Of a stretch of DNA of 36,663 nucleotides, positions 1-36,663 are shown one piece after another; the stretch's first letter is position 1, and every line of letters starts with the position of its first letter. This DNA is from Rhodothermus sp. (GTDB taxonomy: Bacteria; Bacteroidota; Rhodothermia; Rhodothermales; Rhodothermaceae): positions 1 to 36,663 of the forward strand of contig JALSJJ010000251.1 in assembly GCA_026989375.1 (NCBI GenBank), written 5' to 3'. Made by a program: the position numbers and the translations under genes. The notes below the pieces were generated by a model, which saw only the letters and a program-made list of their open reading frames with translations, did no database searches and was not told the DNA's origin.

Positions 1-1
1 G

Positions 2-1219
2 GAACAGCTCAGCCTCTACGACCGCCTCTTCCTAGAAGCGGGCCTGCGCCTGGATGGTAACAGCGCGTTCGGGAAAGAGGTAGGCCTGCAGGCCTATCCG
101 AAGATCGGGCTCTCCTATAACATCCACGAGGAGCGTTTCTGGCGCACTATGCTGGGCAACCTGGTGCCGGTGCTCAAGCTGCGCCTGGCCTATGGCGAAA
201 CCGGCAAGTTTCCCTCGCCGTTTGCCCGGGACGTGACCTTCCAGGCCACGCCCTTCCGGGGGGAAAGTGCGCCGCGCTTCGATAACCCCGGCAATCCCGA
301 ACTCAAACCGGAACGGACCGCTACCCTGGAAGGGGGCTTCGACGCGGTGCTGTTCCGAAACCGCCTGAGTCTGAACGTCACGTTCTACCGGGCCCGCACT
401 ACCGACGCGCTCTTGTTTGTGCCAGAACAACCGGTCACGGGCAAGGGGACGCAGTTGCGGAACGTCGGTACGATCGAAAACACCGGCGTCGAACTGGCAG
501 CGGAGGTGTACGTGTTCAATCGGCGGGACCTGCAATGGTCCATCGGGCTCAGCTACCATGGCTTCCGCAATCGCATGGTTGATATGGGCGGCGCCCCACC
601 CTTCGCCATTTTCGAACCCTGGCAGCGGGTGGAGGAAGGGCATCCTGTAGGTGAGTGGTACGTAACCGTGCCTATCGATACCAACGGAGATGGATTGCCC
701 GATGCTTCTGAGTTCCAGTTTATCGGAAAGACACCTTATCCTACCCAAACGGGATCGATTTCCACAACCCTCACGCTGTTTAACAATCGACTCCAGTTTT
801 ATGCCTTAGCTGACTGGGCTACAGGTAGCCTTGTAGCCGACTATGGCAGCGCATGGGCTTCGTTCAATGGCATTGAACGCACAGTTTTTCCCACCCGCTA
901 TGACCTTAATGGTAACGAAATTGGCAAGTTTCGTTATCGAGAAGCGTTTGTGGCGCTGCTCAAAAATGGCGATTACCTAAAAATCCGGGAGCTCTCGCTC
1001 CGTTACAACGTGCCGCGCACCTTGCTACAAAATCTTCCGGTACAACGCGCCAGTATCAGCTTCAGCGTCCGCAACGTGTATACATTTGCCAAGCAGGACC
1101 TGGTCGATCCGGAACTGGCCGGATGGGCGGCTCCCGGCGATCTGCAGCTGGGCGGTGTGCAGAGCATCACCCTGTCCCCACCGCGCCAGTTCCGCTTCGC
1201 GGTTCAGGTGACCCTCTAA
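2..1219 (+). CDS. SusC/RagA-family TonB-dependent outer-membrane receptor, C-terminal part (5' end outside window)
   Basis: The reading frame is open from base 2 to a TAA at 1217-1219 and gives about 405 residues of beta-barrel sequence. The region holds the motif NPELKPERT (bases about 292-320), typical of the late barrel of SusC-type receptors, followed by alternating aromatic/polar strands and a terminal strand ending RFAVQVTL. A loop reading DTNGDGLPD resembles the NGDG loops common in SusC proteins. The family imports glycans or peptides across the outer membrane with TonB energy and a SusD lipoprotein lid. The SusD-like gene starts within 30 bases downstream, so the two are almost certainly one operon. 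The signal peptide, carboxypeptidase-like domain and plug lie outside the window, so the substrate cannot be inferred. Confidence 0.9.
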   Translation, partial: EQLSLYDRLFLEAGLRLDGNSAFGKEVGLQAYPKIGLSYNIHEERFWRTMLGNLVPVLKLRLAYGETGKFPSPFARDVTFQATPFRGESAPRFDNPGNPELKPERTATLEGGFDAVLFRNRLSLNVTFYRARTTDALLFVPEQPVTGKGTQLRNVGTIENTGVELAAEVYVFNRRDLQWSIGLSYHGFRNRMVDMGGAPPFAIFEPWQRVEEGHPVGEWYVTVPIDTNGDGLPDASEFQFIGKTPYPTQTGSISTTLTLFNNRLQFYALADWATGSLVADYGSAWASFNGIERTVFPTRYDLNGNEIGKFRYREAFVALLKNGDYLKIRELSLRYNVPRTLLQNLPVQRASISFSVRNVYTFAKQDLVDPELAGWAAPGDLQLGGVQSITLSPPRQFRFAVQVTL

Positions 1220-1247
1220 TGCGATGGCAAACCATCTGGCTAAAACG

Positions 1248-2738
1248 ATGCGACGCACGATTCGTCTGATTGGACTGTCAACGGGCCTGTTCCTGCTGGG
1301 TCTCTATGGCTCAGGCTGCGATTTCCTGGATCCTACCCGCGTTGAGAATCCACGTACCACATTGGAAGATTTTCAGAAAGCACCAGAGCCTGTAAAGGCG
1401 CTGCTGCCGGGCCTACGCGCCCAATTCGCCCGTGCTCTGGGTGCCGTGGTGGTTATCACGGAATTTGTCACGGACAACTTCTCCATCAACGGAACCGGCC
1501 TGGGCGGCACGGTCTATGACTTCCCCCGCGACATCAAACCGGTCGATATGGACCGGACCAGCCGCTTTACCGGTCCCTACTGGAACCTGCAGGAACTCCG
1601 GGCCCTGGCCGACTTCCTGATCAATGAAGTGGCACCCGACGACGAGCGGGCCACCCCTGAGCAACTGGCCGAGGCCCACTACTACCGGGGAATGGCCTTT
1701 CTCATGCTGGGCGAGAACTTTGTTGCGGCGCCCATCGAAAAAGATGGCGCGCCCGTACCGGCCGCTCAGTTGCTGGAGCGCGCGCTCACTGATCTGGAAC
1801 AGGCCCTGGGCACCAGTGCCGAGTTGCCCGACGGGGTATCGCTGGATCTGGCAGCACGCGCCGCATTGGCCCGCGCCCATCGCGCATTAGGCCATGCTGG
1901 TCCGGCCGATCAGTTCGCCCAGCAGGTGCTTGCCGCCGATCCCGAGTTTCTCTTTGCCCAGGGGTTCGACGCCAGCTCCATTGACAACGCCCCCTGGGCC
2001 TACCTGGTCGCCCGTGCCCTGCAGGAAATGCAACCACTCCCCCGCCTAGACTTCCTGGATCCCAAATACATCGACCGGGAAAGCCCGATTCCGGTCGCCA
2101 AAGCCGAAGAAATGCTCCTGATTCGGGCAGAGGTCGCCCTGGCCAATGGAGACGAAGCCGCAGCGCGCAGCTTCATGAAAGCGGCCCGCGCCCTGGCGGC
2201 CTCACGCCCGGTTGCCGAATTCCAGGACGACGACCCGCGGCTGGATAACGACCTGAATCCTCGCCCCCGTAGTTCTTCAATTCTGATCGCCGATGAGCCG
2301 GGAGCACCGTTCCGAGCAGGCCTGGTCAAAGACCGGCCGGGACTGGTTACCGTCCCGCTGGTCTCGGCCACATCGGTTACCGATGCAGACATCGACGCGG
2401 CCAGCGGGACCGCGCTGGTTCGCCTCCTGTATCTGATGCGCCAGGAAATCCTTTTCCTGGAAGCCCGGCGCATGCACGACCTGGGCATCCGCCTGCCCGT
2501 CATGCTGCGGGAAATCAATACCAACCCCAACCTCAACGACGGCGACCTCGGCACCCGGGTCTTTGTGCCCGACTATATCCCGCCAGCCAACGAGATGGAC
2601 CTGTATGACCCGCTGATTCTCTATGACGAGCAGGGGAACCTGCTCTCTAATGAAGTGACCATTCGCGTTGACATGAACCGGGTACTGGCCGAATCGCGAG
2701 GGTTGGTCGTGCAAAACCCGCTGTTACCTGGCCAGTAA
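1248..2738 (+). CDS. SusD/RagB-family outer-membrane nutrient-binding lipoprotein
   Basis: From the ATG at 1248 the protein has 496 residues and opens with a lipoprotein signal (hydrophobic core, then YGSGC with Cys24 as the lipidated residue) followed by DFLDPTRVENP, a typical SusD N-terminus. An in-frame ATG at 1224 would add eight residues; I prefer 1248 because the signal peptide then has normal length. Helical repeat-like segments rich in Ala/Glu and a late helix (RQEILFLEARRMHD) match the TPR-like SusD fold. SusD proteins sit on the cell surface and close over the SusC barrel to capture substrate. It directly follows the SusC gene and is followed by a strong terminator, so it closes that operon. 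Confidence 0.88.
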   Translation: MRRTIRLIGLSTGLFLLGLYGSGCDFLDPTRVENPRTTLEDFQKAPEPVKALLPGLRAQFARALGAVVVITEFVTDNFSINGTGLGGTVYDFPRDIKPVDMDRTSRFTGPYWNLQELRALADFLINEVAPDDERATPEQLAEAHYYRGMAFLMLGENFVAAPIEKDGAPVPAAQLLERALTDLEQALGTSAELPDGVSLDLAARAALARAHRALGHAGPADQFAQQVLAADPEFLFAQGFDASSIDNAPWAYLVARALQEMQPLPRLDFLDPKYIDRESPIPVAKAEEMLLIRAEVALANGDEAAARSFMKAARALAASRPVAEFQDDDPRLDNDLNPRPRSSSILIADEPGAPFRAGLVKDRPGLVTVPLVSATSVTDADIDAASGTALVRLLYLMRQEILFLEARRMHDLGIRLPVMLREINTNPNLNDGDLGTRVFVPDYIPPANEMDLYDPLILYDEQGNLLSNEVTIRVDMNRVLAESRGLVVQNPLLPGQ

Positions 2739-2761
2739 CATTCCAGCCCCCAAGCGACTTT

Positions 2762-2799
2762 CAACGCCTGGCTTCTCAATAGCCAGGCGTTGCTTTTTT
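2762..2799 (+). terminator. Rho-independent terminator of the first SusC/SusD operon
   Basis: A perfect 11-bp inverted repeat (2762-2772 with 2782-2792) surrounds a 9-base loop and is followed by C and six T. It begins 24 bases after the SusD stop codon. Confidence 0.9.
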
Positions 2800-2828
2800 G
2801 AAACCTCTAACCTGACGGCTTCGTTTTG
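2797..2828 (+). promoter_or_regulatory. Candidate Bacteroidota-type promoter for the TPR/DUF4292/LytM operon
   Basis: TTTG at 2797-2800 is followed after 20 bases by TCGTTTTG at 2821-2828, one mismatch from TAnnTTTG. Spacing fits the Bacteroidota -33/-7 arrangement, and transcription would start about 20 bases before the GTG at 2857. The -33 element overlaps the T-tract of the preceding terminator. No experimental support. Confidence 0.4.
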
Positions 2829-2856
2829 GAGAACGCAAGACACATCGGTCAACCGG

Positions 2857-4500
2857 GTGCAGATGGTCCTCTGGCGATTATCATTCCTGATTGGGCTGTT
2901 GGGATTGGTCGCTGTCCAGGCTTTTGCCCAGTCCGCGCTATCTGACACATTGCGGGCACAGCAATTGCTGGTGCGTAGCCTGACCTACCTGGAAGTCGGC
3001 CAGCCAGATAGAGCCATTCCGCTGCTCGAAGAGGCGCTGAACCTGCTCCCGAACACACCGGCCCTGCTGAGCACCCTGGGGCGTGCCTATCGCCAGGAAA
3101 ATGATCTGCCTACGGCCCGCTTCTATGCGGAAAGAGCCTGTCGGCAGGCGCCGCAGGAGATCAGCTACTGCCACGAATGGCTCGACTTGCTCGAAGCTAC
3201 CGGCGAAACGGCAGCTCTCCAGGAGGCGATCCGCTTCATGCGTCAGTACCATCCTGAGGCTCCCTCTGTGCTGCAATGGCAGGCCCGCTGGGCGCAGCAG
3301 CGCGGGGATCTTATAACGGCCCGTCGGCTCTACGAACAGTTGCGCGACCGCTATGGCGCCGATACCAGCCTGTACCGGGTGCTCTGGTCGTTGCAACTGG
3401 CCACGGGCGACTCACTGGCCGCCCAGCGTACGCTGGAAACACTGCTTTCCTTGGAGCCCGACCAGCCACACCTCTGGCGCATCCTGGGCACGCTCTACCT
3501 GCACCAGGGCTTCCGCGAGAAGGCTCGCTGGGCACTGGAACGCACGCTGCGACTCGATCCCCGAGACACCGTAGCCGCACACCTGCTGGTCCGCCTTGCC
3601 CCCCATCCCTCGACTCCAGAAGCCCTCCTGGCCCGTGCACGACACCTGATCACTCAGCATCCCACAGATCCACAGGCCCTCCAGGAAGCACGTGCCCTGT
3701 TGCAGGACGTGTTGCGTCAGGACTCGACCCACGTCGCAGCGCTTCGTCTGCTGGCCCACCTGTACCGCGATCGGCACCCGGACTGGGCGGCTGCATTGCT
3801 CACCCGCAGCCTGCAATACGATCCCCGCGATCTGTCCATCTGGAGCGCGGCTGCACAAGCCTGGCTGGAAGCCGGTATGCCTCGTCGCAGCACACAGGTG
3901 GTCGAAGAGGGGCTGTTTCTCTTTCCGGACCAGCCTGCACTCTTACGGCTGGCCGCTTATGCTTACCTGTTGCTGGGCCAACCGGAGGCCGCCCTTCCCT
4001 TTGTAGAAACTTTTCTGAAGCACCTGCCCGAATGGCCCGAACAGTCCACAGAAACGACGGCGGAGTTTTACGCGCTACAGGGCCACCTGCTGGCCCGCCT
4101 GCAGCAACCCGAGGCTGCACGCGCAGCCTGCCGGCAGGCACGGCAGCAGGGCCGCCGCCTGCCTTCCGTACGCCTCCACTGCGCTGTGGTGGCCTGGATG
4201 ACCGACCATACCGAAAACGCCCTCCAGGAAGCCGCTACTGCCCTCCCTGTCCAACCTGAACCCTGGATGCTGGAGACGCTCGGCTGGTTGTACCTCCAGG
4301 CCGGACAATCTGAGCAAGCCCGTGCCGTGCTCCAGCAGGCGCTGCAGACCGGTCATGCCGGTCCCCTTACCTACGCCTACCTGGGCGAAGCACTGGCCCG
4401 CATGGGCCACCAGGACGAGGCCCAACGTATCTGGCAAGAAGGGCTTCGGAAAAACCCGGATAACCCTTACCTCCAGCGTCTTCTCACTACGCATCAATGA
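2857..4500 (+). CDS. Exported tetratricopeptide-repeat protein
   Basis: The 547-residue protein has a signal peptide (hydrophobic core ending AQAFAQ, residues about 5-24) followed almost entirely by TPR-like helix pairs; repeated signatures include Y-LEVGQPDRAIPLLEEAL, LGRAYRQENDLPTARF, LGTLYLHQGFREKARW and LGWLYLQAGQSEQARA. There is no catalytic motif, so a scaffold role in the periplasm is the natural reading. The start is GTG at 2857, with an ATG two codons later as an alternative. Its stop overlaps the ATG of the DUF4292 gene (ATGA at 4497-4500), implying translational coupling. I recall TPR, DUF4292 and M23/LytM genes standing together in other Bacteroidota; that synteny is from memory and was not checked here. 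Confidence 0.85.
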   Translation: MQMVLWRLSFLIGLLGLVAVQAFAQSALSDTLRAQQLLVRSLTYLEVGQPDRAIPLLEEALNLLPNTPALLSTLGRAYRQENDLPTARFYAERACRQAPQEISYCHEWLDLLEATGETAALQEAIRFMRQYHPEAPSVLQWQARWAQQRGDLITARRLYEQLRDRYGADTSLYRVLWSLQLATGDSLAAQRTLETLLSLEPDQPHLWRILGTLYLHQGFREKARWALERTLRLDPRDTVAAHLLVRLAPHPSTPEALLARARHLITQHPTDPQALQEARALLQDVLRQDSTHVAALRLLAHLYRDRHPDWAAALLTRSLQYDPRDLSIWSAAAQAWLEAGMPRRSTQVVEEGLFLFPDQPALLRLAAYAYLLLGQPEAALPFVETFLKHLPEWPEQSTETTAEFYALQGHLLARLQQPEAARAACRQARQQGRRLPSVRLHCAVVAWMTDHTENALQEAATALPVQPEPWMLETLGWLYLQAGQSEQARAVLQQALQTGHAGPLTYAYLGEALARMGHQDEAQRIWQEGLRKNPDNPYLQRLLTTHQ

Positions 4501-5303
4501 GCTTCTGCACTATGCGCTCGCCCTGGTCGCTCTTCGTATTGTTAGCTGGCCTGCTGCTGGGCGGATGCGCCCGTGGTCCACACCTTGCTGAACGCCCCGA
4601 CCTCCCCGCCCGCTTCCCTTATCATTCTGCCGAACAGATTCGCCACCAGCTCCGTCTGCCGCTCGATACCCTCTACGCGTTTATCGGCCAGGCCAGACTG
4701 CAGATGCGTACCTCTGGAGGCACCGATAACCTCTCAGCCACTATCGTCGCTCGCCGGCACGACTCCCTTCTGATCCGCCTGAGTCCTGGTTGGGGCATTG
4801 AGGCCGCGCGCTTGTTGATTACCCCGGACAGTGTGCTGCTGCACGATCGCATCCATCATCGGCTGTACACGGGCACGCGTGTCGATCCAGCCGTACGTCG
4901 TCTGCCGCTGCTGACCGAAAGCGACCCGTTTCTGAGTCTGCTGGGCGCACTCTATCCGCCACCCGGACGCTGGCATGTAACCGCCGACTCCAGTTATTAC
5001 TATTTGAGCGACCCCACGGGACAGCATCGATACGTCGTGGACCCGGCCCGGTGGCGCATAGTTCGCTATGAACGCTATGATGTGGTCGGCACGCTTGTTG
5101 AGGCTTACCGCTTCGAAGCGTTCGATCGGTTTGGCCGACTATTTCTTCCACGTCGGCTGCTGCTCGAACGCCCCGACCTTGGCGTAACCGTCCGGCTATA
5201 CTACCGCACGTTACAACTAAACCCGCCGGAGCTACCGTTTGTCTGGCATCCGGACGACCGCACGCGCCGCATTCCCTTTCAAGCCCTGCGAGAACGACCA
5301 TGA
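4497..5303 (+). CDS. DUF4292-family lipoprotein
   Basis: The 268-residue product starts with a lipoprotein signal peptide ending LLLGGC (Cys24). The body is beta-rich, with the pattern LYAFIGQARLQMRTSGGTDNL followed by further strands (SLLIRLSPGWGIEAARLLITPDSVLLHDR), which fits DUF4292 proteins of Bacteroidota. The LolA/LolB-like half-barrel style of this sequence makes a lipid- or lipoprotein-handling role conceivable, but that is inference. It begins in an ATGA overlap with the TPR gene and ends in a second ATGA overlap (5300-5303) with the LytM gene, so all three are read from one message. An in-frame ATG at 4512 is an alternative start. Confidence 0.8.
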   Translation: MSFCTMRSPWSLFVLLAGLLLGGCARGPHLAERPDLPARFPYHSAEQIRHQLRLPLDTLYAFIGQARLQMRTSGGTDNLSATIVARRHDSLLIRLSPGWGIEAARLLITPDSVLLHDRIHHRLYTGTRVDPAVRRLPLLTESDPFLSLLGALYPPPGRWHVTADSSYYYLSDPTGQHRYVVDPARWRIVRYERYDVVGTLVEAYRFEAFDRFGRLFLPRRLLLERPDLGVTVRLYYRTLQLNPPELPFVWHPDDRTRRIPFQALRERP

Positions 5304-6490
5304 AGCGCTTGCTTCTATACCTGTTGCTCACGCTGAGCGCCCTGACCGCTCTGGCCCAACCCACTCAGAATCGCACCGAAATTGAGCGTCGCCTCCAGGC
5401 GCTTCGTGAACAGATCCAACAGGAAGAAGCAAGGCTGGCCGAAACGGCGGAAGCTGAGGCGGCTACGCTGCAAACGCTCGAAAGCATCGAACGCCAGATT
5501 GCCATTCGACGCGAACTGATCCGAAGCTACCGGCAACGCCGGGAGGAGCTGGCCCGCACGATCGACTCCTTGCAACAGGCGGCCCGGGCACTCAGCCAGG
5601 AAATCGAAAAACTGAAGGCCCAGTATCGCCGCCGGGCCCTGCACGCTTACAAGTACGGCCGCATGCACGACCTGGCCCTGCTCCTTTCAGCGCAATCCAT
5701 CAATCAGATGCTCATTCGGGCCCGATACCTGGGCCGTTTTGCGCGTCAGCGTCAGGCCAAGCTTGAAGCAATCCAGCAGGCAACGGCCGCACTGGAAGCA
5801 CGCCGTCAGCAGCTCCTGGCGGCCCGACAGGAAACCGAGCAGTTACTTCAGGAAGCCGAAGCCGAACGGCAACGGCTGGCCCGTCTGGAACGCGAGCGCC
5901 GTCGCGTGATTCGAGCACTGCGCGCCCAGCGCGCTTCGCTGGAGCAGTCCCTGGCGCAAAAACGCCAGGCAGCCCGCGAACTGGAATCCCGCATCCGCGC
6001 GCTGCTGGCGGCCGAACGGGAACGCCGGCGTACCCGCGAAGCGGCCGATCCATCGGCAGCCGTTGCCTTTGCCGAACTGACCGGATCGTTTGAACAAAAC
6101 CGGGGCCGCCTGCCCTGGCCGGCCGAAGGCGCCGTCGTCGAGCCTTTTGGCGAAGTAGTCAATCCCGTCTATGGCACGCGCACGCCCAATCCTGGTATTC
6201 TGATTGCCACGGCACCGCAGGCCGAAGTACGCGCAGTCTTCGACGGCCGCGTGATCGCCATTGATGCCATGCCCGAGTACGGAACGTATATCCTCATCCA
6301 GCACGGCGAATACCAGACCTTCTACAGCAACCTGTCGCTTGTGTACGTATCGGTCGGCCAGCAAGTCCGGGCCGGACAGCTCATCGGACGCGCCGGCACC
6401 GAGGCCGAACCCAAACGCGCCGGCGTGTTCTTTTCCCTCTTCCGAGGCGGCCAGGTGCTGAATCCCATGCCATGGCTACGCCCCCGCTGA
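5300..6490 (+). CDS. EnvC-like murein hydrolase activator: coiled coil plus degenerate LytM/M23 domain
   Basis: The 396-residue protein has a signal peptide (cleavage near ALA-Q, residue 19), a long Glu/Arg/Gln-rich coiled coil (about 25-250) and a C-terminal LytM/M23 domain from about residue 269. The usual zinc ligands are absent: where active enzymes have H-x-G-I-D the sequence reads N-P-G-I-L (Asn297, Leu301), and where HLH is expected it reads G-V-F (375-377). E. coli EnvC has the same layout and a degenerate LytM domain, and activates amidases rather than cutting peptidoglycan; I infer the same here. Start in an ATGA overlap with the DUF4292 gene. No clear terminator follows. Confidence 0.88.
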   Translation: MKRLLLYLLLTLSALTALAQPTQNRTEIERRLQALREQIQQEEARLAETAEAEAATLQTLESIERQIAIRRELIRSYRQRREELARTIDSLQQAARALSQEIEKLKAQYRRRALHAYKYGRMHDLALLLSAQSINQMLIRARYLGRFARQRQAKLEAIQQATAALEARRQQLLAARQETEQLLQEAEAERQRLARLERERRRVIRALRAQRASLEQSLAQKRQAARELESRIRALLAAERERRRTREAADPSAAVAFAELTGSFEQNRGRLPWPAEGAVVEPFGEVVNPVYGTRTPNPGILIATAPQAEVRAVFDGRVIAIDAMPEYGTYILIQHGEYQTFYSNLSLVYVSVGQQVRAGQLIGRAGTEAEPKRAGVFFSLFRGGQVLNPMPWLRPR

Positions 6491-6552
6491 TTCCTTCCAG
6501 CGATTTCACATAAGCTTGCCGGAGAATCCAGGCAATTACACAGACCAGCGGT

Positions 6553-6560
6553 TATTTTTG
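6553..6560 (+). promoter_or_regulatory. Candidate -7 promoter element upstream of lpdA
   Basis: TATTTTTG is an exact match to TAnnTTTG and lies 43 bases before the lpdA ATG. I find no good -33 TTTG at the expected distance. Confidence 0.4.
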
Positions 6561-6603
6561 GGAGGTTTGAAGCATCCACGCAAAAACCCCCTGCAGATCA
6601 GAT

Positions 6604-8028
6604 ATGGCTAACAACGCCCGCTACGATGTGGTGGTCATCGGCTCCGGCCCCGGCGGCTACGAAACCGCCATCCGAGCCGCTCAACTCGGCTTTAAAACCG
6701 CCATTATCGAAAAAAATAAGCTCGGGGGCGTCTGCCTCAATATCGGCTGCATTCCTACAAAGGCGCTGCTGAAAAGCGCCGAAATGATGGCCGAAGCCCG
6801 AAACCTGAAAGCCTATGGGCTGAAGCTCAACGGCGAGGTGGTGCCCGACTTTGCCAAAGTGATCGAGCGCAGCCGGGCCGTCGCCGACAAAATGAGCCGG
6901 GGCGTGGCCTTTCTGATGAAAAAAAACAAGATCGACGTCATCTGGGGCCAGGCGCGGCTGGTAGGCAAAGGCAAGATCGACGTGCAGCCGTCCGTGAACA
7001 TGGAAGGCAAAAAAATCGGCGAGCCGCGCACCGTCGAGGCTACCCATATTATTCTGGCGACCGGAGCTCGAGCCCGTCAGATTCCGGCGCTACCTGTCGA
7101 TGGCAAAAAGATCATCACCTACAAGGAAGCGCTGCTCCAGAAGCAGCAACCCAAGCGGCTGGTGATCGTCGGCGCCGGTGCCATCGGCGTCGAGTTCGCC
7201 TACTTCTATCACCATATGGGCACCGAAGTAACGCTGATCGAGCTGATGGATCGGATTGTGCCCATCGAGGACGCCGACATCTCGAAAGAGCTGGAGCGGG
7301 CCTATCGAAAGATGGGCATCAAGGTGATGACCAGTGCCCAGGTGGAATCGGTTGATACCAAAGGCAAAACCCTGAAAGTCAGGGTCAAGACGAAAAAAGG
7401 CGAGGAAGTCATTCAGGCCGACCAGGTGCTTTCGGCCGTCGGCGTGGTGGGCAACATTGAAGACCTGGGCCTGGAAGAGCTGGGGGTTGAAACGAAACCT
7501 GGCCAGATCGTCGTAGACGAGTTCTACCGGACGAACGTCGAGGGCATCTACGCCATTGGCGACGTGGCCGGGCCACCCTGGCTCGCCCACAAAGCCAGTC
7601 ACGAAGGCATCCTGTGCGTGGAGAAGATCGCCGGTAAAGAAGTGCACCCCCTCAACTATAACAACATCCCCGGCTGCACCTACTGCCAGCCGCAGATTGC
7701 CTCGGTGGGCTACACCGAAGAAAAGGCACGTGAAGCTGGCTATGATATCAAGGTGGGTAAATTCCCCTTCACGGCATCCGGCAAAGCTACAGCCCTGGGG
7801 CATACCGAGGGTTTTGTGAAGGTGATCTTCGACGCGAAGTACGGCGAATTCCTCGGCTGCCACATCATCGGCCACGACGCGACCGAGTTGATCGCCGAAG
7901 CGGTCACGGCTCGCACGCTGGAAACGACCGTCCATGAAATCATTGAATCCATGCATCCCCACCCCACACTGTCGGAGGCCATCATGGAAGCAGCCCGCGC
8001 TGCCATTGGTGAGCCCATTAACATCTGA
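6604..8028 (+). CDS. lpdA: Dihydrolipoyl dehydrogenase (E3)
   Basis: The 474-residue flavoprotein oxidises dihydrolipoamide on E2 subunits with NAD+ and serves pyruvate, 2-oxoglutarate or branched-chain dehydrogenase complexes or the glycine cleavage system. Visible motifs are the FAD-binding GSGPGG (residues 13-18), the redox-active disulfide CLNIGC (Cys44/Cys49), the NAD-binding VGAGAIGVEF near residue 190, the second FAD motif YAIGDVAG and the C-terminal HPHPTLSE with the His453/Glu458 catalytic pair. Length is normal for the family. No E1 or E2 gene is adjacent, so its partner complex cannot be told from context. It has its own promoter candidate and terminator, so it is probably transcribed alone. 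Confidence 0.97.
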   Translation: MANNARYDVVVIGSGPGGYETAIRAAQLGFKTAIIEKNKLGGVCLNIGCIPTKALLKSAEMMAEARNLKAYGLKLNGEVVPDFAKVIERSRAVADKMSRGVAFLMKKNKIDVIWGQARLVGKGKIDVQPSVNMEGKKIGEPRTVEATHIILATGARARQIPALPVDGKKIITYKEALLQKQQPKRLVIVGAGAIGVEFAYFYHHMGTEVTLIELMDRIVPIEDADISKELERAYRKMGIKVMTSAQVESVDTKGKTLKVRVKTKKGEEVIQADQVLSAVGVVGNIEDLGLEELGVETKPGQIVVDEFYRTNVEGIYAIGDVAGPPWLAHKASHEGILCVEKIAGKEVHPLNYNNIPGCTYCQPQIASVGYTEEKAREAGYDIKVGKFPFTASGKATALGHTEGFVKVIFDAKYGEFLGCHIIGHDATELIAEAVTARTLETTVHEIIESMHPHPTLSEAIMEAARAAIGEPINI

Positions 8029-8051
8029 ACAAATCCACGCATTGCCGTCCG

Positions 8052-8081
8052 GCCCCGGCGCAAACGTGCCGGGGCTTTTTT
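8052..8081 (+). terminator. Rho-independent terminator of lpdA
   Basis: An 8-bp perfect stem (8052-8059 with 8068-8075) encloses an 8-base loop and is followed by six T, 23 bases after the lpdA stop. Confidence 0.9.
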
Positions 8082-8084
8082 GTA

Positions 8085-8092
8085 TATTTTTA
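8085..8092 (+). promoter_or_regulatory. Weak -7 promoter candidate for the cyclase-family gene
   Basis: TATTTTTA matches TAnnTTTG at seven of eight positions and lies about 45 bases before the ATG at 8138. It is close to the lpdA terminator and no -33 element is convincing. Confidence 0.28.
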
Positions 8093-8137
8093 GCAAATTT
8101 CAGCAAAGGCTTCACAAAACAACCTGCGACACCAGCC

Positions 8138-8965
8138 ATGCGTCGCCTTACCCTGCTAAGCCTGCTGATGCTTGCGGTAAGCTGTCGGCCGCAACCAGAA
8201 GCCCCCCGTCCGATCGAGTGGACGACTCTGCCTCCTCCCGGTTACGAGGTGCTCGACCTGAGCTATGCCTACGACGATTCAACCATCTACTGGCCAACTG
8301 CTGAAGGCTTTCAGCTGCGCATCGACCACCGCGGCTACACTGAAGCAGGCTATTACTATGAAGCGAACACGTTCTGCACGGCCGAACACGGAGGCACGCA
8401 CATAGACGCTCCGGTGCACTTTGCGGAAGGCAAGTGGAGCGTGGACGAAATCCCGCTCACCCAGCTCATGGGACCTGCCGTTGTCATCGATGTGTCGGAA
8501 AAAGCGCTGAACGACCGCGATTACCAGATTCAAGTGGCCGACTTTGAAGCCTGGGAAGCCGAGCACGGCCCCATTCCGGAAGGTGCCATCATCCTGCTAC
8601 GCACCGGCTATGGCCGCTTCTGGCCCGACCGCACGCGCTATATGGGCACCGACGCACGCGGTCCGGAAGCCGTTGCGCAGCTACATTTCCCCGGCTTGCA
8701 CCCTGAAGCTGCCCGCTGGCTGCTTGCAAACCGCCGGCCTAAAGCGGTCGGCATCGATACCCCCAGCATCGATTATGGCCAGTCTACTCGTTTTGAGACC
8801 CATCAGGTGCTTTTTGCCGAAAATATCCCCGCCTTCGAGAACGTTGCCCACCTGGATCGCCTGCCACCACGTGGCACGCTGCTTATTGCACTCCCCATGA
8901 AGATCGGGCGTGGAAGCGGCGGTCCACTGCGCATCCTGGCCCTGGTGCCCACAACAACAGGCTAA
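8138..8965 (+). CDS. Cyclase/kynurenine-formamidase-family metal hydrolase carried as a lipoprotein
   Basis: The ATG at 8138 gives 275 residues. The reading frame stays open upstream into lpdA, but 8138 is the only start that gives a signal peptide. The sequence opens with a short lipoprotein signal, LAVSC, with Cys16 as the modified residue. The family signature HGGTHIDAPVHF follows, with likely metal ligands His84, His88, Asp90 and His94. Known members are mostly cytosolic and hydrolyse N-formylkynurenine or cyclic amides and esters with a divalent metal; the natural substrate here is unknown. The lipobox puts this one outside the cytoplasm, on the inner or outer membrane. It lies directly upstream of a complete SusC/SusD pair on the same strand, separated by about 180 bases with its own regulatory signals. 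Confidence 0.87.
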   Translation: MRRLTLLSLLMLAVSCRPQPEAPRPIEWTTLPPPGYEVLDLSYAYDDSTIYWPTAEGFQLRIDHRGYTEAGYYYEANTFCTAEHGGTHIDAPVHFAEGKWSVDEIPLTQLMGPAVVIDVSEKALNDRDYQIQVADFEAWEAEHGPIPEGAIILLRTGYGRFWPDRTRYMGTDARGPEAVAQLHFPGLHPEAARWLLANRRPKAVGIDTPSIDYGQSTRFETHQVLFAENIPAFENVAHLDRLPPRGTLLIALPMKIGRGSGGPLRILALVPTTTG

Positions 8966-8967
8966 TG

Positions 8968-8990
8968 ACCCCATGCGGGGTATCGTATTT
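8968..8990 (+). terminator. Weak terminator candidate after the cyclase-family gene
   Basis: A 5-bp stem ACCCC/GGGGT with a 4-base loop (8968-8981) is followed a few bases later by TTTT (8987-8990). The short stem and offset T-run make it a weak candidate. Confidence 0.35.
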
Positions 8991-9031
8991 TAAGACCAAA
9001 ATATCCCCATTTTCCATCCCAACGGTTGCTA

Positions 9032-9049
9032 CGACCGACTGAACGGTCG
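9032..9049. promoter_or_regulatory. Palindromic operator candidate (TetR-like dyad) upstream of the second SusC/SusD pair
   Basis: CGACCG and CGGTCG form a perfect 6-bp dyad separated by six bases. It lies about 30 bases upstream of the proposed -33 element of the receptor gene. Dyads with ACCG/CGGT arms are seen in operators of several TetR-family repressors. No regulator gene is encoded nearby, so the binding protein is unknown. Confidence 0.35.
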
Positions 9050-9078
9050 GGAAAAGGTGTTCTCTGGTTTTTTCATTT

Positions 9079-9110
9079 TTTGATTTTTTCTTCAGAAAAG
9101 GCTATTTAGC
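9079..9110 (+). promoter_or_regulatory. Promoter candidate for the second SusC/SusD operon
   Basis: TTTG (9079-9082), a 20-base spacer and TATTTAGC (9103-9110) give the right Bacteroidota spacing, but the -7 element is only a partial match. The receptor ATG is 37 bases downstream. The flanking T-rich tract (about 9068-9090) is unusual for this GC-rich segment. Confidence 0.35.
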
Positions 9111-9146
9111 CCCTGTGCTACACTTTTTCACAAACCATGGAGTGTT

Positions 9147-12137
9147 ATGCGTTCTTGGTTGTTGGCCTGGCTGCTTATCTGGGCCCTTCCGGCCCTTCCT
9201 GCATGGAGTCAACGTATTGTTGAAGGAACCGTTGTCGATGCCCGATCGGGCGATCCCCTTCCAGGCGTTAGCATTGTGCTGAAAGGCACGATGCAGGGGA
9301 CCACCACGGACGTGGATGGGCATTTCTCCATTGAATTGCCCATGGGGCCCCAGGTCCTCGTCTTTTCCTTTGTGGGCTACCGCACGCAGGAGGTAACCGT
9401 CTCACCCGAGATGACCTCCTTAGCGATTCGCCTGGAAGAAGATGTGCTGGGGCTTGAGGAAGTTGTGGTCACCGGCCTGGCCACTTCGGTGCGACGGAGT
9501 AATCTGGCCCATGCCGTCGCCACCATCAACGCAGCGGAGCTGGCGGAGATAACCGCCCAGCCCACGCTGGACGCTGCGCTCAGTGGAAAAGTTACCGGCG
9601 CGTATATCAGTGCTTACAGTGGCGCACCCGGTGGCGGGTTATCCATCAAGCTACGAGGCATCTCCACCATTAACGGAAACGCACAGCCCCTGTTTGTAGT
9701 CGACGGGGTACTGATCGACAACTCCCAGATTCAGAGCGGCGTCGATGCGGTCACCAATGCCACAGGCGGGGGTAGCGGCATCGCCCAAGATAACCCGGTA
9801 AACCGCATTGCCGATCTAAACCCGGAGGATATCGAATCGGTAGAAATTCTTAAGGGCGCTTCTGCGGCCGCCTTGTATGGAGCGCGCGCCTCCAATGGGG
9901 TGGTGATCATTCGCACTAAGCGAGGGCGCCCCGGACAGACCGTCGTACGCATCCGCCAGGAGGTCGGCTTTAATGAGATTTCCAAACGGCTGGGAACACG
10001 TACCTTTACCGAAGAGACCGCTCTCGAATTTTTTGGTCCAAAAGGATTGGAAGAGTTCCGGGCCGCCGTAAACGGTCGGGGCTTCTACGACTATGAAGAC
10101 TTGCTCTATGGACAGCGCGGGCTGTTGTACCGGACCAGTCTGTCGGTCAGTGGGGGCACCGAGCGCACCCAGTTCTACGCTTCGGGCCTGTTGCATAACG
10201 AGGAGGGCATTGTCCGTCGTACAGGTTATGACAAATACAGTCTTCGGCTCAATTTAAGCCATCGTCTGACCGAGCGTATTCACCTTGAAATGACGACCAA
10301 CTATGTCCGCGCGGCCACCCGACGTGGCCTGACCGGCAATGACAACTCGGGAACCACCTTTGGCATCTCGCTCGCGGCTACCCCGAACTTTGTTTATCTC
10401 CTGCCTGACGAAAACGGCATTTACCCGGACCACCCCTTCAACTCGGCCAATCCCTTGCAGACAGCCGCTTTGATGAAAAACGAGGAGACCGTAAACCGCT
10501 TTATTGGTTCTGGACGCTTGCGGATCAACCTGTTACGTCAGGCGCGTCAGGCCTTGCAGATCATTCTGGAAGGGGGCGCAGACTTCTACAACCTGGAAAA
10601 TGATGCCCGCTTTCCGGTCGAACTTCAGTTCGAGCGGCTCAACGTAGATGGCCGCGGCCCGGGCACGCTTATCCTGCGCGAAGCCAACACCTTCAACACC
10701 AACTGGCGTCTGCTCCTGGTTCATACCTGGACACCGGCCACCCTGGATTTTACGCTGACCTCACAGGGAGGGCTGACCGGTGCAAACTTTGACCAGAACC
10801 AGTTGCTCTTCGTAGCTGACGGCCTTGTGCCCGGCCAGCAGAATCTGGACCAGGCATCGACCATCTCGCAGGAACAAACGCGCCAGTTTCAGCGAGATCG
10901 CAGCTTCTTCTTCCAGGAAGAAGCCAACTGGGCTGATCGTTTGATTGTAACGGTGGGCCTTCGAGGAGATAAAAGCTCGATCAATGGTAATGTCAACCGA
11001 TTCTTTCTCTATCCCAAAGCTTCTCTGGCCATCAATTTGCATCAATTCCCGTTCTGGCGCTGGCCTGCCATTGACCAGCTCAAACTACGGTTAGCCTGGG
11101 GCCAGACCGGCAATATCGCCGGCTTTGGAATCAAGTATACTTCTTTTGATCCCACCGTCATTGGTGGTCAAGCGGGTTCTATCATCAGCCCTCGACGCGG
11201 GTTTGAAAATGTAAAACCGGAACGCCAAACGGAGCTCGAAGGTGGGGTTGACGTAGCGCTCTTCAACGGGCGGGCTGCCCTGGAATTTACGCTTTATCGT
11301 AAGGTCATCACCGACCTGCTGCTCCAACGTGAAGTAGAGCCGTCTACCGGCTTTGGGCTGGAAACCTTCAATGGCGGCGAACTGGAAAACGTGGGTCTGG
11401 AAATAGGCCTTTCGCTGATTCCGGTTGATCGCCCGAACCTGCGCTGGATCAGCCAGATCCGATTCTGGACCAATCGGGCAACGGTTACCCGGCTGCCTGT
11501 TCCTCCATTTCGTGCTCTGGGCGGCGGCTTTGGAGCCACACTGGGCGAAATTCGCATTGAGGAAGGCCAGAGTCCCACTCAGATTGTGGGGATCGACGAC
11601 ATCGACGGAGATGGCCGCCCTGACGGCGTATTTAAGCTGGGGGATGTCGCCCCCAAGTTTCAGCTATCGCTCTCGAATGAATGGTCCATTGCCCGCCGGT
11701 TGACCCTTTCCGTGCTGGCCCATTGGAAATACGGAGGGGATAACCTGAACCTGACCATGCTGTTGTACGATCTGTTTGGTACCAGCCCGGACTTCGACAA
11801 GGACGACGACGGAGATGGCATTCCGAACGGCGTCGAACGGGTCAGCTTACTGGGGGTCTCGGCACGTCCCTTTGTACAGAATGCTTCTTATTTCCGCATT
11901 CGAGAAATCGGGCTGTACTATGATGTGCCGCTGAAGCGTCTCTGGCCCACGCTGGGTCAGACGGTACGACGGCTTCGCATTGGCATTTCGGCCCGTAATC
12001 CCATAACCATAACGCCTTATGCCAGCTATGATCCGGAAGTGAACAACTTTGGCACGCAGCCAGTCGCCGACGGCGTTGAGGTAACCCCCTACCCCGCTTA
12101 CCGGACTTTCCTGTTTTATCTGGGTTTTGAACTCTAA
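9147..12137 (+). CDS. SusC/RagA-family TonB-dependent outer-membrane receptor (complete)
   Basis: The 996-residue receptor is complete. It has a signal peptide ending PAWSQ (residue 22), a carboxypeptidase-regulatory-like beta-sandwich (about 23-105, starting IVEGTVVDARSGDPLPGVS) and a TonB-box-like segment EEVVVTG. The plug runs to about residue 250, with the SusC hallmarks SIKLRGISTING, PLFVVDGV and ALYGARASNGVVIIRTKRG. A 22-strand-type barrel follows, with late motifs NVKPERQTELEGGVD and two acidic NGDG-like loops. It imports a nutrient across the outer membrane with energy from TonB-ExbB-ExbD. The SusD partner starts 11 bases downstream. No glycoside hydrolase or peptidase lies alongside, so this is not a typical polysaccharide utilisation locus and the substrate is open. 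Confidence 0.96.
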   Translation: MRSWLLAWLLIWALPALPAWSQRIVEGTVVDARSGDPLPGVSIVLKGTMQGTTTDVDGHFSIELPMGPQVLVFSFVGYRTQEVTVSPEMTSLAIRLEEDVLGLEEVVVTGLATSVRRSNLAHAVATINAAELAEITAQPTLDAALSGKVTGAYISAYSGAPGGGLSIKLRGISTINGNAQPLFVVDGVLIDNSQIQSGVDAVTNATGGGSGIAQDNPVNRIADLNPEDIESVEILKGASAAALYGARASNGVVIIRTKRGRPGQTVVRIRQEVGFNEISKRLGTRTFTEETALEFFGPKGLEEFRAAVNGRGFYDYEDLLYGQRGLLYRTSLSVSGGTERTQFYASGLLHNEEGIVRRTGYDKYSLRLNLSHRLTERIHLEMTTNYVRAATRRGLTGNDNSGTTFGISLAATPNFVYLLPDENGIYPDHPFNSANPLQTAALMKNEETVNRFIGSGRLRINLLRQARQALQIILEGGADFYNLENDARFPVELQFERLNVDGRGPGTLILREANTFNTNWRLLLVHTWTPATLDFTLTSQGGLTGANFDQNQLLFVADGLVPGQQNLDQASTISQEQTRQFQRDRSFFFQEEANWADRLIVTVGLRGDKSSINGNVNRFFLYPKASLAINLHQFPFWRWPAIDQLKLRLAWGQTGNIAGFGIKYTSFDPTVIGGQAGSIISPRRGFENVKPERQTELEGGVDVALFNGRAALEFTLYRKVITDLLLQREVEPSTGFGLETFNGGELENVGLEIGLSLIPVDRPNLRWISQIRFWTNRATVTRLPVPPFRALGGGFGATLGEIRIEEGQSPTQIVGIDDIDGDGRPDGVFKLGDVAPKFQLSLSNEWSIARRLTLSVLAHWKYGGDNLNLTMLLYDLFGTSPDFDKDDDGDGIPNGVERVSLLGVSARPFVQNASYFRIREIGLYYDVPLKRLWPTLGQTVRRLRIGISARNPITITPYASYDPEVNNFGTQPVADGVEVTPYPAYRTFLFYLGFEL

Positions 12138-12148
12138 CACATGCAGCC

Positions 12149-13474
12149 ATGCTCATGAAACGTCTGACCTGCTATACCGCGCTGTTGATGCTGCTCCTAT
12201 GGACGAGCGGCTGTGATTTGTTGACGATTGAGGATCGTCCCGATCCCAATGGACCCAGCTTAGAGGATCTGCTGCAGAATCCGACACGCGCCAAACTCGC
12301 CAACCTGGCCACCGGGATCGAATCGGCCAGCCGTTTTGAGCTGAACATTTACTTGATCGATGTCGGCATGATCGGCCGAGAATACTGGCGCTTTTCGTCT
12401 GCAGATCCTCGCTTTACGGGTGATCTGCTGGGTAAAGGAACGGCCGTGCTGGACAACAACACGTTCTATATCACGCGGCCCTGGGGCGCACGTTACCGTG
12501 TAGTGCGCAATGCGCACATATTACTGGAGGCGCTTGCCAATGCCGCCGACCTGAGCGACGCCGAAAAACGCGCCCTGGCCGGCTTTGCTAAAACCTTCAT
12601 CGCATATCAGTTACTTTTGAATCTGAATCTGACTTACGACAATGGCATCCGGGTCGATGTCTCCGGCCCTGAACCTGGACCAATTGTTTCTCGCAGCGAA
12701 GCGTTGGCCTTTATCGCCAGCCTGCTGGATGAGGCGGCCCAGGACCTTTCGGCCGGTGGCGATGCCTTCCCCTTCCCGCTGTCTTCAGGCTTTGCGGGAT
12801 TCGATACCCCGGCCACGTTCCGTCAGTTCAACCGCGCGCTGGCCGCGCGGGTCGCTGCTTACCGTGAGCAATTCGACCAGGTGTTGACGCTGTTGGCCGA
12901 CTCATTTTACGATCCGGATGGAGACCTGAAAACCGGCGTCTATCATAGCTTTTCTACGGCGGCAGGCGACATGGTCAATCCGCTCTTTTTCGATCCCAAT
13001 GCCCCGGCTGGAGATGCGCTGGTCGCCCATCCTTCTTTCGCTGCTGAAATTGAAGCTGGCGACCAACGCCTGAGCAAAGTAGTGCTTCGGGAAGAACCCG
13101 CCTCGCTGGATGGACTTACTTCTAACTATGGTTTCTATGTCTATCCCGCTGCCGACGCACCTATTCCAATCATCCGCAATGCAGAATTGATTTTACTGGC
13201 CGCTGAAGCCCATATCCAGCTGGGGGACCTGGACACGGCCGTGTCGTTACTCAACCGGATCCGCAACGCGGCAGGCCTTCCTGACTATGCTGGCCCGCTG
13301 ACGCAGGAAGCCCTGCTTGACGAGATGCTTCACCAGCGTCGTTATGAGCTCTACGGCGAGGGGCATCGCTGGATCGATCTGCGGCGCTATAACCGGCTGG
13401 ATGAGCTGCCCATCGATCGGCCCGGTGATGACGTCTGGCGTCAATTTCCCATTCCGGCCACAGAAAATCTGTAA
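12149..13474 (+). CDS. SusD/RagB-family outer-membrane nutrient-binding lipoprotein
   Basis: The 441-residue product starts with a lipoprotein signal ending WTSGC (Cys22). A second ATG two codons later (12155) is an equally good start. TPR-like helices follow (RNAELILLAAEAHIQLGDLDTA), and the C-terminal part carries the SusD signature RRYELYGEGHRWIDLRRYNR. It would lie on the cell surface as the substrate-capturing lid of the receptor encoded 11 bases upstream. A strong terminator 26 bases after the stop ends the operon. The clear C-terminal signature makes it a more canonical SusD than the protein encoded at 1248-2738. Confidence 0.95.
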   Translation: MLMKRLTCYTALLMLLLWTSGCDLLTIEDRPDPNGPSLEDLLQNPTRAKLANLATGIESASRFELNIYLIDVGMIGREYWRFSSADPRFTGDLLGKGTAVLDNNTFYITRPWGARYRVVRNAHILLEALANAADLSDAEKRALAGFAKTFIAYQLLLNLNLTYDNGIRVDVSGPEPGPIVSRSEALAFIASLLDEAAQDLSAGGDAFPFPLSSGFAGFDTPATFRQFNRALAARVAAYREQFDQVLTLLADSFYDPDGDLKTGVYHSFSTAAGDMVNPLFFDPNAPAGDALVAHPSFAAEIEAGDQRLSKVVLREEPASLDGLTSNYGFYVYPAADAPIPIIRNAELILLAAEAHIQLGDLDTAVSLLNRIRNAAGLPDYAGPLTQEALLDEMLHQRRYELYGEGHRWIDLRRYNRLDELPIDRPGDDVWRQFPIPATENL

Positions 13475-13500
13475 CTGAGGATTACGGTTCTCTCAGAAGA

Positions 13501-13533
13501 GGCCGGGACCTGAGAGGGGTCCCGGCCTTTTTT
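13501..13533 (+). terminator. Rho-independent terminator of the second SusC/SusD operon
   Basis: A perfect 10-bp GC-rich stem (13501-13510 with 13518-13527) encloses a 7-base loop and is followed by six T. The rest of the gap to 13731 shows only the hairpin at 13678-13705. Confidence 0.95.
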
Positions 13534-13677
13534 CGCCAGTCCCAGTGACCGGCTGCGACATCACCCGCCAGAGAAGCCGGAGCTTCCAGCGATCCTGAGG
13601 CTACCCTCCTGCAACGGTAATGGTTGGCGAACTGTCCGTAGTAGATTGTTCCGTACCCTTCTCAGGTATAAACATAT

Positions 13678-13705
13678 AGGGCGGCCGGCTGTGGTCGGCC
13701 GCCCT
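13678..13705 (-). terminator. Strong hairpin at the 3' end of the acyl-CoA dehydrogenase gene
   Basis: A perfect 10-bp stem (13678-13687 with 13696-13705) encloses an 8-base loop, 27 bases beyond the stop codon of the minus-strand gene. On that strand the following bases are TATATGTTTATA rather than a T-run, so it may act as a weak terminator or a 3'-end stabiliser. Confidence 0.5.
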
Positions 13706-13731
13706 GCATGGAGGCATCCCCGGAGCAACCG

Positions 13732-15753
13732 CTATGCTTTCGAGCGGGCAGGCGACGATTCTGCGGGGGCCCCATCCCCACCCGTTGTCACGTAGCGGTC
13801 GCCAGGGAACTGCTTGATATGTTCCTTCTGCACGGGTTTACCGGTACCTTTGGCTACAGGCGAAGCCTCATGGATATAGTAATCCTGGTTGGGCAGGGCA
13901 TCGACGTAGCGTAGCGTAGCCTGCGCAGCCCGGCGCATGCTGGCATCTCCGTTACGACGCAGCAGCCCCAGATTCTGCTGAATCCGAATCTCCAATAGAT
14001 CAAACAGGTGTTCAAAGGCGGCCCGGTCTTTCTCAAAGGCAACACCTGAAGCGCCCTGGCGTAGCTGCCGATCCATGTCCGAAAGCGCAGCACTCAGCGC
14101 AAACAGATACATGGCATTATCGGCCAATCGTGCCTGCTGCGCCTGTCGGGCCACGATGGCATCTCCTTCCCACTTGCTCAGCAGCTTGAAATAGTGCGTA
14201 TGCTGTTGCACCAAGCGGGCCAGCCGGTCAGCCCAGGGACGCAGACTCGGATGCACGCGGCGAATACGCGGGGCCTCGGGGCGAATCCCCAGAAAGAGTT
14301 CCGCGGCCAGCGGAACAGCCCGCCGCAAAAGCGCCGGGTTAAATGCATTGCGCACAATGCGCTGCAGGTTTTCTATCGGCGACTGATCGCGATCCCATCC
14401 CAGCGCCTGCTTGATGGCCAGCATCTGTTCGGCCAGTTGCTTGCCCCCATAGCCAAAGATATACGACTGCATGACTTCATTTGCCCCCTCCACAATGCGG
14501 TGGATGCGGTGATCGCGCCAGACCCGTTCCATCTCATTTTCGGTCATATAGCCTTCGCCCCCCATGATCTGCAGGGCTTCGTCGATCACCTCCCACCCCA
14601 TCTGCGAACAGAAGACCTTTGTGGCGGCCGTCTCCAGCATAATATCCGGGTCATGCCGATCCAGCATCCCGGTGGTCATGTACAGCAGGGCCCGCATGCC
14701 GTAGGTCAGGGCCGCCATTTTGGCAATCTTCTGCTGGATAGCCTCAAAGTCAGCAATTGGACGTCCAAACTGATAGCGCGTCTGGGCCCACTTCGTGCTC
14801 TGCTCCATTGCCCAGGTGGCACCGCCCAGGACACCGGCCGAAAGCGTGCACCGTCCATAGTTCAGGCAGCTCAGGGCCACATTCAATCCCTTGCCCTCTT
14901 TGTGAAGCAGGTTCTCGCGCGGCACCTTCACATTGGTAAATCGGATGCGCGCCTGCCAGGTCCCCCGAATGCCGGCCTTGCTGCGATTCTTTTCGAACAC
15001 ATCCACGCCTTCCATGTCGGGCGTGACAATCAGTGCCGTCACCCGGTCCTCCTCTTTCCCTGTTTTCGGATTCTTCAGGCGTTGCTTGGCCATCACCGTC
15101 AGCACGCCGGCCAGCGCTCCAGAGGTGGACCACTTCTTTTCACCATTCAGAATGTAATACTTCCCGTCTTCACTCAGCTCGCAACGCGTCTGCTGCCCAG
15201 CCGCATCCGAGCCCACATTGGGCTCCGACAGACAGAAAGCGGCCAGCTTCTCCCGCGCGACAATCGGCAGATATTTCCGCTTCTGCTCCTCGGTGCCGAA
15301 TAGCATGATGGCCTTACAGCCAATCGACTGATGGGCAGAGACGACCACTGCCGTCGAGGCACAATAACGACCGATCAGTTCCAGCACCCGGTTGTAGCTG
15401 GTTACTCCCAGCCCCAGCCCACCGTACTCTTCAGGGATGGTAAGGCCCATCACGCCCAGTTCAAAAAGCCGCTCAAACACCCAGTCGGGGATATACTGCT
15501 CCTGATCGATCAAAATGGATGGATGCTCGTTTTTGAGATAGTCTTCCAGTCGGGCCAGCAACGCATCACACTTTTCCCGTTCTTCCCTGGAGGCTTCCGG
15601 ATACGGGAAGACCAGGTCTTCACGAAAACGCCCCCAGAAAAGGTTCTTTATGAACCCCATCTCTTCGGGCTCGGGGCCCAGCATAGCCTCAATTTCTTCG
15701 ATCATCCGGCGATCTTCCGCCGAAATGCCTTTTAGACGGCTCAGTAACGACAT
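13732..15753 (-). CDS. Acyl-CoA dehydrogenase of the long-chain (VLCAD/ACAD9-like) type
   Basis: The 673-residue flavoenzyme catalyses the first step of fatty-acid beta-oxidation, making trans-2-enoyl-CoA and passing electrons to ETF. Motifs in order: the substrate/FAD region GLTIPEEYGGLGLG (104-116), AAFCLSEPNVGSDA (171-184), LNGEKKWSTSG (202-212), RYQFGRPIADFEAIQ (326-340), DEALQIMGGEGY (391-402) and RIVEGANEVM with Glu422 at the usual catalytic-base position. About 230 residues follow the dehydrogenase core, as in VLCAD/ACAD9, where the extension serves dimerisation or membrane association; the last 50 residues look disordered. It stands alone on its strand with no other beta-oxidation or ETF gene in the window. 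Confidence 0.95.
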   Translation of the reverse strand: MSLLSRLKGISAEDRRMIEEIEAMLGPEPEEMGFIKNLFWGRFREDLVFPYPEASREEREKCDALLARLEDYLKNEHPSILIDQEQYIPDWVFERLFELGVMGLTIPEEYGGLGLGVTSYNRVLELIGRYCASTAVVVSAHQSIGCKAIMLFGTEEQKRKYLPIVAREKLAAFCLSEPNVGSDAAGQQTRCELSEDGKYYILNGEKKWSTSGALAGVLTVMAKQRLKNPKTGKEEDRVTALIVTPDMEGVDVFEKNRSKAGIRGTWQARIRFTNVKVPRENLLHKEGKGLNVALSCLNYGRCTLSAGVLGGATWAMEQSTKWAQTRYQFGRPIADFEAIQQKIAKMAALTYGMRALLYMTTGMLDRHDPDIMLETAATKVFCSQMGWEVIDEALQIMGGEGYMTENEMERVWRDHRIHRIVEGANEVMQSYIFGYGGKQLAEQMLAIKQALGWDRDQSPIENLQRIVRNAFNPALLRRAVPLAAELFLGIRPEAPRIRRVHPSLRPWADRLARLVQQHTHYFKLLSKWEGDAIVARQAQQARLADNAMYLFALSAALSDMDRQLRQGASGVAFEKDRAAFEHLFDLLEIRIQQNLGLLRRNGDASMRRAAQATLRYVDALPNQDYYIHEASPVAKGTGKPVQKEHIKQFPGDRYVTTGGDGAPAESSPARSKA

Positions 15754-15932
15754 GGCTACTCACGGTTTGATTGCAACGGTCAGGAAAGCGCTTCCGGTTC
15801 AGGTCAGGCAAAAAAAGCGCCTGATACCGACGCATCGGAGCCAACCTGCTTAGAAAAAAGAGGGTTCCGTTCCTTTACGCCGGACTTCTGAATTTTCCTG
15901 GCAATTCGCACAGGCTTACAGGATGTCTACCG

Positions 15933-15940
15933 TATTTTTG
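15933..15940 (+). promoter_or_regulatory. Candidate -7 promoter element of pyrF
   Basis: TATTTTTG matches TAnnTTTG exactly, 27 bases before the ATG at 15968. It lies inside the upstream extension of the pyrF frame that would begin at 15923, which supports 15968 as the true start. No good -33 TTTG is seen. Confidence 0.4.
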
Positions 15941-15967
15941 GATAGACCAAGGCCCTTACGTACACGT

Positions 15968-16783
15968 ATGTTTACCGACCGACTGCGCACACTGCAGCGC
16001 CTGAAACAGACCGTACTCTGTGTAGGACTGGATCCAGACCCTGCTCGACTCCCTCGTCCCCTGCGGCGTGAATCCAACCCGGCCACAGCCATACGCACTT
16101 TTCTAAAGCAGATCATCGATGCGACGCGGCATGTAGCCTGTGCATACAAGTTTAATCTGGCCTTTTTCGAAGCACTTGGCCGTGACGGCTGGTCGGTGCT
16201 GGAAGCCACATTGCAGCACATACCTGATGATGCGCTCACGATAGCCGACGGCAAACGCGGCGATATCGGCTCATCGGCTCGGTTTTATGCCCGTGCCGTT
16301 TTTGAACTGCTGCCGTTTGATGCCTGCACCGTTTCCCCTTACATGGGGCGTGATGCAGTTGCGCCTTTTCTGGCCTACAAAGAACGCGCGACTTTTGTGC
16401 TTACCCGTACGTCCAACCCGAGTGCGCCGGACTTTCAGGATCGTCGCTGCGACAATGAACCGCTGTATCTGGCCGTTGCCCGAACCGCTGCGCGTTGGCA
16501 TCAGGAGCTGCCAGGTACCGTCGGCCTAGTGGTAGGTGCTACCGACCCCTATGCCCTGGCTGCCGTGCACCTGGCCTGTCCCGGTCTGCCCCTCCTGATT
16601 CCCGGCGTTGGCGCACAGGGTGGCGCAATTGCGCCGATTCTACAGGTTGCTCGACGCAGCCCGGTACTGGTCAACAGCAGTCGACAGATTCTCTATGCCT
16701 CGAATCGTGACGACTTTGCCGAGGCAGCCGCTCGTGCAGCCGAAACGCTACGCAATCAGCTAAAGGAAGCGTGCCCAAGTTGA
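15968..16783 (+). CDS. pyrF: Orotidine 5'-phosphate decarboxylase, type 2 subfamily
   Basis: The enzyme converts orotidine 5'-phosphate to UMP, the last step of de novo pyrimidine synthesis. From the ATG at 15968 it has 271 residues. The motif VGLDPDP near the N-terminus and ADGKRGDIGSSA around residue 93 (catalytic Lys and Asp) identify the type 2 subfamily, together with CTVSPYMGRDAV, the phosphate-site region LVVGATDP and PGVGAQGG. An ATG at 15923 would add 15 residues unlike the family. I prefer 15968 because family members start just before the LCVGLDPDP strand and a -7 promoter match lies between the two. Its last 13 bases overlap the GTG start proposed for the DUF2851 gene. No other pyrimidine gene is adjacent. 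Confidence 0.95.
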   Translation: MFTDRLRTLQRLKQTVLCVGLDPDPARLPRPLRRESNPATAIRTFLKQIIDATRHVACAYKFNLAFFEALGRDGWSVLEATLQHIPDDALTIADGKRGDIGSSARFYARAVFELLPFDACTVSPYMGRDAVAPFLAYKERATFVLTRTSNPSAPDFQDRRCDNEPLYLAVARTAARWHQELPGTVGLVVGATDPYALAAVHLACPGLPLLIPGVGAQGGAIAPILQVARRSPVLVNSSRQILYASNRDDFAEAAARAAETLRNQLKEACPS

Positions 16784-18099
16784 AGTTACAATCAGGCCGA
16801 TCGCGTGTCTTTATTCCCAAAAACGGTGCAATGCCCGGCCGCCCTCCTGAAGCACTCTTGCACGACCTCTGGTCGCATGGGCTGTTTTCTGAGAAACCGC
16901 TACAGACCACGACCGGTGAACTGATCCATATTGTGCATCCAGGAGAGGCCAACCCCGACACAGGCCCTGACTTTCTCAACGCCTGCCTGCTGATCGATGG
17001 CACGCGCTGGTATGGAAGTATTGAGCTGCACGTTCGTTCATCGGCATGGAAGGCACACGGCCATCATCGGGATCCACGCTACAACAGTGTCATCCTGCAC
17101 GTCGTGCTTGAAGCCGATGCAGCCACCGGCTCCCTGCAACGCGCAGATGGTACCCGACTCCCTGAACTGGTACTGGGCCCCTACCTGCCTCATCCCCTGC
17201 GAACATTGCTCTATACCTTCTACCGTCGTGCCCATAAGCCCCTCCCCTGTGCAGCCCAATGGCATCTGGTACCCGACCTGGTGCGCATGAACTGGCTGGA
17301 TATGCTGGGACGCATCCGCCTCCAACAACGAGCCCAACACATTCAAACGCTTCTGGCACAAAAACCATCGGATCAGGTCCTCTATGAGCTGCTCATGACG
17401 GCATTGGGGTATGCGTCCAACACTGAACCGATGCGGATGCTAACCCGGCGGCTGCCCCTCACGGTGCTACGGACCCTGCCTACCCTTCCAGACGTCGAGG
17501 CGGTCCTACTGGGCACAGCTGGCCTGCTCGACACCCTGCGTCCGGACCGTCTGTTCACTGCCGAACACTGGAAGGCGTTACGCCTCCGCTTTGTCCGGTG
17601 GCAGAAACGATGGCATCTTGTTCCCCTGCCGGCCCTGCTATGGCAGCAGGGCCGGCAGCGTCCAGCAAACCGCCCCGAGCGCCGTCTGCTACAGGCTGCC
17701 GGCTGGCTGGCACCTGGCGGCTGGCTCCGCCAGCATCCCATAGCGCAGCTCGAAGCGGCCCTTCACCACCCCCATCCCCTACGTCGCTTACGCCGGCTAC
17801 TTCGCTCCCCTAACCCTCATGTCCCCCTGGGTCGCCAACGCACCGACATTCTCCTGATCAATGCCCTTTTCCCATTCCTACTGGCCCACAACCCGGATTA
17901 TCACGATCAGCTTGTCAGGCTCCTGCAGACAATGCCCGCCGAACGGGACCGGATTACGCAACGCTTTGCCCAACTTCCCTACCGTGCAGCCACTGCCTTC
18001 GACTCTCAGGCGCTCCATCAGCTCTATCGAACATACTGTCAGCCCTGGCGTTGTCTGCACTGTGAAATTGGTCGATATTTAATGGGTCATGTCTCTTAA
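16771..18099 (+). CDS. DUF2851-family protein
   Basis: The 442-residue product is cytoplasmic-looking, with no signal peptide or membrane segment. The N-terminal half carries the DUF2851 pattern HPGEANPDTGPDFLNA, then WYGSIELHVRSSAW, HGHHRDPRYN and SVILHVV. The spacing of the conserved PDF and E-L-H residues faintly resembles a PD-(D/E)XK nuclease core, but this is my inference. The C-terminal half is helical and Arg/Leu-rich. The GTG start at 16771 has AAAGGA just upstream and overlaps pyrF by 13 bases. An ATG at 16831 (MPGRPPEALLHDLW) looks more like the usual N-terminus of the family and would leave a gap of 47 bases. Either way it probably shares the pyrF message. Function unknown. Confidence 0.82.
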   Translation: MPKLKLQSGRSRVFIPKNGAMPGRPPEALLHDLWSHGLFSEKPLQTTTGELIHIVHPGEANPDTGPDFLNACLLIDGTRWYGSIELHVRSSAWKAHGHHRDPRYNSVILHVVLEADAATGSLQRADGTRLPELVLGPYLPHPLRTLLYTFYRRAHKPLPCAAQWHLVPDLVRMNWLDMLGRIRLQQRAQHIQTLLAQKPSDQVLYELLMTALGYASNTEPMRMLTRRLPLTVLRTLPTLPDVEAVLLGTAGLLDTLRPDRLFTAEHWKALRLRFVRWQKRWHLVPLPALLWQQGRQRPANRPERRLLQAAGWLAPGGWLRQHPIAQLEAALHHPHPLRRLRRLLRSPNPHVPLGRQRTDILLINALFPFLLAHNPDYHDQLVRLLQTMPAERDRITQRFAQLPYRAATAFDSQALHQLYRTYCQPWRCLHCEIGRYLMGHVS

Positions 18100-18184
18100 G
18101 CAATCCCGAGCATTTTAGAAATTGCATTTTCAGTCGATTACCGAAGGAGCTACCCGAAGCCTCTACACGTTCGATTCAAAGACG

Positions 18185-19117
18185 ATGCGTTCCCCCGGGC
18201 CATCGCTTACGATGCCGAAGTCTCTGACACCGTCAGGCCAGCCAGTTCCGGCCACCCGCTTTCAAGCGAATCTCAACATTCGCTTTCCGCCGCTGCCACG
18301 CACAGCCAGCGAAGTAGCCCGGCTGCTCAGCGATGATAGTGCCGATCCCAATCTGGAAAAGCTCATTGAAATCGTCCATGCCGACCCGATTGTTGCCCAG
18401 TTGGTACTGCGGCGTATCAACTCGGCCTATTACGGACTGCGGCGCCGTGTGACCGAAATTCAGAAAGCCATTGCCCTGCTGGGCTTTCTTGAGGTCAGTA
18501 ATATCGTACTGACAGCGGCCATGTTGCAATTGCGGGAGGCGGTCTCCAATCCCGAGCAAGCCCACATTTTTGAGGACTTGATGCGCCTGAGCGTCGGGGG
18601 AGCTATCTACGCACAACGCCTGGCACAATGGCTGCAATTGTGCTGGGCCCGCCGTGTCTTCACAGCTGGCCTTCTGCATAGCAGTGGTCGTCTGATTCTG
18701 CTATACAATCGGCCAGATGATTACGAAGCCCTCTGGTATACGAACGAGAATGGTTCCCTTCCTTCGGCTGAGGCTGAGCGTACGATTTTTGGCGTCAGCT
18801 ATCTGGAGCTAAACGAACAGGCGGCCCGTGAATGGAACCTGCCGGAAACGCTGGGACTACTCCTCGGCCAATTGGAGACCCCCAAAAATTTATCAGATCC
18901 AGACTTACAAACGCAGGCGGCGCTGGTGGCTACGGGTAGTGCCATCGCCGAGCAATTGCATCTGGCCCGCAACGATACCGTTACCTTACCTCCTCAGGCT
19001 CGCCTGCTACTGGGGTACACACTGACCGAGGCCCAGATGTGCAAGCGACTGCTGGAAGTACGCGACGAAGTGGAGCGGTATCTGCACATGCTCCTGAAGG
19101 GCAACGGCAACGCTTAG
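18185..19117 (+). CDS. HDOD-domain signalling protein
   Basis: HDOD domains are catalytically degenerate relatives of HD phosphohydrolases found in bacterial signalling and regulatory proteins. The signature is clear: FPPLPRTASEVARLL, ADPIVAQLVLRRINSAYYGL, then KAIALLGFLEVSNIVLTAA and TAGLLHSSGRLIL. No receiver, GGDEF or EAL domain is attached. The start is uncertain: ATG at 18185 gives 310 residues, ATG at 18212 would leave a short linker before the domain, and the frame also extends to a TTG at 18122. The purine-rich AAGGAG at 18144-18149 is not correctly spaced for any of these. The stop codon lies within the 3' end of the convergent TonB-receptor gene (4-base overlap). Confidence 0.88.
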   Translation: MRSPGPSLTMPKSLTPSGQPVPATRFQANLNIRFPPLPRTASEVARLLSDDSADPNLEKLIEIVHADPIVAQLVLRRINSAYYGLRRRVTEIQKAIALLGFLEVSNIVLTAAMLQLREAVSNPEQAHIFEDLMRLSVGGAIYAQRLAQWLQLCWARRVFTAGLLHSSGRLILLYNRPDDYEALWYTNENGSLPSAEAERTIFGVSYLELNEQAAREWNLPETLGLLLGQLETPKNLSDPDLQTQAALVATGSAIAEQLHLARNDTVTLPPQARLLLGYTLTEAQMCKRLLEVRDEVERYLHMLLKGNGNA

Positions 19118-21114
19118 AACCACACCTGCACCCCCAGGCGCAGCTCACGGCCCGGCCCGGGCAGCCCGAGCTGATACCATAGCGCCGTATCCATTACGTT
19201 GTTTATACGCACAAACCCTTCTACCTGACCTGACTCCACCGGTAGCCGGTAAGCTATCCGGATATGCAGTAGCCAGGCATCGGGCAGCGCCTGTAGCTGG
19301 TTGGTTTCGTCCAACGCCCAGGCCTGCCCCCGGTAGTGTAGCTGTACCAGAGGAGCCAGCCCCAGACCTGGCGTGCGTCGGAGCGTCAGCGTCGCTAACC
19401 AGGCCGGCTTTTCTACCAGCGGGCGATCTGGCCCGGGCACAAACGCACGGCTGCGCAAACCAGCTATGTGCCCTTCAAGCTGCCAGCTATAAGGAAGCGT
19501 CCATCCCAGCCGGGCCTCAAAGCCATAGACCTGGCTTCCTGGCAGGTTAATGCGCTGCCGCTTACGCTCGCCATCTACCACTACGATACGCTGATCGATT
19601 GTGTTAAAAGTGCGATTGACGTATCCGACCAGTTCTGCATAGCTTCGTGTAGAGAACAGACGCAGACCGGCCTCTGCAATCCAGACCGTCTCGGAGCGCA
19701 GCCCAGGATTTACCAGAAACCGTCCCAGTGCTCCACTGAATAGCTCACGCATGGTTGGGAACCGCACCTTACGCGAAGTGGCCAGGAACCCTTCCACCCC
19801 TTCCTTCCAGGATCGGCGCAGGCCCACGCCCAGGCTCCAGGCCTGCATGGAACCGCGCGAAGGCTTATCGCCGGTCTCCGGCGTCAGCATCACATCGTAG
19901 CTGAAGCCTGCCATCCCCTGCACGCGCGATCCGAAAGAGCGTCTCAGCTCGGCGCCTGCGCTCAGCAGATGCTGCTGGTAGTACAGGACAGGGGGAGCCA
20001 ACACTGCTGGCCGGCCGGTTGCCTCATAGGTATATATCCGCTGGCCACGACGGCTGCCTACCCAGTTGAGGGCCAGCTGCCACTGCATCATGCCGACAGG
20101 CCGCCGCCATACCAGTCGTCCACCTGCAATCCAGTCTGCGTCTTCCTCCCGTACCGTACGCGTTTTATAGTACACGTCCCGGTACTGATCAATACGCTGT
20201 CGAAACACGCCTCCCCAGAAGGCACCTTCTACCCGCCCCGCCTGTATCTCCCGCTCGCCACTTACAATCACCAGCGCATGCTGTTGCAACGGGTAGCGCC
20301 AGTAGCGTACTGACGAAACCAGTGGATTGAGATGGCTTTCCGGCGCCACGCCCTGCATGCCCTGCATATAAAAGAGCGTTACCCCAATCCGACGACCGGC
20401 ACGTCCTGTCTGCACTCGGGACAACAGATGAAAGAGGCGTCGATCCGTATTGGTCCGCAGATTCAGATCCGGCTGGCTATAGGGGAGATCCACTTCCGGC
20501 AGCGGCAGCCCGCTGCGATAAGCATAGCCCGCCCCTACGGTATAAGCTATGCGCCCTGTATGCGCCAGATGCACTACATTCGCCTGCATGGAGGCAGGGG
20601 CCCCTCCCCACATATTTATTTCTGTCAGCCGTCCTGGATGCGCCAGCAAGCGTGAACGCAGACTCAGCACTCCAGCAGCCGCATTGGTGCCATACAGAAC
20701 CGAGGCATTGCCCGGAATAAGCGTAATCCCTCCCAGTACAGCAACCGGTACCAGATCCAGATCATAGCGGTAATCCCAGGGAATGGTCAGCAGCGCGCCA
20801 TCCAGGAAAAGCGCCACCTGCCGCTCGCCACTCCCTCGCGGGTAAAACAACGTCTCTCCCCGCGAATTCGTCTGGACCGATACGCCAGGAAGCAGGTAAG
20901 TAATCTCCGAGACGCTGGTGGCATCCTCCATGGCCAGCTCGGCCAGCGAGACACGCCAGACCGAAGATAGCCGGGGGTCCACCTCCTCCCCGTGTTCCAG
21001 CGTAATCACGACCGGATCCAGCGCATACGTCCGGATCGTGTCGGCTGCAGGCTGTCCTTCGACGGCCCCAGCCATCACAAACCCTATCATCCAGAACCGC
21101 TTCCAGTGTTGCAT
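19114..21114 (-). CDS. TonB-dependent outer-membrane receptor (non-SusC type)
   Basis: From the ATG at 21114, preceded by GGGG at good spacing, the protein has 666 residues; a TTG at 21141 is a worse start. After a signal peptide ending AVEGQPA, the segment DPVVITLE resembles a TonB box. A plug domain follows (about 35-150: LPGVSVQTNSRGETLFYPRGSG, VALFLDGALL, GGITLIPGNASVLYGTNAAAGVLSL), then a barrel ending GRELRLGVQVWF with the typical terminal aromatic residue. It lacks the carboxypeptidase-like N-terminal domain and SusD partner, so it resembles classical siderophore, vitamin or metal receptors; the ligand cannot be assigned. It lies 32 bases behind a small lipoprotein gene on the same strand and overlaps the HDOD gene tail to tail by 4 bases. 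Confidence 0.92.
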   Translation of the reverse strand: MQHWKRFWMIGFVMAGAVEGQPAADTIRTYALDPVVITLEHGEEVDPRLSSVWRVSLAELAMEDATSVSEITYLLPGVSVQTNSRGETLFYPRGSGERQVALFLDGALLTIPWDYRYDLDLVPVAVLGGITLIPGNASVLYGTNAAAGVLSLRSRLLAHPGRLTEINMWGGAPASMQANVVHLAHTGRIAYTVGAGYAYRSGLPLPEVDLPYSQPDLNLRTNTDRRLFHLLSRVQTGRAGRRIGVTLFYMQGMQGVAPESHLNPLVSSVRYWRYPLQQHALVIVSGEREIQAGRVEGAFWGGVFRQRIDQYRDVYYKTRTVREEDADWIAGGRLVWRRPVGMMQWQLALNWVGSRRGQRIYTYEATGRPAVLAPPVLYYQQHLLSAGAELRRSFGSRVQGMAGFSYDVMLTPETGDKPSRGSMQAWSLGVGLRRSWKEGVEGFLATSRKVRFPTMRELFSGALGRFLVNPGLRSETVWIAEAGLRLFSTRSYAELVGYVNRTFNTIDQRIVVVDGERKRQRINLPGSQVYGFEARLGWTLPYSWQLEGHIAGLRSRAFVPGPDRPLVEKPAWLATLTLRRTPGLGLAPLVQLHYRGQAWALDETNQLQALPDAWLLHIRIAYRLPVESGQVEGFVRINNVMDTALWYQLGLPGPGRELRLGVQVWF

Positions 21115-21146
21115 ATGTCCCCTGCCTTCCGAAGTAAGCAACGATT

Positions 21147-21695
21147 TCAGGAAAGCCGGGCAGCCAGATAGCGCACGACCTGTAGCGGTGGAATGGTCCG
21201 TTCGTTCAGCTGCCGAGCATACTGCGGCGGGAGCACGTAGAAAAAGAAACGCGGCCCTGCTGATACAGGTGCACGGGCCTGGAGGGCCGGCGCAACGTGC
21301 CGGACAACCGCCCAGGCTACTGCGGCATATTGCTGCAGGAGCGCCTCATGAAGCGCCGTAATGGCCCCCAGGGTCCGGTTGGCCAGCCGGTAATCGTCCG
21401 GATGGGCCGCCACGTTTGCCGCCCAGTACTCAAATTTCAGCACCGCCCGCTGGTGTGCCCCCAACACCGCCTCGTACTTCGCCACATAAGGTACCAGGAC
21501 TTCGTAGCGCCGGGCCAGCAGCCGCAGCGTCTCAATTTCAGCCAGCGCCTGCTCCAGATCCCGCGCGGCCTGCTCGCTGGCCGCCTCAATCTGCGTCAGC
21601 GTCTGCGCTACCCCGCCCGGATAGCCATAAAACTGGCATCCGGTCACGCTCACCAGCACCAGCAATAGTCCACCAAGTCCAACGTATCGTGTCAT
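21147..21695 (-). CDS. Small helical lipoprotein of unknown function, upstream of the TonB receptor
   Basis: I do not recognise the family. The 182-residue product has a lipoprotein signal ending SVTGC (Cys20). It is mostly helical, with a probable coiled coil from about 30 to 75 (TQIEAASEQAARDLEQALAE), and ends with a Pro/Arg-rich segment and the motif YVLPPQYARQLNERTIPP. Gene order and the 32-base gap suggest co-transcription with the TonB-dependent receptor. It might be an accessory surface or periplasmic component of that receptor, but only position supports this. Confidence 0.75.
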   Translation of the reverse strand: MTRYVGLGGLLLVLVSVTGCQFYGYPGGVAQTLTQIEAASEQAARDLEQALAEIETLRLLARRYEVLVPYVAKYEAVLGAHQRAVLKFEYWAANVAAHPDDYRLANRTLGAITALHEALLQQYAAVAWAVVRHVAPALQARAPVSAGPRFFFYVLPPQYARQLNERTIPPLQVVRYLAARLS

Positions 21696-21728
21696 AGCTT
21701 GTTAAGCAATCTGGGTACAACAATCATG

Positions 21729-21800
21729 CTACCATTCAAAACTTCCTAAAAAGCACCGGCAAAAGGAAGAGGCCATCCCGTTTTGCCGAACTTTTTGCAT
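21729..21800 (-). CDS. Possible 23-codon small ORF behind the glycogen operon
   Basis: An ATG at 21800 follows a good Shine-Dalgarno sequence (AAGGAG, five-base spacer) and opens 23 codons ending in TAG at 21729. It lies 15 bases beyond the stop of the 75-residue protein gene. The peptide (starting MQKVRQNGMASS) matches nothing I know, and the frame overlaps a possible terminator hairpin, so it may be chance. Confidence 0.2.
   Translation of the reverse strand: MQKVRQNGMASSFCRCFLGSFEW
21748..21788 (-). terminator. Possible terminator of the glycogen operon
   Basis: On the minus strand CGGCAAAA (21788-21781) can pair with TTTTGCCG (21764-21757) across a 16-base loop. GTGC and five T (21752-21748) follow. 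The stem is AT-rich and the loop long, so support is moderate. Confidence 0.4.
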
Positions 21801-21815
21801 GGCTGCTCCTTCCAC

Positions 21816-22043
21816 TCAACGGCCCAGCGCAAACCCCGCCTCCGGTCGCTCAACGCCTTCAGCATTTCGCGCCAGCCATTGCCGGAGCTGTTCCGCATCC
21901 TGACCTTTCAGTCGAAGCGTATACAGCTCTGCATTTTCCTTGCCTGGAATCGCAAACGTCACCACCAGTCCTCCCTTTTCTTCGCGAAAAAACAGGACGC
22001 GATCAATGTTGATCGTATAGGTACCGGCCCGTACCAGTAACAT
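21816..22043 (-). CDS. 75-residue protein co-encoded with glgC
   Basis: I do not recognise the family. The product is soluble and has no signal peptide. It reads as a small beta domain (TINIDRVLFFREEKGGLVVTFAI, then YTLRL) followed by one amphipathic helix (DAEQLRQWLARN) and a short Ala/Gly-rich tail. The ATG at 22043 has GGAG at good spacing and lies only 11 bases after the glgC stop, so translation from the glgA-glgC message is likely. Its length and fold style recall small single-domain regulatory or binding proteins. A role in glycogen metabolism is suggested only by position. Confidence 0.7.
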   Translation of the reverse strand: MLLVRAGTYTINIDRVLFFREEKGGLVVTFAIPGKENAELYTLRLKGQDAEQLRQWLARNAEGVERPEAGFALGR

Positions 22044-22054
22044 TGTGTTCTCCG

Positions 22055-23374
22055 TTAAATGATCGTTCCGTCTTCAATTCGTGCATTTTTGGGCAATACA
22101 ACGATACCGTCACGAATGTAAAAATTCGGTCCTTCGCCCTCCTGAACCTGATCCCGATTCTTGATCACACAGCGTCGCCCGATGCTGACGTTCTTGTCAA
22201 TAATAGCACCCTCGACATACGACTCCTCGCCAATACCCGGGTTTTCCGGACCCTCCACTGGATCACGCAGGCTCGGATCATGCCATGGGTAGTAGTCAGC
22301 GCCCATCATCACCACGTTTTTCACCGTGGCGTTTTCCCGAATGACCGATCGGATGCCGATCACCGAGTTGACAATCTGACTGTTGATTATCACGCTTCCT
22401 TCTGCGATAATTGAATCCTGCACAAACGAGCTCTGCACTTTTGCTGGCGGCAGCATCCGTGCGTTTGTATAAATGGGCATCTGGGGATTGTACATATCAA
22501 AGGGGGGATGCCGCTGCGCCAGCATCAGATTAGCTTCATAGAACGAACGGATCGTTCCAATATCACTCCAGTACCCCGTAAACGGATAGCTCACCACCCG
22601 GTATTGCTGAATAGCTCTGGGAATGATCTGTTTACCAAAATCATGGTCTCTCTGGTGCTGCTCCAGCAGGGTGCGCAGTACCGCTCTGTTAAAAACGTAG
22701 ATGCCCATCGAAGCCAGGTAGAGGCGTCCCTGAGCGGCCATATCGGGCGATACCGGGCTTTCTTTACCGGCCAGTTCATGTAATGGCGGTTTCTCGTAGA
22801 ACTCGGTAATGAGACCTTCCTCATTGGTTTTCAGAATACCGAAGGCCGGAGCTTCCTCCGCACGTACTGGAATGGTAGCAATGGTAATATCTGCCTGCGT
22901 AGATCGGTGATGCGTCAGCAGCAACCGATAGTCCATCAGATAAAGTTGATCACCCGAGAGAATCAGCACGTAGTCATGCCGGAAAACGCCGATATGCGCC
23001 AGGCTGCGACGTACGGCATCGGCTGTTCCCTGAAACCATTCACGTGAGGAGGGGGTCTGTTCAGCCGCCAGAATGGTTACAAAACCAGTTCGGAACCGAT
23101 CGAAACGATAGGTCTGCGCTATATGGCGGTTCAGACTGGCCGAGTTAAACTGGGTAAGCACAAAAATTCGGTTGATCCCCGAATTGATACAGTTGGAGAT
23201 TGGGATGTCGATGAGCCGATACTTGCCCGCCAATGGAACGGCAGGTTTGGAGCGTTTAAGCGTCAGCGGAAACAAGCGCGTTCCGGCCCCTCCGCCCAAG
23301 ATAACCGCAATGGTTCGCTCGTTAATCCGGAGCGCTTCCAGATCCAGCTCCGCTGCCAGTTGTACCTGTTCCAT
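22055..23374 (-). CDS. glgC: Glucose-1-phosphate adenylyltransferase (ADP-glucose pyrophosphorylase)
   Basis: The 439-residue enzyme makes ADP-glucose and PPi from glucose 1-phosphate and ATP, the committed step of bacterial glycogen synthesis. Motifs include the nucleotide loop GGGAGTRLFPLT (about 28-39), SKPAVPLAGKYRLIDI, WFQGTADAVRR and LSGDQLYLMDY in the nucleotidyltransferase domain. A left-handed beta-helix domain follows, with hexapeptide-like repeats (SVIGIRSVIRENATVKNVVMMG onward). The C-terminal region (SYVEGAIIDKNVSIG, IKNRDQVQEG) resembles the cyanobacterial/plant branch more than E. coli GlgC, which may mean different allosteric control. It follows glgA by 37 bases and precedes the 75-residue protein gene by 11. 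Confidence 0.96.
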   Translation of the reverse strand: MEQVQLAAELDLEALRINERTIAVILGGGAGTRLFPLTLKRSKPAVPLAGKYRLIDIPISNCINSGINRIFVLTQFNSASLNRHIAQTYRFDRFRTGFVTILAAEQTPSSREWFQGTADAVRRSLAHIGVFRHDYVLILSGDQLYLMDYRLLLTHHRSTQADITIATIPVRAEEAPAFGILKTNEEGLITEFYEKPPLHELAGKESPVSPDMAAQGRLYLASMGIYVFNRAVLRTLLEQHQRDHDFGKQIIPRAIQQYRVVSYPFTGYWSDIGTIRSFYEANLMLAQRHPPFDMYNPQMPIYTNARMLPPAKVQSSFVQDSIIAEGSVIINSQIVNSVIGIRSVIRENATVKNVVMMGADYYPWHDPSLRDPVEGPENPGIGEESYVEGAIIDKNVSIGRRCVIKNRDQVQEGEGPNFYIRDGIVVLPKNARIEDGTII

Positions 23375-23411
23375 AATGCCTGAGATCCACGTGTTAGCCA
23401 GTAAATGATGC

Positions 23412-24881
23412 TCAGGATGTTACCGGTACGAGGCTCCGGTACAGCTCCAGATATTCCTGCGCCGGTCGATTCCAGGACCAGTCCTGTTGCATGCCGTTAC
23501 GCTGAAGTATATGCCACTGCTCGGGGCGATGATAGACGGTCAGGGCTCGCCGGATGGCCTGAAGAAAGGCGCGCGGAGTGAACGTCTCAAAGCGAAAGCC
23601 GGTGCCCTGCTGTCGTCGGGGATCCCAGGGGTCCACCGTATCACGCAGTCCTCCCACGGCATGCACGATAGGGACCGTGCCATAGGTCATCGCATACATC
23701 TGATTCAACCCACAGGGCTCCACACGCGAAGGCATCAGCAGGATGTCCCCTGCCGCATAGAGCTGGTGCGCCAGCGTGTTGTTGAACTCAAACCGGAGGA
23801 CCAGCCGGGGAAAGCCACCCGGACGCACTATGCGACAACGCAGGTCCTCCAATGCGGCCTGGTAGGCGGGCATTCCCGTTCCCAGCACCACGACGGACAC
23901 GTCCAATTGATGCATCAGTAGCTGTTCCAGTCCGGCTACCAGCAATTCAACGCCTTTTTCCCGCATGAGGCGGCCAATAAACACCAGCAAGGGCCTATCA
24001 AAGCGAAGCCCCATCGCCCTACACAGAGCTGCTTTATTTTTTGCCTTGCCCGCAAGCTCGTCGACCGAGTAATTTGCGAAAATGAGTGGATCAGTAGCCG
24101 GATTCCAGACATCCGGATCGATCCCATTGCGGATTCCCCGCATCTTGGGGGCCACCTGTTGAAACACTTCCTGCAACCCTGCCGCAATGTCGTCGCGTTC
24201 CTGTAACTCTCGGGCATATCCCGGACTGACCGTGGTCACTGCATCGGCCCAGAGCAGTCCGGCTTTCAGGGCATTGAGTTGCCCCTGATGCTGCAAGGCT
24301 TCGGGTTGGGCTACCGGCACGCCGATTTCCTCCCACACCCGCCAGTCGTAGCGTCCCTGATGTTCGGCATTATGCACGGTGAATACAATGGGCAGCTCGG
24401 CCAGTTCACGAAAGATGGGATCTTCGCGCAACCAGACCGGCAGCAACGCCGTGTGATGGTCGTGCAGATGCAACAGGTCGGGTGCTATCACGCCTGCTTT
24501 CAGCACATCCAGCACCCCACGCTGAAAGACAAAGAATCGATCGGCCTGATCGGGAAAATCCAATCCGGTAGCCGGATCCTGATATACGCCAGACCGTCCG
24601 AAGTATACCGGCTCTTCCAGCAGATACACAGGGAAGCCAAGCACCTCGGCGGCCTGCAGCCAGAGGCGATACGCAAGCTGCTGGCCTCGATAGCTCAGCG
24701 TTCCCTCATGGACCAGCCGCAACGCTTCTTCTTTCACCTGCGCATCGCCAAAGCGAGGCATCAGCACGGCGGCATCAATACCGGCCCGCCGTAAAAACTT
24801 GGGCAAAGCCCCCAACACATCACCCAGCCCTCCAACTTTGGCGATCGGGGCACACTCAAAGGCTATATGCAGTACGTACAT
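23412..24881 (-). CDS. glgA: Glycogen synthase (ADP-glucose type, GT5)
   Basis: The 489-residue glycosyltransferase extends alpha-1,4-glucan chains using ADP-glucose. The N-terminal KVGGL motif (from Lys15, ADP-glucose binding), the HLHDHHTALLPVWL segment, FIGRLMREKGVELL at the start of the second Rossmann domain and the C-terminal SRVEPCGLNQMYAMTYGTVPIV with its catalytic Glu are all intact. Length is normal. It is the first gene of a minus-strand operon glgA-glgC-75-residue protein, so both glycogen-specific steps are expressed together; no branching enzyme, phosphorylase or debranching enzyme is in the window. An exact -7 promoter match lies 32 bases upstream of the ATG. Confidence 0.97.
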   Translation of the reverse strand: MYVLHIAFECAPIAKVGGLGDVLGALPKFLRRAGIDAAVLMPRFGDAQVKEEALRLVHEGTLSYRGQQLAYRLWLQAAEVLGFPVYLLEEPVYFGRSGVYQDPATGLDFPDQADRFFVFQRGVLDVLKAGVIAPDLLHLHDHHTALLPVWLREDPIFRELAELPIVFTVHNAEHQGRYDWRVWEEIGVPVAQPEALQHQGQLNALKAGLLWADAVTTVSPGYARELQERDDIAAGLQEVFQQVAPKMRGIRNGIDPDVWNPATDPLIFANYSVDELAGKAKNKAALCRAMGLRFDRPLLVFIGRLMREKGVELLVAGLEQLLMHQLDVSVVVLGTGMPAYQAALEDLRCRIVRPGGFPRLVLRFEFNNTLAHQLYAAGDILLMPSRVEPCGLNQMYAMTYGTVPIVHAVGGLRDTVDPWDPRRQQGTGFRFETFTPRAFLQAIRRALTVYHRPEQWHILQRNGMQQDWSWNRPAQEYLELYRSLVPVTS

Positions 24882-24912
24882 ATCCGCCCTGTAACTTTGG
24901 GTGCATTCCTTA

Positions 24913-24920
24913 CAAAGATA
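24913..24920 (-). promoter_or_regulatory. Candidate -7 promoter element of the glgA-glgC operon
   Basis: On the minus strand TATCTTTG matches TAnnTTTG exactly. The predicted transcript would have a leader of about 25 bases before the glgA ATG. A T-rich TTTTTG further upstream is about 33 bases away, too far for a standard -33 element. Confidence 0.5.
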
Positions 24921-25191
24921 AATCGTACAGACCTATCCGCGACCGCCTAAATACAAAAACTTTGTTACGAGGGGATACGGTACCCCCTCCTCTCCTAAAG
25001 GTAGAAGCCACGTTTTTTACACGGCGCAATCTCGCAGCCCCCTTTCGTCTTCACACTTGCATACCCCCCACATGATATGCCTTCGCCTTGCTCCTTAACA
25101 ACTGCCGGGAAAAATATCCTGTAATCGCTGATTGTAGTGCGCACTCCCACATGCTATCTATAGCGCCGCTTGGCTCCGTGAACTACCCCAA

Positions 25192-25575
25192 CTACTGGAG
25201 ATCGATCTTCCAGCTGCATGCAGCCCACAATATGACGCTCGTGTGGTAACGGATGACGCCCCAGAGCAAAGGAGTGGATGCCAATGCTGTGAGTCGGGGG
25301 CATTCATAGTCGCCGATGGCTTCCCACCATGCGGCCGAGCCTGCATCAGCCGTTCCATAAAGCTGGCCTGCGCTCAAGGTAAGATATCCGTACTGAACGC
25401 GTGGCCCCTGCCCAAACCCAGCCAGTAATACAGGCTGGCCCGATAAAGACGGCGACGTCAGCACAGCCGTCAGCGACTGACCAAGACGTTGCGCATCAGG
25501 TCTCCCCGTCTGAATCAGGGAAAGGGCTCCACGGTCGCCATCGCTATGGTCCCATGCGCTGACCGTACGCCAGGC
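25192..25575 (-). pseudogene. Probable decayed coding remnant, family not recognised
   Basis: One minus-strand frame is open for 127 codons from just after a TAG (25578-25576) to a stop at 25192. It reads like protein in its first part (HSDGDRGALSLIQTGRPDAQ, then LAGFGQGPRVQYGYLTL). It has no ATG or Shine-Dalgarno start, only an internal GTG at 25464. Towards its end the protein-like signal seems to move to another frame (about 25150-25300). I read this as the remains of a gene broken by frameshifts, but random GC-rich sequence could also give it. Confidence 0.3.
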
Positions 25576-25583
25576 CTATCATC

Positions 25584-25622
25584 TCCTCCGTCCTTCGGGC
25601 AGCTCCCCCTCAAAGGGGGAAC
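25584..25622 (-). repeat. Palindromic double-hairpin repeat, unit A
   Basis: Stem I pairs 25590-25593 with 25597-25600 (one G-U pair) and stem II pairs CCCCC (25605-25609) with GGGGG (25615-25619). It shares the order GTCC-loop-GGNC, AGCT, CCCCCTCAAAGGGGG with unit C. The strand is assigned by the orientation in which the unit ends in the G-rich arm and is tentative. Confidence 0.65.
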
Positions 25623-25694
25623 AAAACTTCTGATTGGGCCACGTAACGCTTACTCCGGCGCGCTTGCTCTATCTTCGGCAAAGCCTCTTGATGA

Positions 25695-25734
25695 AGTCCC
25701 CCCTCCCCTTTGGGGAGAGGGACAGGGGAGGGGC
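25695..25734. repeat. Palindromic repeat, unit B (variant)
   Basis: GTCCCCCCTCCCC and GGGGAGAGGGAC form a long near-perfect hairpin around TTT (25696-25722), followed by AGGGGAGGGGC. The composition and CCCCTTTGGGG core are close to units A and C but the arrangement differs. Confidence 0.6.
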
Positions 25735-25795
25735 TCAAATCAACCGCGTCCGATTAACCCAACCGCCGCCCCTGCAACACCTAACCAGAGAACTA

Positions 25796-25836
25796 CCCCC
25801 TCAGTCCTTTGGACAGCTCCCCCTCAAAGGGGGGCA
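25796..25836 (-). repeat. Palindromic double-hairpin repeat, unit C
   Basis: Stem I GTCC/GGAC pairs 25804-25807 with 25811-25814, and stem II CCCCC/GGGGG pairs 25819-25823 with 25829-25833. It is nearly identical to unit A over about 35 bases, but stem I is fully Watson-Crick. Confidence 0.65.
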
Positions 25837-25909
25837 GATTTTCTGGGATTCCATGGCAAGGCACATCCCGACGCCTACCCCAGAGACCAGGCAAAGCTTT
25901 CTTCCTTGC

Positions 25910-25935
25910 ATTCCCCTTCCCCACCGGGGAGGAGC
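25910..25935. repeat. Palindromic repeat, unit D (partial)
   Basis: CTTCCCC and GGGGAG flank ACC (about 25917-25932), giving one hairpin of the same C-rich/G-rich type without the GTCC stem. It is likely a degraded unit. Confidence 0.4.
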
Positions 25936-25999
25936 ACAAACCGGCCCACCTGATTAAATCGCTGGCTTTTTTCACTGCAAGCGTGAAGCCATAAAAAAT

Positions 26000-26045
26000 G
26001 CCCCCTCCAGTCGTCCTGCGACAGCCCTCCTCCAAGGGAGGCAAC
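26000..26045 (-). repeat. Palindromic double-hairpin repeat, unit E
   Basis: Stem I is GTCG/CGAC (26010-26013 with 26019-26022) and stem II CCTCC/GGAGG (26026-26030 with 26037-26041). Both stems differ in sequence from units A and C yet keep pairing. On the minus strand the unit ends in GGGGGC and is followed by ATTTTTTAT, so it could terminate transcription in that direction. Confidence 0.6.
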
Positions 26046-26371
26046 TTTTTTGCTTTTGAGACGCGATCGATTGCGGCATAACCGTTGGATGTCTATGGAG
26101 CGTTTTTGATAGCATTTCGCTTCCTCAGCGAGAGGAGCTACGTTCCGCCATCATTGCTATCGTCCCGGGCACCGGCCCACTGGCCAGGATCATGCCCAAG
26201 ACCCTTTAGGCTGGCTCCTCCACAAGCGGGCGTAGATTATCTGATTTCCGGCGCAATGGTCAACTTCAGATAGCCGGGGAGCAATCAGCTCCCATAAACG
26301 GAATTGCAGACTACAAGGAGGTAGCAGAAACCAGCAAAGCGCCCCGGGGTACATGCCAAAGAATTCGCAGC

Positions 26372-29300
26372 ATGACGATGGACACCCAGACCCACACAGC
26401 TACCGCTTTGCTACAGCAGCGGCTGGCCCGTACGCGTCGGCGGTTGTATGTAGCCCATCTGCTGCAAGGCAGCCTGCAGGCCGTTGGAGGGCTGACCCTG
26501 CTATGGGGTCTGGCGGTCCTATTGGAAGCCCTGCTGTGGCTTCCTACCGATCTGCGTACGGGAACCTTCTGGGGGCTTGTAGCCGGATCCATTGGATTGC
26601 TGGGCTGGACGATTGGCCGTCCATGGTTGCGGCTGCGTCGTCTGCGTAATGAACATCTGGCCCAGCAAATTGGCCAGCACTTTCCAGAGATTGCAGATCG
26701 TCTGGTCAATTTACTTCAGCTCGAAGCAGGCCGTCGGAGTACGGCTCCGGATGTATTACTACAACGCGCCCGTGCACAACTGGCCCAACAGATCGCTCCG
26801 GTACCCTTTGAGCAGATGGTCGTACTCCGTCCATCTCCCCGGCTTCTTTCGCTGACGCTGCTTCCGTTGCTACTCATGGGTACGCTGCTGTTACTTGCAC
26901 CCGATGTGTTCCGGGGTGCTTTTGCTCGACTCCTGACGCCGGGCCGCTCGTTCGAGCGCCCTCTGCCTTTCACACTGACAGTAACCCCGGGTACCACCAA
27001 GCTGGCCCGCGGTGATACGCTGCATATCACGGTCGCGCTTTCCGGTGCACAATGGCCTGCCCAACTCACGCTTCAGCTCCGCTATGTCGGAGAGGTGCGT
27101 GCTGAAACATTCTTGCTGACACCGGATACCGCGGGCTACGCCCGCTTTATGCTGCCCAACCTGCAACGTCCATTAACCTATCAGGTGGCGGCACCCCCGC
27201 TTACCTCCCCCTGGTACAGGGTGAGCCTCCAAGAGCGTCCCCTGGTCCGGCGCCTGCAACTAACGTTACACTATCCTGCCTATACGGGTCTGCCTGCGCA
27301 GACGCTTCCTCCTGACGTGGGCAACGTTTCAGCCCTGCCGGGCACCCGGATCAGCGTGGAGGTGCTGACCGGCGCGGCTCCTGTCGCTTCCGCTCGGCTG
27401 CACTTTGATGACGGAACTACCGTACCGCTGACGCTACGCGATAGCCTGGCTACCGGATCGTTCACGCTACGACGGCCTGGCCAGTATTGGATTGAACTGC
27501 GCACACCGGACAGCCTCACCAACCCTGAACCGGTGCGCTATACGCTGGAGCTGGTGCCAGACGATCCCCCCACGATTACGCTGCTCCAACCCGAAGCAAC
27601 CTACATGCTCGACGACGCCCTGCAGGCTCCGCTGCAGGTACGGGTACACGATGACTTTGGCTTTACAGCACTGCGACTCTACTGGCGCCTGGCCGAAAGC
27701 ACCTTCCGCATACCAGAAACCGACTTTTCCAGTCGGCCGCTCCCGCTGGCCACCCCCCGCCCCCTCAATCAAGAAATTCAGCAACTATGGGATCTACGCG
27801 CTGATGGCCTGGACCTGGTGCCCGGCGATGTGATCGAATATTACCTGCAAGTATGGGACAACGATCAGATCTCTGGTCCCAAGACAGCCCGCACGCCTCG
27901 CCAATACCTGCGACTTCCCTCATTGGCCGAACGGTATGAGATGCTGGACGCCGCCCAAGACGACGTTGCCGAGCGGCTGGAGTCGGTGCGTGAGCAGGCC
28001 GAACAGCTCCGCACCACCTTCCAGGAACTACGCCAGACCATCCAGCGCACCCAGCAGGCCGGATGGGACGAGCAACAACAGGCCGAACAGCTCCGCCGAC
28101 AGCAGGAGGCGCTTGAAACACAGGTAGAGACGCTTACCCGCCAGCTTGAGCAGATCACCCGCGAAATGGCCACCAACCGACTGGTCAGCGACGAAACGCT
28201 CGAGCTGTATCAGGAGCTGCAGCGGGTCATTCAGGAAATTCAATCTCCAGAACTACGCGAAGCGCTTGAAAAGCTACAGGAAGCGTTGCGATCGCTTGAC
28301 CTGCCCCGCATGCTGCAAAACATGGAGCAGGTCGCATTCAACGAGGCCCAATTTCGCGAGCGTATCGAGCGGGCCCTGGAGCTGTTTAAGCGCCTGCGTA
28401 CTCAGCAACAGCTTGAAGAGGCTGCCCGGCGCGCTGAGGCGCTGGCCCGCCTTCAGGAGCGCCTGGCCGAGCGTACTGCGCAGCTTGAGCGCCAGCAAAA
28501 CACCTTCCAAGCCGGATCGTCTGCCCCAGATACCACTGTCCGCTCCAATTCCGAAGTACTGGCTCGCCAGCAAGAACGGGCCAGTCAGGAAGCTCGCCAA
28601 CTGGAGGAACTGCTGGAAGCAGTGCAACGACAGATGGAGACGCTACGCGGGATGCCACGCCAGGCCATGGACTCCCTGCGTCAGCGCCTGCGCCAGCAGC
28701 AGCTCCCAGAACGGATGCAACAGAATGCCCGGCAGCTTCGGCAGGGCAATTTCTCCGGCGCGCGTCAGGAACAGCAACAGATGGAACAGCAGTTGGAACA
28801 GCTGGCCACGCGTCTGGAACACCTTAGACAGCAGCTGGAAGGTACGCAGCGCCAGATCAATGCGGCCGGCCTACGCCAGGCCCTGCGGCATGTGTTACTG
28901 CTTTCTGAATCACAGGAAGCATTGCGACACGAGGTGCAGGCCCTGCGGACAGAACGAGCCGCTGTTCCGATGGCCCGTCGTCAGGAACAACTGATGCAGG
29001 GCACTCGCACCGTCACCGATTCACTGCGCCAGCTTGCCCGCCGTATTCCCCAGATGGAACGTGCCGTGCAACAGACGGCTGTCGAGGCCATCCAGGCAAT
29101 GACGCATGCCATTACGAGGCTGACCGAAGGCAATACCCAGAGGGCTGGCAGCTACCAGACAGCCGCAATGATGCACCTGAACGAGCTGGCGCGCATGCTG
29201 GCCGACCTGCTTGATCAGCTCCAGCGTCAGCAAAGTATGGGAGCCCTGTCGCTGGGCCAAATGATCGAACAGCTCCAGCGCATGGCCGGCCAACAACAAC

Positions 29301-29806
29301 AGCTCAATGAGCAGATCCAGCAATTGCTCAACGATATTCAGGGAACCCGGCTGGTTACTGATCAACTCGAACGCATGCGCCAGCTCGCCCGTCAGCAGGA
29401 AGCAATCCGTCGCCAGCTACAGCAGCTCGCACGCAACCGCGAAGCCCGTCGGCGTCTGCTGGGCGACCTCGATGCACTGGCGCGCCAGATGGAAGAAACA
29501 GTTCAGGAGCTGCGACGCGGACAGATCAACCGCCAGACGATCGAACGTCAACGCCGGATTCTCATTCGCCTCCTTGAAGCCCAGCATTCCATCCGCGAGC
29601 AAGAACAGGAGCGCCGCCGCCAGAGCCGTCCGGGCGAAGACATTGTGCGCGAAAGCCCACCTGAACTGATACCCCGGCAGGAGCTCGACCGCCTGCGCCG
29701 CGCCCTGATCGACGCGCTCGAAAGTGGCTACGCGCCCGACTACGAAGCACTCATCAAACGCTACTTTGAACTGCTTGAGCGTATGCAGCGCTCAGACTAT
29801 CGCTAA
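26372..29806 (+). CDS. Giant DUF4175-family membrane protein with long Gln-rich coiled coil
   Basis: The 1144-residue protein starts at ATG 26372 (a second ATG two codons later). Two hydrophobic segments lie near residues 28-50 and 62-80 and a third near 153-172 (LSLTLLPLLLMGTLLLL). A beta-rich extracytoplasmic part follows (about 185-510), with Ig-like strands such as LTVTPGTTKLARGDTLHITV. From about 525 to the end the chain is almost all helical, very rich in Gln, Arg, Glu and Leu, and predicted coiled coil. This architecture matches DUF4175 proteins of Bacteroidota, whose function is not established. I know of frequent association with MoxR/VWA gene clusters, but none is present here. It stands alone, preceded by the gene-free tract and with no clear terminator. 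Confidence 0.88.
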   Translation: MTMDTQTHTATALLQQRLARTRRRLYVAHLLQGSLQAVGGLTLLWGLAVLLEALLWLPTDLRTGTFWGLVAGSIGLLGWTIGRPWLRLRRLRNEHLAQQIGQHFPEIADRLVNLLQLEAGRRSTAPDVLLQRARAQLAQQIAPVPFEQMVVLRPSPRLLSLTLLPLLLMGTLLLLAPDVFRGAFARLLTPGRSFERPLPFTLTVTPGTTKLARGDTLHITVALSGAQWPAQLTLQLRYVGEVRAETFLLTPDTAGYARFMLPNLQRPLTYQVAAPPLTSPWYRVSLQERPLVRRLQLTLHYPAYTGLPAQTLPPDVGNVSALPGTRISVEVLTGAAPVASARLHFDDGTTVPLTLRDSLATGSFTLRRPGQYWIELRTPDSLTNPEPVRYTLELVPDDPPTITLLQPEATYMLDDALQAPLQVRVHDDFGFTALRLYWRLAESTFRIPETDFSSRPLPLATPRPLNQEIQQLWDLRADGLDLVPGDVIEYYLQVWDNDQISGPKTARTPRQYLRLPSLAERYEMLDAAQDDVAERLESVREQAEQLRTTFQELRQTIQRTQQAGWDEQQQAEQLRRQQEALETQVETLTRQLEQITREMATNRLVSDETLELYQELQRVIQEIQSPELREALEKLQEALRSLDLPRMLQNMEQVAFNEAQFRERIERALELFKRLRTQQQLEEAARRAEALARLQERLAERTAQLERQQNTFQAGSSAPDTTVRSNSEVLARQQERASQEARQLEELLEAVQRQMETLRGMPRQAMDSLRQRLRQQQLPERMQQNARQLRQGNFSGARQEQQQMEQQLEQLATRLEHLRQQLEGTQRQINAAGLRQALRHVLLLSESQEALRHEVQALRTERAAVPMARRQEQLMQGTRTVTDSLRQLARRIPQMERAVQQTAVEAIQAMTHAITRLTEGNTQRAGSYQTAAMMHLNELARMLADLLDQLQRQQSMGALSLGQMIEQLQRMAGQQQQLNEQIQQLLNDIQGTRLVTDQLERMRQLARQQEAIRRQLQQLARNREARRRLLGDLDALARQMEETVQELRRGQINRQTIERQRRILIRLLEAQHSIREQEQERRRQSRPGEDIVRESPPELIPRQELDRLRRALIDALESGYAPDYEALIKRYFELLERMQRSDYR

Positions 29807-29942
29807 AGCAAGGGAATACCCCTACCCGCCTGTCAGCGTCAGGCTGTCAGCGACGTGCCTCGACATCAATTACACCTGTTCCCCTTTTCCACTGCGACCT
29901 GCCAGTAGCATTAGCTGTTCGCGTATTTTTGTAGTTCGGCTT

Positions 29943-31088
29943 CTACAGCCGGTAGAATTGTTTGCCGGCCAGCTGGCGCACCAGTCCCTTGAATTCGAGC
30001 TGCAGGAGATAGACCAGTGCGGTCGAGGGGTCCAGTCCGGTACGCTCACACAGCACGTCGATGTGGAGAGGTTCTGGCTCCAGCGCCTCATAAAGTTGTT
30101 GTTCCAAGCCACTCAGCGAGGGTGGCGATGGCGGCCTTGATGTTGCCGATGCACTGCCCATGCCCAGCACCTCCAACACATCGTCCGGTGAGCAAACGAG
30201 CCTGGCCAGACTATCGCGAATGAGCCGGTTCGTACCGGCACTGGCTGGATTGTGCAGAGCCCCGGGGATGGCCAGTACGTCGCGATCTTGCTCCAAAGCC
30301 AGACGCGCGGTGATGAGCGCGCCTCCCCGTTCGTAGGCTTCGACGATAAGCACAGCCCGTGCCAACCCGCTGATCAGTCGATTGCGACGGGGAAAGTTCG
30401 GTGCATCGGGTGCCGCGCCCAACGGAAGCTCGGAAAGGAGTGCTCCCTGGGTCATAATGGCCTGCGCCAGACGCGCATGCCGTGCGGGGTAGAAGCGATC
30501 GACTCCAGAACCCAGCACAGCCAACGTGCGACCACCAGCTTCTAACGCCCCCCGATGAGCAGCCGCATCGATGCCATAGGCCAGGCCGCTGATCACCGTT
30601 ACTCCTTCTTGCGCCAGCGCAGCAGCAAACTGGCGGGCCGTCCGCAACCCGTAATCGGTGGGACGTCGCGTGCCCACAATGGCCACTGCGTTGCTGTCCT
30701 CGGGCGCAAGCGTCCCTCGTACCCAGAGCAAAGCCGGCGGGTCGTAGATCTGGCGCAACAACGAAGGGAAACGTGCATCCCAGGCCGGGATCAAGGTGGC
30801 ACCCACGCGCTCGGCCCGTTCAAACTGGGCATCAACCGCATCCCAGTCGTCAAAAGAGGCGATGCGACGGGCCGTCTGCGCACCAATACCCGGTACTTGC
30901 ACCAGGGCAGCCACCGAGGCCTGCAGGGCAGCCTGTGCCGAACCAAAACGAGCCAGTAATGCCCGAATACGGCCAGGTCCTACGCCCGGCACCAGCGTCA
31001 GTGCCACCAACGCTCGAAGCTCCTCAGCCGGATCGTCCGGCGCGATATCGAACGCTGATTCCTCAAACAGAAATGGTTCGTCGGGCAC
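29943..31088 (-). CDS. dprA: DNA-processing protein DprA
   Basis: The 381-residue protein binds incoming single-stranded DNA during natural transformation and loads RecA. It has an N-terminal helix-hairpin-helix-like region (LTLVPGVGPGRIRALLARFG and LVQVPGIGAQTARRIA, residues about 30-80). The Rossmann-type DprA domain follows, with AIVGTRRPTDYG, ISGLAYGIDAAAHRGAL, SELPLGAAPDAPNFPRRNR and AYERGGALITA. The C-terminal winged-helix part (about 315-381) ends KGLVRQLAGKQFYRL. The start is GTG at 31088. It follows obg by 41 bases on the same strand, so the two probably share a message. Presence of dprA hints at competence or a related DNA-uptake function, though the gene is widespread in bacteria not shown to be competent. 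Confidence 0.95.
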   Translation of the reverse strand: MPDEPFLFEESAFDIAPDDPAEELRALVALTLVPGVGPGRIRALLARFGSAQAALQASVAALVQVPGIGAQTARRIASFDDWDAVDAQFERAERVGATLIPAWDARFPSLLRQIYDPPALLWVRGTLAPEDSNAVAIVGTRRPTDYGLRTARQFAAALAQEGVTVISGLAYGIDAAAHRGALEAGGRTLAVLGSGVDRFYPARHARLAQAIMTQGALLSELPLGAAPDAPNFPRRNRLISGLARAVLIVEAYERGGALITARLALEQDRDVLAIPGALHNPASAGTNRLIRDSLARLVCSPDDVLEVLGMGSASATSRPPSPPSLSGLEQQLYEALEPEPLHIDVLCERTGLDPSTALVYLLQLEFKGLVRQLAGKQFYRL

Positions 31089-31129
31089 GATCTACTTTTT
31101 TCCATAAAGACCCCGACCGGCGGTGTCTG

Positions 31130-32152
31130 TTACGTGGTTGTCTCAGCTCCCGCTTGCACCGCTTGCAGTTGCTGCCAGAGTCCTTCCTTCAGCGCTTCCA
31201 GCCCGATCCGGGCCACCGCGCTGATCGGATAGATCGGCACATCTTCCGGTAGCTCGGCCTTTACCTCAGCCATCCGGCCTGCTCGCTCCGGCTCCGGCAC
31301 CAGATCCAGCTTGGTCAGCGCAATGGCCCGGGGTTTTTTGAGCAGGGCCGGATTGAATGCCTCCAGCTCACCCAGCAGCGTCTGATAAACGCGACCGGGG
31401 GCTTCCTCAACGACAGGAATGACAAACAACAGAATAGCGTTGCGTTCAATATGCTTCAGAAAGCGAATACCCAGCCCTCGCCCCTCATGAGCTCCTTCAA
31501 TGATGCCGGGCAGGTCGGCCATCACAAAGGAGCGGAATTCCCCTACGTACACCATCCCCAGCGCAGGCTCCAGCGTGGTAAACGGGTAATCCGCAATCTT
31601 TGGGCGGGCGGCAGAAATGGCCGAAATCAGCGTACTCTTACCTGCATTGGGGAATCCCACCAGACCTACGTCGGCCAGCAGCTTCAGCTCCAGCGTGATG
31701 TTTTTCTCCTCGCCGGGTTCGCCAGGCTGGGCATAAAGCGGCGCCTGGTTTGTGGACGACTTGAAATGGGCATTCCCCTTGCCTCCTCGTCCTCCCCGGG
31801 CCAGCAGCAAGCGCTGACCCGGCCGAAGCACTTCGCCAATGACCTCACCCGTCTCCGTAATCTTGGCCACCGTACCCAGCGGTACCCGAAGGATCACATC
31901 GCGGCCGTTTCGACCTTTTTTGTTTTTACCGGAACCCGGCTTCCCGTCTTCAGCAAAGTGGTGACGGTTGTATCGCAAATCCAACAACGTATACAGATGG
32001 GGATCTCCTTCCAGATAGACCGAACCCCCATCGCCGCCATCACCGCCAGCCGGACCCCCTTTAGGAACGTACTTCTCCCGTCGGAACGCGACAGCACCCG
32101 CACCGCCCTTCCCGCTTCGTACCGTAATGGTAACGTAATCGACAAACTTCAT
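31130..32152 (-). CDS. obg: Obg-family GTPase
   Basis: From the ATG at 32152, preceded by GGGAAGG, the protein has 340 residues. Obg GTPases act in large ribosomal subunit assembly and stress control. The glycine-rich Obg fold occupies residues 1-157 (VRSGKGGAGAVAFRREKYVP, GGPAGGDGGDGG, ARGGRGGKGNAHF). The G domain follows, with G1 GFPNAGKST (166-174), G3 DLPG and G4 TKLD. It ends about residue 335 without the extra C-terminal domain of some Obg proteins. The frame also extends to 32254, but the family always begins MKFVDYV or similar. It is divergent from rnhA across 85 bases, which must contain both promoters; I could not pick out convincing elements there. Confidence 0.96.
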   Translation of the reverse strand: MKFVDYVTITVRSGKGGAGAVAFRREKYVPKGGPAGGDGGDGGSVYLEGDPHLYTLLDLRYNRHHFAEDGKPGSGKNKKGRNGRDVILRVPLGTVAKITETGEVIGEVLRPGQRLLLARGGRGGKGNAHFKSSTNQAPLYAQPGEPGEEKNITLELKLLADVGLVGFPNAGKSTLISAISAARPKIADYPFTTLEPALGMVYVGEFRSFVMADLPGIIEGAHEGRGLGIRFLKHIERNAILLFVIPVVEEAPGRVYQTLLGELEAFNPALLKKPRAIALTKLDLVPEPERAGRMAEVKAELPEDVPIYPISAVARIGLEALKEGLWQQLQAVQAGAETTT

Positions 32153-32237
32153 CGCCTTCCCTGCGTTCGTTTTGCATGCTGCTGAACGCCTAGCCGCTGA
32201 CGAAGTTTTACCGGTCTGCAAAAGCCTTATTGACCCC

Positions 32238-32732
32238 ATGAGCTCCCCGCGCAAACACGTGGTGATCTACACAGATGGCGCCTGTAGCGGCAATCCCGGC
32301 CCGGGGGGCTGGGCAGCCCTTCTGCGCTATAATCAGCATGAAAAAGTATTGACCGGGACAGCGGCACATGCGACCAACAATCGCATGGAGCTCACCGCCG
32401 TCATTGAAGCCCTGCGGGCGCTGAAAGAACCCTGTCAGGTGGATCTTTACACGGACAGCAACTACATCGTACGTGCCTTTCAAAAGGGCTGGCTGGAACG
32501 ATGGCAACGCAATGGATGGCGCACGTCCCGCAAACAACCCGTTGAAAACCAGGACCTGTGGCGTCAGCTGCTGGAACTCACGCGCCGGCATGACGTGCGT
32601 TTTCTGAAAGTGAAAGGGCATGCCGACGATCCGCTGAATAACCGGGTCGATCGGCTGGCTGTTGAAGCGATGCGCCGCGCTCGCCTCCATCCCCCACCCG
32701 CTGATCCATCGACGCCGACGGCTGCGGAATAG
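32238..32732 (+). CDS. rnhA: Ribonuclease HI
   Basis: The enzyme removes RNA from RNA-DNA hybrids. From the ATG at 32238 it has 164 residues and the full catalytic set: Asp13 in YTDGACSGNPGPGGW, Glu51 in NNRMELTAV, Asp73 in YTDSNYIV, His128 in VKGHAD and Asp138 in NNRVDRLA. The basic handle region GWLERWQRNGWRTSRKQPV is present, as in E. coli RNase HI. A longer frame from 32172 would add 22 residues unlike the family. Only three bases separate its stop from the Mut7-C gene, so the two are probably co-translated. Confidence 0.97.
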   Translation: MSSPRKHVVIYTDGACSGNPGPGGWAALLRYNQHEKVLTGTAAHATNNRMELTAVIEALRALKEPCQVDLYTDSNYIVRAFQKGWLERWQRNGWRTSRKQPVENQDLWRQLLELTRRHDVRFLKVKGHADDPLNNRVDRLAVEAMRRARLHPPPADPSTPTAAE

Positions 32733-32735
32733 ACC

Positions 32736-33488
32736 ATGCGCACGCTCTGGCTTCGATTTTATGCCAGCCTGAACGACTTTCTGCCCACTCGTTGGAAGCA
32801 ACGCACATTCAAGCTGGGTTTTCTTGGAAGCCCCACGGTTCGGGAGCTCCTGGTGCAGCTTAATGTACCCCCTCCGGAGGTTGCCCTGATTCTGAGCGAC
32901 GGACGGCCTGTCGACTTTGACTACCGCCCGAAGGAAGGTGAGCGGTTGAGTTTCTACCCGATCTTCTACCATCTACTGCCAGCCACGCCTCTCCACACGC
33001 TCCCCTCGGAGCGTCCTCCACGCTTCCTGCTCGATACCCATCTGGGACGGCTGGCTCGCTATCTTCGAATGCTGGGCTTCGACGCAGCACACCTATCGGA
33101 TCCAGATCCAGGTGATGCCGCATTGGCTCGCCAGGCAGGCGAAGATGGTCGGGTGCTGTTAACACGAGACCGGCGTCTTCTGGCCCGTAAGGCCGTCCGC
33201 TATGGGTATTTCGTGCGGGCCACCGTGCCGAAGGCACAACTGATAGAGGTGCTGGATCGCTTCGATCTGCACGCTCTTGTCGATCCATTCAGCCGGTGCA
33301 TGTGCTGCAACGTACCGCTGGAACCTGCCGATGCAGAAGCCGTGGCCGACCGACTACCACCGGACGTACGTGCCCGATACCCTGTGTTTTACTACTGTCC
33401 GGCCTGTGAACGCATCTACTGGGAAGGCTCGCATCATGCCCGCATGCAGCGACTGATCCATCAGGTCGTGCGCGGCCACACCTCCTGA
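32736..33488 (+). CDS. Mut7-C RNase-domain protein with N-terminal ubiquitin-like domain
   Basis: The 250-residue protein has a ThiS/MoaD-like ubiquitin fold at residues 1-80 (LWLRFYASLNDFL, VRELLVQLNVPPPEVALIL). The Mut7-C domain runs from about 95 to 250. It opens RFLLDTHLGRLARYLRMLGFD, with Asp100 as a likely metal ligand, continues RVLLTRDRRLL (Asp145) and ends with a zinc-ribbon pair CMCC (188-191) and CPAC (221-224). Mut7-C is a PIN-like nuclease fold named after C. elegans MUT-7; bacterial members are poorly studied. The gene starts three bases after rnhA, and its end overlaps the convergent YigZ gene by 28 bases. Confidence 0.9.
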   Translation: MRTLWLRFYASLNDFLPTRWKQRTFKLGFLGSPTVRELLVQLNVPPPEVALILSDGRPVDFDYRPKEGERLSFYPIFYHLLPATPLHTLPSERPPRFLLDTHLGRLARYLRMLGFDAAHLSDPDPGDAALARQAGEDGRVLLTRDRRLLARKAVRYGYFVRATVPKAQLIEVLDRFDLHALVDPFSRCMCCNVPLEPADAEAVADRLPPDVRARYPVFYYCPACERIYWEGSHHARMQRLIHQVVRGHTS

Positions 33489-34099
33489 GGCGTACACTGT
33501 CCACGCCCGGCCAACACCTCGACAAATGCTTCTGCAAAAGCAGGCGCCTTCGAACGCGGCACTTCAACAAGCAATTCGGTTTCGGTATCATAGCGGGTTT
33601 CGCCAATGCGGGCTCCGGTACGCTCAATCAACCGCATCACCGGCGCTGTGTCGCTGTAGGCAAAGCGCAACCGAAAACGTACGGTGACAACGCGTTCAGC
33701 CACCGGTGCCTGGTCCAGTGCACGTGCCGCCGCTTCGCCATAGGCCCGGATCAGTCCCCCACGTCCCAGCCTGGTGCCCCCAAAATAGCGTGTCACCACC
33801 ACCAGCGTATTCGTCAGTTGGCGCGCTTCAATCTGCCGCAGGATAGGAAGTCCGGCTGTCCCGGAAGGCTCTCCATCATCATGGTAACGAAACACCTCAC
33901 CCTGCACTCCCAAGCGATAGGCTGTGCAGTGATGCGTAGCGGCGTGCTCTCGACGGCGCACCGTTACAATGGCTGCCGCGGCTTCTGCCTCGGTCTCTAC
34001 CGGAAAAACCTCGGCAATAAAACGAGAGCCCTTTACGCGCAGCTCAGCCCGTGCTGTGCCGGCCACCACCCGATACGTATCACTTGCATTGCTGTTCAT
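33461..34099 (-). CDS. YigZ/IMPACT-family protein
   Basis: From the ATG at 34099 the protein has 212 residues; a TTG at 34114 is possible. The UPF0029 N-terminal domain carries the family core: VKGSRFIAEVFPVETE, HHCTAYRLG, DDGEPSGTAGLPIL and NTLVVVTRYFGGTRLGRGGLIRAY. A C-terminal ferredoxin-like part (about 135-205) follows. Eukaryotic IMPACT binds Gcn1 and dampens Gcn2 signalling, and E. coli YigZ has been structurally characterised, but the bacterial role is not established. Its last 28 bases overlap the convergent Mut7-C gene, so no terminator lies between them. Confidence 0.93.
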   Translation of the reverse strand: MNSNASDTYRVVAGTARAELRVKGSRFIAEVFPVETEAEAAAAIVTVRRREHAATHHCTAYRLGVQGEVFRYHDDGEPSGTAGLPILRQIEARQLTNTLVVVTRYFGGTRLGRGGLIRAYGEAAARALDQAPVAERVVTVRFRLRFAYSDTAPVMRLIERTGARIGETRYDTETELLVEVPRSKAPAFAEAFVEVLAGRGQCTPQEVWPRTT

Positions 34100-34114
34100 A
34101 ACAGGGACGTGCAA

Positions 34115-35059
34115 TTCATAACAGCGCCTACGCTACTTCATCCGGAAGCGTTTAGTTTCTGAAAGCTGCGTACGATCAAACAAGGTCAGTAAGGCTCATT
34201 GCAGATGCCATCCTGTATCGCCGAGTTGTTGAGAGAGACCGTTACGTTGCCGGCCTGCGTGAAAAAGCCTGAATGGGCGGTCTCCTGGTCCAACACGCCG
34301 GCGTGTAATCTATACGTGGACCGTGAGGACTGCCTCAGGTTTGCTGAAACAAGCTTGTATCCCAACTGGCCGGTAGGCTTCAACACGAAGATGGCCGCGT
34401 TTTTCCGTAACCTGAGTCTGAGTGGCAGCGGAGCCATTCGGTACATGTTCTTCTACGCCTTCACGTGTTCGCTCTGCGTCCATGCTAACCCGATCGCCCG
34501 TGTCCGACGGCCAGAGTAATGCGTGCTCGGGTTACGCTGACGATCGTGACAGGAGGAGGCGCTACGTCGATCACCCCCCCATGGCTTACCTGGATGGCTC
34601 TGGCGAGCCGATCTGTCCACAAGCCTTTTTCGGATGTTCGTTGATCGACTCAGGAGACGGCTAACAATCTGGGGAATGCCCGACATGTGCCAACCAGACA
34701 TGAGCTACTCCCTGCGAACCACGCTACAGCACACGGAGATGCAACGGGCGGCGGTTGCGCTGGCGGTACACGCTGATAACAATGGTTGCCAGGCAGAAAT
34801 CCCGAGAGCGACAGACGAGCGTGTCCGAAGGGTCTCAGCATGCAGCGTCTGGTATGCGTTCCACAGCCCGGCCGGTACTCATCGGACCGCGCTTTATCAC
34901 GCTACCATGGACTATCTCAGAGCTCAGTGTCTGCATCATTCTACACCATAGCCCATGCAGCCAATGAGGATACCTTGGCCTCGGAGATCGCCTCTATGCG
35001 CATGCAACGGACTGCCCTTACAAAACGTATCCCAGATCGGAATGTAACTGTTTTGTGCG
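34115..35059. other. Gene-free tract of about 0.95 kb
   Basis: Apart from the decayed minus-strand fragment at 34186-34446, no intact gene, RNA gene or palindromic repeat is visible. Short protein-like stretches in several minus-strand frames (for instance a hydrophobic beta-like VTIVSVTRARITLAVGHG near 34510-34570) suggest an old coding region. I saw no good promoter match for the downstream gene. Confidence 0.6.
34186..34446 (-). pseudogene. Decayed fragment, possibly of a CHRD-domain secreted protein
   Basis: The 86-codon frame begins directly after an in-frame TAG and has no ribosome binding site. Its middle (AAIFVLKPTGQLGYKLVSANL, then a strand and LHAGVLDQETAHSGFF) resembles the CHRD pattern, in which a beta-strand with SxDGxLxYxL is followed by an AHLH-type motif. 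The His motif is degraded (YRLHAG). The resemblance is by eye only and the family call is uncertain. Confidence 0.3.
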
Positions 35060-36663
35060 ATGAGCTGGCTACTGTTCAGTCTATTACTGGCAACTGTACC
35101 TTCGCGGAGTGATTCGCTGACCACGCCGAGCCTACGGGCCGTGCCACTCACTCATAGCCTGCGCCTTGACGGTCGGCTGATCGAACCCGTCTGGCAGCAG
35201 GCTCCCGCTGCTACTGCCTTCCGTCAGACGGAGCCCATTGAAGGCGCTGCGCCTACCTTCCCTACCGCCGTACGCGTCCTCTATGGCCCCAATGCCATCT
35301 ACATTGGCGCTATGCTCTACGATCCGGAACCCCACCGAATTCGCCGTCTGCTGAGCCGACGTGATCAATTCAATCAGGCTGACTGGTTCAGCGTTGCGAT
35401 CGACTCGTACTTCGACCGAAAGACCGCCTATGTATTTGCTGTCAATGCAGCGGGCGTGCTGGCTGACGGCATCTTGATCAGCACAGGATCCCCTCGCCAG
35501 CGCGGCGAACCTGACCTCTCCTGGGACGCTGTCTGGGAAGCAGCAGTAGCTGTTGTGGACTCAGGCTGGTCGGTCGAAATGCGCATTCCGTACGCGATGT
35601 TGCGTTTCCCTCGAGCGGACTCTCTGACCTGGGGCATCTTCTTTCGGCGCGACATCGCTCGCCTGAGTGAAGTGGACGAATGGCCCTTCATCCCACGAGC
35701 CGTCCGAAGCGCTGGCGCAGTAGCCTATTTTGGTCAGCTCCAAGGCTTGGTTGGTTTGCGTCCACGACGGAATCTCCAGATTACGCCCTATCTGGTCTCA
35801 AATGGCTCACGATTACAGCAACGGAATGGTCAAATTCAGTCTGACCTGGGAGCAGATGGCGGGTTAGATCTAAAATTAGGCTTAAGCTCAAACTTTATTC
35901 TGGATCTAACCCTTAATCCTGACTTTGGACAGGTCGAAGTCGATCCAGCTGTACTCAACCTGACAGCGTTTGAGACGGTATTTGAGGAACGCCGCCCTTT
36001 TTTCACCGAAGGCACGCAGATCTTCCGTTTCTCTTATGGCCGAGAAGGCCGGCTGTTTTACAGCCGCCGCATCGGAGCACGCGAGCCTATCATCGCGGCT
36101 GCGAAAATTTCAGGCCGGAGCGAAGGTGGCCTCTCGGTGGGACTGCTGGGGGCCACCACAGGCCCCGACTTTCAGCCGCGCCAGCACTATCTGGTCGGAC
36201 GCCTGCGCCAGGAACTGGGGCCTTATTCGACGATTGGCTTGATGACAACGGGTCTGTTTCTCCCCGGAGCTACCGCTGGTGACCTGGCCTATAGTCTGGC
36301 GGGAGGAACGGACTGGGACCTGCGCTTCGGCGGGAACATCTACCGCTTTGGGGGACACCTGAGCCTATCCCACCGCCAGAAAGCACAACAGCCAGCCCAG
36401 ACGGGCTGGGCCATGTCCGTACGCCTGGAACGATTGCAGGGGGTGTGGACCTACGGAGCTGGTTTCGATGGTTTTGACGACCGCTTCAATGTCAACGACG
36501 TCGGCCAGCTCCGCCGAAACAACTTGCAACGAATCTGGGCCCGCCTTGGCCACCAGTTCAACAACTACCGCCCCTTTGGCCCATTTCAACGGGCCGACGC
36601 CTTCATGTTCACCTGGCACCAGCGTTCATATCGAGACCATGTGTACCTAGGCAGCGGCTTTTT
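35060..36663 (+). CDS. DUF5916-family outer-membrane protein with N-terminal CBM9-like domain (3' end outside window)
   Basis: The frame opens at ATG 35060, after a stop at 35045-35047, and runs off the window end, giving 534 residues. A signal peptide (MSWLLFSLLLATVPS) comes first. A carbohydrate-binding-module-9-like domain follows (about 30-200: SLRLDGRLIEPVWQQAPAATAF, RVLYGPNAIYIGAMLYD, AYVFAVNAAGVLADG, VEMRIPYAMLRFP). Then comes a DUF5916-type region (from about 220: ILDLTLNPDFGQVEVDPAVLNLTAFETVFEERRPFFTEG) that continues into beta-barrel-like strands. Members of this family are thought to be outer-membrane proteins, but their transport role and substrate are not known. No Shine-Dalgarno sequence precedes the start. 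It does not overlap any neighbour. Confidence 0.88.
   Translation, partial: MSWLLFSLLLATVPSRSDSLTTPSLRAVPLTHSLRLDGRLIEPVWQQAPAATAFRQTEPIEGAAPTFPTAVRVLYGPNAIYIGAMLYDPEPHRIRRLLSRRDQFNQADWFSVAIDSYFDRKTAYVFAVNAAGVLADGILISTGSPRQRGEPDLSWDAVWEAAVAVVDSGWSVEMRIPYAMLRFPRADSLTWGIFFRRDIARLSEVDEWPFIPRAVRSAGAVAYFGQLQGLVGLRPRRNLQITPYLVSNGSRLQQRNGQIQSDLGADGGLDLKLGLSSNFILDLTLNPDFGQVEVDPAVLNLTAFETVFEERRPFFTEGTQIFRFSYGREGRLFYSRRIGAREPIIAAAKISGRSEGGLSVGLLGATTGPDFQPRQHYLVGRLRQELGPYSTIGLMTTGLFLPGATAGDLAYSLAGGTDWDLRFGGNIYRFGGHLSLSHRQKAQQPAQTGWAMSVRLERLQGVWTYGAGFDGFDDRFNVNDVGQLRRNNLQRIWARLGHQFNNYRPFGPFQRADAFMFTWHQRSYRDHVYLGSGF

Follow-up and report, generated by a model that had tools for sequence, protein, structure and literature searches.

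A three-gene block of the thermophile Rhodothermus sp. is probably an envelope-biogenesis operon in which LolB, EnvC and an LbcA-like scaffold are expressed jointly, so that lipoprotein insertion would be matched to wall cleavage. It lies in the window, the analysed stretch of 36,663 nucleotides of contig JALSJJ010000251.1 (Table 1), and the TPR-LolB-EnvC block runs through most of Bacteroidota. The identities of LolB and EnvC are solid; the coupling between them is what we infer. LolB was recognised in Bacteroidota only in 2025. A phylum-wide block of LolB with an amidase activator and an LbcA-like scaffold offers a concrete way, open to testing, to connect the assembly of the outer membrane with the cutting of the wall, and it makes an uncharacterised TPR protein the first candidate for that connection.

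Table 1. Position of the operon and its sequence features in the window.
Feature	Position	Strand	Remark
Strong terminator-like hairpin, 12 pairs then CTTTTTT	2762..2792	+	closes preceding SusD-like gene; operon boundary
TPR protein, 547 aa, GTG start (ATG at 2863 possible), Sec signal without lipobox, LbcA-like C-terminal repeats	2857..4500	+	
TPR-LolB ATGA stop/start overlap	4497..4500	+	
DUF4292 lipoprotein, LolB type, 268 aa, ATG start	4497..5303	+	
Cys24 codon, predicted lipidated residue	4566..4568	+	
Codons 97-103, for a loop flanked by two strands of the model; W99 as inferred counterpart of Leu68 in E. coli LolB	4785..4805	+	
LolB-EnvC ATGA stop/start overlap	5300..5303	+	
EnvC-type amidase activator, 396 aa, ATG start, Sec signal sequence	5300..6490	+	
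EnvC coiled coil, long helices, residues 21-249	5360..6046	+	
EnvC LytM/M23 domain, zinc ligands lost	6185..6466	+	

An earlier note on this DNA had described the three open reading frames and their two ATGA junctions, and the coordinates and both junction sequences were confirmed. Its statement that all three products are exported also held, as Sec signals were seen by eye on the TPR and EnvC-like proteins and a lipobox on the DUF4292 protein. A crude gene call gave 18 same-strand neighbour pairs in the window, and 4-base overlaps occurred at just these two junctions; the overlaps suggest co-translation of the trio. The LolB-EnvC overlap was present in all loci of the genus that were checked. 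The TPR-LolB overlap was present in locus L147, and a 7-base gap stood in its place in L118 and L119. Because this overlap is not conserved within the genus, the claim that the overlaps impose a fixed proportion of the products was dropped.

The second protein is, with strong support from its sequence and structure model, a predicted LolB-type receptor that would pass lipoproteins from LolA to the outer membrane. It matched DUF4292 (PF14125) with an E-value of 1.8e-17 and 64.2 bits (curated cut-off 23). Its lipobox was read by eye as LLLGGC24, and the alignment column of this Cys holds a Cys in 79/81 sequences. The structure model (pLDDT 83.5) was closest to LolB of P. gingivalis (9tpm) with Z 18.6 and an rmsd of 3.0 over 206 residues, and it matched E. 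coli LolB (1iwm) with Z 16.4. The structural comparison with LolA/LolB that had been proposed earlier thus yielded a LolA/LolB fold. The position equivalent to the exposed Leu68 in the β3-β4 loop, as placed from the model strands, is taken by F, L, I, M or W in 75/81. When 19 aligned DUF4292 relatives were searched against NCBIfam, LolB1 was the sole match for all 19 (E ≤0.001). The window protein reached 36.2 bits with LolB1_Flavo (NF053559), a model built for Flavobacteria with an equivalog cut-off of 50; it was therefore not assigned to this equivalog and was filed as LolB type. The genome contains one copy of LolA (67.2 bits).

In the literature library that was searched, no paper was found under the name DUF4292, and the domain had previously been noted as having no established function. 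This is outdated in view of NF053559 and two recent reports. A Bacteroidota LolB of the DUF4292 type, LolB1 of F. johnsoniae, was described in 2025; it moves lipoproteins, and in rich medium lolB1 mutants appear normal (PMC11885536). The crystal structure 9tpm followed in 2026 and represents a DUF4292 LolB of P. gingivalis that binds LolA (PMC13103446). It is very improbable that DUF4292 has a different accessory role in lipid handling at the outer membrane, for instance in LPS export, and not that of a lipoprotein insertase. The gene is followed by LptD in place of EnvC in eight loci and the LolA/LolB fold is also used by other lipid carriers, but the nearest structure is the LolA-binding protein, LolB1 has lipoproteins as its cargo and the hydrophobic loop residue is kept.

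The third protein is predicted to be an EnvC-type amidase activator, which is strongly supported by profile and model comparisons. Pfam assigned a Peptidase_M23 domain (E=1.9e-18). The alignment profile matched E. coli EnvC (8hd0) over nearly the full length (22-402 on 29-418, E=2.1e-42), and the LytM domain resembled the EnvC domain bound to AmiB (8c0j) with Z 21.2. An intact zinc set of H, D and HxH was absent from the LytM domain in all 94 loci inspected, in agreement with the inactive domain reported before. With 100 bits, the protein remained under the equivalog cut-off of 270 of NCBIfam EnvC (NF008644); it was not counted as a member, and the designation EnvC type is based on the full-length match and the structural comparison. 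The genome has one FtsX_ECD and one Amidase_3.

EnvC was located directly downstream of DUF4292 in 61 of 81 sampled loci and a TPR gene directly upstream in 58 of the 81. Both neighbours were found in 27 of 40 families, and the adjacency of LolB and EnvC was seen in every one of the 18 loci fetched with organism names. The three-gene order is hence kept far beyond close relatives, as the gene-neighbourhood survey suggested in the earlier note was meant to reveal. No literature report on the shared TPR-LolB-EnvC order was found, and the papers on LolB1 and LolB-PG are silent on any TPR or EnvC genes nearby (PMC11885536, PMC13103446). In two genomes of family f18, which have the complete trio, DUF4292 seemed to be absent; this was traced to the sensitivity limit of the Pfam model. 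Since a narrower alignment had served as query, the motif LSPGxGIEA in L147-L164 results in part from selection and was discounted as evidence.

The block is not the same everywhere. In one Rhodothermales family (f14), DUF4292 is lost and the TPR gene still adjoins EnvC; two other families (f23 and f26) have EnvC with LolB and miss the TPR gene. Some families are dispersed, with DUF4292 next to LptD and EnvC after murA, or with DUF4292 alone, and therefore the linkage of the trio is not obligatory. This break-up without gene loss, together with dut, lpdA and other housekeeping genes that ride along with the block in places, is what would be expected if the three were simply separate envelope genes in one transcription unit, all needed in proportion to growth, with neither contact nor further regulation. 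This explanation is a serious one, even if we do not favour it: an order kept in 27 families of the phylum, and a TPR-EnvC adjacency that outlasts the deletion of LolB, are more than passive drift would leave.

The same families bear on the model of the earlier note, a periplasmic three-protein complex that would have EnvC positioned by LolB and the TPR protein. Conserved gene order, the usual role of TPR arrays as binding scaffolds and the TPR lipoproteins of several families are in line with it. Such a complex is nevertheless unlikely, as the known partner of LolB is LolA (PMC13103446), that of EnvC is FtsX (PMC7668044), and either LolB or the TPR protein can be missing while the other stays with EnvC. 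The TPR protein might contact EnvC, LolB or both.

In Pseudomonas, LbcA serves as an adaptor through which wall hydrolases are directed to the CtpA protease. For the first gene product, Pfam reported TPR, and LbcA was the best single stretch among natural proteins in a profile search against the PDB with 93.8 bits, though the summed full-profile score puts some eukaryotic TPR proteins higher and TPR repeats match one another easily. In the reverse search with LbcA, the window-type TPR gene was the best match in 10 of 17 genomes. The protein has no lipobox, which TPR proteins of several other families do possess, and no N-terminal helical extension of the LbcA type; its first repeat starts a few residues past the signal sequence (by eye). 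Because lipid anchor and extension are missing, it was not filed as LbcA.

The TPR protein might still act as an LbcA-like adaptor and control the level of EnvC or of wall hydrolases by handing them over to a C-terminal processing protease whose gene lies elsewhere. The reciprocal match to LbcA speaks for this, as do two C-terminal processing proteases over the cut-off in the genome and the common operon of ctpA and envC in Pseudomonas (PMC12569750). We regard it as doubtful all the same, since the missing extension is important for the work of LbcA with CtpA (PMC8764530), no CtpA-type protease gene lies near the cluster in any sampled locus and C-terminal processing proteases are nearly universal.

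The joint-expression operon accommodates these observations best. LolB would take lipoproteins from LolA and seat them in the outer membrane. Upon a signal from FtsEX, EnvC would present its dead LytM domain and switch a peptidoglycan amidase on. The TPR protein may be an LbcA-like periplasmic scaffold near the outer membrane that binds wall hydrolases or activators, with EnvC as its likeliest client. Joint expression would keep the capacity for lipoprotein insertion in step with wall cleavage as cells grow and divide; the connection that the earlier note drew from lipoprotein traffic to amidase activation is plausible. A bolder version, which we put forward only tentatively, sees an old module of LbcA-like TPR protein, LolB and EnvC that ties lipoprotein insertion to peptidoglycan cleavage, with a TPR-LolB half that Pseudomonas shares with Bacteroidota; the TPR protein would be the hub holding or timing EnvC. 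According to a 2026 paper, other phyla lack the proteobacterial organisation in which lolB adjoins ispE and hemA (PMC13103446). One portion of it, TPR-lolB as known from Pseudomonas, appears to occur in Bacteroidota.

Among known systems, the second protein resembles LolB1 (Fjoh_1066) and LolB-PG (PGN_0994, 9tpm) in fold, lipobox, the hydrophobic residue of the protruding loop and a LolA in the genome. The residue at the loop tip is Trp in Rhodothermus instead of Leu. Like LbcA of P. aeruginosa (PA4667), the TPR protein is a long periplasmic TPR array with matching C-terminal repeats, encoded directly upstream of lolB; it differs in the lipid anchor and N-terminal helical extension. Compared to the lbcA-lolB-ipk operon of Pseudomonas (PMC6050968), neither ipk nor a protease gene is near, and the third gene is EnvC. 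The third protein shares with the E. coli EnvC-FtsEX-AmiA/AmiB system a coiled coil plus a dead LytM domain across the full length, along with FtsX and Amidase_3 in the genome. It differs from E. coli EnvC in its score under the NCBIfam cut-off and in the location of its gene with those of LolB and the TPR protein.

The three open reading frames of the trio and their two ATGA overlaps, as described in the earlier note, were confirmed by reading the frames and junctions. A crude gene call across the 36.7-kb window gave 18 pairs of neighbours on the same strand, and no pair but these two overlaps by 4 bases. The host genome is of the Rhodothermus type (3.07 Mb in 257 contigs), and the DUF4292 protein of its nearest named relative, Rhodothermus sp. 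(locus L147), shares 83% identity with that of the window. A sigma-70 type promoter was not detected; this tells little, since Bacteroidota promoters are unlike this type. Two SusC/SusD-like pairs (TonB-dependent receptor and SusD-like lipoprotein) flank the trio region. A close relative of the dihydrolipoyl dehydrogenase-like gene that follows the EnvC gene lies directly 3' of DUF4292 in locus L131, where no EnvC was found.

Features of the trio region in the window
Feature	Position	Strand	Remark
SusC/SusD-like pair	149-2738		assigned by eye
Hairpin, 12 pairs, then T run	2762-2792		closes the SusD-like gene preceding the TPR gene
TPR gene	2857-4500	+	LbcA-like (predicted)
DUF4292 gene	4497-5303	+	LolB type
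EnvC-type gene	5300-6490	+	EnvC type
Dihydrolipoyl dehydrogenase-like gene	6604-8028		after EnvC
SusC/SusD-like pair	9147-13474		assigned by eye

A search of the order sample found DUF4292 in 53 of its 60 genomes; for the phylum sample the figure was 145 of 148. Its neighbourhood was surveyed in 81 loci from 40 families. EnvC lay immediately 3' in 61 loci and the TPR gene immediately 5' in 58; both flanked DUF4292 in 55 loci from 27 families, so that the three-gene order is kept far beyond close relatives. Each of the 18 loci that carry an organism name (among them Rhodothermus, Roseithermus, Lunatimonas, Algoriphagus and Draconibacterium) had the LolB-EnvC pair. The ATGA overlap occurred at 18/61 LolB-EnvC and 12/58 TPR-LolB junctions, the latter being without it in two loci of the genus (L118 and L119).

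The middle gene product is assigned to the LolB type from profile and model comparisons. It matched DUF4292 (PF14125) with E=1.8e-17, and its sole NCBIfam match was LolB1_Flavo with 36.2 bits, under the cut-off of 50; all 19 aligned DUF4292 relatives matched LolB1_Flavo. A model built from 19 sequences (pLDDT 83.5) adopted a LolB fold in the comparison with LolA/LolB that the earlier note had suggested (Z 18.6, rmsd 3.0 over 206 residues to P. gingivalis LolB, PDB 9tpm, an entry labelled DUF4292; Z 16.4 to E. coli LolB). W99 sits on the loop joining model strands 90-96 and 104-108. Judged from the residue offset in the alignment to 9tpm, it would take the position of Leu77, which we presume to be that of Leu68 in E. 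coli LolB. This residue was F, L, I, M or W in 75/81 relatives. The host genome encodes one LolA. F. johnsoniae LolB1 (Fjoh_1066) was shown to act in the transport of gliding and type IX lipoproteins, for which its protruding loop is required (De Smet et al. 2025, PMC11885536), and the P. gingivalis LolB structure was solved and its binding to LolA measured (Jaiman et al. 2026, PMC13103446). With these reports, the fold match to 9tpm and the LolB1_Flavo matches, the earlier note's view that the function of DUF4292 is not established no longer holds.

The third gene product is likewise assigned to the EnvC type. The profile built from 17 relatives aligned with nearly the whole length of E. coli EnvC (E=2.1e-42), and the LytM part of the model resembled the AmiB-bound EnvC domain (Z 21.2, rmsd 1.7, 35% identity). 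A full zinc site occurred in none of 94 loci, a few of them overlapping, which bears out the reading of the LytM domain as inactive. The host genome contains one FtsX with the FtsX_ECD loop, one Amidase_3 and three M23 genes, of which only the trio member was identified as EnvC type. With a pTM of 0.45 the global shape of the model is uncertain, so the coiled-coil arrangement was left out of the argument.

Departures from the trio order were found in several families. In f14, a family of the same order, DUF4292 was detected in none of five genomes (each at least 95% complete) with the Pfam model or the A3 profile, which does detect it in G020 and the divergent G177. The f14 TPR gene adjoins EnvC at 11-13 bases in three loci, and TPR-EnvC adjacency is therefore independent of LolB. 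This Rhodothermales family (L196-L199; genomes of 2.7-3.0 Mb) has apparently lost DUF4292/LolB altogether, and its TPR protein has a lipobox. In f12, the TPR-LolB pair occurs without a called EnvC gene; of its two genomes, one has EnvC far from the pair, and the other (G036) has an EnvC-like frame with one stop directly 3' of it. LolB-EnvC without the TPR gene was found in f26 and in 2/3 f23 loci. In eight loci from five families (L086-L090, L095, L104, L105), the gene after DUF4292, 0-36 bases away, is LptD (PF19838) and not EnvC, which is located after murA where examined; this LolB-LptD pairing deserves separate study. EnvC is elsewhere and divergent to murA in f22 and f25, and likewise elsewhere in f38. 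A dUTPase gene lies 5' of the block in some families (L070, L071, L082), in two of these loci directly before DUF4292 where the TPR gene is missing. In L166-L168, the displaced EnvC is preceded by between one and three genes whose products are small and exported; judged by eye, these have a repeat-like domain resembling the carboxypeptidase-regulatory type.

Taken together, sequence and model data strongly support the LolB-type and EnvC-type identities, with their partners present and the linkage conserved. Joint expression probably balances lipoprotein insertion against wall cleavage, and the TPR protein would act as an adaptor whose clients are EnvC or other hydrolases. Contact between the trio products is possible; the assembly of all three into one complex, as the earlier note had it, seems rather unlikely. 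F. johnsoniae lolB1 mutants show abnormal cell shapes in poor medium that are complemented by plasmid-borne lolB1, so that polarity on an adjacent gene alone does not explain them (PMC11885536).

The first gene product is best described as a putative LbcA-like TPR protein. When the family's C-terminal 200 residues were searched in the PDB, Pseudomonas LbcA gave the best single stretch (93.8 bits; the top stretch in an engineered repeat protein reached 58.4 bits), running unbroken almost to the LbcA C-terminal end. When the full-length profile was used and scores were summed, LbcA ranked below some eukaryotic TPR proteins. As TPR searches cross-match, a reverse search with LbcA was run. The LbcA fragment had the DUF4292-adjacent gene as top match in 10/17 Rhodothermales genomes, with E=1.7e-9 in the host genome (next match 4e-4). 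Almost all LbcA matches in the sampled loci were this gene, few other TPR genes being present there. LolB in Bacteroidota is already known; we found no report in the open-access literature of a phylum-wide block of LolB with EnvC and the TPR protein, of the TPR-lolB order common to these bacteria and Pseudomonas, or of a LolB-less family with TPR-EnvC. LbcA, a TPR lipoprotein of the outer membrane, delivers wall hydrolases to the protease CtpA; two of these hydrolases are M23 enzymes. The lbcA gene shares an operon with lolB and ipk in Pseudomonas (PMC6050968); ctpA and envC also share an operon (PMC12569750). Unlike LbcA, the window protein has neither a lipid anchor nor the N-terminal extension (PMC8764530), and no CtpA-type protease gene was near any sampled cluster; two such proteases scored above cut-off in the host genome. 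The protein is therefore named LbcA-like, and filing it as LbcA was rejected.
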